Origin: Chloroflexota bacterium
Lineage (GTDB): Bacteria > Chloroflexota > UBA11872
Assembly: GCA_026707585.1 (NCBI GenBank)
Contig: JAPOWQ010000029.1
Location: forward strand, 1-64,000
Direction: 5' to 3'
DNA: 64,000 bases
Part shown: positions 1 through 64,000 of the stretch, piece by piece
Position numbering within the stretch: position 1 is the stretch's first letter
Layout of the letters: each line of letters begins with the position of its first letter
The notes under the pieces: model-generated
Seen by the model: only the letters and a program-made list of their open reading frames with translations
The model's database searches: none
Told to the model about the DNA's origin: nothing
Translations under genes and position numbers: made by a program

Positions 1-174
1 TCCCGGCCCTACGATTTCCCCCGGACGATCCGAGGGTCCTGCAACATACAAGGGGCCCGGAACCGCCTGGCCCATGCCTACCTCGGCATCGACGACGATG
101 TCGTTTGGGACATCATTCGGACTGATATTCCGAAGTTGATTCCGCGTCTGCGCCGCCTGCTAGATATGACCTAA
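1..174 (+). CDS. HepT-like ribonuclease toxin, C-terminal fragment (cut by left edge)
   Basis: Frame 1 is open from the window edge to a TAA at 172-174. It contains RNRLAHAY, matching the Rx4HxY motif of HepT/DUF86 proteins, followed by a typical GIDDDVVWDII...IPKLIPRLRRLL helix. HepT proteins are HEPN-fold RNases neutralised by a partner MNT nucleotidyltransferase. The first ~17 codons before the motif look unlike the family, so a frameshift near the edge is possible. The usual arrangement is a same-strand MNT-HepT pair. Here the only nearby MNT gene (232-579) is on the opposite strand and convergent. An upstream partner may lie outside the window. Confidence 0.62.
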   Translation, partial: SRPYDFPRTIRGSCNIQGARNRLAHAYLGIDDDVVWDIIRTDIPKLIPRLRRLLDMT

Positions 175-231
175 CTGGGTAGCCTCGTCAATTGCGCGGC
201 GTCACAAGTCTCGCGGAGGTAATTGGCGGTC

Positions 232-579
232 TCACGCCGCATAGAGTGAGGTTCGAGTTTCTTCGACGGCCTCGCGGAAGTAGGGGTTCGTGATGGCGGA
301 CTCGACGACGAGATCTACGGGGCGGCCGAAGAGCTCCTGAAGGGACTCGTGGAGGCCGAAGTAGGCGTTGGCGTAGTCGGCGATGGGGATCTGCTGGAAC
401 TCGACGATGAAGTCGAGGTCGCTCGCTTCGTCGAAGTCGCGCGCGGTGGCCGCCGAGCCGAAGAGGCCGAGGCGCAGGACGTGAAAACGGACACAAAGCC
501 GCTGGAGCTCGTGGGCCTGCTCGCTCACCGCGGGGATCACGTGGGAGACCTCCACATCCAATCGTGGTCTGTGGAACAT
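232..579 (-). CDS. MNT-type nucleotidyltransferase (putative antitoxin)
   Basis: 115 aa, the usual size for minimal nucleotidyltransferases. The active-site pattern GS (41-42), then DLD (54-56), is visible in GLFGSAAT...SDLDFIVEF, and the C-terminus ends in the family-like NPYFREAVEE...LYAA. In MntA/HepT systems this protein AMPylates or binds the HEPN toxin. The expected HepT partner would follow on the minus strand, but that space holds a plus-strand HepT-like end instead. The pair is therefore either rearranged or an orphan antitoxin next to a second toxin. Confidence 0.75.
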   Translation of the reverse strand: MFHRPRLDVEVSHVIPAVSEQAHELQRLCVRFHVLRLGLFGSAATARDFDEASDLDFIVEFQQIPIADYANAYFGLHESLQELFGRPVDLVVESAITNPYFREAVEETRTSLYAA

Positions 580-615
580 CGTGCCATGTGCAGGTGATGT
601 GGTTCGACACGATTT

Positions 616-697
616 CCATTCGACAAGCTCAGGTCAGGCCCGTTGACGGGCTCAGGACAGGCTCTCCCAAGACTTCAGGCCGGCTCACCACGAATGG
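616..697. repeat. Interspersed imperfect palindromic repeat
   Basis: The ends are inverted: CCATTCGACAAGCTCAGG at the left and, on the other strand, CCATTCGTGGTGAGCCGG at the right. The middle repeats GGCTCAGGACAGGCTC-like units. Elements with TTCGACAAGCTCAGGACAGG cores are scattered between genes in many environmental bacterial genomes. It fills the 260-bp gap before the oxidoreductase; no gene is seen there. Confidence 0.6.
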
Positions 698-839
698 GAT
701 GGGACCGGAGCACCTGGCGCTGTGGAGGAGTCTGAGCTCGCTCCTAACGAGGAGCGCGGCGGCCGGTTTCGGGATGGGGGTGAAATGGCCTAGGCTGCGC
801 TTTGTGGTTGGGGCTGCATTCCAAGGGAGTCGGGGTCCT

Positions 840-1886
840 ATGTTGAACGTGGGGATCATTGGGTTGGGCGGGATTGCCCGCTCGCACTGTGAGGCCATCA
901 AGTCGCTGGACAACGTGCAGGTGCTGGCCGTGGCGGATTTGTTCGAGGAGCCGCGGCAGCGGTACATGGAGACGTATGACATTCCGAGGGGCTACACATC
1001 GCACACGGAGCTGCTGAAGGACGACGAGATTGACGCGGTGGCGGTGGTGCTGGGGCACCAGTTGCATCACCGGCTGACGATCGATTCGCTGAACGCCGGC
1101 AAGCACGTGCTGGTGGAGAAGCCGATGGCGATCAGCCTGCAGCAGTGCGACGAGATGATCGAGGCGGCGGACGCGAACGACCGGAAGCTGATGGTGGGGC
1201 TGAGCCAGCACTTCTACGGGACGAGCCTGGCGGCGAAGGCGATCCTGGACTCCGGGGAGCTGGGACCGTTGATCACGGCGGTTTGCTACATGTCGAAGAA
1301 CTGGGGGCACGCGGGGCGGCGTCCGCAGTACCGCAGCCGGTATCACGGCGGGGGCATGTGGCTGGCGAACGGCGTGCACGTGGTGGATCGGCTGACCTGG
1401 GTGATGGGCTCGCAGGCGATGTCGGTATCGGCGTCGATCGGGACGCGCGCGCACTACCAGGCGGGCGACGACTCGGCGACGGCGTTCATCCGCTACAAGA
1501 ACGGGCTGGCGGGTGTTGCGGTGTCCGTTGGGTTCGCGGACGGGGCGCCGGACTATTCGTGCCAGGTGATCTGCGCGAACGGGACGCTGCGGTTCAGCCA
1601 GCACGGCGAAAAGTACGTGCGCGTGGGCAAGGGCGACGAGTGGGAAGACCGACCGTTCGACGACCCGCCCGCGGAGATGAAGTACGAGTGGAAGGGGTTT
1701 GTGGACAGCATCGAGCAGAACATCGAGCCCCCAACGCACGGTCCGTACGGCCGGCACATCATGGAGATCCTGTTTGCGGCGGAGCAATCGGCGATCACCA
1801 ATGAAGAAGTAGTGCTGGACTCCGGCTACGACTGGACGACGCAGACGACAGGGTCGCCGGTGAATATCGAGCACGGGTGGGTCTGA
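840..1886 (+). CDS. Gfo/Idh/MocA family NAD(P)-dependent oxidoreductase
   Basis: 348 aa. The ATG at 840 places the Rossmann start VGIIGLGGIARSH directly at the N-terminus; longer in-frame starts would run through the upstream repeat. The family lysine motif EKPMA follows the Rossmann domain, and the C-terminal half has the GGGMWLANGVHVVDRLTW stretch where the catalytic His lies in this superfamily. Members oxidise or epimerise sugars and inositols, and the substrate cannot be told here. It stands alone between repeats, with no co-directional neighbour close enough for an operon. Confidence 0.85.
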   Translation: MLNVGIIGLGGIARSHCEAIKSLDNVQVLAVADLFEEPRQRYMETYDIPRGYTSHTELLKDDEIDAVAVVLGHQLHHRLTIDSLNAGKHVLVEKPMAISLQQCDEMIEAADANDRKLMVGLSQHFYGTSLAAKAILDSGELGPLITAVCYMSKNWGHAGRRPQYRSRYHGGGMWLANGVHVVDRLTWVMGSQAMSVSASIGTRAHYQAGDDSATAFIRYKNGLAGVAVSVGFADGAPDYSCQVICANGTLRFSQHGEKYVRVGKGDEWEDRPFDDPPAEMKYEWKGFVDSIEQNIEPPTHGPYGRHIMEILFAAEQSAITNEEVVLDSGYDWTTQTTGSPVNIEHGWV

Positions 1887-1960
1887 CTCTCGGAGGTCTT
1901 TGAGGACTGTTGGGGACGGGGGCTTGAGTCTGGGCTCGGGTGCTTGACCGAGGGACTCAA

Positions 1961-2076
1961 CCCTCACCCCAACCCTCTCCCTGCCAGGGAGAGGGAGAGA
2001 GAGGGCTGGACGGTTAGGGTTGCATCGGAGCGCGGAAGACCCTCACCCCAACCCTCTCCCAGCGGGAGAGGGAGAA
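1961..2076. repeat. Two copies of a CCCTCACCCCAACCCTCTCCC hairpin repeat
   Basis: CCCTCACCCCAACCCTCTCC occurs at 1961 and again at 2040. Each copy is followed after a short loop by GGGAGAGGGAGA, so each can fold into a CTCTCCC/GGGAGAG hairpin. This type of G/C-rich hairpin repeat is widespread between bacterial genes. The 298-bp gap 1887-2184 contains these repeats and no convincing gene. Confidence 0.75.
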
Positions 2077-2184
2077 GATCTCGTGCCCGGAGGAGGCGTC
2101 ATTCCGCTGATCAGGTGTGGGTGACCTGCCTGACACTGGCGGATGCGGCGTGAGTCTTTGGGCTGGGTGAGGTGAGACTCACGG

Positions 2185-4401
2185 GTGGACACAGCGGAGA
2201 GGGAGAGTGTTGTGGGTGAGCTGCCGAGAGATGACGGGTACCAGGAGGATTTGACGGTTGGGTTTGGCGGGGATGAGGGGCATGCGATTGAGATTGAGGC
2301 GGGGAGTCTAGGGACGTGGACGTTCAGGTATCGGTGCGGGGATCAGCCGGTTAGAGACGGCGGGTCGATCAGTTTCTGGAACGATCAGACGAATGTGCCC
2401 TGTGCGTATTTGCCGCAGACGGAGGATCCAGACGGCTGGGACTACGTGACGGTGGCGACGGATGGGGACGCGGAGCTGGAATTGGTTCACCTGGCGCAAA
2501 CGTACAAGGACAACCGGTTCTGCGAGGTGCGGGTGCACCAGGGGGAGCTGCGGCACGGGGACGAGGTCGTGCTGCGGGTGGGGGCCGGCGAGCCGACGGC
2601 GGCGCCGGCGTACAGCATCGAGCGGATCAACTACTACGTGGCGGTGGATCACGCGGGGGACGGGACCTGGACGTACCTGCCGTATTGCGTAACGGCGTCG
2701 ATCGTGCCGGGTCCGCCGGCGAAGCTGGGGGTTACGGCGCCCTCGGTGGTGGGCCTGGACGAGGCGTTTGCGCTGCACGTGCGAGCGGAGGACGTGAGTT
2801 CGAATCCAGGCGCGCCGTTCGTGGGCGACCTGCGGGTAAGCCTGGAAGGGGTTGAGCTGGCGTCCGTTTCAGTGACGGATGACGACGATGGCATTGTCGA
2901 GGTCGATGGGCTGCGGCTCGACCGGTTGGGTGTGCATCGGCTGACGGTGACCAGCGGGGATGGGTCGCTGTCGGGGACGTCGAACCCGACTCGTTGCCAA
3001 GTCGAACCGGGCGAGCGGATCTACTGGGGCGACATGCACTGTCATGCGGACTACGCGGACGCGACGGGGACGGCGGCGTGGAATCACGATTACGCACGGA
3101 ACAAGGCGCGGCTGGATTTCTACAGCCTGACGGACCACATCTACTCGACGCCGGGGTGGGCGACGGGGGCGTTCAACCGACCGCCTGTGCTGGACGTGCG
3201 GAAGATGTGGGAGGAGTTGCAGCGGACGGCTCGCGACTGGCATGAGCCGGGGCGGTTCGTGACGTTTCTCGGATACGAGCGCACGCCGTGGGAGCGCCGA
3301 AGGGCGGCCGGGGACCTGACGGTGTGGTTCATGGATGACGACGCGGACCTGGTGATCGAGGACACGATCGCGGGGACGATTGAGGCGGTGCGGGCAACGA
3401 ACGGGAAGGTGTTTATCGGGTCGCATGCGGCGCAGCGATCGGACTGGGAACGGTATGGGGTCGGCGTGGAAGACGTAATGCCGACGATCGAGATCTCGGC
3501 GATGCACCAGCACGCCGAGTGGTACGTGTTCGAGGGGCTGCAGCGGGGGTACAAGTTCACAAGCGTGGGGATGGCGGACGAGCACGCGGGGCATCCGGGG
3601 TACGACGTGTGGCCGAGATTCGGCCAGGGCCAGACGCCACGACGTCCGTTTGCGGTGCGGAGCGCGTTGACGGCGGTGTTTGCGCCGGAACTGACGCGGG
3701 AGGGTGTGCGGGACGCGTTTTTCGGGCGGCGGACATATGCGACGACGGGGGACCGGATTTTGCTGGACGTGCAGGTGAACGGGGAGCCGGCGGGGTCGGA
3801 AGTTGCGAGCGGCGGGTCCGTTGACCTGCGGGTGGCGGTGCATGGGACGGCTGCGATCGATCGAATTGACATAATTCGTGGAGATCGGCTGGCGCACACG
3901 GAGATGCCGGGCAGCCTGGATGCGAGCGTGGACTGGAGCGATCCCGCACCGTTGGCGGGGGAGACCTGGTATTACGTGCGGGTGACGCAGGCGAACGGCG
4001 GGTTTGCGTGGTCGACGCCGACGTGGGTGACGACGGCCGAAGGCGCGGCCGACGCGGGGGACTTGCCGCTTTGGTGCGACGTGATCTGGCCGCCGGCGCC
4101 GGAGGACCGAGGGCCGGACGCGAGGGCGGCGCTGGAGCATGCGGCGCGGGTGTTTGGCGAGGATCCGGCACGGTTCGCGGCGTGCGTGCAGATTGGGCGG
4201 TTCGAGGATTACCGGGGGAGCTACGTGCTGTTTCGGGGTCGCGACGGTAGAGACGGCGCGCCGCTGCACGTGCACCTGTACGACGGATTTCCGGCGCCAA
4301 GGCTGTACGTCTCGCGCGGGTGGGCGGACTTTGGCTGGGGGCCGAACGGCGGGGCGCGGGAGGAGTTGCCGTGGCCGGAGCCGACGGGGGAGTGGGCGTA
4401 G
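2185..4401 (+). CDS. DUF3604 family (PHP-like metal-dependent hydrolase) protein
   Basis: 738 aa from a GTG preceded by GGTGAG. The central part holds the DUF3604/PHP signature WGDMHCHADYADATG, then SLTDH, GSHAAQRS and later MADEHAGHPG, giving several candidate metal-binding His/Asp residues. The N-terminal ~275 residues look like beta-sandwich domains, and after ~520 comes a further beta-rich segment (DVQVNGEPAG). No signal peptide or membrane segment is seen, so a cytoplasmic location is likely. The family is abundant in marine and sponge-associated bacteria and its reaction is unsettled. Convergent with the aminotransferase downstream. Confidence 0.78.
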   Translation: MDTAERESVVGELPRDDGYQEDLTVGFGGDEGHAIEIEAGSLGTWTFRYRCGDQPVRDGGSISFWNDQTNVPCAYLPQTEDPDGWDYVTVATDGDAELELVHLAQTYKDNRFCEVRVHQGELRHGDEVVLRVGAGEPTAAPAYSIERINYYVAVDHAGDGTWTYLPYCVTASIVPGPPAKLGVTAPSVVGLDEAFALHVRAEDVSSNPGAPFVGDLRVSLEGVELASVSVTDDDDGIVEVDGLRLDRLGVHRLTVTSGDGSLSGTSNPTRCQVEPGERIYWGDMHCHADYADATGTAAWNHDYARNKARLDFYSLTDHIYSTPGWATGAFNRPPVLDVRKMWEELQRTARDWHEPGRFVTFLGYERTPWERRRAAGDLTVWFMDDDADLVIEDTIAGTIEAVRATNGKVFIGSHAAQRSDWERYGVGVEDVMPTIEISAMHQHAEWYVFEGLQRGYKFTSVGMADEHAGHPGYDVWPRFGQGQTPRRPFAVRSALTAVFAPELTREGVRDAFFGRRTYATTGDRILLDVQVNGEPAGSEVASGGSVDLRVAVHGTAAIDRIDIIRGDRLAHTEMPGSLDASVDWSDPAPLAGETWYYVRVTQANGGFAWSTPTWVTTAEGAADAGDLPLWCDVIWPPAPEDRGPDARAALEHAARVFGEDPARFAACVQIGRFEDYRGSYVLFRGRDGRDGAPLHVHLYDGFPAPRLYVSRGWADFGWGPNGGAREELPWPEPTGEWA

Positions 4402-4446
4402 GGACGCGGCGTCGAGTGGTAGTTGAGGCGCCTTGAGCCGAAGAGA

Positions 4447-4466
4447 GGGCGCTTCGCGAAGCGCCC
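4447..4466. repeat. Perfect 20-bp palindrome between convergent genes
   Basis: GGGCGCTTCGCGAAGCGCCC is an exact inverted repeat, followed by CTACGGG. GCGCTTCGCGAAGCGCCCCTAC is a recurrent intergenic element in many high-GC genomes. It lies between two convergent stop codons and could end transcription both ways, but has no T-tract. Confidence 0.6.
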
Positions 4467-4485
4467 CTACGGGTGGACTGTGCCC

Positions 4486-5769
4486 CTACTGGACCAGGTC
4501 GGCGGCGGAGGCTCGGATTTTTTCTATGGCGGAGGCGATTTGGATCATGCCTTCGGGGGTGTCGAGGAAGACGTTCTGGCTGAGCCAGAGTGTTTCGCCG
4601 GCGCAGAGGCGTTCGGTGACGGGGCAGGGGGCGGACTGGTAGTCGATGTCAGGGACGCCGCCGTTGCGGTTCCAGAAGCGGGCGAGTTCGCCATTGCGGT
4701 CCTGGAAGAGGCCGGTGCGATGAAGGGCGCGGCCATAGCCGGGGGCGGCGGGGATGCCTTCGGCGTTGAGGGCCTTGATGAAGGTTTCGCGGGGCAGGCC
4801 GTCGAAGGCGTTGGCGTCGTAGCGGCAGATGTAGAGGTGCCGGGAATCGCGGGTGACCCAGTCGTCCTGGCGGCGGGGTTGGATGCCTTCGAGGTCGTCG
4901 AGCAGGTCGTCGAGATAGGCGGCGTTGGCGGCGCGGCGCTCGGTCTGTTCCTCGAGGCGTTCGAGCTGGCGGTGGAGGAGGACGGCCTGGTAGGTGGGCA
5001 TGCGGTTGCTGGAGGCGGCGACCGGGTAATCCCAGGTGGCGCCTGAGCGCATGCTGCCCTGGCCGAGCTGGCCTTCGCGTTCGAGCATGCCGCCGGCCCA
5101 GAGATCGTGGTACTCGATGGCGCGGGTGTAGATCTCGCTGTCGTTGGTGAGGAGCATGCCGCCTTCGCCGGCGTTGAGGTTCTTGCTGGCCTGGAAGCTG
5201 AAGCAGCCGACGTCGCCGAGGGCGCCGAGGCCGCGGTGGTTCCAGGTTGCGCCGTGGGCGTGGGCGGAGTCCTCGACGACACGAAGGTCGTGTCTGCGAG
5301 CAATCGCGAGGATGGCGTCCATGTCGCAGGCGAGGCCGCCGAAGTGGACGACGAGGATGGCGGCGGTCTGGTCGGTGACGGCCGACTCGAGCCGGGCGGG
5401 GTCGATGTTGTAGGTGTCCTCGTGGATGTCGACGAAGACGGGGGTGAGGCCGGCGCGGAGGATGCAGGTGGCGGTGGCCATGTAGGTGTAGGCGGGGACG
5501 AGGACCTCGGCGCCGCGCGGCAAATGGAGGCACATCAGGGCAAGCTCAAGGGCGACGCCGCCGCTGTTGACGCTGAGGCCGTAGTCGGCGCCCTGGTAGG
5601 CGGCGAAGGCCTTTTCGAAATCGTGGACCTGGTTGGCGCCGAGGCGTCCCCAGGCACCGCTGCGAACGACTTCGGCGACGGCCTGGACGTCGGACTCCTC
5701 GACGATGGGCCAGGCGGGAAAGGGTTCGGAACGGACGGGCTGGCCGCCGAGGAGGGCGAGGTCACTCAT
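4486..5769 (-). CDS. DegT/DnrJ/EryC1 (AHBA-type) PLP aminotransferase
   Basis: 427 aa, fold-type I aminotransferase of the sugar-aminotransferase/AHBA-synthase family. The PLP lysine is K196 in SFQASKNLNAGEGG, preceded by the PLP-binding Asp in VEDSAHAHGA (D167). LLGGQPVR at the N-terminus and the HFGG segment are typical. These enzymes transfer an amino group from Glu or Gln to keto-sugars or cyclitols. It starts 14 bp after the stop of the minus-strand beta-propeller gene, so they probably share a transcript. No nucleotide-sugar pathway genes accompany it. Confidence 0.85.
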   Translation of the reverse strand: MSDLALLGGQPVRSEPFPAWPIVEESDVQAVAEVVRSGAWGRLGANQVHDFEKAFAAYQGADYGLSVNSGGVALELALMCLHLPRGAEVLVPAYTYMATATCILRAGLTPVFVDIHEDTYNIDPARLESAVTDQTAAILVVHFGGLACDMDAILAIARRHDLRVVEDSAHAHGATWNHRGLGALGDVGCFSFQASKNLNAGEGGMLLTNDSEIYTRAIEYHDLWAGGMLEREGQLGQGSMRSGATWDYPVAASSNRMPTYQAVLLHRQLERLEEQTERRAANAAYLDDLLDDLEGIQPRRQDDWVTRDSRHLYICRYDANAFDGLPRETFIKALNAEGIPAAPGYGRALHRTGLFQDRNGELARFWNRNGGVPDIDYQSAPCPVTERLCAGETLWLSQNVFLDTPEGMIQIASAIEKIRASAADLVQ

Positions 5770-5783
5770 GGCTGTTACTGCTT

Positions 5784-7145
5784 TCAGGGGCCGGCGAAGC
5801 GGTAGGCGTAGAGGGTGGCGTAGGTGATCTTGATGTGGAGGCGAACGCGGCGGCCGACGAGGGGGGCGAGGTTGCGGCCGTTCCAGGTGGTCTCGACGTC
5901 GACCCCGCCCTGGATGCCGAGATCGCAGTCGTCGTGGTCGAATCCGGGAATGGGCTGCGCGTCGTCGCCGGTGACGGCGACCGAGAGCGGGCCGGTGGCA
6001 GCTCCAATGTTGAGGAGCAGGCGCGGGCCGCCGACTTCAACCCAGTCGGTGGTGAGTTCGCCGCCGTCCGGTCCGGCGCGCAGGCCGGCGAAGCGATCGC
6101 GCGGGGCCCTGGCCAGTCCGATGGCGGATGCGAAGGTGAGTTCCTCGGGCCGGCGGTGGGCGAGGGGACGGCCGGTGTACCAGAGCAGCATTTCGTCGCC
6201 GACGACGATGGGCGGGGATGGCGGGAAGACGACCCAGGTGCTTTCCCACGAGTCGGAGGACCCGACATCGAAGTAGGTGCGTCGGGAGCAGGCGCGTTCC
6301 CAACGGTCGCCATCACGGCTGGTGGTGAGTTGCACGTTGAGGACTTCGTTTTGGGGATCGTAGTACTCCAGGAATCCAATCCACTGATTGCCCCACATGA
6401 AGAGGGGCATGCCGTAGAACTCGGTGCCGGGCGGGTCGTCGTCGTCGCCCTCGAACACGCGGACGCCGGGGGTCCAGTTCAAGAGGTCCGGTGAACGCGA
6501 GACGGCGATGTCCCGCCGGGTCATGTGACCGGCTTGCCGGTCGCGGCCCCGGTTGTCGCCGCGGGAGGTCATGACGAAGCCGCCGTTGACGAAGTCCTGG
6601 CCGACGGCGGTGCGGTCGCCGCGGGGCAGAAGGACGCGGGGGGCGCAGGTCCAGTCGATCCCGTCCGGGCTGAAGCCGACGGAGTAGCCGCGGTTGTGGT
6701 CGGCATCGTTCATATAGCCGATGAACTTGTAACGGCGTTGCGGGTCGGGTTCGAGGAGGTCGCGAATGACGGTGAACGGGTGACTGCGGCGAATCCGGGG
6801 CCGTTGCTCGTCCCGGTATACGAGGTTGTTGCGGGGGGCTTCGGGGAGGGGGTATCGATCGAAGTCGCCGCGCGTCCAGCTGACGCCGTCGGCCGAGGTG
6901 GCGTAGCAGATGAGGTCGTAGCCCCGGCGGCGTTCGGGGGGGATGGCCAGGTACCACATCTGGAACTCAGAGTCGCTGTGCAATACGGAGCCCCAGAGGG
7001 AGACGTGGCCGTGCTCCCAGGGCATTTCAGCCTTGAGGACCGGTTCAAGGGAGACGCGCTGGGGCTGTTCGACGAAGCGGGTGAGGCCGGAGCGGTAGAG
7101 GACCTGGTGGTCGTCGATCAGGAGATGCAGGTGTGGGTCGTACAT
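5784..7145 (-). CDS. Five-bladed beta-propeller glycosidase-like protein (GH32/GH43 superfamily)
   Basis: 453 aa. Repeated blade motifs such as YATSADGVSWTR, FSPDGIDWTC and VSRSPDLLNWTP are diagnostic of the GH32/43-like propeller. The start is like the family (HLLIDDHQVLYRSGL), and the last ~110 residues form a beta-rich C-terminal domain. No signal peptide. Catalytic acids are not obvious, so it may be a non-classical hydrolase or binder. It resembles 43538-45043 in its N-terminal (LxDDxxxxxxxxxxRxVE) and C-terminal layout. Upstream of the aminotransferase gene on the same strand. Confidence 0.65.
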   Translation of the reverse strand: MYDPHLHLLIDDHQVLYRSGLTRFVEQPQRVSLEPVLKAEMPWEHGHVSLWGSVLHSDSEFQMWYLAIPPERRRGYDLICYATSADGVSWTRGDFDRYPLPEAPRNNLVYRDEQRPRIRRSHPFTVIRDLLEPDPQRRYKFIGYMNDADHNRGYSVGFSPDGIDWTCAPRVLLPRGDRTAVGQDFVNGGFVMTSRGDNRGRDRQAGHMTRRDIAVSRSPDLLNWTPGVRVFEGDDDDPPGTEFYGMPLFMWGNQWIGFLEYYDPQNEVLNVQLTTSRDGDRWERACSRRTYFDVGSSDSWESTWVVFPPSPPIVVGDEMLLWYTGRPLAHRRPEELTFASAIGLARAPRDRFAGLRAGPDGGELTTDWVEVGGPRLLLNIGAATGPLSVAVTGDDAQPIPGFDHDDCDLGIQGGVDVETTWNGRNLAPLVGRRVRLHIKITYATLYAYRFAGP

Positions 7146-7190
7146 GGCGCGTCCGCGAGTGGAGCGGGACCCGCATGATACGCGGGATGT

Positions 7191-8825
7191 CTAGCCAGAG
7201 GCGCGGAGGATGCCGGTGGGGCCTCGGCGGACGAGGATGAAGGCGATGGGGAGCGCGGCGACGACGATCAGCAGGAGGGACGACGAGGCGGCCTGGGCGA
7301 AGAAGGCTTCGTCGGCGGCGGCCCAGGTGACGGTGGCGAGGGTGCGGAAGCCGATGGGGCCAAGCAGAAGGGCGGCCGGGAGCTCTTTCATGACAAGCAG
7401 AAAGGCCATGGCGGCACCGGCGGCCAGGCTGCCCCGCACAGCGGGGATGGTGACTCGCCAGAGGACCTGGCGAGGGCTCTTGCCAAGGGTGCGGGCGGCT
7501 TCCTCGGTGCGTGGATGGACCTGCAACAGGCCGGCTCTGGCCGCGCCGAGGGTGGTGGGCAGAAAGAGCACCACGTAGGCAGCCAGGAGCAACACAAGGG
7601 TCTGGTAGATCGGCCGGGCTACATTGATGCCGAAGAAGATGAAGGCGATGGCCACGGTGATGCCGGGCAGGGCGAAGCCGACATAGGCGACACGTTCCAG
7701 CAGGGCCGCTATACGGCTGGGGCAGCGCACCAGCAGGACCCCAAGCGGAATGGCCACGACAACCAGCATGGCGGCGGCCAGCGCGGATAGGCTGACCGAG
7801 TTGACGAGGGGCTGGACCAGTTCGAGGAGTTCCTCGCCGGCGGCGAGGCCGCGAACAAGCCAGTACAGCAGCACGGCGCCGGGCCCCACCGTAGTGGCGA
7901 ATGCCACAAGGCCCATTCCGGCGAGTGCCGGCCAGCGCCAGCGGCGCAGCGGCGTGGGGCGGTACTCGCGCGTTGTGCCGGGGCCAAGGGGGTGGTAGCG
8001 GGAACGGCCGCGGCTGCGGGCCTCAAGGGCGACGATGGCAATGGCGGCGACGACCAGAACGAGCGAGAGGGCAGCCGCGGCGGCGCGGTCGAAGGCGGAT
8101 TGGTACTGCACGAAGATGGCGGCGGTGAACGTCTCGTAGCGCAGCAGTGAGACAGCGCCGAAGTCTGAGAGTGTGTAGAGCGCGGCGAGTAAAGCGCCGG
8201 CCGCAATGGCGGGACGCAGGGCCGGGAGGGTGACGGTGGCGAAGGTGCGGAGGGGGCCGCGGCCGAGGCAACGGCTGACTTCTTCCAGCGCCGGGTCAAG
8301 GCGGCGGAAGGCGGCGGTGGTAGGTAGGAGGACGTACGGATAGGTCAGGAGGGCAAGGGCAAGCAGGGCGCCAGGAAACCCGTAGATGGAGGGAAGCTCG
8401 GTGACACCAAACAGCGCTTCGAGCGCCTTCTGCAGGAGGCCGCGGGGGCCGAGGGCGGTGCCGGCCACGAGGGCGTAAACGAAGCTGGGAACAACGAGGG
8501 GCAGGACCATGACGACGGTCCACACGCGGCGGCCGGGAAGGTCGGTGCGGGTCAGCAGCCAGGCGATGGGTACGGCCAGCGCGATGGCGACAACGGTGAC
8601 CGAGACGACGAGCAGGAGGCTACGGCCGATGACGGCGGCGATGCGCGGGCGCGCCAGTAGCTGCCACGTCTCGGTCCCGGCGTCGAAGGACCGGATTCCC
8701 AGGTAGATGACCGGCAACAGGAGGAGCGCAGTGACCGCCAGGGCCAGGAGGGTCAGCCCCATTGGCGGGGACCGGCGGGTCGCAAAGGACCCGGGGAGGC
8801 GCTCGACTGCGGGGACCGAGGCCAT
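7191..8825 (-). CDS. Iron(III) ABC transporter permease, fused two-domain (FbpB/ThiP type)
   Basis: 544 aa with about twelve hydrophobic segments and two permease halves, each carrying an EAA-type loop: LEEVSRCLGRGPLRTFATV in the first and TEEAARTLGKSPRQVLWRV in the second. This duplicated layout is typical of FbpB/SfuB/ThiP importers. It starts 11 bp after the stop of the binding-protein gene, so they form one operon. No ATP-binding subunit gene adjoins; the next minus-strand gene is the propeller protein, so the ATPase must be encoded elsewhere. Confidence 0.88.
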   Translation of the reverse strand: MASVPAVERLPGSFATRRSPPMGLTLLALAVTALLLLPVIYLGIRSFDAGTETWQLLARPRIAAVIGRSLLLVVSVTVVAIALAVPIAWLLTRTDLPGRRVWTVVMVLPLVVPSFVYALVAGTALGPRGLLQKALEALFGVTELPSIYGFPGALLALALLTYPYVLLPTTAAFRRLDPALEEVSRCLGRGPLRTFATVTLPALRPAIAAGALLAALYTLSDFGAVSLLRYETFTAAIFVQYQSAFDRAAAAALSLVLVVAAIAIVALEARSRGRSRYHPLGPGTTREYRPTPLRRWRWPALAGMGLVAFATTVGPGAVLLYWLVRGLAAGEELLELVQPLVNSVSLSALAAAMLVVVAIPLGVLLVRCPSRIAALLERVAYVGFALPGITVAIAFIFFGINVARPIYQTLVLLLAAYVVLFLPTTLGAARAGLLQVHPRTEEAARTLGKSPRQVLWRVTIPAVRGSLAAGAAMAFLLVMKELPAALLLGPIGFRTLATVTWAAADEAFFAQAASSSLLLIVVAALPIAFILVRRGPTGILRASG

Positions 8826-8836
8826 CAGTCGCGGTT

Positions 8837-10051
8837 CTAGGGCAGGACTTCGAGTTGGCGCAAGAGCGCCTGGGTCCCCTTGAGGTCGGTCAGCTGCGAG
8901 GGAGCGATATCAGGCCTTTTGATGTTGTCCAGCGGCGTTACACCGGGATGCGTCTTGACGCCGGGCGCCATGGGGTACTCAAAGGTGTTGGACACGAAGT
9001 AGCTCTGTCCCACGTCGGAGAGCAGGAAGCGAATGAGGGCCTGCGCCGGTTCAGGGTTGGCCGCCGAGGCCAGGACTCCGGCGCCGGACACCATGATAAG
9101 CGCTCCCGGTCCACCGCCGCGTAGGTGGTAGTTGCGGGCGTTGAAGGACTCGCCCTGCTCGGACATGAAGCGGTGCAGGTAGTAGTGGTTGACGAAGCCG
9201 ACGTCGATCTCGCCGGCGGCGGCGGCGGCCACCTGCGGCGTGTTCTTGGGGAACTCAATGGGCTCGTTGGCCTTGATGCCCTCGAGCCACTCGGCTGTGC
9301 GGTCCTCGCCCCAGACGGCGCGCATGCCGGTGACCATGGCCTGGAAGGAGCCGTTGGTGGGGGCCCAGCCGATGCGGCCTTTCCAGGCGGGGTCGTGGAA
9401 GCCGAACATGTCGTCGGGCAAGTCGGCTTCGGTGAACTTCCGGTTGTTGTAGACGACGGTGCGGGCGCGACCGGTGACGCCGGTCCAGAGGCCATCGGCG
9501 TGCCGACCCCAGGCGGGCGATCGCTCGAGGATGTCCTGGGGCAGTGGGGCGAAGAGCGGTTCGACGGCGCCGAGGCCGCCGGGGTCTTGCGCGTAGAAGA
9601 GGTCGGCGGGTGAGTTGGCGCCTTCCTCAAGGAGGGTGGCGGCGAGGGCCGGGGTGCCGGCGTACTTGATCCGGACGTCGACACCGGAGATCTCACCGAA
9701 CTGGGCGAGCACTGGAGCGACGAGGGATTCGCTGCGGCCGGAGTAGACGGTGACCGTCTGTTGCCCGGGGGCCATCAGCTTTTCGACGGTGACGACCTTC
9801 TCGACGACGCGCTCGACGGGAATTTCCTTGACGACGGTTTGCGGGACGATCTTCTGGACCGGGACTTCCTTAACGACCGTCTGGGTGACGACTTTCTCAA
9901 CGGTCACGACCTGGGATTCGCCGCAGGCGGCAAGGGCGGCCGCGGCGACGGAAACCGCGGCGCCGACGGCGCCGATTCGCAGGAGGCGCCGGCGGCTAAG
10001 GCGGCCTGTGTCCGCAGGCTGGTTTTGCGGGGTTGGCCCGTCGTGAAGCAT
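8837..10051 (-). CDS. Ferric iron ABC transporter substrate-binding lipoprotein
   Basis: 404 aa. The N-terminus has a Tat-like SRRRLLRIG, a hydrophobic stretch and lipobox LAAC (Cys 43), then a ~45-residue VEKVV/VVKEVPV repeat linker before the mature fold (TVTVYSGRSESLV). The FbpA/FutA-type double tyrosine is present in VNHYYLHRF, the site that binds Fe3+ in this family. It binds ferric iron outside the membrane and delivers it to the permease downstream. There is no clear ribosome-binding site at the chosen ATG; a start a few codons further in is possible. Upstream lies an operator-like palindrome cluster. Confidence 0.88.
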   Translation of the reverse strand: MLHDGPTPQNQPADTGRLSRRRLLRIGAVGAAVSVAAAALAACGESQVVTVEKVVTQTVVKEVPVQKIVPQTVVKEIPVERVVEKVVTVEKLMAPGQQTVTVYSGRSESLVAPVLAQFGEISGVDVRIKYAGTPALAATLLEEGANSPADLFYAQDPGGLGAVEPLFAPLPQDILERSPAWGRHADGLWTGVTGRARTVVYNNRKFTEADLPDDMFGFHDPAWKGRIGWAPTNGSFQAMVTGMRAVWGEDRTAEWLEGIKANEPIEFPKNTPQVAAAAAGEIDVGFVNHYYLHRFMSEQGESFNARNYHLRGGGPGALIMVSGAGVLASAANPEPAQALIRFLLSDVGQSYFVSNTFEYPMAPGVKTHPGVTPLDNIKRPDIAPSQLTDLKGTQALLRQLEVLP

Positions 10052-10067
10052 TGACTAACACTCCGTC

Positions 10068-10120
10068 TTAGCTATGGCTAACTTTAGCCATGGCGAAGGC
10101 TAGGCATTAGCATTGGCTAA
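10068..10120 (-). promoter_or_regulatory. Nested palindromic operator, probable DtxR/IdeR-type metal-regulator site
   Basis: Three overlapping or adjacent inverted repeats occur. TTAGCATTGGCTAA is at 10107-10120, TTAGCTATGGCTAA at 10068-10081, and ATGGCTAACTTTAGCCAT at 10074-10091. The TTAG-x-CTAA half-sites resemble DtxR/IdeR/MntR boxes. One box occupies the spacer of the putative promoter and the others lie at its start point and just downstream, the layout of a repressor site. The iron transporter gene downstream supports iron-dependent repression. Confidence 0.68.
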
Positions 10121-10125
10121 GTCAA
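10097..10125 (-). promoter_or_regulatory. Promoter of the iron ABC operon
   Basis: On the minus strand a -35-like TTGACT (10120-10125) and a -10-like TAGCCT (10097-10102) are separated by 17 bp. The start point would fall near 10090, about 40 nt before the binding-protein ATG. The spacer is almost wholly filled by a TTAGC..GCTAA palindrome. Confidence 0.5.
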
Positions 10126-10209
10126 GGGTTTTTCGGCCGGGCCCGCAACTGATTGGGGAAGGGGCGCGCCGGGATCCTGGCGAGTGGCGATGGCGCAGGC
10201 CAGGGTGGC

Positions 10210-10297
10210 TGGCGGAGAGGGTGGGATTCGAACCCACGTGGGGTTGCCCCCTACACGCTTTCCAGGCGTGCGCCCTAAGCCTCTAGGCGACCTCTCC
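10210..10297 (-). tRNA. tRNA-Ser (anticodon GGA)
   Basis: An 88-nt class II tRNA. The acceptor stem GGAGAGG pairs with CCTCTCC, the discriminator is G, and the 3' CCA is encoded. The anticodon loop reads CTGGAAA, giving GGA (Ser UCC/UCU). A long variable arm and the TTCGAATCC T-loop are present. Confidence 0.95.
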
Positions 10298-10383
10298 TGA
10301 GGGTGGATGCTAGCAAGTGCGGCAGCTTATTCCCGCGATGGGCGAGGTGCGGGCGGGATGGAGGGGTCTGGCCTGGGGTTGGG

Positions 10384-10471
10384 CGGAGAGGGTGGGATTC
10401 GAACCCACGTGGCGCTCATCACGCCTACTCGTTTTCGAGACGAGCCCCTTAAACCACTCGGGCACCCCTCC
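10384..10471 (-). tRNA. tRNA-Ser (anticodon CGA)
   Basis: An 88-nt class II tRNA. The acceptor GGAGGGG pairs with CCTCTCC (one G-U pair), the anticodon loop is CTCGAAA (anticodon CGA, reads UCG), and the variable arm is long. The T-arm and 3' acceptor strand are identical to the GGA gene 86 bp away, but here the 3' end is followed by CCC, so CCA must be added post-transcriptionally. Probably one of a tandem serine tRNA pair. Confidence 0.95.
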
Positions 10472-10564
10472 ACCGCGAGTCTACCGCCGTAGTGACGGGC
10501 CGAGGAGGCGCGCGGCGCGTACCATAGGGGCGGGCACACAATCGGCGGCCTGTGAGGAGCCAGC

Positions 10565-11077
10565 ATGGAGTCGCAGCGGATCGTGATCGGCCAGAAGGTC
10601 GAGCAATTCATCCATACGGACCCGGACGTGGCATGGCGGGCGTGGACCGACGGCTCGGAGCTCGTGCGGTGGTTCCCCGGCGTGAGCGAAGTTCGCAAGA
10701 CCGGGGATGGGCCGCTGGGCGTGGGGACCAAGGTGGCCGTGAAGGGCGCGGCCGAGGCGGAGATCGAGCTCCTGGAGTTCGATCCCGAACACCGGGTGTT
10801 CACGTACCGGCTGCCGACGCGGTATGCGGAGTTCCAGCCGCACCGGGCGAGCGTGCAAGTCAAGCATTCGCTGACCGGGACCGAGGTGGACTGGGTGCTG
10901 AAGCTGGACGACGAGGGCTTCAGCTTCTTCGGAATCGGCGGCAAGGCCAAGCGGGACGCGGACCTGGTGATGACGGTGTCGCTGGAAAAGCTGAAGGAAC
11001 TGCTGGAGGCGGAGGCGTACAGCACACCGGAGTTCGAGACCGACGAGCGGACCTCACGCTGGGACGACGGCGCTTAG
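10565..11077 (+). CDS. SRPBCC-fold protein (CoxG/AHSA1-like ligand-binding domain)
   Basis: 170 aa, a single START/Bet v 1-like domain. The N-terminal strand FIHTDPDVAWRAWTDGSELVRWFPG and mid-protein LLEFDPEHRVFTYRLP match the pattern of polyketide-cyclase/AHSA1 proteins, which bind hydrophobic ligands in a helix-grip cavity. AGGAGCCAGC upstream supplies a ribosome-binding site for the ATG. The stop overlaps by 4 bp the stop of the convergent hydrolase gene that ends the trp operon. Specific ligand unknown. Confidence 0.75.
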   Translation: MESQRIVIGQKVEQFIHTDPDVAWRAWTDGSELVRWFPGVSEVRKTGDGPLGVGTKVAVKGAAEAEIELLEFDPEHRVFTYRLPTRYAEFQPHRASVQVKHSLTGTEVDWVLKLDDEGFSFFGIGGKAKRDADLVMTVSLEKLKELLEAEAYSTPEFETDERTSRWDDGA

Positions 11078-12069
11078 GGACGCGAGGCGGTTTGGGCCGA
11101 GACGGAGGAGTCGGCGCCGTTGGTGGTCGGGGGCCTGGTGGCCGCGGTATTCGATTGATCCCCGCCGAGGTTGTGGCGTGAAGTGCGTGGGTCAGGTGCG
11201 ACGGACCGCTTGAAGAAGCCGGTGACGCGGTCGGCGTAGTCCTCGGGGTCGATCTGGCTGGCGAGAACGTGGCCGACGTCGGGCTCGAGCCAGAGTTCCC
11301 TGGGTTCGCCGGCGCGCTGGTACATGCGATGGGCGTCGGCCACGTCCACGAGGGGATCCAGGTGGCCGTGGGCGAGGCAGACGGCGCGGGGCGCGATGCG
11401 GGCGATGGCGTCTGCAACGGAAAAGTCGTCGACGTTTTCGCCGGTCATGCGTTCCGCCGCCCATACCACGGCGCGTCGGAAGGGGAGCGCGGGCAGGCCG
11501 GTGTAGGCCCCGAAGCCCTTGTCGATGGCGGACCGCAGCGACATGGGCGCGCAGTCAGTACATACAGCCTTGATTTCCGCGCGTTGGGCGGCGGCGGCGA
11601 GGGCGACGGTGCCGCCGAGAGAGTCGGCCAGGGCGACGATGGGGGCGTTGCCGAATTCCGGCTGGCGGAGGCAGAGGTCGACGGCGGCCGACAGGTCTTC
11701 GACTTCGCGGACGCCGCAAGTGCTGGTTGAGCCATCAGATTCGCCGCAGGCGCGGAAGTCGAGCAGCATGACCGAAAAGCGGCGCTGCCAGAGGCGGAAG
11801 GCACGGTTGGCCAGCACGGTGTGATTGACGCCGAGTCCGTGGACGAGGATGACGGTGGCGATGGGATTGTCGTGAGGCTTGATCCAGCCGGCGAGGCGGG
11901 TGCCGTCGACCGATTTGAAACGCACGCGCGCCGGGTTGAGGGGCAGGGGTTCCCAGTCAATCGGACGCCAGCGGCGGTTTGGGTGGACGATGACCCAAGC
12001 GGTGCGCAGGACGATGAGGGCGTAGGCGGCCGCGGTGAGACCGAGTCCGAGGAGGATGAGGCGGGTCAT
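11074..12069 (-). CDS. Membrane-anchored alpha/beta hydrolase at the end of the trp operon
   Basis: 331 aa. One N-terminal transmembrane segment (ILLGLGLTAAAYALIVL) is followed by an alpha/beta hydrolase domain: oxyanion region VHGLGVNH, nucleophile elbow ADSLGG, Asp in GHLDPLVD and His in PDVGHVL. The elbow is AxSxG rather than GxSxG. The last ~35 residues are low-complexity and Ser/Thr/Pro-rich. The ATG overlaps the trpA stop (ATGA), so it is translationally coupled to the tryptophan genes. Resembles BEM46/YqiK-type esterase-like proteins; the substrate is unknown and no tryptophan role is established. Confidence 0.75.
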   Translation of the reverse strand: MTRLILLGLGLTAAAYALIVLRTAWVIVHPNRRWRPIDWEPLPLNPARVRFKSVDGTRLAGWIKPHDNPIATVILVHGLGVNHTVLANRAFRLWQRRFSVMLLDFRACGESDGSTSTCGVREVEDLSAAVDLCLRQPEFGNAPIVALADSLGGTVALAAAAQRAEIKAVCTDCAPMSLRSAIDKGFGAYTGLPALPFRRAVVWAAERMTGENVDDFSVADAIARIAPRAVCLAHGHLDPLVDVADAHRMYQRAGEPRELWLEPDVGHVLASQIDPEDYADRVTGFFKRSVAPDPRTSRHNLGGDQSNTAATRPPTTNGADSSVSAQTASRP

Positions 12070-12854
12070 GCGGCGGCCGCCAGGCTGCGGACGTGCGCCG
12101 CCGCCGCCTCAATGCCCCGACCGGGCGGGCTGGCCTGGACGATGTCGATGAGCGCGCTGGCGACGATGGCGCCTTCGGCGCGGCCGTGCAGGGACCGCAG
12201 GTGCTCGGGTTTGGAGATGCCGAAGCCGACGACGCGGGGGATGGTGGTGGCTTTGCCAACTCGCGCCAGATAGGCGGGGAGACTTTCGGAGAGCTGGGCG
12301 CGGCTGCCGGTGACGCCGGTGACGCTGACGCAGTAGATAAAGCCCCTGGCTCCCTGGCCGATTTGCCGCAGGCGTGCGAGCGGCGTGGTGGGGGCCGCAA
12401 AGCGGATGACGTGCAGACCGTGCCGGGCATTGGCGGACTCGATGTCGTGGGCGTGCTCAGGCAGGACGTCCGGAACAATCAAGCCATCGGCGCCGGCCGC
12501 CGAGGATTCGCGCGCCAGCGCGCCCAGGCCGAATTGCATGAACGGGTTGGCGTAGCCCATCAAGGCCAAGGGAATGTCGGTGTGCGACCGAATGCGCTCG
12601 ACCAGGTGAAAGGCGTCCTCAAGCCAGACGCCTCCCTCCAGCGCGATCTGCGAGGCCAATTGCACGGTAGGGCCATCGGCGATGGGGTCGCTGAAGGGCA
12701 TGCCGATCTCGAGCATGTCGGCGCCGGCTTCAACGTAGGCGAGCGCCAGTTCGACGGCGGACTCGCGCGTGGGGTACCCAACGGTGACGTAGGGGGCCAG
12801 GACCAGGCGCGACTCGGCTTTGGCCGATTGAAAGGACGCGTCGATGCGGTTCAC
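12066..12854 (-). CDS. trpA: Tryptophan synthase alpha subunit
   Basis: 262 aa. It cleaves indole-3-glycerol phosphate to indole, channelled to TrpB. The catalytic Glu and Asp are in [17 protein letters not shown], and the phosphate-binding glycine motif [10 protein letters not shown] is present. Starts at a GTG overlapping the trpB TGA by 4 bp; its own stop overlaps the hydrolase ATG. Length is normal for the family. Confidence 0.97.
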
Positions 12855-14053
12855 GCGCGGGTACCGAGTCTGGCGGCGATGGTTTCCATGTCCTTGTCGC
12901 CGCGTCCGGAGAGATTGACCAGGATGATGTGGTCGCGGCTGACTTCGGGTGCGATGCGAAGGGCGCCGGCAATGGCGTGGGCGCTTTCGAGGGCGGGGAT
13001 TATGCCCTCGGTTTGGGCCAGCAACTGAAGGGCATCCATGGCGTCAGCGTCACCAAACGTGGCGAAGTCGGCCCTGCCGACATGATGCAGGTAGGCGAGT
13101 TCCGGCCCCACGCCCGGATAGTCAAGACCCGCGGCGATGCTGTGCGTGCCAATGATCTGCCCGCCTTCGTCCTGCAGGAGCAGGCTGCGGGCCCCGTGAA
13201 GGATTCCGAGGGTTCCGCATTCCACGGTGGCCGCATGCTCGCCCTGGTCACCTCCACGTCCCCCGGCTTCGACGCCGATGAGCGCGACGTCAGGGTCTTC
13301 GATGAAGGCGGAGAAGATGCCGATGGCGTTGCTGCCGCCGTTGACGCAGGCGATCACGGTGTCGGGCAGGCGGCCGGCGAGGTCCTGGATCTGGGCGCGG
13401 GCTTCGCGGCCGATGACGCGCTGGAACTCGCGGACGATCCTGGGGTAGGGGTGTGGACCAGTGGCGGAGCCGAAGAGGTAGAAGGTGGTTTCGACGTTGG
13501 TGACCCAGTCGCGGAGGGCCTCGTTGATGGCGTCCTTGAGGGTGCGGGTGCCGGAGGTGACCGAAATCACGTCGGCGCCGAGCACGCGCATGCGGGCGAC
13601 GTTGAGGGCCTGGCGATGGACGTCTTCCTCGCCCATGTAGACCACGCAGTCGAGACCGAGCATGGCGCAGACGGTGGCCGAGGCGACGCCGTGTTGCCCG
13701 GCGCCGGTTTCGGCAATGACCCGTCGCTTGCCGCTGACGCGGGCGAGCAGGCCCTGGCCGAGGGCGTTGTTGATCTTGTGGGCGCCGGTGTGGGCGAGGT
13801 CTTCGCGCTTGAGATAAATCTGCGCGCCGCCGAGTTCGCGGCTGAGGCGGGCGGCGTGGTAGGTGGGGGTGGGACGGCCGGCGTAGAGGTGGAGAAGGCT
13901 TTCGAGTTCCTTCACGAACGCGGGGTCGCGATGGTGGCGCTGGAATGAGGCTTCGAGCTCGTCGAGGGCGGCTACCAGCGTTTCGGGGACGTAGCGGCCG
14001 CCGAAGGGTCCGTAGTAGCCGGCGGCGTCGGGGAGTGCGCGGGTTACAAGCAT
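12851..14053 (-). CDS. trpB: Tryptophan synthase beta subunit
   Basis: 400 aa. Condenses indole with serine on PLP. The PLP lysine lies in [13 protein letters not shown], the catalytic Glu follows in AETGAGQHG, and the phosphate-binding GGSNAIG loop is intact. N-terminal [12 protein letters not shown] is the TrpB1 signature. It begins 2 bp after the stop of the lipoprotein gene, an unusual interruption between trpF and trpB. Confidence 0.97.
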
Positions 14054-14055
14054 CG

Positions 14056-15045
14056 CTAGCCTGGCGAATCGGCGAGGTCGCTTGGAATGCGGTTAATCAG
14101 GCGTTCGCCCAGGACCGTGACGACGCCCGGATCCTGGGCGCTCAGGTAAACAAGCTCGAAAATGGCGGACACGCGCCCCTCCCGCAGGATCAAGTAGTAG
14201 ATGTGGGGATCTCCGGGACCCAGCTCGCGTTCCTCCGGCTCGATTTTGGGGTCGATGCGCACCTCGATCAGGCGGTTTTGGTCAGCCAGGGTGAACTGGT
14301 CGGAGGTACGGGTTCCAGGCTCAAGGTCGGGATAAAACTGTCGGAAAAAGCCCAACGCCGCGATGGCATAGGTTGGCGCCGCGCTGTCGACGAGTTCTTC
14401 AAACATCCGGGAGGCGCCCTCGGCGTTGGCGTGGACGAACAGGCGCTGGACAAGCTGCACCGGACGGCCGGCGCCGCCGCCGGGCTGGCGGCTACTGCCA
14501 CTGACAAAGAAGCTCTCCAGGGCGGATTGGGCCATGAGTTCTTCGGACAGGAAGTCGGTTGGGTCCGATGACTCGTCGATGGTTTCGAGTCCCGGATCCA
14601 CCTCGGACGCGGGGATCGCAAGAGACCTGGCAGTTTCGTTGGCGGTGATGGCCGCGATGTCGACCTCGGGAAGCGGGGTCGGTTCGGCGGTGGGTGTGGC
14701 GTCGCCGGTCGACGATGGCGGGGTTGTTGTCGTCTGTGGGGGCGTGGCGGGACGGTCAGGCGGCGTTGGCGCGGGCTGGGTGGGCGAGGGCGCGGGCGCA
14801 GGCGTTGGATCGCCGTTCGGCGCCGCGGTGGGCGAGGTCAATGCGGCTGGAGCGGCGGCGGTTTCGGGTTGAGCGGGGGCGACCGGCGCGCTCACGACGA
14901 TGTCGTTCTGGCCCTCGCTGAACAGGAAACTGATGCGCGTAATGGGTTGGATTGGAGGCTCGCCGTTTTCGAGCTGGAGCCCGTGGGAACAGGCGGCTAG
15001 GGCGAACAGCCCCAGACCGAGCGCGGTGAGGCGGAGGCGGCTCAT
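14056..15045 (-). CDS. Lipoprotein of unknown function inserted in the trp operon
   Basis: 329 aa. The ATG overlaps the trpF stop (ATGA) and gives a signal peptide with lipobox LAAC (Cys 19). Residues ~55-135 are a Pro/Thr/Ala-rich spacer with repeated [18 protein letters not shown] runs, typical of a flexible tether. The remaining ~195 residues look like a folded extracytoplasmic domain ([10 protein letters not shown]... and LAERL-like C-terminal helices). No family is recognised. It is sandwiched with 4-bp overlap and 2-bp spacing between trpF and trpB, so it must be co-translated with them. Confidence 0.85.
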
Positions 15046-15659
15046 GCGCGGGCGGGCGCCGCAAAGGCCTGGCGGGCGTTGCGGATGAAGCGTTCGATCT
15101 TGTCGTGGTCCTTGCGCTGGTTGGTTTCCACGCCGCTGCTGACATCGACGCCGTAGGGACGCGTGGCGGCAATGGCGGCGCCCACGTTGTCCGGCGACAG
15201 GCCGCCAGAGAGGAGGACTCGGTATGCATTGGCCGCGTCGCGGGCGAGCGAGTAGTCCCACTGCTCGCCGGTACCGCCGGCCTGGCCTTCCACGAGGGCG
15301 TCGAGGTGGAAGAGCGGGACAGAGAAGTTGGGAAACTGGGCGTGGTCGTTGGGGAGCCGGAGGGTCTTGATGGCGCGCTGGCCGAGAGCCCGGCAGTAGG
15401 CGGGGGTCTCGGCACCGGAGAGTTGCACGCGGTCGAGCCGGCAAATGTCGATGATCTCGTTGACTTCCGCGCAGGGCGCATTAACGAAGACGCCGACGCG
15501 TTCCACGTGGGGTGGGGCCGTGTCGAATATGGCGCGGGCCTGGGCGAGGGTGCGGCGGCGACGAGCGCGAGCAAAGATCACGCTCACCATGTCGGCGCCG
15601 CTGGCCACGGCGACATCGGCGTCAGTCGGTTCCAGAAGGCCGCAGATCTTGATGAGCAT
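15042..15659 (-). CDS. trpF: Phosphoribosylanthranilate isomerase
   Basis: 205 aa, the expected size. N-terminal MLIKICGL carries the general-base cysteine; GADMVSVIFA and C-terminal VDVSSGVET hold the catalytic Asp and phosphate site. It isomerises N-(5-phosphoribosyl)anthranilate to CdRP, the substrate of TrpC. It lies 7 bp after the trpC stop and overlaps the following lipoprotein start by 4 bp. Confidence 0.95.
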   Translation of the reverse strand: MLIKICGLLEPTDADVAVASGADMVSVIFARARRRRTLAQARAIFDTAPPHVERVGVFVNAPCAEVNEIIDICRLDRVQLSGAETPAYCRALGQRAIKTLRLPNDHAQFPNFSVPLFHLDALVEGQAGGTGEQWDYSLARDAANAYRVLLSGGLSPDNVGAAIAATRPYGVDVSSGVETNQRKDHDKIERFIRNARQAFAAPARA

Positions 15660-15666
15660 GGGGCGG

Positions 15667-16446
15667 CTACTCTCCGGCCTCGACGAGCATGCGGAGTTGC
15701 TGGAGGGGATCGTCGGCCTTCATGATCGACTCGCCGACGAGGACGCCACTGACGCCGGCGGCGGCAAGCCGCTCGACATCATGGGCGGTGTGGACGCCGC
15801 TCTCGCTGACCACGGTGATTTCCTCGGGAATCAGCTTGCAGAGTTCTTCGGTGACGGCGAGATCGGTTGTGAATTCGCGCAGGTTGCGGTTGTTGATGCC
15901 GAGGATGCGGGCGCCGGCCAGGAGGGCTTCGTCGAGCTCTTCCTCGGTGTGGACTTCGACGAGGGCCTCCATTCCGAGCCGATGGACCAGGCCGATCCGT
16001 GCGGCAAGGTCTTGATCGAGCGTGAGGCCGGTGATGAGCAGAACCGCATCGGCGCCGTAGGCGGCGGCCTCGAAGACCTGGTAGTCGGTGATGACGAAGT
16101 CCTTCTGAAGGATGGGGAGGTCAGTAGCGGCGCGCGCCGCTGCCAGGTCGGTATGGGTGCCGCCGAAGAAGGGTTGGTCGGTGAGGACCGAGATGGCGAT
16201 GGCGCCGCCGGCCTGATAGCGGGCCGCCCAGGCGGCGGGATCGACGTCTTTGGCAAAGACGCCGGCAGAGGGCGAGCGGCGCTTGATCTCGGCCATTACC
16301 CCGACGCCTTCCTCATCCAGGGCGTGCCAGAGGGAGCGGGTGGGGCCGCGCTGGGCCAGACGGGCCTGGAGATCGGCAAGCTGTGCGCGCTCGGCACGGG
16401 CCGCCACGTCGAGGCGCTTGCGGTTGACAATGTCGTCGAGGATCAC
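15667..16446 (-). CDS. trpC: Indole-3-glycerol phosphate synthase
   Basis: 259 aa. The signature AEIKRRSPSAGVF contains the catalytic lysine; LQKDFVITDYQ, GINNRNLREF and SESGVH follow in family order. It converts CdRP to indole-3-glycerol phosphate. The start is GTG, 3 bp after the trpD stop. Not fused to TrpF here. Confidence 0.96.
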   Translation of the reverse strand: MILDDIVNRKRLDVAARAERAQLADLQARLAQRGPTRSLWHALDEEGVGVMAEIKRRSPSAGVFAKDVDPAAWAARYQAGGAIAISVLTDQPFFGGTHTDLAAARAATDLPILQKDFVITDYQVFEAAAYGADAVLLITGLTLDQDLAARIGLVHRLGMEALVEVHTEEELDEALLAGARILGINNRNLREFTTDLAVTEELCKLIPEEITVVSESGVHTAHDVERLAAAGVSGVLVGESIMKADDPLQQLRMLVEAGE

Positions 16447-16449
16447 GAC

Positions 16450-17475
16450 CTACGCTCCGTCGCTCCTGTTCGAGACGTCGACGAGACGGTCGAGGCAGGC
16501 GAGGGCGGCACCGCTCTCGATGGCGGTTGACGCGCGCCGCACGCCATCACGCCAATCGTCGGCAATGCCAGCGGCGACGAGGGCGCCGGAGGCGTTGGCC
16601 AGGACTACGTCGCGTCGGGGGCCGGTGTGCCGACCGGCCAGGAGATCGCGGGTGACGTGGGCCACGGCGCCGGCATCGCGGGTTTCGAGTTCCGAGGCGT
16701 CCACGACGGGGAGGCCGAAGTCGGCCGGCGTGATTTCGTACTGGGTCACGGCGCTGTCGCTGACATCAAAGACGCGGGTTGGGCCGGTGAGCGAGATCTC
16801 ATCCACGCCGCCGTGGCCGTGAACGACGAGGGCGCGGCCAATCCCGAGTAGACGCAGGGCCTCGGCGATGGTGGACGGGAGGTGGGGATCGCCGACGCCG
16901 AGCAGACGCCGCTGGGCGCCGGCGGGGTTGGTAAGCGGACCGAGGATGTTGAAGACGGTGCGAATGCCGATTTCGCGTCGGAGCGGGCCGGCGAAGCGCA
17001 TGGCGGGATGAAAGGCCAGCGCGAACATGAAGGCCACGCGGGCTTCGGCAAGGGCCACGGCCGCGAGGTCGGGCCCAGCCATGAGGTTGACGCCGAGCGC
17101 CTCAAGGACGTCGCCGCTGCCGGCCGGACGAGTGACGCCGCGGTTGCCGTGCTTGGCGACCAGAGCGCCAGCGCCCGCGGCGACGAAGGCAGCGGCGGTT
17201 GAAACTCCCACCCAGCGGGTGCGGCCGCCACCGGTGCCGCAGGTGTCGACGAGCGCGGCACTGTCGACGTCGACGCGCAGGGCGTGGCGGGTCATGCTGG
17301 CGGCGAAGCCGGCGATTTCGGCGGCGGTTTCACCCTTGAGCCGCAAGGCGGTGACGAGCGCGCCGAACTGGGCGGGCGTCATCGCGTCCTCGAGGATTGC
17401 GTCCATCAGGGCGGTTGCCGTCGCAGTGTCGAGGTTGTCGCCATCGACAACGGTACGGATGGCGTCGGTAATCAC
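16450..17475 (-). CDS. trpD: Anthranilate phosphoribosyltransferase (divergent PRPP loop)
   Basis: 341 aa, with a GTG start overlapping the trpG stop by 4 bp. It transfers phosphoribose from PRPP to anthranilate. KHGNR and the Mg-binding VDEIS motif are intact. However, the loop usually reading GTGGDGxxTFNxST here reads GTGGGRTRWVGVST, and the following SSxxGSAD reads TRPAGSGD. Position in the operon still makes TrpD the best call; altered PRPP or anthranilate handling is possible. Confidence 0.92.
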   Translation of the reverse strand: MITDAIRTVVDGDNLDTATATALMDAILEDAMTPAQFGALVTALRLKGETAAEIAGFAASMTRHALRVDVDSAALVDTCGTGGGRTRWVGVSTAAAFVAAGAGALVAKHGNRGVTRPAGSGDVLEALGVNLMAGPDLAAVALAEARVAFMFALAFHPAMRFAGPLRREIGIRTVFNILGPLTNPAGAQRRLLGVGDPHLPSTIAEALRLLGIGRALVVHGHGGVDEISLTGPTRVFDVSDSAVTQYEITPADFGLPVVDASELETRDAGAVAHVTRDLLAGRHTGPRRDVVLANASGALVAAGIADDWRDGVRRASTAIESGAALACLDRLVDVSNRSDGA

Positions 17476-18056
17476 GCGGCTACCGGTATTTCGGCCAACC
17501 GGAGGAAATTCCGCAGGAGGGCGGGTCCGGCGGCGGTCAAGATGGATTCCGGGTGGAACTGCACGCCGTAGATGGGGTGCGAACGATGCTGCATTCCCAT
17601 GATAAGCCCGTCGGGGCTCTGGGCCGTGACCTCGAGTTCGTGCGGCAGGCCGTCCCGCTGCACGATCAGCGAGTGGTAGCGGGTCGCGTCGAAGGGATTC
17701 GGCAGATTCTTAAAGAGGCGGCGGCCGTCATGAGCAATGGGCGAGGTTTTGCCGTGCATGAGCACGGGGGCGCGGACGACGCGGCCGCCGAAGGCGGCGC
17801 CGATAGACTGGTGGCCGAGGCAGACGCCGAGAGTGGGGACGGTTGGGCCGAGCGTGCGGATGAGATCGACAGAGATTCCCGCCTCGTGCGGGGTGCAGGG
17901 GCCGGGTGAGATGACGATGGCGTCGGGGGCCATGGCCTTGACGTCGTCCACGGAGACCACATCGTTGCGATAGACGGCGACGTCCGGTTGCAGGACCTGG
18001 AGGTACTGCACGAGGTTGAAGGTGAACGAGTCGTAGTTATCCAAGACGAGCAGCAC
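17472..18056 (-). CDS. trpG: Anthranilate synthase glutamine amidotransferase subunit
   Basis: 194 aa from a GTG at 18056, chosen because the protein then begins LLVLDNYDSFTFNLVQYL as in all class I TrpG/PabA proteins. A strong GGAGGAGG sits 6 nt upstream inside the end of trpE (20-bp overlap). The triad Cys is in GVCLGHQSIG and His-Glu in FHPES. It supplies ammonia from glutamine to TrpE and may also serve para-aminobenzoate synthesis. Confidence 0.95.
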   Translation of the reverse strand: MLLVLDNYDSFTFNLVQYLQVLQPDVAVYRNDVVSVDDVKAMAPDAIVISPGPCTPHEAGISVDLIRTLGPTVPTLGVCLGHQSIGAAFGGRVVRAPVLMHGKTSPIAHDGRRLFKNLPNPFDATRYHSLIVQRDGLPHELEVTAQSPDGLIMGMQHRSHPIYGVQFHPESILTAAGPALLRNFLRLAEIPVAA

Positions 18057-19542
18057 GGGCCGCCTCCTCCGCGAGCTGGATGGCCTGCAGCACGGCGCGA
18101 GCCTTGTTGACGCACTCCTGGTATTCGGTGGCCGGGACCGAGTCAGCGACGATGCCGGCACCGGCCTGAACGTGAGCCTGGCCGTTGTGGGCCAGCAGGG
18201 TGCGAATGGTGATGGCGGTGTCCATATCGCCGGAGTGGCTGATGTAGCCGACGGCGCCGCCGTAGGGGCCGCGGCGCAGGTCTTCCAGTTCGGCGATGAT
18301 CTCCATGGCGCGGATCTTGGGGGCGCCGCTGAGGGTGCCGGCGGGGAAGCAGGCGCGGAGGGCGTCGACGCCGCTGAAGCGCGGATCGAGCCGGCCGCTC
18401 ACGTCGCTCACGATGTGCATGACGTGGGAGAACTTCTCGACGGTCATGAGGTCATCGACGTTGACGGTGCCGGGCCGGGAGACGCGGCCGAGATCGTTGC
18501 GGCCGAGGTCAACGAGCATGACGTGCTCGGCGAGCTCCTTGGGGTCGGCCAGGAGGTCGCGTTCGAGTTCGGCTTCCTGGTCCGGCGTTGAGCCGCGGGG
18601 GCGCGTGCCTGCGATCGGTCGAGTGCGGGCATGTCCGGCCACCGCCTGGAGGAGCATTTCGGGCGAGGCGCCGGCCAACTGCAGACTGCCGCAGTCCAGG
18701 AAGAACATGTAGGGGGACGGATTAACGCGCCGCAGGTGGCGGTAAACCTGGAAGGCGTCGACATTGAGGGGGCGGCTGAACCGGATGGAGGGCACGACCT
18801 GAATGATGTCACCGGCGGCGACGTATTCCTTGGCCCTGCGCACGCAGTCCTCGAATTCGGCCTGGCTCATGCTCTGGGAAGCGCCGTCGCCGTTCGCGGC
18901 AGGAAGCGGGGGCGGCGCGGCATAGGGACCGTCAAGTCGCCTGGCCTGGCGATCGAGACGGGTCTCGGCAGCGGCCAGGGCGGCGTCGGCATCGCCAACG
19001 GGATGCACGAGGGTCACGAGTCGCAGGACCTGTGTGACATGGTCAAAGACGACCAGGTCGTCGCAGTACATGAATACGGCGTCGGGCACGCCAAGGGTGT
19101 CCCGCTCGGGGACCGGCAGGCGTTCGAAGTCGGCCGCAACGTCGTAGGTGAGGTAGCCCACGGCACCGCCCTGGAAGGGTGGAAGATCGGGGTGCGTGGC
19201 AATAGGGAACGGGTGCCGGAGTCCGGCGATGAAGTCCAGCGGATCGTCGTAGGTCCGCGACACGGGTTGGGCGCCGCCGCTGACCACGGTGGCCTGGCCG
19301 TCGCGCAGGCGGGCGACGGTACGGGGGCTGCCTCCCACAAAGGAGTAGCGGCCGACCGACTCGCCGCGCTCGACGCTCTCCAAGAGAAACGAGGGACCGT
19401 CGCCGCGCAGCTTGAGGTAGGCGGCGACGGGGGTGTCGAGGTCGGCGGGGAGGTCCCGGAAGACGGGGACGCCACGCCCGGCACGCAGTTGCTGGAGCGT
19501 CCAAGCGCATGTGTCCGTGCGTGACGGTGCAGTGGACAGCAT
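18037..19542 (-). CDS. trpE: Anthranilate synthase component I
   Basis: 501 aa. Contains the tryptophan feedback-site motif LLESVERGESVGRYSF, the chorismate-binding segments IQVVPSIRFSRP and TRPIAGTRPRG, and the Mg-binding C-terminal half ending in GAGIVADSVPATEYQE. AAGGAGGGG precedes the ATG by 5 nt. First gene of the operon, downstream of a T-box leader, so it is controlled both by uncharged tRNA-Trp and, from the conserved LLES motif, probably by tryptophan inhibition. Confidence 0.96.
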   Translation of the reverse strand: MLSTAPSRTDTCAWTLQQLRAGRGVPVFRDLPADLDTPVAAYLKLRGDGPSFLLESVERGESVGRYSFVGGSPRTVARLRDGQATVVSGGAQPVSRTYDDPLDFIAGLRHPFPIATHPDLPPFQGGAVGYLTYDVAADFERLPVPERDTLGVPDAVFMYCDDLVVFDHVTQVLRLVTLVHPVGDADAALAAAETRLDRQARRLDGPYAAPPPLPAANGDGASQSMSQAEFEDCVRRAKEYVAAGDIIQVVPSIRFSRPLNVDAFQVYRHLRRVNPSPYMFFLDCGSLQLAGASPEMLLQAVAGHARTRPIAGTRPRGSTPDQEAELERDLLADPKELAEHVMLVDLGRNDLGRVSRPGTVNVDDLMTVEKFSHVMHIVSDVSGRLDPRFSGVDALRACFPAGTLSGAPKIRAMEIIAELEDLRRGPYGGAVGYISHSGDMDTAITIRTLLAHNGQAHVQAGAGIVADSVPATEYQECVNKARAVLQAIQLAEEAARAARLG

Positions 19543-19565
19543 GTGGCCCCTCCTTCCGGTGCCTT

Positions 19566-19602
19566 AAATCAAAAGCCTCTCGCCAGCAAAGGGGGCGAGA
19601 GG
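19566..19602 (-). terminator. Intrinsic terminator of the trp T-box leader
   Basis: On the minus strand CCTCTCGCC pairs with GGCGAGAGG around a 9-nt loop (stem 19576-19602), followed by CTTTTGATTT. In the T-box mechanism it forms when charged tRNA-Trp binds; otherwise the T-box sequence just upstream pairs into the antiterminator. Confidence 0.85.
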
Positions 19603-19842
19603 TTTGTGGCCTTCGCGGTGCCACCCCTGATTCAAGCGCCGAGGACGCTCCTCACAGGTACGGAGCCAACGGCTCGATACCCTGCCCGGATCACGGTGGG
19701 CTTCCGTCGGAGCCTACTGGGCGATGCCGTTCGGTCCGCGGCTCCCGGGGCCATTCGACGCTGTCTCCACGACCGGGCTTTCAGCACCTGGCCCGGCTCT
19801 CTGGCGTGGGGATTCGCGCGTACTCGTCCCGATCAACGCCTT
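19566..19842 (-). promoter_or_regulatory. T-box riboswitch (tRNA-Trp) controlling the trp operon
   Basis: The 15-nt T-box AGGGGTGGCACCGCG is at 19614-19628 (minus strand). Stem I begins with GATCGGGACGAGTA, has the distal AGAGAGCCGGG..AGGTGCTGAAAGCCCGG fold, and shows a specifier in CGAATGGCC, with UGG (Trp) at 19751-19753. The terminator follows and trpE starts 24 nt after it. The UGG codon and the gene downstream agree, so the leader should sense uncharged tRNA-Trp and allow read-through under tryptophan starvation. Confidence 0.93.
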
Positions 19843-19852
19843 TCCGGTGGCA

Positions 19853-19881
19853 AGCGTAGGCGCGGTATGCGGGCGAGTCAA
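19853..19881 (-). promoter_or_regulatory. Promoter of the trp operon
   Basis: A TTGACT (19876-19881) and a TACGCT (19853-19858) on the minus strand are spaced by 17 bp. The inferred start near 19846 coincides with the first bases of the T-box stem I, which supports the call. Confidence 0.65.
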
Positions 19882-19933
19882 CGGTTATTTCGGATGTTGC
19901 TGGTTCAAGGCAACCGGACGAGGCGCGGCGGTG

Positions 19934-20761
19934 TCAGCTCCCGCGCGCATGGGCGATCAGGTTGCGGATGGCTGCGGTGTGGGCACGGAGCATGCCGGTG
20001 GGGTCGTCGGCGCCGTCGGGATCGCGGCCCTCCCACTCGGTGGACACGTAGCCGTCGTAGTGTGCGTGGACGAGCCGCTCGAGCATGTCGGCCAATGGGA
20101 GATCGCCTTCGCCGGGGCCCACGGACTCCCAGCCGTCGCGGCCGCCGCCGGTGAGCTTCATGTCCTTGAAATGCGTGTGGATGACGTCGCGATGGATGAG
20201 GTCCCACGTCTGTTCGACCGTCTCACCGTGGCGGACGGGATGGGCGAAGTCCCAGACCACGCCGATGCCGGTGTGGTCGGCAAGGTCGAGCACATGCCGG
20301 ACCCGCTGGCCGGTCGAGAAGGCGTCGTGGGTTTCGAGGGCCAGGCGGATGCCATACGCATCGGCCGCGACGGCAACTTCGCGCAGCGCCTCGGCGACCC
20401 AGCCGTTGACCTCGTCGTCGGGAGGGCCGGGCTCATAGCTGCCACCAAAGACGCGGACGATCGGGGCGTCCCAGGCATCGGCAAGCTCGACGAACGCGAT
20501 CGCTTGATCCACAGCCTCTTTCCGATCAGGGGCGGAGGGCAGGGCGAAGCGAGCACCACTGCCGACGACGCAGATTTCGAGCCCGGCATCAGCGATCGTT
20601 TCAAACACCGCGGTGCGCCGATCCTCGGGCATTACAGGATCGATGGGTTGGCCGTCGAGGTTGCGGAGCTCGAGGCCCTCGCAGCCCAACTGGGCGGCGA
20701 CGGCGACGTGTCGCTCAAGCGACCAGGCGGGCGCGGAATAGGTTGTGTAGGAAACGCGCAT
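19934..20761 (-). CDS. Sugar phosphate isomerase/epimerase (AP endonuclease 2-type TIM barrel)
   Basis: 275 aa from ATG 20761 (MRVSYTTYSAPAWSLERHV). TIM-barrel metal ligands are recognisable: Glu in LALETHDAFS, Asp/His in VVWDFAHP and HTHFKDMK, and the C-terminal Glu in YVSTEWEG. Family members interconvert keto- and aldo-sugars, inososes or hydroxypyruvate using a divalent metal. Downstream of it on the minus strand lies only the trp leader; it is divergent from the first glycosyltransferase, with 122 bp between the starts. Confidence 0.82.
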   Translation of the reverse strand: MRVSYTTYSAPAWSLERHVAVAAQLGCEGLELRNLDGQPIDPVMPEDRRTAVFETIADAGLEICVVGSGARFALPSAPDRKEAVDQAIAFVELADAWDAPIVRVFGGSYEPGPPDDEVNGWVAEALREVAVAADAYGIRLALETHDAFSTGQRVRHVLDLADHTGIGVVWDFAHPVRHGETVEQTWDLIHRDVIHTHFKDMKLTGGGRDGWESVGPGEGDLPLADMLERLVHAHYDGYVSTEWEGRDPDGADDPTGMLRAHTAAIRNLIAHARGS

Positions 20762-20883
20762 CGGCCCGATCCCGTGCGTACATAACGTGGGATTATGCCG
20801 CGTACCAGTTGCGGGCGGGCGTGTGCCATAGTCACCGTGGGACGTCGATTCGCGCCCAGCCGGTTTCTGAGTGGGGGTCGGAT

Positions 20884-21609
20884 TTGCGGCAAGCTTCTGG
20901 CACGACCGGGTCGTGGACGTCAATCAGCGTGTTCTTTCCCTGCCACAACGAGGAGGAGAACGTCGAGCGCGTCATCGGCAACGCACTGGCGCATCTGCCG
21001 GGGGTGAGCGACGACTTCGAGATCATCATCGTCAATGACGGGTCGAGCGACGACACGGCGGCGCGTGCCGGGGCGATCGCGGAGAACGATGCGCGGGTCC
21101 GGGTGGTGTCGCATTCGACCAACATGGGGTACGGCCGCGCGCTGCGGACAGGGTTTGAGGCGGCGAAGGGCGACCTGATCTTCTGTGCAGACGGCGACGG
21201 GCAGTTTTCGCTGGCGGACCTGCCGCAGGTTGTGAATGCGCTGGACGACCACGGGTTTGTCCTGGGATTCCGGATCAATCGAGCGGACCCCTTCTATCGG
21301 CGGCTGAATGCGTGGCTGTGGGGGCTGTCCGTGCGGTTTCTGCTCGGTTTTCGGGTCCGCGATTTGGACTGCGGGTTCAAGCTGTATCGGCGGGAGGCCG
21401 TGCCCGTGGAGGATTTTATTTCCGGGCGCGGCGCGGCGATTTCGGCCGAGCTGATTGCGCGCGCGTTGCGGGGCGGTTACAGCTTCACGCAGGTCGGGGT
21501 GACGCATTACCCGCGGCAGGCGGGCGTGCAGTCGGGGAACAGTCCCAGGGTGATTCTGAACTCGTTTCTTGACATCATTCACCTATGGCGAGGTCTCCGA
21601 TCAAGCTAA
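20884..21609 (+). CDS. Family 2 glycosyltransferase (DPM1-like)
   Basis: About 241 aa. GT-A fold: SVFFPCHNEEENV at the start, NDGSSDDT, and the DxD-type FCADGDGQF, then LDCGFKLYRR typical of polyprenyl-phosphate mannosyl/glucosyl transferases. The start is uncertain: a TTG at 20884 follows GGGGG by 8 nt and places the conserved region close to the N-terminus, while an ATG at 20743 would overlap the divergent isomerase. No membrane segments at the C-terminus, so probably a soluble or peripheral transferase making a lipid-linked sugar. Confidence 0.8.
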   Translation: MRQASGTTGSWTSISVFFPCHNEEENVERVIGNALAHLPGVSDDFEIIIVNDGSSDDTAARAGAIAENDARVRVVSHSTNMGYGRALRTGFEAAKGDLIFCADGDGQFSLADLPQVVNALDDHGFVLGFRINRADPFYRRLNAWLWGLSVRFLLGFRVRDLDCGFKLYRREAVPVEDFISGRGAAISAELIARALRGGYSFTQVGVTHYPRQAGVQSGNSPRVILNSFLDIIHLWRGLRSS

Positions 21610-22265
21610 GCGTGATCGTTCCCGCGTTTAACGAAGCGGAGACGATTGCGTTGGTGCTGGAGCGGGTGTCTGCCCTGAATCTCGATACCGAGATCATCGT
21701 GGTGGATGACAGCTCAACCGACCGGACGCTCGATGCCATCACGGAAGCCGAAGTATCCGGGGTCCGTGTCGTGCGGCATCCCGTGAACCAGGGGAAGGGC
21801 GCGGCCGTTCGCACGGGCCTGACCGAGGCCAGCGGCGACGTGATTGTGATCCAGGACGCCGACCTGGAATACCACCCGAACGACTTTGTTCCGATGCTCA
21901 AGCTGATTGAGTCGGGCGAGGCACGGGTGGTGTACGGCTACCGCGACTTCAGCAGCCAGCGGTTCCTGCTGCGAGCCGGGAACCAGGCGCTGACGTTGCT
22001 GACGAATGTGCTGTACGGCGTCGGCATCCGGGACATGGAGACCTGCTACAAGATGTGGCGGCGCGACGTGCTGGAGGGCGTGACGCTACGGGCCGACTCG
22101 TTCGATCTTGAAGTCGAGCTCACCGCCGCGTTCGTGTCGGCGGGTGAGGAGATTGCCCAGGTTCCGATCAGCTACCAGGCTCGCGAGGAGAAAAAGAAGC
22201 TGCGCTGGTGGGTGGACGGGCCGGAGGCCGTGATCAAGCTGATTCGGTATCGGTTTCTTCGTTAG
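21585..22265 (+). CDS. Family 2 glycosyltransferase (dolichyl/polyprenyl-phosphate type)
   Basis: 226 aa. LSVIVPAFNEAETI, VVDDSSTDRT and QDADLEYHP show the GT-A nucleotide-sugar site; RDMETCYKMWRR is the acceptor-side motif seen in polyprenyl-phosphate glucosyl/mannosyltransferases. Overlaps the previous glycosyltransferase by 25 bp, so they are coupled and probably act on related lipid carriers. Its end overlaps the convergent zinc-ribbon gene by 32 bp. Confidence 0.87.
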   Translation: MARSPIKLSVIVPAFNEAETIALVLERVSALNLDTEIIVVDDSSTDRTLDAITEAEVSGVRVVRHPVNQGKGAAVRTGLTEASGDVIVIQDADLEYHPNDFVPMLKLIESGEARVVYGYRDFSSQRFLLRAGNQALTLLTNVLYGVGIRDMETCYKMWRRDVLEGVTLRADSFDLEVELTAAFVSAGEEIAQVPISYQAREEKKKLRWWVDGPEAVIKLIRYRFLR

Positions 22266-22557
22266 ACGCTGGCGGCGGGGCAGCGGCAGCTTCGGAGGGC
22301 GCCTCAGCGCCTGCGGCATCGCCCACACTGGCGTAGGGCAGCGCATCTTCGGGGAGGTCAATGTTGGGCGCCGCGGGCGCAACCACCGGCGTCGCAGCGG
22401 GAATCTGGGGCGGACGCGAGTCCCACGCGCGGGAATCGGCCGGGGCGTTCTGGTGGATGAACTGGCCACAGTACTGGCAAAAGACGTAGTCGTTGAGGAC
22501 GAGACGGAAACAGCGGGGGCAATAGGGGTCTTCGTGAGTGAATGGACTGGCGCTCAT
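22234..22557 (-). CDS. Zinc-ribbon protein with disordered Ala/Pro-rich tail
   Basis: 107 aa. Two CxxC pairs, CPRC and CQYCG (residues ~13-30), make one zinc ribbon; the rest is low-complexity Ala, Pro and Glu. The ATG overlaps the stop of mnmA by 4 bp, so the two are translationally coupled. Function unknown. The C-terminal coding end overlaps the convergent glycosyltransferase. Confidence 0.75.
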   Translation of the reverse strand: MSASPFTHEDPYCPRCFRLVLNDYVFCQYCGQFIHQNAPADSRAWDSRPPQIPAATPVVAPAAPNIDLPEDALPYASVGDAAGAEAPSEAAAAPPPASNEETDTESA

Positions 22558-23636
22558 CGGGCTGTCACCGCGGCGATGGTGCCGCCGCCCAGGACCTCGT
22601 CGCCAGCATAGAAGACGGCGGACTGGCCGGGAGCGGGCGCCCAGGTCGGATCACCGAATTCCAGGGTTACCCCGTCGGGGGCAATGACGAGCGTCGCATC
22701 CTCAAGCGGCATTCGGTAGCGGGTTCTTACGCCGACCGAACAGGGCGCGACTGGCGGGGCGTCGGCCACCCAGTGGACGTCGCGCACTACGATCTGGCGT
22801 GCGCCGCTTTCGTCGCGCGAACCGACAGTCAGCCGATTGGTTTCAGGGTCCAGTTCGACGACGTAGCGGCGAGCGGATCCACCGCCGAGATTGAGTCCGC
22901 GACGCTGGCCGGGGGTGAAGGCCTCAAGGCCGTCGTGATGTCCGACGAGGCGACCTGCGGTGTCGACAATGTCGCCAGGGCCGGTGGTCCCATGGGCGCG
23001 AACGTAGCCGGCGTGGTCGTTATCCGGCACAAAGCAGATTTCCTGGCTGTCGGCCTTGAGGGCGACGGGCAGGCCGAACTCAGCGGCCAGCCGGCGGACT
23101 TGACGCTTGGTGAGATCGCCCAGCGGGAAGAGGGTGCGGGCGAGCTGGCGCTGGCCGAGCACGTGAAGGACGTAGGACTGGTCCTTGCCCGGGTCTCGGG
23201 CGGTGAAGAGTCGCCTTCGTCCACTGGTTTCGTCAGTCTTGATGCGCGCGTAGTGGCCGGTGGCGATGAAGTCGGCGCCGAGTTCGTTGGCCCTGGTGAG
23301 GAATGAGCCGAAGCGGACGGTGCGATTGCACATGACGCAGGGGTTGGGGGTCTGACCGTTGAGGTAGGACGTGATCCAGGGATCGATGACGGCGGCTTCG
23401 AACTCGCGTCGGTAGTCGATGACGTAGTGAGGCACGCCGAGGATGGCGCAGACGCGACGGGCGTCGTCGATGGTGTCGGGCGTGCAGCAGCCGTTGCCGG
23501 TGGCGCGAGCCATAAGCTCGGCCGGCCACTGGTTGAAGGTGACGCCGATGACGTCGTAGCCGTCGCGAGCCAACAGGGCGGCGGCGACGGAGCTGTCGAC
23601 GCCGCCGCTCATGGCCACGAGGACGCGAGAGGGCAT
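22554..23636 (-). CDS. mnmA: tRNA-specific 2-thiouridylase MnmA
   Basis: 360 aa. N-terminal PP-loop VAMSGGVDSSVAAALL binds ATP. The catalytic cysteines are in NPCVMCNRTVRFG and SQEICFVPDND, and GKDQSYVLHVL is a family hallmark. MnmA thiolates U34 of tRNA-Lys, -Glu and -Gln. It also contains an extra GCCTPDTIDDARRVC segment near the N-terminus, as in Chloroflexota/actinobacterial-type MnmA. Divergent from apgM; followed by a coupled zinc-ribbon gene. Confidence 0.96.
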   Translation of the reverse strand: MPSRVLVAMSGGVDSSVAAALLARDGYDVIGVTFNQWPAELMARATGNGCCTPDTIDDARRVCAILGVPHYVIDYRREFEAAVIDPWITSYLNGQTPNPCVMCNRTVRFGSFLTRANELGADFIATGHYARIKTDETSGRRRLFTARDPGKDQSYVLHVLGQRQLARTLFPLGDLTKRQVRRLAAEFGLPVALKADSQEICFVPDNDHAGYVRAHGTTGPGDIVDTAGRLVGHHDGLEAFTPGQRRGLNLGGGSARRYVVELDPETNRLTVGSRDESGARQIVVRDVHWVADAPPVAPCSVGVRTRYRMPLEDATLVIAPDGVTLEFGDPTWAPAPGQSAVFYAGDEVLGGGTIAAVTAR

Positions 23637-23796
23637 GGCTGGATTGGGCGGTGGACCGGTTCTGTTGAGGCTAGCACCGAGGGGCGGGGAAGGGCGTGGG
23701 GACTCCGCGATGGCGCCAGGGTGTGAGGTCTTAGGGCGCGTGCGGACCGGATTGGCGCGCCTTGAAGGGTCGCGATGGGGACTGGGCAGCCAGATA

Positions 23797-25035
23797 ATGT
23801 GGAAAACGGATTGCCCAGCGAGTTCTCACTTGGTTGATTCCTGCCTGCCCCAGTCGCTGGTCCAGCCGGCAGCGACGAAGCTGGTGTTGCTGGTGCTGGA
23901 CGGCCTGGGCGGCTTGCCGCGCGAGCCGGGCGGGCCGACTGAACTGGAGGCCGCCGAGACGCCAAATCTCGACCGGCTGGCGGCGGAAGGGCAGGTGGGG
24001 CTGAGCCAGCCGGTTGGCCTGGGGATCACGCCGGGGAGCGGGCCGGGACACCTGGCGCTGTTTGGATATGACCCCGTGGCTTCGAACATTGGGCGCGGCG
24101 CACTGTCGGCGCTGGGCCTGGGACTGCGGCTTGAGGCGGGAGACCTGGGGGTGCGGCTGAACTTTTGCACCCTGGACGACCAGGGAGTCGTGGTTGACCG
24201 GCGGGCGGGGCGGATCGATACGCAAATCAACCAGGCGCTGGTTGCGAGGCTGAATGGGATTGAGGTTCCGGGGGTGGAACTGGCGTTCGCCACGGAGTCG
24301 CAACACCGGGCGGTGCTGATAATGCGCGGCGCGTATTTGTCGCCGGCGGTGCAGGAGACCGACCCACAGGCGGTGGGCGTTCCGCCGCTCGAACCGGAGC
24401 CGCTGACGGCGACGGCTCAACACACGAGTGCGGTGCTGCGGTTGGTTACGGAGGCCGTGCGGGATTGCATCGGCGGAGAATCGCCGGCGAACTTTGTGCT
24501 GATGCGGGGATACGCCGGACTGCCGGAGCTGGAAAGCCTGAACTCGCTTTATGGGTTGCAGGCGGTCTGCCTGGCGACGTATCCGATGTACAAGGGATTA
24601 GCCCGCGTGGCGGGCATGGCGGTTGTTGACGGGTTGCATTCGGTGGACAACCAGATGACGACGCTGGCGACGGTGTGGGACGAGCACGACTACTTCTTCA
24701 TTCACCACAAGGCACCGGACGCCCGGGGCGAAGACGGCGGCTTTGACGCGAAGGCGGCGGCGATCGAGGAGATGGACCGGCGGGTGCCGGATCTGATGGC
24801 GCTAGGGCCGGACGTGCTGGCAGTGACCGGCGACCATTCGACGCCGTCCACGTTACGGCAGCATTCGTGGCATCCGGTGCCGTGTCTGTTCCGGGCTGGC
24901 AGCGTGCTGCCGGACACCGTGGAGAGCTTTGGTGAACGAGCGTGCGGACAGGGATCGCTGGGTGTGTTTCCGGCGCAGTCGATCATGCCGCTGATGCTGG
25001 CGCATGGCGGACGGCTGCAGAAGTTTGGTGCGTGA
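23797..25035 (+). CDS. apgM: Cofactor-independent phosphoglycerate mutase, archaeal type
   Basis: About 412 aa from ATG 23797. Alkaline-phosphatase-like metalloenzyme: LVLLVLDGLGGLPR, the serine-nucleophile region TPGSGPGHLALFGYDP, and C-terminal metal ligands in AVTGDHSTPSTLRQHSWHP. It interconverts 3- and 2-phosphoglycerate. Overlaps selA by up to 32 bp depending on the selA start. An upstream in-frame extension to 23611 is open but has no family similarity and overlaps the mnmA start, so it was not used. Confidence 0.9.
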   Translation: MWKTDCPASSHLVDSCLPQSLVQPAATKLVLLVLDGLGGLPREPGGPTELEAAETPNLDRLAAEGQVGLSQPVGLGITPGSGPGHLALFGYDPVASNIGRGALSALGLGLRLEAGDLGVRLNFCTLDDQGVVVDRRAGRIDTQINQALVARLNGIEVPGVELAFATESQHRAVLIMRGAYLSPAVQETDPQAVGVPPLEPEPLTATAQHTSAVLRLVTEAVRDCIGGESPANFVLMRGYAGLPELESLNSLYGLQAVCLATYPMYKGLARVAGMAVVDGLHSVDNQMTTLATVWDEHDYFFIHHKAPDARGEDGGFDAKAAAIEEMDRRVPDLMALGPDVLAVTGDHSTPSTLRQHSWHPVPCLFRAGSVLPDTVESFGERACGQGSLGVFPAQSIMPLMLAHGGRLQKFGA

Positions 25036-26392
25036 GGTGAGCGACGCAGGGCGCGGATTCCGAGCGATTCCATCAGTGGACGTGGTGGCGCAGACCATTG
25101 CGCGGCTGGCGCCGGAGGTGCCGGCGCGGATGGCGGTGCGGGCCGCGCAGGCGGAGATCGAGACGGTGCGGGCCGCGGTTAGCCGCGGTGACGCGGCCGC
25201 CGCGCCGGACGCCATTGCCGAGGCCGGGGCGCTGCGGGCGCGGCTGGTGCTGGCGGACGCGCCGGGGCCGGTGATCAATGCGACGGGCGTGATTATTCAC
25301 ACGAATCTGGGTCGGGCGCCGCTGAGCGAGCGGGCGCTGGCCGCGGTTCGAGCGGCGGCTGGCGGATACAGCGATCTCGAGTTCGACCTGACGACTGGCC
25401 GCCGCGGCTCGCGATCGAGCCACATTTCGGACGTGGTGCGTGAAGTCACGGGAGCCGGGGCGGCGCTGGTTCTCAACAACAACGCGGCCGCGGTGTTCCT
25501 GGCGCTGGAGGCGCACGCGCGGGGTCGCGAGGTGCTGGTGGCGCGGGGAGAGTCGATCGAGATCGGGGGTGGGTTTCGGATTCCGGACATCCTGCAGGCC
25601 AGCGGAGCGCGACTGCGGGACGTGGGAACGACGAACCGGACACGGGTGGAGGACTATGCGCGGGCGGTGACCGATGCAACGGCCGCGATCATGCGGGTGC
25701 ATCCGAGCAACTTTGCGCAGGTGGGGTTTACGGAGTCGCCGGACGCGCGCGCGCTGGCCGGCCTGGCGCGGGAATGCGGACTCTTGCTGATCACTGACCT
25801 AGGTTCAGGAGCGCTGCTGGACACGGCGGCGTACGGCCTGGCGCGGGAGCCGCTGATCGGGGAGGCGCTGGAGGACGGGGCGGACCTGGTGACGTTTTCC
25901 GGCGACAAACTGCTGGGCGGGCCCCAGGCCGGGGTGATCGTGGGGTCGGCAGACGTTGTGGAGCGGATAGCGCGGCGGCCGATGGCGCGGGCGCTACGTC
26001 CGGACAAGATGACGATTGCGGGATTGCGGGCGACGCTGGGGCACTACCTGCGGGGCGAGGCCGTGGAGGAGGTGCCGGTCTGGCAGATGATCGCCTGCGG
26101 GTTGGACGAACTGCGGTCGCGCGCTGAGCGGGTGATGGACGGCGGGACGGGCTTGCGGGTGGTGGACTCGTCGGCAGCCGTTGGTGGTGGGTCGCTACCG
26201 GGCCAGGTGTTGCCGAGCGTGGCGATCGAGATCGCGGACGCGGAGGCTGGCGCGGAGGACGCGGCCCGGCGGCTGCGAAGGTTCGCGCGTCCGGTTGTCG
26301 GGCGCATTCGCGCGGACCGTCTGCGGCTGGACATGCGAACGGTGTTGCCGAGGGACGAAGGCCCGCTGCGGGAGGCACTGCAGGCGCTGTAG
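25004..26392 (+). CDS. selA: L-seryl-tRNA(Sec) selenium transferase
   Basis: 462 aa. PLP enzyme converting Ser-tRNA(Sec) to Sec-tRNA(Sec) with selenophosphate. The Schiff-base lysine is in SGDKLLGGPQAG; GVIIHTNLGRAPL, LVLNNNAAAVFLAL and GGGFRIPDIL are SelA-specific. The start may be the ATG at 25004 or in-frame GTGs at 25028 or 25037, all inside or just after the end of apgM. No selB, selD or tRNA-Sec gene is in the window, so selenoprotein synthesis cannot be confirmed from here. Confidence 0.93.
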   Translation: MADGCRSLVREVSDAGRGFRAIPSVDVVAQTIARLAPEVPARMAVRAAQAEIETVRAAVSRGDAAAAPDAIAEAGALRARLVLADAPGPVINATGVIIHTNLGRAPLSERALAAVRAAAGGYSDLEFDLTTGRRGSRSSHISDVVREVTGAGAALVLNNNAAAVFLALEAHARGREVLVARGESIEIGGGFRIPDILQASGARLRDVGTTNRTRVEDYARAVTDATAAIMRVHPSNFAQVGFTESPDARALAGLARECGLLLITDLGSGALLDTAAYGLAREPLIGEALEDGADLVTFSGDKLLGGPQAGVIVGSADVVERIARRPMARALRPDKMTIAGLRATLGHYLRGEAVEEVPVWQMIACGLDELRSRAERVMDGGTGLRVVDSSAAVGGGSLPGQVLPSVAIEIADAEAGAEDAARRLRRFARPVVGRIRADRLRLDMRTVLPRDEGPLREALQAL

Positions 26393-26462
26393 GGGGTATG
26401 GCCGCAATGTCCGGGGGCGCCGAAGGCTAGAATCCGAGCGCGCGCGCGGAAGGGTTGCGGAC

Positions 26463-26795
26463 ATGGCCGATCTCTCGACCGCTGACGAAGACGTCGCCTT
26501 TCGTCGCGCGACGGAGCGGGTGCGTGCGCGCGTTGGCCTGGCGGCGCACGTTGGGGTTTACCTGGCCATCGGGTTGTTGCTGCTCGTCCTTAATCTGGTA
26601 ACGACGCCGGAGAGCCTTTGGTTCTTCTGGCCGATGCTGTTCTGGCTGATTGCGCTGGCGGCGCACGTGGCGGTGCTGTTCGGACCTGGAATGCGGCTGG
26701 TCGAGGGCTGGCGGGACCGCGAGTACGAGCGTGAGATTGCGCGGCTGACGGCGCGGCGCGGGAACGATAGCGGCGACGCCGGGACGTCCGGGTGA
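26463..26795 (+). CDS. Small 2TM-domain membrane protein
   Basis: 110 aa. Residues ~25-48 (VGVYLAIGLLLLVLNLV) and ~52-75 (FWPMLFWLIALAAHVAVLF) are transmembrane, flanked by charged helices ending in EYEREIARL. This is the 2TM domain, often attached to histidine kinases or found alone. A TAGAAT (26428-26433) upstream could be a -10 element but no matching -35 is clear. The stop overlaps the next GTG by 3 bp. Confidence 0.78.
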   Translation: MADLSTADEDVAFRRATERVRARVGLAAHVGVYLAIGLLLLVLNLVTTPESLWFFWPMLFWLIALAAHVAVLFGPGMRLVEGWRDREYEREIARLTARRGNDSGDAGTSG

Positions 26796-27673
26796 CCGCA
26801 GTCCGGCGGTTCGGTACGCGAGGCTGGCAGCGGCTGAAGGAGATCTACCCGCCGCGCACGCGTCCGAACGAAATGCTGGGGATTTACGCGGAAAACTCGA
26901 CGGTTGTGGAGGCCGAGAACGTATTCAGCGGGATTCCAAAGCCGGAGCGGGTGCAGGCGTGGGTGGATCAGTCACCGGAGGGGTTCAAGTTCGACGTTGT
27001 GGCGTTTGGTGGGCTGACGCTGTACCAGCGTCGGCCGGGGGCCGATCCGCGACGCAAGATGTCCTGGACCGAAATCTCAGTGGAGCCGCCGGGGGTGCTG
27101 TTTGACGACCTGCGGGAGTCGGTGGAGCCACTACGCGCGGCTGGACGACTGGGGGCGGTGATCCTGCAGTTTCCGCCGTGGTTCGAATCCGGGACTGCTG
27201 GCCGCGAGTATCTGAGTCGAGTGCGCGAGGCCCTGCCGGACCTGCCGCTGGCGGCCGAGTTCCGGCATCCGACCTGGCAGGTTCCGGTGAATTACGAGTC
27301 AACGCTGGAGACGCTGATTGAGCTGGAGATCGGCACGGTGGTGGCGGACCTGCCGTCGGAGACGGATGAGTGGTATCCACCCTTCGACACGACGACGGTG
27401 GACGACCTGGCGCTGGTGCGGTTGCACGGGCAAAACGCGGAGGGATGGCCGCGGACGTTGCAGTCGCCGGCGGAGCCGGTGGCCTATAGCTACGCGCACG
27501 ATGATCTGGCCTCCTGGGTTGGCCGAATCCGAGCGTTGAGCCTTGAAGCGACCGAGGTGCACGTGCTGGTGGGCACGGCACCTCCCGACGCGGCGCTGGC
27601 CAGCGCGAAGGCCCTGGCCGAGGCCGTGGGAGCCGCTGACGAGGCCGAGGCTCGCTGGGGATATGTGCCCTAG
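26792..27673 (+). CDS. DUF72 (YecE-like) protein
   Basis: 293 aa from a GTG overlapping the preceding TGA. The DUF72 TIM-barrel pattern is visible: FGTRGWQRLKEIYPP, YAENSTVVEAENVF, GFKFDVVAFGGLT, LGAVILQFPPWF, AAEFRHPTW and LVRLHGQNAEGW. The family is widespread and structurally TIM-like, but its reaction is unknown. Translationally coupled to the 2TM gene. Confidence 0.9.
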   Translation: MTAVRRFGTRGWQRLKEIYPPRTRPNEMLGIYAENSTVVEAENVFSGIPKPERVQAWVDQSPEGFKFDVVAFGGLTLYQRRPGADPRRKMSWTEISVEPPGVLFDDLRESVEPLRAAGRLGAVILQFPPWFESGTAGREYLSRVREALPDLPLAAEFRHPTWQVPVNYESTLETLIELEIGTVVADLPSETDEWYPPFDTTTVDDLALVRLHGQNAEGWPRTLQSPAEPVAYSYAHDDLASWVGRIRALSLEATEVHVLVGTAPPDAALASAKALAEAVGAADEAEARWGYVP

Positions 27674-27700
27674 CGCCCACATGCCGGAACGCGGGTTGGC

Positions 27701-28720
27701 ATGACGCCGGCGGCTGCGGCCCGGCCGCGTGTCCTGAGCCTGGTCGAGCTGGACGCGGACGAGCTGGCGCGCCTGGAGGCAGTGGCGGAGGTGAAGGTTC
27801 GGCCATGGACGGAGACGCTGGTGTTGGCGGATCCCGGCGAGCTGTCCGAGGAACTAACGGCGAGGCAGGCGATGGCGCTCTTTGTCGAGGCGGACTTCGT
27901 GGTGGCCGAGACGTTCGCCGCGGCGCCGGGGCTGCGGTTCGTGGGGATCTGCCGGGGGGATTCAGGCCACGTGGATATTGCCGCCGCCACTCGAGCCGGC
28001 GTAGCGGTGACCCACGCGCCGGGTCGAAACGCCGAGGCGGTAGCCGAGCTGACGATCGCGATGATGCTGGCGGTGCTGCGGGGGATTCCAAACGCGAGCG
28101 CCTATGTGCAGGAGCGCCGCTGGCAAGATCCGGTGACGGCCTACGTGGGGATGCGGGGCTCGGAACTCGGCCGACAGGTGGTGGGGATCATTGGCCTGGG
28201 ACGGATTGGTCGACAGACGGCGCGGCTGGCCGGCGCCTTTGGCGCACGAGTTCTGGCGACGGAACCGTCGCTGAGCGATGAACAGATCAGAGCAGCCGGC
28301 TGCGTGCCGGTGGGGCTTCGCGACCTGCTGACAGCATCGACGATGTTGGCCGTGCATTGTCCTTCGCTGGAGTCGACACGCGGCTTGATCGACGCCGAAG
28401 CGCTGTCGCTGATGCCGCGGGGCGCATGGCTGGTAGTGACGACGGGTGAAGGGGTGGTGGTTGAAGGCGCTGTGGCCGAGGCGCTGCGGCGCGGCCACCT
28501 GTCCGGGGCGGCGTTCGACGTGTTCGAAACGAACCCGATTCGACCAGACAACCCCTTGCTGGATGCGCCAAACGCCCTGCTGCTACCCCACATCGGGGGG
28601 GCGACGGACGCCACGGTTCAGCGGTATTCGGCGATGGTGGTGGACGACTACCTGGCATTCCTGGCTGGGCGGCGGCCGGAGCGGATCGTGAATCCCAAGG
28701 TCTTGGAGCGGCGTGGCTGA
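27701..28720 (+). CDS. D-isomer-specific 2-hydroxyacid dehydrogenase (YoaD/PHGDH-like)
   Basis: 339 aa. NAD-binding GIIGLGRIGRQTARLAGAFG, conserved Arg/Glu in the catalytic core, and the catalytic His in LLLPHIGGATDATV. The position usually occupied by the catalytic Arg (NTARG/NxSRG) reads VVTTGEGVVVEG, a noticeable change. Overlaps the following kinase by 8 bp. From memory, B. subtilis has a similar dehydrogenase-kinase pair (YoaD/YoaC), which suggests a shared but unassigned pathway on a phosphorylated sugar or sugar acid. Confidence 0.85.
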   Translation: MTPAAAARPRVLSLVELDADELARLEAVAEVKVRPWTETLVLADPGELSEELTARQAMALFVEADFVVAETFAAAPGLRFVGICRGDSGHVDIAAATRAGVAVTHAPGRNAEAVAELTIAMMLAVLRGIPNASAYVQERRWQDPVTAYVGMRGSELGRQVVGIIGLGRIGRQTARLAGAFGARVLATEPSLSDEQIRAAGCVPVGLRDLLTASTMLAVHCPSLESTRGLIDAEALSLMPRGAWLVVTTGEGVVVEGAVAEALRRGHLSGAAFDVFETNPIRPDNPLLDAPNALLLPHIGGATDATVQRYSAMVVDDYLAFLAGRRPERIVNPKVLERRG

Positions 28721-30155
28721 GCGGGTGTACGTGGGGTTGGATATCGGGTCGTCGGGGATCCGGGCGGTGGCCGTGACCGCGGATGGCCGGCCGGCGGGTG
28801 CGGCGAGGCGCCGACGAGCGAGGGCGCCGATGTCGCTAATGGACTTTGAACGCCAGCTGGACGTGGAGAGCATCTGGCGTGCATGCCTGGATGTGCTGGG
28901 CGAGGTAAGCGCGGGGCAACAAGTCGCAGCGGTTGGTGTGGCGGCGTGCCGGCATAGCCTGATCGTGACGGACGCGACGGACAGCGTGCTCTTTTCGTCG
29001 GGCAATGATGACATGCGGGCGTCGCTGGCCGGGGCGAGTGTGGAATCGGAGAGCCACCGCCCGGTGCTGGCCGTGACGGGGCACACGCCGGCGATGATTC
29101 ACTGGCCGGGGAAGCTGCGCTGGCTGGCGGAAGAGCGGCCGGACGTGTGCGACGCCGCCGCGCGGCTCACGACGCTGGAGGGGTGGGTTGCGTCCCGGTT
29201 GGGTGCGGCACCGGCGCTGACGGATGTCTCGGCGGTGGAGACGGGGGCGTGGGACCTGGCGGCTGACGAGTGGGCGATGGCGTTGATTCCGAGTTGGGCG
29301 CAGCCGTTGCTCGCGGCAGTTGAGCGCGATCCGATGCCGACAAGAGTTCGAGCGGAGATTGGCTTGAGCCCAGACTGCGTGGTTGCGGCCGGCTGGCCGG
29401 ATTCGCACGCGGCGGAGTTCGCGACGCGTGGCGTTAGCGCGAACGGAGACTGCGCGGCGGCGGGTTGGAGCACCACGATCTTGCGGCCCGTTGCGGCTCA
29501 GCATTGCGACGCACCGGTTTGGCGTGGACAGCGGATGGGCGGTGGGTTGGTGGCGGAGGCGAATGCGGGTGATGGGGGCACCGGCTATGGGTGGCTGCGA
29601 GCGCAGCATCCGCCGGGCGAACCGACGATGGAGGCGCTGAGCGATGAGTCGGCGGCCGAGCTTGGTGTGTTCGTGCTGTCAGGGCTGCGGCTGATGGACT
29701 GGAGCGCTCCCGGGCTGAGCGTGACCGGGATGTTGAGTCCGGCGCCGTTTGTAGTAGGAGCGCCGACTGCGTCCATGCTGGGGACGGCGGTGCTGGAGGA
29801 CCTGGCATTCGCGATTCATGGAAACCGGCTGGCGCTGGATGCGGTGCAGGCGGCCGCAGGGCCGGTGCGGCTGACGGGCGGGTACGCGCGGGCGCCCGCA
29901 GCCGGACAAATCCTGGCGAATGTGACCGGATCCAGCGTGTGCTCGTATCCGACGCTGGCAGCGCCGGCGTGGGGCGCGGCGCTGGCCGCGGCGGCAGAGG
30001 ACCATGACGGCATGGCGAACGCGGCGCACGCGCTGGCACCGGATGGCGATTGGTATGAACCCGATAGGACGAGCGGCTTCGCCTTTGCGGATCATTACGA
30101 GCGGTGGCTCGACTTGCGGGAGCGACTGGAGTCCTTTGTGCAGGACGCGCTCTAG
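28713..30155 (+). CDS. FGGY-family carbohydrate kinase
   Basis: 480 aa from GTG 28713. VGLDIGSSGIRAVAV is the phosphate-1 loop of the actin-like ATPase fold; HWPGKLRWLAEERP and C-terminal VRLTGGYARAPAAGQILANV match xylulokinase/LsrK-type FGGY proteins. The substrate is not predictable. It sits between a dehydrogenase and a class II aldolase, with an 8-bp overlap and no gap respectively, so it probably makes the sugar phosphate that the aldolase cleaves. Confidence 0.88.
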   Translation: MAERVYVGLDIGSSGIRAVAVTADGRPAGAARRRRARAPMSLMDFERQLDVESIWRACLDVLGEVSAGQQVAAVGVAACRHSLIVTDATDSVLFSSGNDDMRASLAGASVESESHRPVLAVTGHTPAMIHWPGKLRWLAEERPDVCDAAARLTTLEGWVASRLGAAPALTDVSAVETGAWDLAADEWAMALIPSWAQPLLAAVERDPMPTRVRAEIGLSPDCVVAAGWPDSHAAEFATRGVSANGDCAAAGWSTTILRPVAAQHCDAPVWRGQRMGGGLVAEANAGDGGTGYGWLRAQHPPGEPTMEALSDESAAELGVFVLSGLRLMDWSAPGLSVTGMLSPAPFVVGAPTASMLGTAVLEDLAFAIHGNRLALDAVQAAAGPVRLTGGYARAPAAGQILANVTGSSVCSYPTLAAPAWGAALAAAAEDHDGMANAAHALAPDGDWYEPDRTSGFAFADHYERWLDLRERLESFVQDAL

Positions 30156-30806
30156 ATGGACTGGGACGTGAAGTCGGCGGTCGTCGACGCGGCGCGCGCG
30201 ATGTACCGCGAGGGGCTGGTGATTGGATTGGCGGGCAACGTGAGCGCCCGGTCCGAGGGTCGGGACGCCATGCATATCACGCCGACGCGAGTCCCGTATC
30301 CGGAGTTGATGCCCGACGACATCGTGACGGTTACTTTCGAGGGCGATCCGGTTGAGGGGGAGGGCCTGCCGTCCTCAGAGTCACTGATGCACGGGGCGGT
30401 GTATGCCGCGCGGCCAGACGCGCGAGCGGTTGTTCACGCGCACCCGGTTCATGCCAGCGCGATGGCGGTTCGGCACGAGGCGATACCGGCGTTTGTAGAC
30501 GAGCAGGTGCTCTACCTGGGCGGCGCCGTGGAGGTGAGCCTGTATGCGCCGGCGGCATCGGAGGCCCTGGCCCAGAACGCGGTGGCGGCGCTGGGCGAGC
30601 GGCGGGCGGTGCTGCTGGCGAATCACGGCACGTTGGCCGTCGGCCGGGATCCGGCGGACGCTCTGGAAATCACGCGCCTGACGGAGCGCCTGGCGCAGAT
30701 CTGGCTGCTGGCCTCGGCGCGTGCCGGCGCACAGCGCCTTCCGCGTGGCATTGTGGAGGCGGAAACTGAACTCTATAGGATGTTGCAGAACGAAGGGGGC
30801 GTGTGA
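30156..30806 (+). CDS. Class II (FucA/AraD) aldolase or epimerase
   Basis: 216 aa. GNVSARSEG, the catalytic acid in SSESLMHGAVY, zinc ligands in VVHAHPVHASAMAV and LLANHGTLAVGRD are all family hallmarks. The enzyme carries out zinc-dependent retro-aldol cleavage of a sugar 1-phosphate or epimerises one. It begins at the base after the kinase stop. Together with the dehydrogenase and kinase it makes a three-step cassette. Confidence 0.9.
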   Translation: MDWDVKSAVVDAARAMYREGLVIGLAGNVSARSEGRDAMHITPTRVPYPELMPDDIVTVTFEGDPVEGEGLPSSESLMHGAVYAARPDARAVVHAHPVHASAMAVRHEAIPAFVDEQVLYLGGAVEVSLYAPAASEALAQNAVAALGERRAVLLANHGTLAVGRDPADALEITRLTERLAQIWLLASARAGAQRLPRGIVEAETELYRMLQNEGGV

Positions 30807-31180
30807 TGCCACTACAGGTTCCCGGGTTTCTGCTGCGACGGCTGTACGTCCGGGGAAGCCTGCGCCGGACCAATGACGGATTTCAGCTGGAACTGAAAAA
30901 CGCGCTGGGTTCGGGCTACGCGCGGCGGCTGCTGCCGCTGAAAGTCAACGGGGCCGAGATTGCGCTGGAGAGCTGTTTCTTTGCGGTGGACGGCGTGCGT
31001 CATGCGTTTGCGGACGTGACGCCGGCGTCGCCGTTCAGCCTGGCGCTGAACCGGACGTCGGTGCTGGGAGGCGAGGGTGTCAGCCTGCCCGACGGCGTGG
31101 TTGAGGTGACGATCGGCTTTGAGGTGCAGGGGCTGGGGGAGTTGTCCTTCAGCGTGAAGGACACGCCGGCGAGCGACTAA
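30806..31180 (+). CDS. Small conserved-looking protein of unknown function
   Basis: 124 aa from the ATG at 30806, which shares its A with the aldolase TGA and follows GAAGGGGG. The sequence is beta-rich (GSLRRTNDGFQLELKN, LKVNGAEIALESCFFAVDG, VVEVTIGFEVQGLG) without membrane segments. No family recognised; the fold could be a single beta-sandwich. Coupled to the aldolase and 4 bp before the epimerase start, so it belongs to the same operon. Confidence 0.75.
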   Translation: MPLQVPGFLLRRLYVRGSLRRTNDGFQLELKNALGSGYARRLLPLKVNGAEIALESCFFAVDGVRHAFADVTPASPFSLALNRTSVLGGEGVSLPDGVVEVTIGFEVQGLGELSFSVKDTPASD

Positions 31181-31184
31181 CGGC

Positions 31185-32171
31185 GTGCGCTGCTTCGTGA
31201 CGGGCGCCTCAGGTCAGGTCGGCTCCGGGCTGGTGCGGCGCCTGGTGGGCGATGGGCACGAGGTCACGGCGCTGGTCGTCCCGGGCGATACCTGGGCCGA
31301 TGCCGCATTCGACGGCGTGCGCGTGGCCCGGGTGGTTGGTGACATCACCGAGCCAGCGACTCTTCCGGCCGCTGGATTCGACTGGGTCTTTCACCTCGCC
31401 GCGGATCAGTCGTTCTGGCGCGGGGACGAAGCGAAGCAGCGGGCGGTGAACGTGGACGGTACGCGCCACGTGCTGGATTGGTCGGCGGCCAGAGGTGCGA
31501 CGCGCGTGGTGCAGGCGAGCTCGCTGACGGCGGTGGGCCTGGCGGATCGACCGGACCAGGTAATGGACGAGGGAGCCGTGGTGCAGCCGGCGTCTCAGCG
31601 ACTGATGTACGCAGAGCACAAGCGTGCGGGGGAACGGCTGGCGCTGGAGGCAGCCCAGCGGGGCCTGCCGGTGACGATTGCGTGTCCAGGCACGGTGCTA
31701 GGTCCGTGGGACCACGGGCGACACGCCGAGCAGCTGTTGCGGCCGCTGATCACCGGGCCTATCCGCCTGGCGCCGGCCGGTGGCGTGAACGTGGTGGATG
31801 TGCGGGATGTTGCCGACGGATTGGCGCGGATGGCGGAGGTCGGGAGGCCCGGGCGGCGCTACTTGCTTACGGGGCACAACCTGACGTATGCCGAGATCTC
31901 GGATCTAGGCGCCGACGTGATTGGATCGCGACGACCGCGCGTTGGGCTGCCATCCAGCGGATTACGCGTGCTGGCGGCTGTGCTGGAGCGGCCGGGACTT
32001 TGGTTGAGGTGGAAGCCACCGGCGACGCCGGACGAAGTGGCGGTGGGCGCACGGTACCTGTACTTCTCGAACACGCGGGCCGTGACGGAACTGGGGTTTC
32101 GGGCCCGCTCGGCGCGGGAGACGCTGGTCGACGCGGTTGCCTGGTATCGCGACACGGGCGTGTGGCGATAG
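31185..32171 (+). CDS. NAD(P)-dependent epimerase/dehydratase (extended SDR)
   Basis: 328 aa from GTG 31185. Rossmann motif VTGASGQVGSGLVRRL, catalytic YAEHK, and GPWDHG after the PGTVLGP segment. Resembles dihydroflavonol-4-reductase-like extended SDRs. Last gene of the dehydrogenase-kinase-aldolase operon; the next gene is convergent. The substrate is unknown and may be the aldehyde or keto product of the aldolase. Confidence 0.87.
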   Translation: MRCFVTGASGQVGSGLVRRLVGDGHEVTALVVPGDTWADAAFDGVRVARVVGDITEPATLPAAGFDWVFHLAADQSFWRGDEAKQRAVNVDGTRHVLDWSAARGATRVVQASSLTAVGLADRPDQVMDEGAVVQPASQRLMYAEHKRAGERLALEAAQRGLPVTIACPGTVLGPWDHGRHAEQLLRPLITGPIRLAPAGGVNVVDVRDVADGLARMAEVGRPGRRYLLTGHNLTYAEISDLGADVIGSRRPRVGLPSSGLRVLAAVLERPGLWLRWKPPATPDEVAVGARYLYFSNTRAVTELGFRARSARETLVDAVAWYRDTGVWR

Positions 32172-32196
32172 GCGGCGCGGGATCCAAGGACGGTGA

Positions 32197-32577
32197 TCAG
32201 GCCGGCAGGGTCTGGCGGTCTTCGGTCGAATAGGTAACCACGACCACACACGGCCGGTCGTCGCGATTGTGGGCCTGGTGGGGAGCGCCGATGGGGATGT
32301 GGAGCAGGTCGCCGGCCTGGAGGCGGACGGTCACGCCGTCCAGTTCGTGGTCGATGGCCCCTTCAAGAACGAAGAGGAGCTCGTGGCAATTGGGGTGCAG
32401 GTGGCGCGGGTTGGACGCGCCGGGTTCGAGGCGGACGTGGCCGAAGGTCAGCTCAGCGCCCGGGGTTAGCCGGCGATTGGCCAGCCACTCGATGGTTCCC
32501 CAGTCGGAGCTCTCGGCAATGCCCTGGCCGAGCTGGACAATGCGCGGTTCGGCGGGCGAGGCAGCTGCGTCGGTCAT
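32197..32577 (-). CDS. Single-domain cupin
   Basis: 126 aa. The metal site of cupin motif 1 is visible in PRHLHPNCHELLFVLEG and motif 2 in GDLLHIPIGAPHQAHN. Small cupins bind divalent metals and act as isomerases, dioxygenases or binding proteins. Monocistronic, convergent with the SDR gene and divergent from the flavoprotein gene. Confidence 0.88.
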   Translation of the reverse strand: MTDAAASPAEPRIVQLGQGIAESSDWGTIEWLANRRLTPGAELTFGHVRLEPGASNPRHLHPNCHELLFVLEGAIDHELDGVTVRLQAGDLLHIPIGAPHQAHNRDDRPCVVVVTYSTEDRQTLPA

Positions 32578-32694
32578 TGGGATTCACCGCAGGTGGTGGT
32601 CAGCGTACGGGCACGATACCCGGCTGAGGCCTGACGCCAACGTGACGGCGATGGGTAGGCTGGGCCAGTGGTGCGCGTACAAGAGATTGCGGCT

Positions 32695-34074
32695 ATGAAG
32701 GACGGATTCGATCACCTGCAGGCGGACGTGGTCGTGGCCGGCGCTGGTATCGGCGGGTTGACGGCGGCCCGCACGGCGTTGGAGCAGGGCGCGTCGGTGC
32801 TCGTGATCGAGAAGGCGCCTGAAATCGGGGGATCGGCGGCGGTCTCCGGGGGCTCGGCCTGGACGGCGGCGAACGTGGACGCATGGTTGAGCGTTCAGCC
32901 CGGCGGCGACGCAGCCATGGGCCAGGCCCTGGTTGAGAACTACCTGGACGGGGTGGCGTGGTACGAGTGGTTGGGTCTGCAGGTCGAAGAGCAACTGGAT
33001 CCGACGCCGTACAAGTTCGCCCGGTACGTGCACGCGTTCCGACCGGACTCACGGACGTTCATGAACGAACTGGCCGCGAGCGTGGAGGCGGCCGGCGGGA
33101 CGATCCTGACGAGCACGGGGCTACGGTCGCTTCACCTCGGGCGCGACGGCGGGGTGGCCGGCGTGGAAGCGCGCGGCGGCGGGCGGACGGTGCACGTCTC
33201 GGCCGGGGCGGTGGTGCTGGCGACGGGTGGGTTCCAGGCGAGTCCCGACCTGCGCGCCCGCTACTTTGGCCGCTGGGCGCATCACGTGATCGTGCGCGGC
33301 AACGCCTACAGCACGGGCGACGGGTTCCTGGCGGCGCTGGAGGCGGGAGCGGGGACGGCGGGGCCGTTCGGGCGCTTCTACGGGCACATGATTCCGGCGC
33401 CGCCAGCGGAGACGGGGGTGCACAACTTTGCGAGCGTGAAGCCGGACTTCAGCCAGTATTCGGTGTTCGTGAACCTGCACGGGCAGCGGTTCGACGACGA
33501 ATTCCTGGGGGACGAGGTCACGGTACACGCGGTGGTGCACCAGCCTGAAGCGTTGTGCTTCATCATCTTCGACGAACGCGTTCGGAAGCTGCGAGCCACA
33601 GGTATGGGCGAGAGTCCGGGCGCGGTCGACCGACGAATGGAGAACATTCGAAACGCCGGCGGGGAGATCCTGGAGGCGCCGGATCTGGAGTCGTTGGCGG
33701 CCGAAATGGCGCGGCGCTGGGGCGTGACGCCGGGGCCGCTGATGGCGACGTTGAACGAGCACAACGCGGCTGCGGCGGCGAACGACCTGACCATGCTTAG
33801 CGTTCCACGCACGGGCGGTTTGCAGCCCCTGGACTCGCCGCCGTTTCGGGCAATTCGGTGCTTGCCGGGTGCGACATTTACGTATGGTGGCGCGCGCGCG
33901 AACGAGCGGGCGCAGATTCTGGATCTCGCCGGTCAGCCAATCGCCGGGCTATTTGCGGCGGGTGCGGACGTGGGTGGCCTGTACACCCGCGGATACACCG
34001 GCGGGCTGTGCGTGGGTGTCGCGTACGGGCGGATCGCGGGACGGGAGGCGGCGGCGCAGGCGCGGCGGGGCTAG
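32695..34074 (+). CDS. FAD-dependent fumarate-reductase/3-ketosteroid-dehydrogenase-like oxidoreductase
   Basis: About 459 aa from ATG 32695 (a GTG at 32668 is an alternative). GxGxxG FAD motif VVVAGAGIGGLTAARTAL, GGSAAVSGGSAW, VLATGGFQASPDLR, and the C-terminal FAD contact LFAAGADVGGLYTRGYTGGL. The family includes tricarballylate dehydrogenase and fumarate reductase flavoproteins, so it likely oxidises or reduces a C=C bond next to a carboxylate. Stands alone. Confidence 0.85.
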   Translation: MKDGFDHLQADVVVAGAGIGGLTAARTALEQGASVLVIEKAPEIGGSAAVSGGSAWTAANVDAWLSVQPGGDAAMGQALVENYLDGVAWYEWLGLQVEEQLDPTPYKFARYVHAFRPDSRTFMNELAASVEAAGGTILTSTGLRSLHLGRDGGVAGVEARGGGRTVHVSAGAVVLATGGFQASPDLRARYFGRWAHHVIVRGNAYSTGDGFLAALEAGAGTAGPFGRFYGHMIPAPPAETGVHNFASVKPDFSQYSVFVNLHGQRFDDEFLGDEVTVHAVVHQPEALCFIIFDERVRKLRATGMGESPGAVDRRMENIRNAGGEILEAPDLESLAAEMARRWGVTPGPLMATLNEHNAAAAANDLTMLSVPRTGGLQPLDSPPFRAIRCLPGATFTYGGARANERAQILDLAGQPIAGLFAAGADVGGLYTRGYTGGLCVGVAYGRIAGREAAAQARRG

Positions 34075-34119
34075 ACGGGACCGGATGCCGCAAGCGGTCG
34101 GTGGCTGCTTGACTCGCGC

Positions 34120-35076
34120 CTAGCCTGCGAGGCGCGCACCAGCGATTGAAAGAGCGCGCGGCAGCACCCACGCGGCGAATGGCAGGCATCCGACGGCTTC
34201 GCCGTCGACTTCGACGGAGACCTGGTCGTCAGACGCAGCCGTAAGGGACTGTACGCGGTGGTGGGCGCAGTTGGGATGCGAGTGGATGTCGCCCGAGTAG
34301 AGGAGCCGGATTGAGCGCAGAAAGTCAAGGAATCCCGTCTCCAGAATCACCGTCACGTCGATGCTGCCTGACTCGAGTGACGCCAGCGGGCAAACGTTCA
34401 TGCCGCCGCCGTGATAGGCGCCGTTGCCCAGTGCGACCTGCATGACTCGCAGCGACTTGCCGTGTTCCTGGTCGTTGAGGGTCAGGCAAACGTCCCTTGC
34501 CCGGTACCGCAGCAGCGTTCTTGCAGTCGCCCACAGAAACGCGGCACGTCCGTGCAGCGGCGTGAGGAAGTTCTGCTTGGCTGCCACACTAACCTGGCCG
34601 CCGATGCCGAAACTTGCGACGTTGGCAAAGTAGCGAGTGATGGCGTCCCCAGCGGGGGTTGTCACGCGAGAGCCGCAGGCATCAATCTTGCGCACGGGCA
34701 CCTCGGCAATTGCCCTGACGGCGTCGTGCGGAGACCTGGGAATGCCAGCGGAACGCCTGAAGTCGCTGCCGGTGCCAGCGGGGCAAAACGCCAGCGACGC
34801 ATCGGGATTGATCGGACGTCCATTGGACAGATAGCCGTTGACGACCTCGTTGAACGTGCCGTCGCCGCCCACGACGACGATGAGGTCGGCGCCGCCGTGA
34901 AGAGCCTGCTCGGCAAGGGCAGCGGCATGATTTGGTGCTTCCGTAAACCGAACGTCAACTATCCCCAGTGTGCTCTCGACTATCGGTCGCACGTTTGACC
35001 AGAGGCGTAACGCTTTTCCGCTGGCGGCCCTCGGATTGAGGATGACGCAGGGGTTACGAAACCGGGGCGTGCTCAT
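34120..35076 (-). CDS. Diacylglycerol kinase-family lipid kinase (YegS/DgkB-like)
   Basis: 318 aa. The catalytic domain starts ILNPRAASGKA and has the nucleotide-binding VVVGGDGTFNEVVNG and FCPAGTGSDFRRS motifs, with NVASFGIGGQVS and VDGEAVGCLPF in the C-terminal beta domain. It phosphorylates a diacylglycerol or sphingoid-type lipid at the membrane. The 159-bp gap before the next minus-strand gene holds nothing recognisable. Confidence 0.9.
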   Translation of the reverse strand: MSTPRFRNPCVILNPRAASGKALRLWSNVRPIVESTLGIVDVRFTEAPNHAAALAEQALHGGADLIVVVGGDGTFNEVVNGYLSNGRPINPDASLAFCPAGTGSDFRRSAGIPRSPHDAVRAIAEVPVRKIDACGSRVTTPAGDAITRYFANVASFGIGGQVSVAAKQNFLTPLHGRAAFLWATARTLLRYRARDVCLTLNDQEHGKSLRVMQVALGNGAYHGGGMNVCPLASLESGSIDVTVILETGFLDFLRSIRLLYSGDIHSHPNCAHHRVQSLTAASDDQVSVEVDGEAVGCLPFAAWVLPRALSIAGARLAG

Positions 35077-35235
35077 TGCAGGCGTCAGTCAGGCGGCGGG
35101 GGCTCTAGTGACCGCGAGCAGGTCACGCACGGCACCGCGGATCGGCGCGAGGTTCCGCGGGCGGTTGAGACGGAGGCGATTGCGCTTCCGTGGTGGTGAT
35201 GTCAACCCGACAAGCTTCCCGCCAGGTCCTTCGGT

Positions 35236-36297
35236 TCACTTGGCCAGTCGTCCAGGCGAGTCATCGGAAGCGGGGACTGTCGTGGGAATGATGTCGCTGT
35301 CGCCCGATCGGGCATAGCGCACAGCCTCGGCGAGGGTGGACCGCCAATGGAATTGGGGATCGAACCCAAAGTCACGGCGGGCGGCCGAGAGATCAAATTC
35401 GTAGAAGGTGGGGGGCATGCCGGCCATGCGGGCTTTGACCACGCGACGATCGAGGACGTCCGCCACCACCGGCACGGCTTCGCGCCAGGTGAACGCTTCC
35501 GGGCCGCCGAGTTGGTAGACGCCACCGAAGGCTTGTTCCACACCGAGAACTCGCTCGAACGCCTGGACGATGTCGCGGACGTCGAGGGTGTGTTTCTTCC
35601 AGGTGCGGCCGTTCGCGTCGAGGGCGATCACCAGGGGATCGGTCCCATCGTCAAGGGATTCGAGGGTGGCGAGCGTCCGTCGCGAGGCCGAGTCGCTGCG
35701 GCCGCGGAAGCTCTCGAGAAAGAAAGCGAGCCGGAAGTGGGGGAAGTCCAGGAACTCGCCGGCGCCCCAGACCCAGGGGAACCGGAAGACGGTGATTGGC
35801 AGGCCGTCGGCACGAACGTAGCGGTCGGCCAGGCGCTCGCCGAGGATCTTGGTAAAGCCGTACCAGTCGGTCTGGGTCTGGGTAAGCGATTGCTCGTTGA
35901 GGATCTCGGGGTTGCCCTCGGGTGGGTACTTGTCGAGGGTGGCGTCGGTGCTGGAGAAGACGATGTGCCGAATGGCACCGGCGCGCTCGCGGGCGGCCTC
36001 AAACACGTTGAAGGTGCCCTGCACGTTGATCTGCATGTATTGCCGAGGCGTGAACGGCCCGCCGGCCTGGAAGGCCGCGCCGAGATGAAAAACGGCGTCG
36101 ACGCCGGCCATGGCGCGCCGTGTATCGTCGAGGGATTCGAGGTTTCCCTGGATTACGTCGGCGCCGATTGCTTCAAGCTTGGGAGCCTGCGGGTCGTTTG
36201 GGACGGTGAAGCCGAGCAGGCGGTGGCCGTTGTCGATCATGCGGCGGCCGACGTTGGCGCCGATGCGGCCGGTAGCGCCGGTCATCAGGATCCTCAT
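35236..36297 (-). CDS. NAD-dependent epimerase/dehydratase (extended SDR)
   Basis: 353 aa. MTGATGRIGANVGRRM Rossmann start, catalytic Tyr/Lys in WYGFTKILGERLADRY, and TVFRFPWVWGAG after it. Its ATG overlaps the stop of the enolase-superfamily gene by 4 bp. The pair probably acts on a sugar or uronate: the SDR could oxidise or epimerise and the dehydratase-like partner eliminates water. Confidence 0.88.
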   Translation of the reverse strand: MRILMTGATGRIGANVGRRMIDNGHRLLGFTVPNDPQAPKLEAIGADVIQGNLESLDDTRRAMAGVDAVFHLGAAFQAGGPFTPRQYMQINVQGTFNVFEAARERAGAIRHIVFSSTDATLDKYPPEGNPEILNEQSLTQTQTDWYGFTKILGERLADRYVRADGLPITVFRFPWVWGAGEFLDFPHFRLAFFLESFRGRSDSASRRTLATLESLDDGTDPLVIALDANGRTWKKHTLDVRDIVQAFERVLGVEQAFGGVYQLGGPEAFTWREAVPVVADVLDRRVVKARMAGMPPTFYEFDLSAARRDFGFDPQFHWRSTLAEAVRYARSGDSDIIPTTVPASDDSPGRLAK

Positions 36298-37496
36298 GCG
36301 CGGATCACCACCTCGTTTGGTGCGCCAATTCGAGCGTAGGCGTCATTGTCGACGTCAACTCCGATGCCCGGACCGTCGGGAGCCCGATAGACGCCGTTGA
36401 TCACCGTCAATTCGTCGTCGGCGTAGACGTTTGGCCGAATGCGCTCGTCTTCTAGGGTGACCCAGGTGTCCAGGCTGGTCGCCAGGGCGAGCCCGGCGAT
36501 CAGACCGAAGCGGCCGTTGCCGAAGTTGTGGGGGATGGGGAGGATGGATTCTTCCGCCAGGCGCGACTCCAACTGCTTCCAGCGCAGGTGCCCGATACGG
36601 ACGATGTCGGGCTGGTAACCGTCGATCAAGCGCTGATCGATGAGGTCCACGAAGGCGCCGGAGGGTGGGTTGCTATCCACTTCGCCGGCTACCAGAAGGG
36701 TTTCCGGACAGAGGGTGGCTTGCAGGTCGCGGAGGGCTCGGTACGCCTCGACGGAGGCGGTGACCATTTCCTCAAGCCAGGTGAGCCGCGCGGGACTGGT
36801 GGCGCGGATGAACTCAGCGAGGTTCTCAGGCTGGCCGTCGTAGCCGAAGTTGGCGTCGACCATGAGGTCGACGTCGGGTCCGAGGGCGTCGCGAATGCCA
36901 AGGACGACGTCGATGTCGCGCCGAAGACCGTCCCTTGGTGTCATGGCACGGCCGCCGCGTCCGACCTTGATCTTGAATTGGCGGAAACCGTCCGCGAAGC
37001 CGCGGGAGGCGTGCGCGATTACCTGGTGGAGGCCGCGGTGAGGATGGAGCAGGTCCTGAAAGTAGGTGGTGGATTCGTAGGCCGGGATGCGGTTTCGGCG
37101 ACGTCCGCCAAGCAGCGTGGCGATCGACTCGCCGCGGGTGCGAGACACGAGGTCCGTGGCCAAGGTGTCCATCCAGCCCCAGGCCGTCAGTGCCTGGAGG
37201 ACTTCCGAGCCGGCAGCCACCGCCTGACCATTGCGAAGTGCAAGCAGTGAGTCGACCGATCGGCCGAGGAAGACCTCCCGCAGATCGGCGATGAGCCGCG
37301 CGACGCTGCCGCCCTCGGCGGAGACGCTCTGACGGGCGTTGGCGAAGCCCTCCACACCGGCGGTGGTGCGGGCGCGGACGAGCCATTCGGTGCGGGTCTC
37401 GCCCAGTCCCTCGGGCGTGTAGGCGTTGCGCCCAAGCTCGGTCCAGTGGCGCGCGGGGATGGGGGCTACCGTGATCTGGTCGATCGTTTCAGGCAT
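36294..37496 (-). CDS. Enolase superfamily enzyme (mandelate racemase/muconate lactonizing type)
   Basis: 400 aa. The KxK base motif is FKIKVG; metal ligands fit VDANFGYD, TWLEEMV and VAGEVDS in the usual D-E-E order. The barrel C-terminal base region lies around IPHNFGNGRFG. The family dehydrates acid sugars or racemises alpha-substituted carboxylates. Translationally coupled to the SDR downstream, which supports an acid-sugar role. Confidence 0.87.
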   Translation of the reverse strand: MPETIDQITVAPIPARHWTELGRNAYTPEGLGETRTEWLVRARTTAGVEGFANARQSVSAEGGSVARLIADLREVFLGRSVDSLLALRNGQAVAAGSEVLQALTAWGWMDTLATDLVSRTRGESIATLLGGRRRNRIPAYESTTYFQDLLHPHRGLHQVIAHASRGFADGFRQFKIKVGRGGRAMTPRDGLRRDIDVVLGIRDALGPDVDLMVDANFGYDGQPENLAEFIRATSPARLTWLEEMVTASVEAYRALRDLQATLCPETLLVAGEVDSNPPSGAFVDLIDQRLIDGYQPDIVRIGHLRWKQLESRLAEESILPIPHNFGNGRFGLIAGLALATSLDTWVTLEDERIRPNVYADDELTVINGVYRAPDGPGIGVDVDNDAYARIGAPNEVVIRA

Positions 37497-37591
37497 GCGG
37501 TGTTGGCCCTTCTCGGCGCGGCTGCGCTGGCTGACGCTGGCAGGATATCCGCTGGCACGGATAGGACGCGGCGGGTCTGGCAGCCTGAGGC

Positions 37592-39118
37592 TCAGGTCTT
37601 TGGCAGAACCTCGTAGAAGACGCCGGCGCGCTTGACGAGAGTGAAGGCCTCCTCGTACTCCGGCGTTGACCGCTGCAGGTAGAGGCGGCGGCCGCTGGCG
37701 AGGATCGCCTCGGCCCCATCAATACCCATGGTCCAGAAGTCCACGGTCTCAATACGCAGGTCACGGTCGTAGCCCAAGACGTGTCGGGCGTACCGCGGAT
37801 ACCAGGAGGACGTCCAATTTGTAAAGTAGACGCCACGCGGCTCCATGGTGGTGACAATGCGCAGGCCAATTTCGGCCTGCTCGGCGGCGTTTTCTCGTAA
37901 ACGGACCACGTTTACGCGGGGCGGGCCGGTGAATTGCTGATGCAGGCGGAGTCCAGAGGCGAATACGAACAGAAGGCCGATTGCAAGAACCGCGTTCCGG
38001 CGCCCGGCTGGCGTCCACCTGTCAGCAAGCCGAGAGGCGTGATGGACCACCGCGCCGATTCCCGCCGCGAGACAAATCGCCATGACCGCAAAAACGATTG
38101 CGAAGTATCGATCGCTGTCGAGAAATGGCGGCGTTGCTAGAGCGAACCACAAGGTGGAGAGGCCAGTCCAGGCAATCCAGCCAGCCAGCCGTGGACGCTC
38201 GCGAGCCACCGCCAGCCAGCCGAGGACGGTGAGGACGATCCAGAACCAGCCAAATTCCCGTAGTACGTCGTGCGCGAAGGCTGGCCACTCGGTGAGGATC
38301 GCCAGGCGCCCGTTCTCGAGAGGCGACTCAACTGCGCCGCTCTCGCCTATCCCTTCGAGCGGCTTGCCGATAACAAGGTGGCCCACGTCCCCGAGATCAA
38401 GGCGCTGAATTGTCTCGGGGCGATTGGCTGGCACCGGGACGAATAGCCCGCGCAGAACGTACAACCAAGGCGTCAGGCCCAGCAGCCCGGCGGCGACCGC
38501 GGTAAGCAGCGTGCGCGGGCGTGCGATGCCGGGAAACCGCCTGGTAGCGACGACGAGCGCTGTGGCTGGCAGCATGAACAGGCTGAGGCCGTGGTTGGTC
38601 AGCGAGAGCCCGGTCGCGAGCGCGACCGCGGCCAGGCGAAGCGGACCGGGACGCCTGTCGTAGGCAACGAGCGCGAGGAATAGAAGAAAAACCAACATCG
38701 TCTGCACGCTGATGTGCGCCGCCTGCGTTGCCTGGGCCCAGACGCTGTAGCCCGTGGCAAAGACGATGGTGGCGACAACGGCCGCCAGTCTGGAGCGGGT
38801 GAGCAGCCAGCCCGCGTAAAGGAGCGCAATGCCCGCCGCGGCGGCGAAGGAGGCGTTGACAAGGTTGGCGACGTGCGCCGGGTCGCCGACACGAATGACG
38901 CGCGTGGCCAGATTGATGCTGCCGATAACAAGCGGATAGCCGGGCGCATGCGCTAATCCGCCCATGTAGCCGAAGGTTTGGAACTGGCCCCAGTCGCCAC
39001 CGCCCACTCGCGTGACGGCACTGAGCCAGTACAGCGGGACCAGGGCCGTAGCCATCAATACCCCGGGCAACCAGCGGGATCGCAAGACGCTGCGTAGCGT
39101 GGCTCGGGCTTCGATCAA
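37592..39118 (-). CDS. DUF2723 multi-pass membrane protein (GT-C glycosyltransferase-like)
   Basis: 508 aa with about ten hydrophobic segments and a soluble C-terminal ~110 residues. The N-terminal loop GGGDWGQFQTFGYMGGLAHAPGYPL carries the acidic residue and HAPGYP signature of DUF2723, relatives of protein O-mannosyltransferases. Probably transfers a sugar from a polyprenyl carrier across the membrane, so it could use products of the GT2 pair at 20.9-22.3 kb. Monocistronic. Confidence 0.85.
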   Translation of the reverse strand: MIEARATLRSVLRSRWLPGVLMATALVPLYWLSAVTRVGGGDWGQFQTFGYMGGLAHAPGYPLVIGSINLATRVIRVGDPAHVANLVNASFAAAAGIALLYAGWLLTRSRLAAVVATIVFATGYSVWAQATQAAHISVQTMLVFLLFLALVAYDRRPGPLRLAAVALATGLSLTNHGLSLFMLPATALVVATRRFPGIARPRTLLTAVAAGLLGLTPWLYVLRGLFVPVPANRPETIQRLDLGDVGHLVIGKPLEGIGESGAVESPLENGRLAILTEWPAFAHDVLREFGWFWIVLTVLGWLAVARERPRLAGWIAWTGLSTLWFALATPPFLDSDRYFAIVFAVMAICLAAGIGAVVHHASRLADRWTPAGRRNAVLAIGLLFVFASGLRLHQQFTGPPRVNVVRLRENAAEQAEIGLRIVTTMEPRGVYFTNWTSSWYPRYARHVLGYDRDLRIETVDFWTMGIDGAEAILASGRRLYLQRSTPEYEEAFTLVKRAGVFYEVLPKT

Positions 39119-39230
39119 CTACGCACGTGTCCTGAAGCGCCCTGCCAGCGGGACGCGGCAATGGCCACAGCGTCTCGGACCAGGGAACCGAAACAAGCCA
39201 GTCGGTGGCTGAGTTGAACGACCCGCAGGG

Positions 39231-39437
39231 CTAACGCTTGGACGACCGCTGGGCGTTGCTGGAGAGGGGGGTTTGGAAGGGGGCGCGGGGCGGTCGGGGC
39301 GCGGGTTTTGGGTGATGCATCTGGCAATACCAGGTCACGGTCTTGCCATCTCCAGCGGTGACCCGCAGCCAGCCGGCACGAAACGCGTCCTGTACGAGGG
39401 GCTGCCTCGTGCCGCAGGTTACGCATTTCACGGCCAT
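39231..39437 (-). CDS. Small putative zinc-binding protein
   Basis: 68 aa. A CVTC pair near the N-terminus and C..HH in TWYCQMHHPKP make a plausible single zinc site; the tail is Pro/Arg-rich. No family recognised. It ends 112 bp before the DUF2723 start on the same strand. A real gene is likely because of the cysteine spacing, but the short length leaves doubt. Confidence 0.5.
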   Translation of the reverse strand: MAVKCVTCGTRQPLVQDAFRAGWLRVTAGDGKTVTWYCQMHHPKPAPRPPRAPFQTPLSSNAQRSSKR

Positions 39438-39628
39438 TGGATCACCCAGAGCCAGCTATCGGATCGATGGATTCTTGAGGATAGTCCACGACAGTTTGCA
39501 GATTCTGTCAAGCAGCGCCGTAGCGGGCGCGTGCGAATCCTACCGGCCAGGACCATGCGGGATTCGTGCACGGGCATTCTTGTGGCTCTGCTAGGCTGAA
39601 TTCGCCAGTTCAGGTTGCCAAGCTCAGC

Positions 39629-39790
39629 ATGCTGGTTTCTTCACGCAGCACATGCCTTCGGGCGGTCCTGGCTGGCTTTTTGATTGCCGCGGCTGTTCTA
39701 GTTGCCGCCTGCGGCGGAGACGACAGCCGATATGGGGGCGAAAAGAGCGGGTCGTTCCAGCCGCGCAGCGGGATCAGCTGGGGGAACTGA
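39629..39790 (+). CDS. Very small lipoprotein
   Basis: 53 aa. Positively charged start (SSRSTCLR), hydrophobic core AVLAGFLIAAAVLVAACGG with lipobox VAAC (Cys 28), then only ~25 residues of mature chain. Too short for a known domain; resembles small surface lipoproteins or a decayed one. No strong ribosome-binding site is seen. Upstream 39438-39628 has no other gene. Confidence 0.5.
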   Translation: MLVSSRSTCLRAVLAGFLIAAAVLVAACGGDDSRYGGEKSGSFQPRSGISWGN

Positions 39791-39824
39791 CAGGTCTCAC
39801 GGATGGCGGCTCGGCCCCGCCGCT

Positions 39825-40865
39825 TTAGTCGTTTGCCAACCGTGGCGGGCCGCCGGTGGGCCAGTCGAGCCGACCGAGGTAGAGGCCGCGCGTGCGATTG
39901 GACTTGCGGTATCTGAACTCGGCCGGATCGCCGGAGCAGTGGGTGATCCACCAGGTGTTTCGCCAGTGGAAGACCTCGGCGGCGTGAACAAAACCGAGGC
40001 GAGCCACGGGCCGATTTGTGAAGTCGAGCGGCGACGGCGACGAGACGTAGTGGGTCCACCAGCCGTGTTTGAAAAAGAGCCAGAAGCGGCCGTCTTTGCG
40101 GATGACGCAAGGGGACTCGACTTCGAGGGTTGGCTCCTCGTCGAACGGCCAGGCCACGGTTGAGAAGATTGGGCCGACTTCCTGCCAGTGGATGAGGTCG
40201 GGCGAGATGGAGGCGGCGACGCAGACGCGGTTTTGGCCTAGCTTTTCCTGAAGCCGGGAGACCCAGTAGATGGCGAAGGTGCCGTCGTCGAGTTGGAGCA
40301 CGTGGGGGTCGCGGCAGCCGCCGTAGGTGCCGCCGAACTGCCGCGCGTAGTTGCGGCGGCCGGGACCGCCCATGTCAGGTTCCGATAAGCCAAGGTCCTC
40401 CGGCGTTGGCAGGCCGTAGCCGGGCCACCTGGACCAGGCGAGCGAGGGGACGATGATCGGATTGCCGGGGTACCGATCCCAGGTGTAGAGATCGTGCGAG
40501 GTGGCCAGGCAGAGGCGCTGGATCGTCCACTGGTCGACCCCGCTGTAGTACATGAAGAAGCGGCCGCGATGCTCGATGACGTAGGGGGCGATGATGCCCA
40601 TGTTTTCGGGCCAGGCGCCGGTGGCCTTGAGGGAATCAGGCTGGACTTCCCAGTGCTCCAGGTCGGGGCTGGTGGCGTGGGCAAAGGTGTCCTCTCGCTT
40701 GGTCGGGTCTTCCACCGATCCGGTGATGCCGAACATGTGCCAGAGGCCGTGGCGCCGGATGAGGCAGTGGTCGTTGAGGTAGCGGCCGGGGATGGAGAGG
40801 ACTTCGCGGAAGACGCCGAGTGTCACGTCGCCATAGGGGCTGGGGACGATGCGGGTGGGGGGCAT
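39825..40865 (-). CDS. Five-bladed beta-propeller glycoside hydrolase-like protein (GH32/GH43 superfamily)
   Basis: 346 aa, one propeller without C-terminal sandwich. Candidate catalytic acids fall where GH32/43/68 enzymes have them: Asp in RYLNDHCLIRR, the RDP box in GGCRDPHVLQL, and Glu in LEVESPCVI. Blade repeats ATSPDLEHWEV, ATSHDLYTWDR and SISPDLIHWQEV are visible. No signal peptide, so likely cytoplasmic or exported by another route. Divergent from the creatininase gene, 80 bp apart. Confidence 0.75.
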   Translation of the reverse strand: MPPTRIVPSPYGDVTLGVFREVLSIPGRYLNDHCLIRRHGLWHMFGITGSVEDPTKREDTFAHATSPDLEHWEVQPDSLKATGAWPENMGIIAPYVIEHRGRFFMYYSGVDQWTIQRLCLATSHDLYTWDRYPGNPIIVPSLAWSRWPGYGLPTPEDLGLSEPDMGGPGRRNYARQFGGTYGGCRDPHVLQLDDGTFAIYWVSRLQEKLGQNRVCVAASISPDLIHWQEVGPIFSTVAWPFDEEPTLEVESPCVIRKDGRFWLFFKHGWWTHYVSSPSPLDFTNRPVARLGFVHAAEVFHWRNTWWITHCSGDPAEFRYRKSNRTRGLYLGRLDWPTGGPPRLAND

Positions 40866-40945
40866 CCGGCGTTCCTCCAGACGGCAGGCAAGGTGTCCGT
40901 CGCGGTGCGTATCCTACGCGGATAGCGCTACCAGGAACCCGCTCC

Positions 40946-41791
40946 ATGCTTGAGGACTTTCGCTTCGAAGATCTGACGTGGCCCGAAGTCAACGACGCGG
41001 TCGAGGCCGGGCGGATTCCGGTGCTGCCGGTCGGCACGATCGAGCAACACGGGCCGCATCTGCCATTGAAGATCGACCGGTGGACGTCAACCTCGATCGT
41101 GGACGAAGCGGCGCGGCGCTCGAACGGACTGCTGTTGGCGATGCCGCCGGTGTCGTACGGGTACACATCGCACGTGATGGACTTTCCCGGATCGATGACG
41201 ATTCACCATGAGACGTTCATCCGGTACCTGGTGGATATCGGGTTGAGCCTGGTCTACCACGGGTTCAAGAAGATGATCTTCATCAACGGGCACGGCTCAA
41301 ACCAGCAGCCGACGGAGCTTGCGGTACGGCGGATCATGCTGGAGTCGGACGCATGGGCGGCGATGGCGAGTTGGTGGAACCTGACGCAGGCGAACTCTGG
41401 ATTCATGGAGACGTGGCGCGACTCGGAGTTTCCGGGAGGCGCGGCTCATGCCGGCGAGGCCGAGACGGCGATTGCCTTGCACCTGGATGCCGACGCGGTG
41501 CGCATGGACCTGGCGGTGGACCAGGTGACGGACACGAATCAGCAGGAGTCGAAGTACCACTGGGTCGATCTCTTTGGATCGGGACCGGTGAAGATGGACG
41601 GCTACACGAGCACGTACACGCCCGACGGCACGCAGGGCACGCCGACGGTAGCCACGGCGGCGAAGGGCAAGTTGCTGTTCGAGGAGGCCGTGAACAACCT
41701 GGTGGAGTTCGGGCGCGAGATGTCTGAGCGGGACTATCTGCCGCGGGTTGACCATCACACGCGAAAGCCGTCGATTGCGCGGCCGGGCTAA
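40946..41791 (+). CDS. Creatininase/FAPy-deformylase family metal-dependent amidohydrolase
   Basis: 281 aa from ATG 40946. The di-metal site is intact: VGTIEQHGPHLPLKID, FINGHGSNQQ and HAGEAETAIAL carry the Glu, His and Asp ligands of the creatininase fold. Members open cyclic amides or deformylate. It is followed after 22 bp by an SGNH hydrolase, so they are probably one operon that trims amide and ester groups from the same compound. Confidence 0.9.
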   Translation: MLEDFRFEDLTWPEVNDAVEAGRIPVLPVGTIEQHGPHLPLKIDRWTSTSIVDEAARRSNGLLLAMPPVSYGYTSHVMDFPGSMTIHHETFIRYLVDIGLSLVYHGFKKMIFINGHGSNQQPTELAVRRIMLESDAWAAMASWWNLTQANSGFMETWRDSEFPGGAAHAGEAETAIALHLDADAVRMDLAVDQVTDTNQQESKYHWVDLFGSGPVKMDGYTSTYTPDGTQGTPTVATAAKGKLLFEEAVNNLVEFGREMSERDYLPRVDHHTRKPSIARPG

Positions 41792-41813
41792 CAACACGAC
41801 GGGAGCGTTAAGC

Positions 41814-42602
41814 GTGGAATCCAGTTCGAAGGTGCGCGACTGGCGCTCGGAGCCGTTCCGGGTGTTGGTGACCTTGGGCGAGAGCACGACGGCAGGAGGA
41901 TGGAGCTCGTCGCGCGAGCGCTGCTGGGCGAATGTGCTGGCCGACCTGATCAGTGACTTCCAGGACGAACCGGTCAAGCTGGTGAACAGCGGGATTGGGG
42001 CGAACGTGATATCGACGCGGGCCCCGCTGTACGAGTACTCGGGCAAGCCGGCGGCCAACGAGCGGGTTGGGAAGCACGTCATTGAGCATGACCCGGACCT
42101 GCTGGTGATCTCGTACGGGCTGAACGACGCGCGGGGCGGGACGCCGGTGGAGATGTTCCGGGAGGAATTGACGAACGTCGTCGATGCCATACGGCAAGGG
42201 TGCGATCCGCTGATCGTGCTGCCGGGGCCGTATTACATGACGGACTTCACCTCGTACGATCACTTTGGCTTCGCCAACCATGCGGTGTTCGAGTCGTTCA
42301 ACTTCGTGACGGCGCAGGCGGCCGAGGCCGCGGGCTGTCTCTTTGTCGACGTGTACAACGCGTATGGCGGGGCGGATTGGCTGGTGCATCACGACGGGGT
42401 GCATGCGAACGACCTGGGGCACCGGGTTGTGGCGAACGAGATTTTCAAGGTGCTGGCGCAGCACTGCTCGGGCCTGGCGGCGCGCACCAAGCGGATCGAG
42501 TTTGAGACGGAGCCGTGGAGGGATGAGTCGGTGTTGATGGCCGACTACGGCTACACGTCGCGAGGCCGGCCGACGATTGGGTTGCCGCCGGGGCAGAGCT
42601 AA
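41814..42602 (+). CDS. SGNH/GDSL-type hydrolase
   Basis: 262 aa from a GTG at 41814 preceded by GGGAG. Block I reads LGESTTAGG (GES in place of GDS, the Ser kept), block II GIGANV, block III SYGLNDARGG and block V HHDGVHANDLGH with the Asp and His. SGNH enzymes cleave acetyl or other ester groups, often on carbohydrates. No signal peptide. Downstream of the creatininase gene on the same strand. Confidence 0.86.
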   Translation: MESSSKVRDWRSEPFRVLVTLGESTTAGGWSSSRERCWANVLADLISDFQDEPVKLVNSGIGANVISTRAPLYEYSGKPAANERVGKHVIEHDPDLLVISYGLNDARGGTPVEMFREELTNVVDAIRQGCDPLIVLPGPYYMTDFTSYDHFGFANHAVFESFNFVTAQAAEAAGCLFVDVYNAYGGADWLVHHDGVHANDLGHRVVANEIFKVLAQHCSGLAARTKRIEFETEPWRDESVLMADYGYTSRGRPTIGLPPGQS

Positions 42603-42617
42603 ACAAGAGGCGCGGGC

Positions 42618-43541
42618 TTAAGCGGCATTCTCCAGGAAGCCGACTGCCTGCCGGACGGTGCAGATGAGGACGGGGTCGGGCCTGGAGCGCGCATGCTCAA
42701 GGAGCGCGGGTAAGGCGCGGTTTTCGGGGTCGTGCAGGTAGTGGGTGTAGGGATGCCACACGGGGGTCCAAAGGAGCCTGTGCTCGTAGGCGTAGTCGAG
42801 GGCGTCCAGGTTATAGGCGATCCAGTTGTCTAAGTCCGTAGGTCTTGTCCAGGGGCACGTCCAGTTGTCGGGGATGGGCTGGTGGCCGTCGCGGCGGCGC
42901 CAGGCGTCCTGGGCGTTGAGGTCGCGGCAGCGATGGAAGTCGAAGAAGATCCGGTCCATCCAGCCCTGGATGGGCAGCTCAATCAGGCCGTTGGGATAGG
43001 CGTAGGCCTGGAGGCGTGCGGGCGCGGCGGCGTCGTGCTCAGGGCCATATAGGCCCATGGTGCTGTCCATGTGGCTGCTGACCCAGCGAAACCCACTCTC
43101 AAGGACGGCCTGCTGATTGGCGTAGAGCATGTTGAGGCCGCCAGGGAGTCCACCGGGGCCGCGGAGGACGGTGGATTTAACGCCGAGGCGCTCGCGCAGG
43201 CGGCGGTTGGTGAGTTCGAGTTCCTGGCGGAGGAGTTCGGTGTCAGGCATCGACAGGTGCACGTGGTTATAGGTGTGGTTGTCGATGACGTGGCCGCGGC
43301 GCAGGATTTCGTGGAGGTAGTCGATGTCTTGTTCCTCGAGGCCGTTGCCGACGTAGAAGAACTGAAGACTGACGTCGAAGGCTTCGGCGGTGGCGCAGAG
43401 GCTGAGCGTGTACTCGCGCAGCGGCGGCATGATGCGGCCGTGGTTGACCAGCGTGGGCGAGTAGCCGGCGCACATTTCGAGGTCGTAGCTGAGAGCGACC
43501 GCGCAGCGAACGCCTTCGGGCAGCGCGACGCGGACGCTCAC
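42618..43541 (-). CDS. Polysaccharide deacetylase family protein
   Basis: 307 aa from a GTG at 43541 overlapping the TGA of the upstream propeller gene by 3 bp. NodB-type motifs: ALSYDLEMCAGY (catalytic Asp region), VIDNHTYNHVHLS (the HxxxH metal pair), and ELELTNRRLRERLG-TVLRGPGG (R-x-P-like). It removes N- or O-acetyl groups from a glycan. Coupling to the glycosidase-like gene suggests that both act on the same acetylated sugar. Confidence 0.85.
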   Translation of the reverse strand: MSVRVALPEGVRCAVALSYDLEMCAGYSPTLVNHGRIMPPLREYTLSLCATAEAFDVSLQFFYVGNGLEEQDIDYLHEILRRGHVIDNHTYNHVHLSMPDTELLRQELELTNRRLRERLGVKSTVLRGPGGLPGGLNMLYANQQAVLESGFRWVSSHMDSTMGLYGPEHDAAAPARLQAYAYPNGLIELPIQGWMDRIFFDFHRCRDLNAQDAWRRRDGHQPIPDNWTCPWTRPTDLDNWIAYNLDALDYAYEHRLLWTPVWHPYTHYLHDPENRALPALLEHARSRPDPVLICTVRQAVGFLENAA

Positions 43542-45043
43542 TCGAATGCGAATCCGTAAAGGCGGGAGCGCTGGAGGCTGAATCGGACGGCGGCATTTTC
43601 GACTGGGCAGACGTCGCCGCCGGACCATCGCGCGGGCTGTGACTTGGAGTCGCCGTGCCAGGGCTGGTAGTCGGCGGCGCTGAAGTTCTCAATTGCCCGG
43701 CCTGAGGCGTCAACGAGTTCGGCGGTTAATTCGCCTTCCCTGACGGTGGACGTGGCGGCGTTGAGCACGAGGCGCTTGCCGCCGACCGGCAGGACGTGGG
43801 TGGTAAAGACAGCGGCTTCGGGTCCACCAGTGGCTGAGACGGCGGCCCAGTAGCGGTCTTTCTCCCAGCTGGCGCGGCAGATGGCGCCGTAGAAGGTCTT
43901 GAGGGAGGGCTCGATGCTGTAGACATCGCCGTGCACGCCTTCGAGGCCGCTGTAGTACATGTAGATCCGGTCGTCGTCCTCGATGAGCTGGTGGGTGGGC
44001 CAGAGCATTCCGCCGCCGTAGTCGCCCAGCGGGGCGTTGGGCAGGGTGGGCCGGCGGGACGGACGATTCCAGATTCGCCGGTCCTGGCTGCCGGCCCACT
44101 GCCAGTCGATGGTCTGCTCGCGGACGTTGTAGCAGCAGAGCAGGCCGATGTAGCCGCCACGAACCGTGTGGGGCATGAGCTCCATGAACTGCTGGTCGTG
44201 GGGGTCTTTCCAGTCGGGTTCGACGATGACCTCCGGTGGGGTCCAGTTGGAGCCGTCGGGACTGGTTCGACGGGCCAGGACGCGACGACCGTAAGGGAAG
44301 AAGCAGTCGTATGGAACGTAGCCGCCGGGATGCATCTCGGTCCCGACCTTTTGCATCAGTTCGTAGGTGCCGTCCTCCAGCAGGTAGTAGGAGGCCTGGT
44401 CGGCGCCGCCCATGGGGGTGGTGTAGGGCATGATCAGCCGATCGCCGACGGCCATGATTCGAAGCAGTGGGCCCTCGACGGCGGTCCAGTGAATGCCGTC
44501 GGGCGAGCGGTAGCGGTAAGTCGCGTAGGGGTGCGAGTCGGCGCCGGGTTCGCGGGGGAGACCGGGGATCCAGCCTGAGCCCAGGTTCCGGGGGCGGCGG
44601 GACGGGGCGCGGATGATGAACATCTCGTAGCGCTGGTCGGCTTCGGCGTCGGGATGAATGAGAACCGAGGCGTACTGCGAGGAGCCACCGGAGTCGAAGT
44701 CGAAGATGATGTTGGTCTTGGGGTGCCCCTCATACGAGTTGAGATCGAGTTCGGGGCGCGTCCAGTTGACGCCGTCCTCGGATACCGAATAGCAGAGGCG
44801 ACGATAGGCTTCGAAATTGCGACCCTCCGACGGGGTGCAGACGTGCCAGCCCTTCCAGAGCCCATCAATGGGGTCCTTCAGAAACGTGCCGTGGGCGAAG
44901 ACGGCGCCCTTGTCCCAGGGCATTTCCGGCTCGATGAGGGGGTTAGCAGGGTCGGGCGTGGCGGGCTCGACGCGCCAGCCGAAGTTGTCGCGCTCGGCGA
45001 TGTCGTCGTCCAGGATCATGGAAAGACAATCGATCCGCGCCAC
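43538..45043 (-). CDS. Beta-propeller glycosidase-like protein with C-terminal beta domain (GH32/43 superfamily)
   Basis: About 501 aa from a GTG at 45043; an ATG at 45019 is the alternative. N-terminal ILDDDIAERDNFGWRVE aligns with LIDDHQVLYRSGLTRFVE of the 5784-7145 protein, and blade motifs CYSVSEDGVNWTRPE, RYRSPDGIHWTAVEG and ARRTSPDGSNWTPPE recur. The last ~110 residues form a beta-rich domain. No signal peptide. The catalytic acids were not identified with confidence. Coupled to the deacetylase downstream and divergent from the amidohydrolase. Confidence 0.72.
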   Translation of the reverse strand: MARIDCLSMILDDDIAERDNFGWRVEPATPDPANPLIEPEMPWDKGAVFAHGTFLKDPIDGLWKGWHVCTPSEGRNFEAYRRLCYSVSEDGVNWTRPELDLNSYEGHPKTNIIFDFDSGGSSQYASVLIHPDAEADQRYEMFIIRAPSRRPRNLGSGWIPGLPREPGADSHPYATYRYRSPDGIHWTAVEGPLLRIMAVGDRLIMPYTTPMGGADQASYYLLEDGTYELMQKVGTEMHPGGYVPYDCFFPYGRRVLARRTSPDGSNWTPPEVIVEPDWKDPHDQQFMELMPHTVRGGYIGLLCCYNVREQTIDWQWAGSQDRRIWNRPSRRPTLPNAPLGDYGGGMLWPTHQLIEDDDRIYMYYSGLEGVHGDVYSIEPSLKTFYGAICRASWEKDRYWAAVSATGGPEAAVFTTHVLPVGGKRLVLNAATSTVREGELTAELVDASGRAIENFSAADYQPWHGDSKSQPARWSGGDVCPVENAAVRFSLQRSRLYGFAFE

Positions 45044-45179
45044 GGTGCCGCTCGTTTCTGTGCGCACTTGCCGGCGGGCAAGGCGGTGAGTCGCCAGCCG
45101 CGAAAGGGTATCAATATGAAGGGCCAACGGCAGTTCGCCGTTTACGCGAGGCAGGTGGAATCGGAGGGCTGTGAAGACC

Positions 45180-46367
45180 ATGGCTGACGGCGCGGCACGA
45201 ACGACAGTGCTGGCGGGACGTCTGTTGGATGGCACGGGCGTGCAGCCGCAGGCAGATGTCGCGATTCGGATTGCGGGCGGGCGGATCGAATCGATCGAGA
45301 GCGCGGATGCGTCGCCACCGGACCACGCTTCCCACATGGTCGACCTGCGCAAGTGGTGGGTGATGCCGGGACTGATTGACGCGCACATGCACCTGTGGGG
45401 ACTGACTCCGGGCGAGGTAGTGCCCGCCGACTTCGAGTCTCGCCTTGCGAGCGCTCAGCAGCAGGCCACGGCCCTATTGCACGCGGGGTTTGCGACGGTT
45501 CGGGACCTTGGGTCGCCGATAACGCCGTGGATCCGAGACTCGGCCCGGGACAATCCACCCACGGCGCCCCGGGTCCTGGCGGCGCACGTGGGGCTGACCG
45601 GGGCGCGGGGACCGTGGCTGATTCCGCAGCCGTCGTGGTGGGAGGCGCGGGTGGTGCGTGGGGCTGCGTCGGCGGGTGAAGCCGTGCGGCGGCTGCATGA
45701 CGAAGGGGTGGACGTCGTAAAGATCGGCGCGTCGACAGGACCGGGGGCGGAAGGCTTTGGCGACATTCCAACCCTGACCGTCAGGGAGATTCGCGCGGTC
45801 TGCGATGCCGCGCATGGGTTGGGCCTGCCGGTCGCGGCGCATGCCATTGGCTCGGAGGCCGTGCGACGGTGCGTGGTTGGGGGCGTAGACACGATCGAGC
45901 ACGGGTATGGGCTAAGCAATGACGTGTGCGAGCTGGTGGCGGCCAGCGATGCCTGGATCGTCCCTACACTGCGGACCCGCGCCGTGCGAGCCTCGCCTGA
46001 GGCGAGGGCTACGGCACGGGAGCAGATGGACACGCTCCGGCGGGGCGAGGCGGCGGGGATTCGCTATGCCGCCGGCACGGACTCGGTTGGGGACGCGTTC
46101 ACGTTGCACGGCCCGGGCAATGCGCTGGAGGTGGAGTTGATGGGCCGGGTGCTGTCACCGGACGCGGCGCTGGCGGCGGGTACGCGGGAGGCCGCGCGAA
46201 TGCTCGGCGTGGACGGGGAGACCGGGACTCTGGCGGTGGGCAAGTGTGCCGATCTGATTGCCGTTCCGGAGGATCCACGGAAGGACTTGTCGGTGCTGCA
46301 GCGGGTGGCGTTCGTGATGCGAAGCGGTCAGCTGGTGAGGTCCGACGTTAGTGCCGGCAACGGCTAG
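45180..46367 (+). CDS. Amidohydrolase family (imidazolonepropionase/prolidase-like) protein
   Basis: 395 aa from ATG 45180 (GTG 45171 is possible). The metal site is complete: HxH in GLIDAHMHLW, Lys in VVKIGAS, His in VAAHAIGSE and TIEHGYG, and Asp in YAAGTDSVGD. The beta-sandwich strands flanking the barrel are at both ends (LLDGTGVQPQADVAI, ADLIAVPEDP). These enzymes hydrolyse amide or cyclic amide bonds. The stop overlaps the convergent oxidoreductase stop by 4 bp. Confidence 0.88.
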   Translation: MADGAARTTVLAGRLLDGTGVQPQADVAIRIAGGRIESIESADASPPDHASHMVDLRKWWVMPGLIDAHMHLWGLTPGEVVPADFESRLASAQQQATALLHAGFATVRDLGSPITPWIRDSARDNPPTAPRVLAAHVGLTGARGPWLIPQPSWWEARVVRGAASAGEAVRRLHDEGVDVVKIGASTGPGAEGFGDIPTLTVREIRAVCDAAHGLGLPVAAHAIGSEAVRRCVVGGVDTIEHGYGLSNDVCELVAASDAWIVPTLRTRAVRASPEARATAREQMDTLRRGEAAGIRYAAGTDSVGDAFTLHGPGNALEVELMGRVLSPDAALAAGTREAARMLGVDGETGTLAVGKCADLIAVPEDPRKDLSVLQRVAFVMRSGQLVRSDVSAGNG

Positions 46368-47671
46368 CCAAGACTGTCGAAGGCGGACCAGTCGAGGTCG
46401 ACCCAGCGGCGTTCGGAGACGCTGGTCTGGATGGCCTCGTGCACGACGAGCTGGCGGTGGCCGTCGGTGAACGTGGGATAGGGGGCCGAAGCGCCGTGGC
46501 CGGCGGCGATGTGGGCGTAGACGTCGCGAAAAAGAACGCGGAAGGTCTCGTCGAAGCCTTCGCGGTAGGCGCCGGCCTTTGCCACGAAGCGTTGCGCGTC
46601 CGGGCGCATGTGGCGGGCGTCGGCATGCAGCAACTCGTTGGGTTCGTCGCGGTGACCGATCCAGAGCTCGTTGGGTCGCTCGGAGTCCCAGCTGACGCCG
46701 GCCAGTTCCGCGTCAATTTCGACCTGGACGCGGTAGGGATGGCCGGCCGCGACGTGCGAAAGGGAGAGGACAGCCTGCGTTCCATCCGAGAAGTGAACGA
46801 GAAGCCCAGCGAGATCGTCCCTGGCGGAGCCTGTGGGGACCAGCGGCTCGGTGTCCTCCGAGCCTGGCGGTCGGCGCTCGGCGTGAGCCGTGCCGAAGGT
46901 GGCGCAGATGGCCGTGGGTCGAGGGCCGAGGAGGAACATCACGAGGTCCAGCAGGTGACTGCCGGTGGTGGACGTAACCACGGTGGGCCCGCCGACGGTC
47001 GGGTCGAGCCGCCAGTCCCAGTCCTGGCGGTGCCAGAGGGTGTCGTCGGCGATGGAGGCGCGGACGAGGAACGTACGGCCGAGCAGGCCTTCGCGGCGAC
47101 GGGCGGCGATTTCCTGGACCAGCGGGTAGAAGCGGTTGTTGAAGCAGACGGCGTGGACAACACCGGCCTCGCGAGCTGCGGTTGAGAGCTCAGCGGCCTC
47201 GACAACATTGATGCCCAGGGGCTTTTCGCATATGACATGGACGTTGTGCTGCAGGGCCTGGAGCACGAGGTCGCGATGCAGGGCGTTGGGCGCGCAGATG
47301 TGGACGGCGTCGAGCCCGCGGTGCAGAGCGGCGTCCAGGCTCTCGTCGGCATGGGGTACGCGCAGGGTGTCGGCCGCCGCCCGAGCACGCTCGACTGTTG
47401 AGGCGACGACGCTAACAACCTCCACGCCGTTGCGCCGGAGGGCGTCGACGTGGATGCGCCCGATGGTGCCGGGGCCTATGACGGCGGCCCGCAGTGGTGC
47501 GCTGGCGTTGTGTTGGATCGTGGCTGCACCGATGTCGTTTGCGTCGCTGCGTATGCTACGCGCCGCGCGCGGATGAACCGAATGGCCGACCGGTTGACGC
47601 TTCGGCGGCTTAGTCGATAGGTTGCCCCGCCGCGCCGTCCGCACGGCTACGCCGGAGATGGGGCGCGGCAT
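46364..47671 (-). CDS. Gfo/Idh/MocA family oxidoreductase
   Basis: Up to 435 aa from ATG 47671. The Rossmann start AAVIGPGTIGRIHVDAL lies ~65 residues in, so the true start is probably further downstream, though no good ATG/GTG with a ribosome-binding site is seen there. EKPLG holds the catalytic lysine, and TTGSHLLDLVMFLLG matches the catalytic His region. Acts on a sugar or inositol-type substrate with NAD(P). Convergent with the amidohydrolase. Confidence 0.82.
   Translation of the reverse strand: MPRPISGVAVRTARRGNLSTKPPKRQPVGHSVHPRAARSIRSDANDIGAATIQHNASAPLRAAVIGPGTIGRIHVDALRRNGVEVVSVVASTVERARAAADTLRVPHADESLDAALHRGLDAVHICAPNALHRDLVLQALQHNVHVICEKPLGINVVEAAELSTAAREAGVVHAVCFNNRFYPLVQEIAARRREGLLGRTFLVRASIADDTLWHRQDWDWRLDPTVGGPTVVTSTTGSHLLDLVMFLLGPRPTAICATFGTAHAERRPPGSEDTEPLVPTGSARDDLAGLLVHFSDGTQAVLSLSHVAAGHPYRVQVEIDAELAGVSWDSERPNELWIGHRDEPNELLHADARHMRPDAQRFVAKAGAYREGFDETFRVLFRDVYAHIAAGHGASAPYPTFTDGHRQLVVHEAIQTSVSERRWVDLDWSAFDSLG
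47594..47623 (+). promoter_or_regulatory. Possible promoter for the hyuA operon
   Basis: TTGACG (47594-47599) and TAGGTT (47618-47623) are spaced by 18 bp, with an inferred start ~120 nt before hyuA. It overlaps the uncertain 5' end of the divergent oxidoreductase gene. The call rests on two weak hexamers only. Confidence 0.3.
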
Positions 47672-47747
47672 GTTGTTGCCGAGATTCGGCGGTTTGAAAC
47701 CTGGTTGGACCAGGCGCCGAGCGAACTAGACACGGGACGGCGCAGCC

Positions 47748-49799
47748 TTGGGTGTACGGATCGGGATTGATACGGGAGGCACGTTCACCGACCTGGTGGT
47801 GATGGACGAGCCCACGGGCCAGGTGGATGTCGTCAAGTTGCCGTCCACGCCGGACGAACCGAGCCGGGCGATCCTGGCGGCGCTGGAACAGGCCGGCATC
47901 GATACAGCCAACGCGACCTACCTGGTGCTGGGAACCACGGTCGCGGTGAACGCGCTGTTGCAGCGGCGCGGGGCACGAGTGCTTTACATAACGACCGAGG
48001 GGTTTGAGGACGTGCCGTTCCTTCAGCGGGTTGATCGCAAGTTCCACTATGACCTGGATTGGGAGCGTCCGTTGCCGCTGGTGGCTCGACGGGACTGCCT
48101 GGGGATCCGGGAGCGGGTCGATTACAAAGGCGAGACAGTGACCGCGCTAACCGCCGAGGAAATCGAGGACCTGATCGCCGCGATTCGCGAGCGGCTGGCC
48201 GACGTGGATGGCGAACCGGCGGACCTGGCGTTTGCGTTGAACTTTCTCTTCTCTTACGTGCGGCCGGACCACGAGGCGAGCGTTCGGGAGGCACTGTCGG
48301 AGGCGTTCCCGGGGATACCGATCTCGGCGTCGCACGAGGTGGCGCCTATCTGGCGGGAGTACGAACGCGCCAGCACCACGATCGCGGACGCGGCTGTGAA
48401 GCCGCTGTTGAGCCGATTCATCGGATCGCTGGATGCAGGGTTGCGCGAGCGCGGATTCACTCGGTCCTGGTCGGTGATGAAGTCGAACGGCGGGCAGATG
48501 CTGGCCGAGACGGCCGGCGAGCGTCCGGTGCAAACGGTCTTGTCGGGCCTGTCGGGGGGAATCATCGCGGGGCAGGCGTTCGGCGCGGAGGCCGGCGCGT
48601 CAAATGTGATTACGTTCGACATGGGCGGGACGAGCACCGACGTCGGGGTGGTTGCCGACGATCGGATCAGGTACACGACAGCCTGGGAAATCGAGTTCGG
48701 GCTGCCTGTGGCGGCACCTTTCATCGAGATGACGACGATGGGGGCCGGCGGCGGTTCCATTGCGTGGGTGAACAAGGGCGGCCTGTTGCAAGTCGGACCG
48801 CAGAGTGCCGGCGCAGTTCCGGGTCCGGCGTGTTACAGCCAGGGCGGCGAGGAGGCGACGGTTACAGACGCCAACGTAGTCCTGGGCCGTTTGAATCCGG
48901 ACAACTTCCTGGGGGGCGATCTGCCACTGGACGCGGACCTTGCTTTCAGGGCGATTGAACGTACGGCCCGGGAGGTCGGGCTCCCGCCCGTCGACACCGC
49001 GCATGCCGTGGTCGAGATCGCGGTGGAGAACATTGCCGAAGCTATGCGGTTGCTAACAGTGCAGCGCGGACTGGATCCGCGCGTGTTCAGCCTGGTGGCG
49101 TTTGGTGGCGCCGGGCCGCTGCATGCGGCTGCCATTGCCCGGGTCATTGGGACCCGGGCGACCCTGATCCCACCGCACCCCGGATTGTGTTCAGCGTTCG
49201 GCACGCTGCTGGCCGATATTCGCGTCGACAAAACATGGACGCATCTCGTTCGCTCCGACGCTCCCGACCTGGCGGACCTGGATGCCCGCCTGAACGGGCT
49301 GGTGCAGGAGGCGGTGGAGGACCTTGGACGCGAAGGATTCGCCGGCGCGCCGGCGATTCACCGGTCGGCCAATGTGCGGTACCTGGGGCAGAATTACGAA
49401 GAGGAGATCCCGATTCCGGAGGGACCGCTGACGCACGACGCATGGCGGCAGCTGATCGGCGGCTTCGAGCAGCACTACGAGGCGGAGTACGGCTATCGCA
49501 TCGCGAATGAGGTCATTGAAATCGTGCAATTGAATGTGAGCGCGGTGGGAGCGGCTTCGAAGCCGCAGCTATCGACGCTACCTGAACAACCGCCGGCCCC
49601 GCCGCGCGCGCAGCGGCGGGTGTATTTCAATCCGCGCGAACCGGTGGCCTGCCCAATCTACGAGCGGGGCGATCTGTCGCCGGTTGACGTGATCCTGGGT
49701 CCGGCCGTGATCGAGGAATTGGATTCGACAACGCTGGTGCATCCGGGCCAGACGCTGACCGTCGGATCTCGCGGGCTGGCCAGCCTGGTGTGGGCGTGA
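47748..49799 (+). CDS. hyuA: Hydantoinase/oxoprolinase A subunit (HyuA)
   Basis: 683 aa from a TTG at 47748. The actin-like ATPase signature GIDTGGTFTDLVVMDE is at the N-terminus, NFLFSYVRPDHE and ITFDMGGTSTDVGV follow in the hydantoinase/oxoprolinase order, and GAGGGSIAW and AFGGAGPLHAAAIAR are family hallmarks. With HyuB it couples ATP hydrolysis to opening a cyclic amide (hydantoin or 5-oxoproline) or to related carboxylation. Starts a coupled operon ending at 57.5 kb. Confidence 0.92.
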   Translation: MGVRIGIDTGGTFTDLVVMDEPTGQVDVVKLPSTPDEPSRAILAALEQAGIDTANATYLVLGTTVAVNALLQRRGARVLYITTEGFEDVPFLQRVDRKFHYDLDWERPLPLVARRDCLGIRERVDYKGETVTALTAEEIEDLIAAIRERLADVDGEPADLAFALNFLFSYVRPDHEASVREALSEAFPGIPISASHEVAPIWREYERASTTIADAAVKPLLSRFIGSLDAGLRERGFTRSWSVMKSNGGQMLAETAGERPVQTVLSGLSGGIIAGQAFGAEAGASNVITFDMGGTSTDVGVVADDRIRYTTAWEIEFGLPVAAPFIEMTTMGAGGGSIAWVNKGGLLQVGPQSAGAVPGPACYSQGGEEATVTDANVVLGRLNPDNFLGGDLPLDADLAFRAIERTAREVGLPPVDTAHAVVEIAVENIAEAMRLLTVQRGLDPRVFSLVAFGGAGPLHAAAIARVIGTRATLIPPHPGLCSAFGTLLADIRVDKTWTHLVRSDAPDLADLDARLNGLVQEAVEDLGREGFAGAPAIHRSANVRYLGQNYEEEIPIPEGPLTHDAWRQLIGGFEQHYEAEYGYRIANEVIEIVQLNVSAVGAASKPQLSTLPEQPPAPPRAQRRVYFNPREPVACPIYERGDLSPVDVILGPAVIEELDSTTLVHPGQTLTVGSRGLASLVWA

Positions 49800-51856
49800 G
49801 CGTTTCGCAGGTGGTCGTGGGTACCGACCCGGCGCGCGACCTGGTGACGCAGACCGTGCTGTACAACCGGCTCGTGGGCGTATGCCGCGAGATGGGCACG
49901 ACGATGATGCGGACGGCGTACTCGCCGATATTCAGCGAGAGCCGGGACTTTTCGTGCGTGCTCTTCGATCGCGAAGGCCGGATGCTGGCGCAGACGGAGT
50001 TCTGTCCGGCACAAGTGGGGGCGATCCGCTTCGTGGTGAAGTGGTTAATCGCGGAACTGGGCGACGACGCGGTGAAGCCGGGTGACGTGATCGTGCACAA
50101 CGACCCGTACCGCGGGGGCGTGCACATGCCAGAGCACGTGGTCATCAAGCCGGTGTATCACGATGGCGAGCTATTCGGTTACGTGGCCAACATTGCGCAC
50201 CTGGTGGAGATTGGAGGCATGGCCGTCGGCGGATTTGCCGCCACCGCGACCGAGGTCTACCAGGAAGGGTTGCGGCTGCCGCCGGTCTGGCTGATGCGCG
50301 AGGGCGAGTACAACCATGACGTGTGGCGCGTGATCATGTCGAACCACCGGGCGCCCCGGTACTCCTGGGGCGACCTGCACGCGATGATCGCATCTTTGAC
50401 CGTAGCCGAGCGACGCTGCCACGAGCTGCTGGACGAGTTTGGCCTGGACACCGTTCGGCAGGTGAGCAGCGCGCTCATGGACCATGCCGAACGCTGGATG
50501 CGGAATGAAATCCGTTCGATTCCGGACGGTGAATACGAGTTTGCCGACCACATGGAGGATGCGCGGGATCCGCCGGCGCGGGACTGGATTCGGCTGCGGC
50601 TGATCGTGAGCGAAGGCGAGATTGTGGCGGACTTCACGGAAAGCGATCCCCAGGCGGCGCACGTGCTCAATTGCACGTATGGAGTCACGGCATCCGGGGT
50701 GTACAACGCAATCTTCCATTTCGCCGACAACGACGTGCCGCACAACGACGGGGCGTATCGACCGATCACGGTAATCGCACGGCCCGGATCAATCGTCAAT
50801 GTGATTCATCCGGGAGCCTCTGTGGGCGGCAACACGGAGACCCACCCGCGCATCTGGGGCATTGTCATGGGGGCGTTGGCGCAGGCGGTGCCGGGCCGGG
50901 TGTCGGCCGCAACGGGGGGCACGTCGTGCAACTTCCTGTTCGGCGGGACCCACCCCCACACGGGGCACTACTACGTGCACTACCACTTCGACGGGGTAGG
51001 CTGGGGCGGTCGGGCCGCGGCCGACGGCAATAGCCACCAGGTCGTCCCCAACGGCAATTGCCCAGCCACACCGGTGGAGATATTTGAGACACGCTATCCG
51101 TTCATGGCGCGCGCCTATCGGCTGCGCACCGACTCCGGCGGTGCCGGCGCCCAACGTGGAGGGCTTGGATCGGACCGCATCCTGGAAGTTCGTGCGCCCT
51201 CGATTACCGTCTCCGCGCTCTTCGACCGCATGGTGTCTCGCCCTTGGGGCCTGTACGGAGGACACACGGGCGACTCGTCGCGGCTGCTCGTCCGCAGGGC
51301 GGGAACGCCGACGTTTCAGACCTTTGGCGAAGCGTTTGGGACGACCAGCAACTCGCGCATCGCGAACATCGAGCTCCACGAAGGTGACGAGGTCTTGATT
51401 GGCAGTCCCGGCGGGGGAGGTTACGGTGCGCCGGAACTTCGGGAACCCGACCAGGTGCGGCGCGACGTGAGCGAGGGGTTTGTTTCGATTGCGGCGGCAC
51501 GCGACGTCTATTGCGTGGCCATCGAGGAATCCGACGGCCGGCATATCGTCGATCAGGCGGCGACGTCAGCACTGCGCGCCGGTGGGTTTCCAGAGCAACC
51601 CCAGGAGCGAGCCGCCGGCCAACCGACGGCAGGGACATCTGATGTGCGGCCGCCGGCGGGCGGGCAATGGGAACGCCTGGCGGGCGAATGGTGGCAAACC
51701 GACGTGACCAATTGTGAGTTCTGCGGTCAGGTCATTCCGAGCGACATTTGGCGAGCCGGCGACGGTCACCAGTTTTGCTCGCCGGACTGCGACGAGCGCT
51801 ACCGCACATTCTGGCTGCCGAGATACGGGCAGCGAGCCGACATGAGGGTTCAATGA
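49796..51856 (+). CDS. hyuB: Hydantoinase/oxoprolinase B subunit with C-terminal zinc-finger tail
   Basis: About 686 aa from the GTG (49796) that overlaps the hyuA TGA; a GTG two codons earlier is possible. HyuB motifs: MGTTMMRTAYSPIFSESRDFS, VIVHNDPYRGGVHMPEH, SVGGNTETHPRIW and the C-terminal GSPGGGGYG. After this, ~110 extra residues end in a four-cysteine module, CEFCG with FCSPDCDERY, resembling TRASH/MYM zinc fingers. That tail is beyond normal HyuB and may bind a metal or the partner subunit. The stop overlaps oppD (ATGA). Confidence 0.9.
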   Translation: MSVSQVVVGTDPARDLVTQTVLYNRLVGVCREMGTTMMRTAYSPIFSESRDFSCVLFDREGRMLAQTEFCPAQVGAIRFVVKWLIAELGDDAVKPGDVIVHNDPYRGGVHMPEHVVIKPVYHDGELFGYVANIAHLVEIGGMAVGGFAATATEVYQEGLRLPPVWLMREGEYNHDVWRVIMSNHRAPRYSWGDLHAMIASLTVAERRCHELLDEFGLDTVRQVSSALMDHAERWMRNEIRSIPDGEYEFADHMEDARDPPARDWIRLRLIVSEGEIVADFTESDPQAAHVLNCTYGVTASGVYNAIFHFADNDVPHNDGAYRPITVIARPGSIVNVIHPGASVGGNTETHPRIWGIVMGALAQAVPGRVSAATGGTSCNFLFGGTHPHTGHYYVHYHFDGVGWGGRAAADGNSHQVVPNGNCPATPVEIFETRYPFMARAYRLRTDSGGAGAQRGGLGSDRILEVRAPSITVSALFDRMVSRPWGLYGGHTGDSSRLLVRRAGTPTFQTFGEAFGTTSNSRIANIELHEGDEVLIGSPGGGGYGAPELREPDQVRRDVSEGFVSIAAARDVYCVAIEESDGRHIVDQAATSALRAGGFPEQPQERAAGQPTAGTSDVRPPAGGQWERLAGEWWQTDVTNCEFCGQVIPSDIWRAGDGHQFCSPDCDERYRTFWLPRYGQRADMRVQ

Positions 51857-52848
51857 CGGAGAACGGCACGCTGCTGCGCGTTGACGATCTGGCCGTTGAG
51901 TTCGACACGGACGAGGGCGTGGTCCACGCCGTGAACGGCATCTCGTACGAGTTGAACCCGGGTGATTCGCTTGGAATCGTGGGCGAGTCCGGATGCGGCA
52001 AGAGCGTAAGTTCGCTGGCGATCATGGGCCTGGTTGCGCGCCCAGCCGGCAAAGTCTCGCGTGGCTCCATCGAGTTTCGCGGACAGAACTTGCTTGACGT
52101 CGACGCGGACGCGATGCGCCAGATTCGCGGCAAGCAGATCTCCATGATCTTCCAGGATCCCATGAGTTCCCTGAACCCTGTGTTTCCGGTTGGCCGGCAG
52201 ATCGAGGAGTCGGTGCGGCTACACCTGGGGCTGGACAAGAGCCAAGCTCGCGCCAAGGCGGTAGAGCTCCTGGACACCGTGGGCATACCAGCGCCGGAGG
52301 AACGGGTAAAGGACTATCCGCACCAACTTTCGGGCGGCATGCAGCAGCGGGCCATGATTGCGATGGCCATTTCCTGCCAGCCAGACCTCTTGATCGCCGA
52401 CGAGCCGACGACCGCGCTGGATGTGACGATTCAAGCCCAGGTGATCGAGTTGCTGGCGGAGCTGCGGCGCGAGCTGGGCATGGCAGTGATCCTGATCACG
52501 CATGAACTGGCCCTGGTCGCCGGTTTCTGCGACCGGGTAGCGGTGATGTACGCCGGATTCATTGTCGAATACGCGCCGGTGCATGAGTTGTTTGCGCGGC
52601 CGCAGCATCCATACACGCTTGGTCTGATGCAGGCGGTACCCACGATTACCGGCGATCGGTCGGAGAAGCTCTCCAACATTCCCGGGTCGCCGCCGGACTT
52701 GATTGGTTTGCCGCAGGGCTGCCCCTATGCGCCCCGCTGTCCATTCGTTCGTGATGCATGCCATGCCATGGTGCCGGCGCTTGAGGATCGGGGCGCCGGT
52801 CACCCGGTGCGCTGTATCGTCGACCCAGCGACAGGAGCGATGCGGTGA
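51853..52848 (+). CDS. oppD: Oligopeptide/dipeptide ABC transporter ATP-binding protein (OppD/DppD)
   Basis: 331 aa. Walker A GESGCGKS, signature LSGGMQQR and Walker [13 protein letters not shown], followed by the OppD/F C-terminal box with cysteines [14 protein letters not shown]. Importer ATPase of the peptide/nickel family, working as a heterodimer with the next gene. The ATG overlaps the hyuB stop by 4 bp. No permease or binding protein follows in this operon. Confidence 0.94.
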
Positions 52849-53942
52849 GCGTAGAGGCCCAACCAGCGCCCGAGACGGCCGCCGGGTCCAACGGCGCGCT
52901 GCTTGATGTCAAGCACCTCGTCAAGCACTTTCCGGTCACGCGCGGCGCGCTGATTCGCCGACACGCCGGCTGGGTGCGGGCAGTGGACGACGTGTCGTTC
53001 AGTATCGAGGCGGGCGAGACGCTGGGGCTGGTTGGCGAGTCCGGCTGCGGCAAGACGACGACGGGCAACGCTGTGATGCAGCTTGAAGTGCCCACCTCGG
53101 GCGAGGTGGTGTTTGAAGGGCAGAACCTGACGCGTCTCAAGACAGGCGCCCAGCGCCGCGCGCGACGCCGGATGCAGATGATATTTCAGGATCCGTATGG
53201 CTCGCTGAATCCGCGAATGTCGGTGGGCAAGATCATCGAAGAGCCGATGATGGTCCACAGGCTCTACGAGAGCCGCCAGGACCGGCGCAGTCGCGTGCAG
53301 GAAATTCTTGAATTGGTCGGATTAAGCCGCACGCAGGCAGCGCGGTATCCGCACGAGTTCTCGGGTGGGCAGCGGCAGCGCATCGCTGCGGCGCGGTCAC
53401 TAGCGGTGGAGCCGTCGTTCATCGTCTGCGATGAGCCGGTGTCGGCGTTGGATGTCTCAATCCAGGCCCAGATCATCAACCTGCTGCAAGATCTGCAGCA
53501 GCGGCTGGGGGTGGCCTACCTCTTCATCGCGCACGATCTCAAGGTCGTGCGCCACATCAGCCACCGGGTCGCGGTGATGTATCTGGGCAAGCTGGTCGAA
53601 GTCACGAACAGCGACACGCTGTACGAGCGCCCGCTGCATCCCTATACGCGAGCGCTGCTGTCCGCGGTACCGGTGGCCGACCCGGTGATCGAGGCGAAGC
53701 GGAAGCGGATCATCCTGCCGGGAGACGTGCCGAGTCCGGTCAATCCGCCGTCCGCCTGTCGCTTCCATCCCCGTTGCCCCTGGGCGCAGGAACGTTGCAA
53801 GACCGAAGAGCCGCTGCTGACTGAAACCGGCGACGGCCACGCCGTGGCGTGTCACTTCTGGCGCGAGATCGAGGATTCCGGCGGCGTGCCGCCCGTGACC
53901 GTCACGGAGGCCTTGCGCGGCGGCGAGGCCCGCAGCGACTGA
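52845..53942 (+). CDS. oppF: Oligopeptide/dipeptide ABC transporter ATP-binding protein (OppF/DppF)
   Basis: 365 aa from a GTG overlapping the oppD TGA. Walker A GESGCGKT, signature FSGGQRQR, Walker [13 protein letters not shown] and the C-terminal cysteine box [14 protein letters not shown] are intact. Pairs with OppD. The nearest matching permease and binding-protein genes are on the opposite strand at 60.3-64 kb. Confidence 0.94.
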
Positions 53943-53985
53943 GACCGGCGATGAAAGACGCCGGCCGATCGCTCGCTGTTTGCGC

Positions 53986-55863
53986 ATGAGCTGGGAGCGC
54001 TTGCTCGCGCTGGAAGGCGGGACGGTCGGGTCGATTGCCTGTGCGCGCGACCGGGTGGGGACGGCCTTTGCCGCGACGCTGACCGGAGTGTTCAGGTCCA
54101 GGGACCGGGGCGCCCGATGGGAGTGGATCGGTAAGGGGCTGATCAGTCCATTCGTGCAGGACGTGGCCGTCTCGCCGGACTTTGAGCGCGATGGCGTTGT
54201 GGCCGCCGCGACGGCGGTATCGGGCCTGCATATGTCGTTCGACGGGGGCGCAAGCTGGTTCCGGCAGGAGTTCTGGGGCGTCCGGCCGACGGTAACTCGG
54301 GTTGCCATCTCTCCAGACTTCGGTCGCGACGAGGTGGTCGTGGCCGGGACGCAACACGAGGGGGTTTACGTCTCCCGAAATCGGGGCCGGAGCTGGAATG
54401 GCTTCGCCGGCGGACTGGAAGACACCGAGATCTCGGCGGTGGCCATTGCTCCGGGCGCTCTGGACGGCGGAGCAATCCTGGCCGCCACCGCGACGGGGAT
54501 TCTGCTGCGATCGACGGACGTTGGCCGCACGTGGCAGCGCGTGGCGCGCGACGATGCCGATCCGCTGGAGTGTTGCGCGTGGGTAGACGGGACTACGGCG
54601 ATTGCGGGAACGGTTTCCGGGCGGCTGCTGCGCTCGACCGACGGCGGCGAACACTGGGAACCGTCCTGGGCAGCGGACGGAGACACGGTCAACGGAGTTG
54701 CCGTCGATCCAGGCCGGCAGGTCGTCGCCGTGACGGGCGCCGGACAGCTGGTGAGCTCAAACGACGACGGGCTGAGCTGGGAGGTGCAGCCCCTGGCGCC
54801 CGAGGACGACATATCCGCGCTGTGTGTCGCAGTGTCCGATGGCTGTGCGCTGGTTGGCACCGACCGTGGCGGCATCTATCGACAAGCAGCGAATGGGCTA
54901 CCCGTTGCGGCCAACGCCGGACTGACCAATCGACCGATCCTGGACCTTGCCGCCTCGGCAGCGCGTACCGAGGACGGGACCTTGCTGCTGGGGACGCTTC
55001 AGGACGGCGTGGTGGTCTCGCGCGACTGCGGGGCGACGTGGGCTTCCAGCCTCGATGATCCTGGTCTAGGACCCGTGACGGCCGTCAGGCTTTCGCCGGA
55101 CTTTGGGCGCCGGGGGATCGCCGGCGCTATTGCCGGCGGCCAGATTGTTTGGAGCGTCGACGGGGCACGGTCATGGGTGCAGATGAGTGGCCTGACGGAT
55201 GACTCGGCGGCAAACGTGCTGGAGTTCTCGCCGGGCTTCGCGTCCGACGAACACGTATCGGTCGGCGGTCAGGACGGCATGTTGTACCTATCCCAGGACC
55301 GCGGTGAGACGTGGCGATCGGTCTGGAGCGGCCTCGATGGCAGCGAGTTCCTGGCTCTGGCTTATTCGCCCCACTTTCGGCAAGACCACGCCATGGTTGC
55401 CGCCGCGGGCGACGAGCAGCGCCTGGTCGTGATTCGGACCAGCGACGCGGGCGAGACGTGGACGCCCTGGGTTGAGTACGACACGACGCTGAATTGGGCT
55501 TCGCTGGCGTTACTCCCCTCCTTCAAGCCCGACGTCGGGCCGTTGCTGCTGGCCGCTCAGGATCGCATCGTTATGCCGCCGTCGTCGGGCCGCGGACCAT
55601 GGCCCGGCATTCGGGTGGCCGAAGGCGGCGTGGCGATGCGACAGGTCACGCTGTCGCCAGATTTCGAGCGCGACGGTCTGGCGGCGGCGGCCACCAGTGA
55701 CGGCGTGTACGTCTCGACCACCGAAGGTCTTGAGTGGTCACGCCTGGACGGGCCGCTGGCCGGACAGGCCGTGGAGCGGGTGCGCATTGCGGTGACGGAC
55801 ACAGGCCGACGAACGATTTTTGCCGCGCTTGGGCGCGGCGAAGTATGGAGCTTCCGTGCATGA
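53986..55863 (+). CDS. BNR/sortilin-like beta-propeller repeat protein
   Basis: 625 aa from ATG 53986. About ten SxDxGxxW-type repeats are spread through the chain, for example SRDRGARW, SFDGGASW, SRNRGRSW, STDGGEHW, SNDDGLSW and SQDRGETW, alternating with SPDFxRD turns. This is the BNR/VPS10 propeller pattern. Neither signal peptide nor catalytic FRIP-Tyr set of sialidases is seen, so it is more likely a scaffold or sensor than a sialidase. 43 bp after oppF and overlapping the next ATG. Confidence 0.8.
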   Translation: MSWERLLALEGGTVGSIACARDRVGTAFAATLTGVFRSRDRGARWEWIGKGLISPFVQDVAVSPDFERDGVVAAATAVSGLHMSFDGGASWFRQEFWGVRPTVTRVAISPDFGRDEVVVAGTQHEGVYVSRNRGRSWNGFAGGLEDTEISAVAIAPGALDGGAILAATATGILLRSTDVGRTWQRVARDDADPLECCAWVDGTTAIAGTVSGRLLRSTDGGEHWEPSWAADGDTVNGVAVDPGRQVVAVTGAGQLVSSNDDGLSWEVQPLAPEDDISALCVAVSDGCALVGTDRGGIYRQAANGLPVAANAGLTNRPILDLAASAARTEDGTLLLGTLQDGVVVSRDCGATWASSLDDPGLGPVTAVRLSPDFGRRGIAGAIAGGQIVWSVDGARSWVQMSGLTDDSAANVLEFSPGFASDEHVSVGGQDGMLYLSQDRGETWRSVWSGLDGSEFLALAYSPHFRQDHAMVAAAGDEQRLVVIRTSDAGETWTPWVEYDTTLNWASLALLPSFKPDVGPLLLAAQDRIVMPPSSGRGPWPGIRVAEGGVAMRQVTLSPDFERDGLAAAATSDGVYVSTTEGLEWSRLDGPLAGQAVERVRIAVTDTGRRTIFAALGRGEVWSFRA

Positions 55864-57503
55864 GCGAGGAGCCGCTGCGCAAACCAACGTCACCGACGGC
55901 TCACGCGTTTATTCCAGGCCCGCCGTTCGACCAGTCGCGCATCCCGCCGGCCCGTGTGGCAAACGTCAACACGACCAGCATTCCGGCGGCTATCGAACTG
56001 GCCTGCCAGGCAATGGGGCGGGTGTTCAACCCGGCGGACAACGGCTACCCATACATGTACACGAGGATCTGGCCGGACGGTTGGCTTGGGTTCAGTCCGT
56101 ACCACGGTGCGATTCAACTGTCGGGGCGGCACCTAGACGCGCTGCTGGCGGCCGAGGATGCGCTGGGTGTGGAACTGGACGAAGACGTAATTGCGCAACA
56201 TGCCGAGGGGACGTTCTTTTCGTTGAGCGCGGGGCCGCTGCCGTGCAACCACAGCACGCCGGGTGGACCGCTGACGTCGGTAGACGAGCATTCGATTCGG
56301 GAGGCCGTTCACGGCTTGCATGCGCTGGCTCGGTACCGGAAGTCCGACCGGGCCGTGGATGCGGCCGAGGGCCTGATAGCCGACGTTCGGCGCTTCTGGC
56401 GCGCCGCGAGCGATTGGGATCAGGACGGCCTGCAGGCGGCCTACCAGTTGCCGATGACGGCGCGGCCGACGTTTGTCGAGGGCGTTGGTCGGGCAATCGG
56501 GCCGTTGACGAAGCTCTACAGCACGACTGGATCCGCTTCGGCGCTGGCATTGGCTCAGGAACTCGCTGCTCACGCGAGTGACCGGTTTTTCCTATCCGAC
56601 GGCTCGTACGACGCGGACCGGTTGGGAGCGCACACCCATTCGACGACGTGCACGCTTTCGGGGATGGCCCTGCTTGGCAGCGTATTGGACGACACGGGGT
56701 TGCTGCGGCGGGTTCGCACGTTCTACGACAACGGGCTGCGCGTGATTCGCGACGAGGTGGGATGGGTGAGGGAGCGTCACCATCCAAACTTTCATCCGGA
56801 ACAGGGTGAGATGAACAATGTGGGGGACGTGATTGAGACGGCGCTGATCCTGGGAGAGTGCTTCGGTGACTTGTATTTCGAGGACGCCGAACGATACCTG
56901 CGGTCACAGTTGCTGCCATCACAAGTCCGAGATCTGAGCTTTATGGATGAGACTCCTGGCGGCGACGAGCGGCGCGATCTGCGCACGCGCCTGCTAGGGC
57001 TGTTCGGATTCAATGCGGTGTACGGACACCTGCCGCTGGGCAAGAACGAAGTCACCCCGAGCATTGACATCGTGGGCGGCGCCACCGCCTCGCTATGCGT
57101 GGCGCACCGCGCGGTTGCGACGACGAGCGGGGGCGTGACGCGGATCAACATGCTGTTCGACTTTGAGAACCATGCGGTGCGGGTCGAGTCGCCGTACACA
57201 TGCGGCGCGCTGCGGATTACGCCGAAAGTCGCCGGCGACATTGCCGTGCGCGTGCCTTCGTGGGCCGTTGTAGGAACAATAGCGGTCGACGGCGCCGAGG
57301 CCGGACGGTTCCTCGTGGACGGTCGAATTACGCTGCCCGCTCCGCCAGTCGGACGAGCAATTGAGCTCGAATTGCCGCTGGCCGAGCGCGACCTGACGAT
57401 TCACCACCAGCACCACGAGATCGGAGCACGCTTGCGCGGCGATGCCGTGGTTGCGATGGACGACCTGGGTGCGGGGCTGGCTTACTTCCAACCCATCAAC
57501 TGA
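55860..57503 (+). CDS. GH127-like/six-hairpin glycosidase-like protein
   Basis: 547 aa from ATG 55860, which overlaps the stop of the BNR gene (ATGA). Helical repeats with SVDEHSIREAVHGLHALARY and GAHTHSTTCTLSGMALLG fit an alpha/alpha toroid. The C-terminal ~150 residues (TRINMLFDFENHAVRVES, LRITPKVAGDIAVRVPSWA) look like the beta-sandwich of GH127/DUF1680 arabinofuranosidases. No signal peptide. Family membership is by overall pattern, so the reaction is uncertain. Confidence 0.6.
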   Translation: MSEEPLRKPTSPTAHAFIPGPPFDQSRIPPARVANVNTTSIPAAIELACQAMGRVFNPADNGYPYMYTRIWPDGWLGFSPYHGAIQLSGRHLDALLAAEDALGVELDEDVIAQHAEGTFFSLSAGPLPCNHSTPGGPLTSVDEHSIREAVHGLHALARYRKSDRAVDAAEGLIADVRRFWRAASDWDQDGLQAAYQLPMTARPTFVEGVGRAIGPLTKLYSTTGSASALALAQELAAHASDRFFLSDGSYDADRLGAHTHSTTCTLSGMALLGSVLDDTGLLRRVRTFYDNGLRVIRDEVGWVRERHHPNFHPEQGEMNNVGDVIETALILGECFGDLYFEDAERYLRSQLLPSQVRDLSFMDETPGGDERRDLRTRLLGLFGFNAVYGHLPLGKNEVTPSIDIVGGATASLCVAHRAVATTSGGVTRINMLFDFENHAVRVESPYTCGALRITPKVAGDIAVRVPSWAVVGTIAVDGAEAGRFLVDGRITLPAPPVGRAIELELPLAERDLTIHHQHHEIGARLRGDAVVAMDDLGAGLAYFQPIN

Positions 57504-57512
57504 CGGCTGGCG

Positions 57513-58259
57513 TCAGCGGATCCCGCGCTGGGGATAGCGGGCGTTGGGACCTTCCAGGATGGCTTGCTGGCGCTGGGTGAGGCCTTGCAGTCCTTCGGGT
57601 GTCGGGTACTCACCCCACCAGGCCAAGGGGTTTGGGCTGTACTTGTAAAAGATGGTGCGGCGCTCGTGGTGGGCGGTCCACGGCAAGGGGCCGTGGGTTA
57701 GCGCCTCGGTAAAGATGATGGCTGTGCCGGCCGGACCAGTGACGCGCTTGACGGTGTCGTGCTCGTTCGTGAGGTCCTTCCACTCGTCAGGGAAGGGCAG
57801 GTTGCTCTTGTGGCTGCCCGGAACGCAGGCAAAGCCGCCGTCGCCGGGGTTGACGTCGGCGAGGTTGAAGGCGACGACGGACAAGCCGTTGTGAAACTCG
57901 CCGTTGCTGTAGTGGAAGTACTGCACCGGGTTGAAGGGCATGGCGCCGCCGTGAAGCGTGGCGCCAATGGGGCTCAGCCCCCCGCGAATGATGTCCAGAT
58001 ACGTGTGATCCAGGCGGAACCTGGGCCCCAGGATGGCGTCGAGGTACGGCACGATTTTCGGCGGGTCTAGCAGATCGATGTAGGGCTGACCCCAGTCCAG
58101 CAGACCGACGAATCGATGGGTGGTGGCCTCGGAAGGCGTTTCCTCGGCGATCTTTCTGTCGAGGATGGCGTTCAGCGCGGCGACGGTGTCGGCGTCAATG
58201 GCGTTGGGAATGGTGACGTAGCCCTGCAGGTCGAACAGGTAGCGGTCGTGGTCGTTCAT
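57513..58259 (-). CDS. Phytanoyl-CoA dioxygenase (PhyH) family Fe(II)/2-oxoglutarate oxygenase
   Basis: 248 aa. N-terminal FDLQGYVTIPNAID, then FNLADVNPGDGGFACVPGSHKS and the distal His in TEALTHGPLPW are PhyH hallmarks. Hydroxylates a small molecule, probably cytoplasmic. Lies 22 bp downstream of the tandem isomerase genes on the same strand, so it is the likely end of their operon. Convergent with the GH127-like gene. Confidence 0.9.
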   Translation of the reverse strand: MNDHDRYLFDLQGYVTIPNAIDADTVAALNAILDRKIAEETPSEATTHRFVGLLDWGQPYIDLLDPPKIVPYLDAILGPRFRLDHTYLDIIRGGLSPIGATLHGGAMPFNPVQYFHYSNGEFHNGLSVVAFNLADVNPGDGGFACVPGSHKSNLPFPDEWKDLTNEHDTVKRVTGPAGTAIIFTEALTHGPLPWTAHHERRTIFYKYSPNPLAWWGEYPTPEGLQGLTQRQQAILEGPNARYPQRGIR

Positions 58260-58281
58260 TCATTCCTCCCAACGGTGTACT

Positions 58282-59295
58282 TCACGCCGCGCCGCGAGAC
58301 GCATTGAGCGAGGCATAGTCCCGAATCGTTGCGAGCGAGGCGCCCAGCCAGGTTTCGACGTCGTGTTCCGGACGGGTGACGATCTTAAGGCAGTGGGTGA
58401 TCGCGGTCGGGTCTGGTGATAGGTCGTTGAGGGTGGCCATGATCTGATCCACTGGAACGTGGCCCTCGCCGATTGGGGTGTGGAAGAGGGCGCCGGTGGC
58501 GATTTCGGTCAGGGCCTGCACACGCATATCGCGGAGATGGGTGGCCACGACATACGGCGCCGAGAGTCGGGCGGCGTCGAGGGGGTCTTCGGTGACTGCC
58601 AGCGGGCTGGCGACGTCCAGGACGAGACGGAGATGGGGCGACGCGATGGCCTCGACGATTGGGACGAGCTCGGCGCAGCGGTAGTCCATATGCGGTTCGA
58701 GGGCCAGCGTGACGCGCGTTTCGGCTGCGAGGGGGAGGAGCGTTCGCACATTGGACTCGATCCGTTGCAGCTGGTCGTCGAGGACCGGCCGGGGCGAATA
58801 GCGGTTGGGCCGGTCAGGCTGCCCGTGGACGAGGCTGAGGATGGGCGCACCGGCCTCCGCGGCCAGATCTATCGCTGTGACGGCTATCGAGGATTCGCTG
58901 TCGCCGATCCAGCCGGACGTCAAGACGCCGGCTTTGGTGGGGTCGAAACGAGCCCTGGGCGCGGCGGCCGACGGTCGGCCCCAGCGATCAGAGCCGGCGA
59001 CCAGGTCAACCGACACGCTTCCCAGGAGACGAACGCCGGCGTCCGCACAGCGGGCGCCGAATGCCGCCGCTCGGTCCCCGCTTCCCAGCAAGCCGAGGTC
59101 CATGGTGAGCGCATTCAGCCCGTGCGCGACAACGCGGTCCAGGAGCCAGTTCGGCACATCGGCTTCCGCGTTCGGTGGATCAACCGAGAGAATGTGCGGC
59201 GCGTAGTGGCTCGAGGCGCGAAAGGCGGGCCGATCGGCGCGCATCCAGGGATAGGCGATCCAGCGGTAGGTGTCGGCGGAGAGTCCCAGCCTCAC
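58282..59295 (-). CDS. Sugar phosphate isomerase/epimerase-like TIM barrel (tandem copy 2)
   Basis: 337 aa. Metal-site segments LALEPHMDYRCAELV, LVLDVASPLAV, ATHLRDMRVQ and IGEGHVPVD match xylose-isomerase-like/AP-endonuclease-2 family barrels. It is a paralogue of 59292-60233: both begin MxLxxSxxxYRW and share xxHMDYRxxExV. The ATG overlaps the stop of that copy by 4 bp. Substrates unknown. Confidence 0.8.
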   Translation of the reverse strand: MRLGLSADTYRWIAYPWMRADRPAFRASSHYAPHILSVDPPNAEADVPNWLLDRVVAHGLNALTMDLGLLGSGDRAAAFGARCADAGVRLLGSVSVDLVAGSDRWGRPSAAAPRARFDPTKAGVLTSGWIGDSESSIAVTAIDLAAEAGAPILSLVHGQPDRPNRYSPRPVLDDQLQRIESNVRTLLPLAAETRVTLALEPHMDYRCAELVPIVEAIASPHLRLVLDVASPLAVTEDPLDAARLSAPYVVATHLRDMRVQALTEIATGALFHTPIGEGHVPVDQIMATLNDLSPDPTAITHCLKIVTRPEHDVETWLGASLATIRDYASLNASRGAA

Positions 59296-60233
59296 GAGGC
59301 GGCCTGGTTCGGGAAGTGGTCGGCGGCGTGCCGGCGAAGGTGTGCCGCGCTTGAGCGGACCCAGCGGTCGGGATCGGTCTGAGGAAGACCGGCGATTTCG
59401 ATATGCGCGAGGAGCCTGTCCGGATCAGGCGCCTTGGCCTGCAGCACGTCCAGGATTTCGGCAATCGGCGAGTCGCCGCGACCGACGGGGGCCCAGTGGA
59501 GTTCGGGTTCCCAGGTCTCGGTGAGCGGATGGACCGTGAAGTCCTTGAGGTGAACCGCGACGGTATACGGCGCCGCCAGACAGGCGCCTTGGAGGGGGTC
59601 TTCCAGAACCAGGAAGGGGTTCGCGGTGTCGAGGGTGATGCGGGCGAAATCGGTGTCGAGGGCTTCGACAACGGCCACGACCTCGCTGAGGCGATAGTCC
59701 ATGTGGTTCTCGAAGGCGAGCGTTACGCCATGCTCCCGGCAGGCCGGCAGGATGGTGCTGAAGTTGCGGATGGCGCGCTCGATCTGGTCGCCGATTGGGG
59801 GATCGGTGCTGAAATGGTTGTGAACGCCGGCCAAAAGGTGGGTGACCGTGGCGATGGTGGCGCCGCTGCGGGCATTGAGTTCGACGTGGGCGATTGCTCG
59901 TTCGCGGTACTCGCGATCCCACTCCTCGGCGGTGGCCGCCCAGTTGGCGGTGAGGCCGCCGTTGAAGATGAGACCGGCGGCGCGCATGCGAGCGCCGAAT
60001 TCCTCGACCGTGGCGAGGTCGCCTACGTCGGCGGCGTGCATGTAGAAGCCTTCCAGCCCCAGGTCGCGCGTCTTTGCCAGCATCCAGTCGTGGCGCCGGA
60101 TGCCCGATTGTGGCGGAGGATCGGTTTGCAGGAAGGCCGGCGGCCAGCCGAAGTTTCGGTGCTCGGGACGATCACGACGCCGATGCGGATCGAGCATCCA
60201 GCGGTAGCAGGCGGTGGAGATGCAGAGTTTCAT
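59292..60233 (-). CDS. Sugar phosphate isomerase/epimerase-like TIM barrel (tandem copy 1)
   Basis: 313 aa. LAFENHMDYRLSEVV, ITLDTANPFLV, AVHLKDFTVH and VGRGDSPIAEIL hold the metal and substrate residues of the family. Starts 42 bp after the dppB stop and overlaps copy 2. The pair next to ABC permease genes suggests that imported sugar derivatives are isomerised here. Confidence 0.84.
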   Translation of the reverse strand: MKLCISTACYRWMLDPHRRRDRPEHRNFGWPPAFLQTDPPPQSGIRRHDWMLAKTRDLGLEGFYMHAADVGDLATVEEFGARMRAAGLIFNGGLTANWAATAEEWDREYRERAIAHVELNARSGATIATVTHLLAGVHNHFSTDPPIGDQIERAIRNFSTILPACREHGVTLAFENHMDYRLSEVVAVVEALDTDFARITLDTANPFLVLEDPLQGACLAAPYTVAVHLKDFTVHPLTETWEPELHWAPVGRGDSPIAEILDVLQAKAPDPDRLLAHIEIAGLPQTDPDRWVRSSAAHLRRHAADHFPNQAAS

Positions 60234-60275
60234 TCGACGATGCTGGCGTGCACGGGCCGATAGGTCCCGGGCAAT

Positions 60276-61253
60276 CTATTTTGCGGTTTGATCTGTCAGG
60301 CGAACGCGCGGGTCAACGTAGGTGTACAGGATATCCACCAGGAGATTCACGACGGCGTAGACGACTGCGGCAAGCAAGACGAGGGCCTGAATGACGGGGT
60401 AGTCGCGGGCTTCGATAGCCTCTACAAGTCGCATTCCTAAGCCTTGGCGGAAGAAGACGGCTTCGATTGCGACGGCACCGCCCAGCAGGGAGCCGAACTC
60501 GAGGCCGACGACCGTAATGACTGGAATGAGAGCATTTCGCAGGGCATGAATCCAGATAACCCTCGATTCAACCAGTCCCTTGGCTCGGGCCGTGCGAATG
60601 TAGTCGCGGGATAGCACGTCGAGCATTGATGAGCGGGTGAGGCGGGCCAGAATGGCCGCCGCGGCGGCTCCGAGGGTAATGGCCGGCATGAGGAGCTGGG
60701 GGCCGACACCGTTGGAGATCACGGGCAGCCAATTGAGGTTGATAGCAAAGATCAAGATGAGGATTGTGGCCAGGAAGAAGCTGGGGAACGACACGCCTAG
60801 GATGGCGAAGACCTGGGCGCCGTAGTCGGCCATCGAGTGGCGGCGAATCGCCGAGATGATGCCGGCCCCAAATCCAATGGCAAGAGCCACGGCCATGCCC
60901 GCGATGGTTAGCTGAAGCGTGGCGGGGGCGTGGTCCTTAATAATGTCGGTGACCGGGCGGCGGTACTGGATCGAGTCGCCAAAGTCGGCACGAAACACAT
61001 CCCGCACGTACAGCACAAACTGGTGCGGCACGGACTTGTCGAGATTGTAGCTCTCGCGCAGCTTTTCGAGCGCCGCGCGGCTGACTTCACCACCGCTACC
61101 GGCGGTGGCACCCGAGTCGCCGACGCCGCCCGTCGCGTAAAAGAGGGCAATGGGATCGCCGGGAACGAGGCGCATCAGGACAAACACGGTCAACAGCACC
61201 CCGAAGAGCACGGGGATGGTGTAGAGGCCGCGGCGCAGAATGTATGAGCCCAT
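60276..61253 (-). CDS. dppB: Peptide/nickel-type ABC transporter permease (DppB/OppB)
   Basis: 325 aa with six hydrophobic segments. N-terminal RRGLYTIPVLFGVLLTVFVLM, conserved LVPGDP, and the EAA loop DYIRTARAKGL are typical of DppB. Forms the translocation pore with DppC. It is separated from the binding-protein gene upstream by a strong hairpin, so it is likely expressed at a lower level. Confidence 0.93.
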   Translation of the reverse strand: MGSYILRRGLYTIPVLFGVLLTVFVLMRLVPGDPIALFYATGGVGDSGATAGSGGEVSRAALEKLRESYNLDKSVPHQFVLYVRDVFRADFGDSIQYRRPVTDIIKDHAPATLQLTIAGMAVALAIGFGAGIISAIRRHSMADYGAQVFAILGVSFPSFFLATILILIFAINLNWLPVISNGVGPQLLMPAITLGAAAAAILARLTRSSMLDVLSRDYIRTARAKGLVESRVIWIHALRNALIPVITVVGLEFGSLLGGAVAIEAVFFRQGLGMRLVEAIEARDYPVIQALVLLAAVVYAVVNLLVDILYTYVDPRVRLTDQTAK

Positions 61254-61287
61254 CGCTCAGACGTCTCCCGATCAGTGCGCTGTAAGA

Positions 61288-61321
61288 AGACGCCCGGCCG
61301 GCATCAGCCGGCCGGGCGTCT
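61288..61321 (-). terminator. Strong hairpin between binding-protein and dppB genes
   Basis: AGACGCCCGGCCGGC pairs perfectly with GCCGGCCGGGCGTCT around a 4-nt loop, followed on the minus strand by TCTTACAG. It is a likely partial terminator or RNA 3' stabiliser behind the binding-protein gene, which usually must be made in excess over the permease. Confidence 0.72.
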
Positions 61322-61339
61322 TTCGCACTACGTTCGAAT

Positions 61340-63331
61340 CTACTCCTGGGTGCTGTAGAACTGGCCGAAGAACGGCAGGTAGTCGATTCCGAGGAACAAC
61401 TCGCCGCCGATGCGGTCGGGGTTCGTCAGCCACGGCAGGTAGTCGTGGACCAACGGGATCGCAACCGCGTTCTCCATCAGGTAGAGCTCGGCCTCTTCCC
61501 AGAGAGCCTTGGCCTCTTCCGCGTCGAAGCTCGCGCGCGCCGCCTCCAGCAGCCCGTCGATCTTCGCGTTCGGCGTGGCCGACTCGGGAACACCGTCGTA
61601 CTCGAAGAATGAGTAGGAGCGGTTGGCTCCGCCGTACGAGGCGGTGTGGAAGCGGTCGTACATCACGTCGCCGCTGGGCGCCGCAACGCCGATCCAGGTG
61701 GTGTGATAGAGGCCCTTGGAGGCGCCTTCGCGGTGCGTGGCGCCGTCCATCTTCGGGATGTCCACGAAGATGCCGAGGTTCTTCTCTACATCCAGCTTGA
61801 ACAGCTCGACGACGGGGTCGCCGCGGTCCGGGTAGCTGATTTCCAGCCGCCGGCCATCCGGGGCAAGCCGGAAGCCGTCCGAGTCCTTCTCGGCGTAGCC
61901 ACCCTCGTCCAGGATCTGATTGGCCTTGCCCACGTCATACGCGTAGAGGTTGCCGGCCTCGGCGCTGCGGCCGATCGTGCCCGGAACCAGCAGGTTGCTG
62001 ATGTTGAGCGGAGCGGTGCCGCCGTTGGCGCGCACCGTCACGGTCCGGCGGTCGACGCCGAAGAGCAACGCCTTGCGCACGTTCAGGTCATCGAGCGGCC
62101 AGAGCTGCGTGTGCAGCGGCATGTACTGCCCCATGCCAGGAGCGGCGTAACCGATGACGTGGTACTTGGCGTTCTCGGACACTCGCTTGTAGTCCGCGAA
62201 CGACCAGTTCAGACAGATGTCCACCTCGCCGGCCTCAAAGGCCGCCGCGTTGTCCGTCATGTTGTACCCAAGGATTTGGATACGCATCCGGTCCGGATAC
62301 GGCGCGCCCTGGTGCGCGAGGAACGACGGACCCCAGTTGTAGTCCTCGTTGCGGTCGAAGACGACCTTGACGTCGTCTTCCCACACGCCCGACCACTTGA
62401 AGGGGCCGGTTCCGACCGGGTCGCGGCTGAAGGCCTCGCCGCGCTCCGTGACCGCCTTGGGCGATGCCATGCCGGTGTGCTGGTGCGCGATGGAATGGAG
62501 GAATGACGGGGGCGACTGCGGCTGCGGGGTGTGGATCCGAATCTTGAAGTCGTCCACTTTTTCCACGCTGCCCATGGACGCAACGTCGCGAATGACGTGG
62601 CCGCGGGCCAGTTCCGGATCCAGGAACCGGTGGAAGTTGAAGACGGCCGCATCAGCATTGAACGGTTCGCCGTCGTGGAAGACCACATCGTTGCGGAGCG
62701 GGATCACCCAGGAGAGCTTGTCGTCCGCAGGCTCTGGAAGGTCGGATGCCAGGTGCGGGTAAATCAGGTTGCCTGAGCCGTAGGTGTAGAGCAGGTCGTA
62801 CATCACCGCTGCCGGCTCGGCACTGCGACCGCCCCAGGTGGCCGGGTCAAAGCCGGTGGGGTTGCCGAACGTCATGTAGCTGACTTCGCCACCCGGCTTG
62901 GGGTCCCACGGCTTGGCGCCGATGGCTACGGACTCGTCAAGGTTGTAGATGTCGATGCCGGGCGCGCGCTCGGCGGCCTGCTGGACGATCTTCTCCACGA
63001 CCCTTTCGACGATCTTCTCGACCTCGACGACCTTTTCGACCTCGACTTCGACCGGTACCTCGACGACCTGCTTGACCTCAACCGTCCTGGTGACGAGCTT
63101 CTCGACCTCTTGGGTCACGATCCTCTCGACCGGGACTTCCTTGACTTCGGTCTCGCGGACGATCTTCTCGACCGGGACTTCCTTGACCACGGTCTTCTCG
63201 ACCGGGACTTCCTTCGTGACGACCTGCGTCTCACCGCAGGCGGCCAAGGCCGCCGCGCCGACGCCACCGGCCAGGCCGGCCAGACCAGTACGGATGACGG
63301 CCCGCCGACTTACGCTCGGCGTCTTGATCAT
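61340..63331 (-). CDS. Peptide/solute-binding lipoprotein of ABC importer (DppA/OppA family 5)
   Basis: About 663 aa from ATG 63331, chosen because GGGGAGG lies 7 nt upstream; the ATG two codons earlier abuts it. Tat-like SRRAVIRTG, hydrophobic segment and lipobox LAAC (Cys 32). Residues ~35-125 are an EVPVEK/VEKVV repeat linker, longer than in the iron protein. The family-5 fold then shows GNPTGFDPATWGG, WVIPLRNDVVFHDGEPFNA and RKALLFGVDRRTV. The ligand is unknown: a peptide, glycan fragment or other solute. Confidence 0.92.
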   Translation of the reverse strand: MIKTPSVSRRAVIRTGLAGLAGGVGAAALAACGETQVVTKEVPVEKTVVKEVPVEKIVRETEVKEVPVERIVTQEVEKLVTRTVEVKQVVEVPVEVEVEKVVEVEKIVERVVEKIVQQAAERAPGIDIYNLDESVAIGAKPWDPKPGGEVSYMTFGNPTGFDPATWGGRSAEPAAVMYDLLYTYGSGNLIYPHLASDLPEPADDKLSWVIPLRNDVVFHDGEPFNADAAVFNFHRFLDPELARGHVIRDVASMGSVEKVDDFKIRIHTPQPQSPPSFLHSIAHQHTGMASPKAVTERGEAFSRDPVGTGPFKWSGVWEDDVKVVFDRNEDYNWGPSFLAHQGAPYPDRMRIQILGYNMTDNAAAFEAGEVDICLNWSFADYKRVSENAKYHVIGYAAPGMGQYMPLHTQLWPLDDLNVRKALLFGVDRRTVTVRANGGTAPLNISNLLVPGTIGRSAEAGNLYAYDVGKANQILDEGGYAEKDSDGFRLAPDGRRLEISYPDRGDPVVELFKLDVEKNLGIFVDIPKMDGATHREGASKGLYHTTWIGVAAPSGDVMYDRFHTASYGGANRSYSFFEYDGVPESATPNAKIDGLLEAARASFDAEEAKALWEEAELYLMENAVAIPLVHDYLPWLTNPDRIGGELFLGIDYLPFFGQFYSTQE

Positions 63332-63346
63332 GTGCATCCTCCCCTT

Positions 63347-63369
63347 GAGGCGCGAAACTACGGCGCCTC
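63347..63369 (-). other. Hairpin upstream of the binding-protein gene
   Basis: GAGGCGC and GCGCCTC form a 7-bp stem with a 9-nt loop, just before the ribosome-binding site of the binding-protein gene and after dppC. There is no T-tract. It may protect the downstream message from 5' decay. Confidence 0.35.
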
Positions 63370-63426
63370 GACGAATGCGCCAGCGTACCTAATACCGGCG
63401 CGCGGTGCTATGGACTCGTGGGCCAG

Positions 63427-64000
63427 CTAATCCGACCACGAACTTGCCTGGGGATCGAGCGCTTCACGTAGCCCGTCGCCCAGGAGATTGATCGAGAGAA
63501 CCGTAATGGCGATGGCCAAGCCGTTGAAAGTGGCGATCCACCAATAGGCGCGCAACAGATTGCGGCTCTTGGAGAGCTCATAGCCCCATTCCGGCGCGGG
63601 CGACTCAGCGCCGAGGCCCAAGAAACTGAGGGTGGCCGACGCAAGGATTGCTCCACCCAATCCGAGAGTCGCCATGATGAGGACGGGACTGACGACGTTG
63701 GGAAGAATGTGACGCAGCATGATGCGTACGTCGGACATTCCCACGGCACGCGCGGCACGGACATAGGTGAGGTCTCTGGCAGCGAGGGTGGTGCCTCGCA
63801 CGACTCGACCGTAGAAGGGAATGCCAGCGACACCCAGGGCAAGCATGGCGTTGTTGAGGCCCGGCCCGAGCGACGCGACCACGGTCATCGCCAGGAGAAT
63901 TCCGGGAAAAGCCAGCATCACGTCGAGAATGCGGCTGATCAGCATGTCCGGCCAGCGACGGAAGTAACCCGCCACCAGTCCCAGGATGCTGCCCGCGATC
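63427..64000 (-). CDS. dppC: Peptide/nickel-type ABC transporter permease (DppC/OppC), 5' end outside window
   Basis: The C-terminal ~190 residues are present and the frame stays open to the window edge (IAGSILGLVAGYFRRWPDML). EAA loop YVRAARAVGMSDVRIM and AILASATLSFLGLGAESPAPEWG are hallmark DppC segments. It precedes the binding-protein gene, giving the gene order dppC, binding protein, dppB, unlike the usual A-B-C-D-F order. Confidence 0.92.
   Translation of the reverse strand, partial: IAGSILGLVAGYFRRWPDMLISRILDVMLAFPGILLAMTVVASLGPGLNNAMLALGVAGIPFYGRVVRGTTLAARDLTYVRAARAVGMSDVRIMLRHILPNVVSPVLIMATLGLGGAILASATLSFLGLGAESPAPEWGYELSKSRNLLRAYWWIATFNGLAIAITVLSINLLGDGLREALDPQASSWSD

Follow-up and report, generated by a model that had tools for sequence, protein, structure and literature searches.

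The tryptophan operon on the minus strand of the 64,000-nucleotide stretch analysed here (the window) contains a lipoprotein gene. In our reading its product is a lipid-anchored surface protein that is co-regulated through the T-box, has a sensor-like binding domain, and plays an accessory role. We hold this reading with slightly better than even confidence; the fold is predicted, and we infer both the co-induction and the binding. The initial annotation had placed a 329-aa lipoprotein with a Pro/Thr-rich tether between trpF and trpB, with a 4-bp overlap on one side and 2 bp on the other, and the open reading frame and its translation confirm the coordinates, the length, and both junctions. 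The ATG of the gene lies within an ATGA common to the trpF stop codon, and 2 bp separate its own stop codon from the trpB ATG at 14053 (Table 1). The 4-bp overlap with trpF is exact in all nine near relatives measured, while the second genus has 2 bp before the lipoprotein gene and a 4-bp overlap after it, and, of the three second-family genomes that carry the gene, two have looser spacing. The reading frame is not a chance one, because the folded domain shows a pN/pS of 0.08 in eight same-genus pairs. No paralogue was found in the same genome.

Table 1. Features of the tryptophan operon and of the lipoprotein gene in the window.
Feature	Position	Strand	Basis
T-box leader (RF00230), specifier UGG at 19751-19753	19588..19845	-	UGG-bearing counterparts in 4 relatives
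Intrinsic terminator of the T-box, CCTCTCGCC...GGCGAGAGG followed by a T-run; overlaps the antiterminator	19574..19602	-	read from sequence
trpE	18037..19542	-	ORF list
trpG, listed ORF; the real start is probably near 18060	17472..18161	-	ORF list
trpD	16450..17475	-	ORF list
trpC	15667..16446	-	ORF list
trpF, upstream neighbour of the lipoprotein gene, 4-bp overlap	15042..15659	-	ORF list; junction comparison
Lipoprotein gene, 329 aa	14056..15045	-	ORF and translation; orthologues at the same place in 19 family genomes
Signal peptide and lipobox LAA|C, residues 1-19	14989..15045	-	read from translation
Conserved membrane-proximal segment, residues 19-54, C[ST]HGxxLENGxRP..T..xFLF.EGQ	14884..14991	-	conservation; pN/pS 0.16; predicted disordered
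Pro/Thr/Ala-rich variable tether, residues about 55-126	14668..14883	-	pN/pS 0.54; length variation; pLDDT <50
Folded domain, residues 127-320, PknH-sensor-like alpha/beta fold (predicted)	14086..14667	-	AlphaFold2; Foldseek to 4esq, 7cu8; pN/pS 0.08
trpB, downstream neighbour of the lipoprotein gene, 2-bp gap	12851..14053	-	ORF list
trpA	12066..12854	-	ORF list
Alpha/beta hydrolase with hydrophobic N-terminus, last operon gene	11074..12069	-	Pfam Hydrolase_4, 4.9e-13; same place across the order

The operon reads trpE-G-D-C-F-lipoprotein-B-A-hydrolase and lies downstream of a tRNA-Trp T-box. With 76 bits (E = 2e-15), the match of this T-box, which precedes trpE, is under the curated Rfam cut-off of 93. 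Four relatives belonging to two families have a T-box with a UGG specifier in the equivalent position, and one of these four exceeds the cut-off. The terminator hairpin of the window T-box is mutually exclusive with the antiterminator. From trpC to the hydrolase gene, all intergenic gaps are 7 bp or less. A simple sigma-70 scan, which is weak for a G+C-rich genome, found no consensus promoter for the lipoprotein gene itself, and promoters inside the operon coding sequence are possible. An operon broken by an own promoter or terminator was considered and rejected, as there is no promoter consensus and terminator-like sites are no more frequent than in shuffled sequences. The genome has two other T-boxes, one ahead of an acetolactate synthase-type gene and one ahead of an operon with ileS (names read from translations). 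At locus L107 (1735-2749, minus strand), a T-box with an apparent Ile (AUC) specifier precedes an AlaX-like open reading frame and then ileS.

Because the operon has a T-box and gaps of at most 7 bp, because no promoter was found, and because the other T-boxes precede amino-acid genes, co-transcription of the lipoprotein gene with the trp genes under T-box control is well supported, as inferred from gene packing and sequence. The coupling inside a T-box-controlled operon that had been proposed initially is supported, given the tight junctions, the UGG specifier and terminator, and the equivalents in relatives; the own promoter that had been named as a possible objection did not appear in the scan. 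The same T-box-controlled mRNA would yield the tryptophan enzymes and the lipoprotein, with translation of the latter coupled to trpF, and uncharged tRNA-Trp would raise the lipoprotein level. Judging from the operon, a shortage of tryptophan would probably bring about synthesis of the lipoprotein along with that of the tryptophan enzymes.

All 19 family genomes, from two genera, have the trpF-lipoprotein-trpB order, with the locus of one cut by a contig end, and so do three of the five sister-family genomes; the possibility that the arrangement might be unique to this contig can be set aside. A search for related loci gave ten, from Chloroflexota genomes; nine of these show the full trpE-G-D-C-F-lipoprotein-B-A-hydrolase order and one ends inside the lipoprotein at a contig end. 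Judged from their names, the relatives appear to include marine-sponge isolates. A profile search of the class found the lipoprotein in 19/19 family genomes and gave a marginal match in one genome of a second family within the same taxonomic order, and it was by reading the trpF-trpB interval directly that the sister-family cases were found, at identities down to about 23%. Among 400 genomes of the phylum, no true relatives were found outside the order. A wider spread in the phylum was rejected: eight genomes outside the order matched, solely through the N-terminal half of the profile or its Pro-rich tether, and these look like low-complexity matches.

The same comparison keeps alive a serious rival, namely that the protein is a co-transcribed envelope lipoprotein with no tryptophan role, whose gene came to lie between trpF and trpB in the common ancestor of the taxonomic order and was kept for good expression. 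Two sister-family genomes (G019 and G023) keep the operon without the lipoprotein, with trpF and trpB about 30 bp apart. Since these two retain the trp operon, the lipoprotein is, on the evidence of the genome sequences, dispensable for tryptophan synthesis as such at the lineage level. The slot also takes unrelated genes: in two other families of the class it holds trpS, while a genome of a further family (G025) and one of the two operons of G030 have nothing in it. We observed trpS in this position at loci L054-L057 and L059-L065 (other families of the class); genome G030 has two trp operons (L057 and L058), of which only one has trpS in the slot. The lipoprotein gene is like trpS in occupying the same slot, but the two proteins are unrelated, the trpS product being a cytoplasmic tRNA synthetase, and the trpS of the source genome lies on another contig. 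Moreover, genes of unknown function inserted in trp operons, one of them between trpF and trpB, have been described as possible morons (PMC2395257). Compared by description and not by sequence, that gene resembles ours in its slot and in having no known function, although that paper mentions no lipoprotein. A tolerant slot, these earlier reports, and a second envelope-type gene in the operon, the terminal hydrolase, which has no obvious tryptophan role, are what the passenger explanation has in its favour. It has to contend, however, with a position strictly kept in 19/19 family genomes and with a genome whose other T-boxes precede amino-acid genes, and we consider it the less probable account, though one to be taken seriously.

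The sequence of the protein is consistent with export and lipid anchoring. The lipobox comprises residues 16-19, and the lipid-bearing Cys19 is invariant in 17/17 relatives. The genome encodes both the Lgt and LspA families, with two matches to PF01790 and one to PF01252 above the cut-off. Signal peptide, lipobox, invariant cysteine, and the presence of Lgt and LspA are together the features of a bacterial lipoprotein. We propose that the protein would be extracytoplasmic and lipid-anchored, with a conserved membrane-proximal segment, a flexible tether, and one alpha/beta domain of the PknH-sensor type. The membrane-proximal segment, which follows the lipid cysteine, is kept across genera yet predicted to be disordered.

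In eight same-genus comparisons with the window, pN/pS is 0.08 for the C-terminal domain, 0.14 for TrpB, 0.15 for TrpA, 0.15 for TrpC, 0.25 for TrpF, and 0.54 for the tether. The folded domain is under strong purifying selection, and such a low ratio counts against the passenger explanation. Between genera, the lipoprotein diverges faster, with an identity of about 37% versus about 74% for TrpB.

No sequence-based family was found for the lipoprotein in Pfam, NCBIfam, PHROG, PDB sequences, or plasmids, and its weak sequence matches fall on the low-complexity tether; the profile search thus gave no annotated family, and the possibility raised initially of a known protein with an unrelated role was not borne out. 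The structure prediction that had been suggested at the same time returned a confidently folded domain, since AlphaFold2 with 17 homologues gave a domain pLDDT of 90.8 and a pTM of 0.88, with a disordered tether. In a Foldseek search of the PDB, the predicted structure had two kinds of match at E <1e-3 and no others, the extracellular sensor domain of PknH (4esq) and the soluble domain of TiME (7cu8/7cu9), with TM scores of 0.52-0.59 across these matches and a high rmsd of about 7-8 A. The best structural match is the sensor domain of Mycobacterium tuberculosis PknH (4esq, PF14032), at E 6e-6, probability 1.00, TM 0.53/0.55, and rmsd 8.4 A. Like our protein, as predicted, it is a single extracytoplasmic alpha/beta domain tethered to the membrane; unlike PknH, the lipoprotein has no kinase and no disulfides, and a lipid anchor takes the place of the transmembrane helix. 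A review (PMC3601408) describes the PknH sensor domain as having a large cleft and two disulfides, and its ligand has been suggested to be some small molecule, whereas the only cysteine of the window protein is the lipidated one and its folded domain has none. The second best fold match, the mycobacterial TiME soluble domain (7cu8, 7cu9; TM 0.55/0.59), differs in sequence (10% identity), organism, and genomic context. Membership in PknH_C (PF14032) was rejected on the absence of both a sequence match and disulfides: a Pfam scan gave no match for 17 relatives at E up to 1, and PF14032 had no match in five genomes (the source genome and four related ones). The match is therefore at the level of the fold, and the predicted domain at most works like the PknH sensor domain. 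A viral origin was also rejected, since none of the viral folds matched below E 1e-3.

Under cognate bias (PMC4209129), a protein required while an amino acid is short tends to contain little of that amino acid. The aligned lipoprotein contains no Trp in 17/17 family loci, and the one Trp of relative L035 is in the signal peptide. Per 1000 aa, the trp enzymes have 0-7 Trp, the operon hydrolase 27.8, and the genome 15.6, the latter as a baseline from a 229-kb sample with crude gene calling. The second-family (sister-family) relatives of the lipoprotein have 2-5 Trp. The Trp-free sequence is as expected of proteins made in tryptophan starvation, and it speaks against a passenger; it is only suggestive, because 8 of the 127 sampled genes with 230 aa or more lack Trp, so that about 6% would qualify by chance, and because the tether lowers the expectation.

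It is conceivable that the lipoprotein is a factor dedicated to capturing or sensing tryptophan, indole, or an aromatic precursor, and that it thereby increases uptake or signalling under tryptophan scarcity. Such a factor would fit the T-box operon position, the extracytoplasmic anchor, the Trp-free composition, and the predicted fold of a presumed small-molecule sensor with the cleft described for PknH (PMC3601408). However, no transporter or receptor gene adjoins the lipoprotein gene, and two sister-family genomes do without it, so we regard this role as unlikely. The bolder form, in which the operon encodes its own surface protein of the PknH-sensor fold, free of Trp so as to allow its synthesis in starvation, and this protein links the internal T-box response to aromatic metabolites outside, seems to us just as doubtful.

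We also considered that the lipoprotein may be the partner of the membrane-anchored alpha/beta hydrolase, the two making up an envelope module within the trp operon. The two genes share the operon throughout the family, but G019 and G023 retain the hydrolase although they lack the lipoprotein, and the hydrolase is Trp-rich whereas the lipoprotein is Trp-free, which makes this partnership very improbable. The hydrolase gene overlaps trpA by 4 bp, and its place is conserved across the order. Two tandem tRNA genes lie just downstream of the operon (10213-10471) and occupy the same place in relatives L009, L013, and L036. Further along, 7191-10051 encodes a probable iron ABC transporter permease and a solute-binding lipoprotein whose lipid cysteine is followed by repeated VVKEVPV-type motifs, and a lipoprotein similar to the latter is encoded at 61340-63337.

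We favour, then, the co-regulated surface protein with an accessory role. An extracytoplasmic binding role is plausible from the predicted fold; at the surface of the cell the domain would most likely bind either a small molecule or a membrane partner, and its contribution would be accessory and non-catalytic. The initial interpretation is supported in part, in that a sensing or capture role fits the predicted PknH-sensor-like fold, while tryptophan or indole as the ligand is speculation.

Should the domain bind an aromatic metabolite, this uncultivated lineage of Chloroflexota would offer an unusual example, an operon for amino-acid biosynthesis that brings along its own factor for sensing or capture at the surface. 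Even without aromatic binding, the lipoproteins form an order-restricted family that has no database name, a confident predicted fold, and a firm operon position, and for these reasons the family is a good target for guilt-by-association tests.
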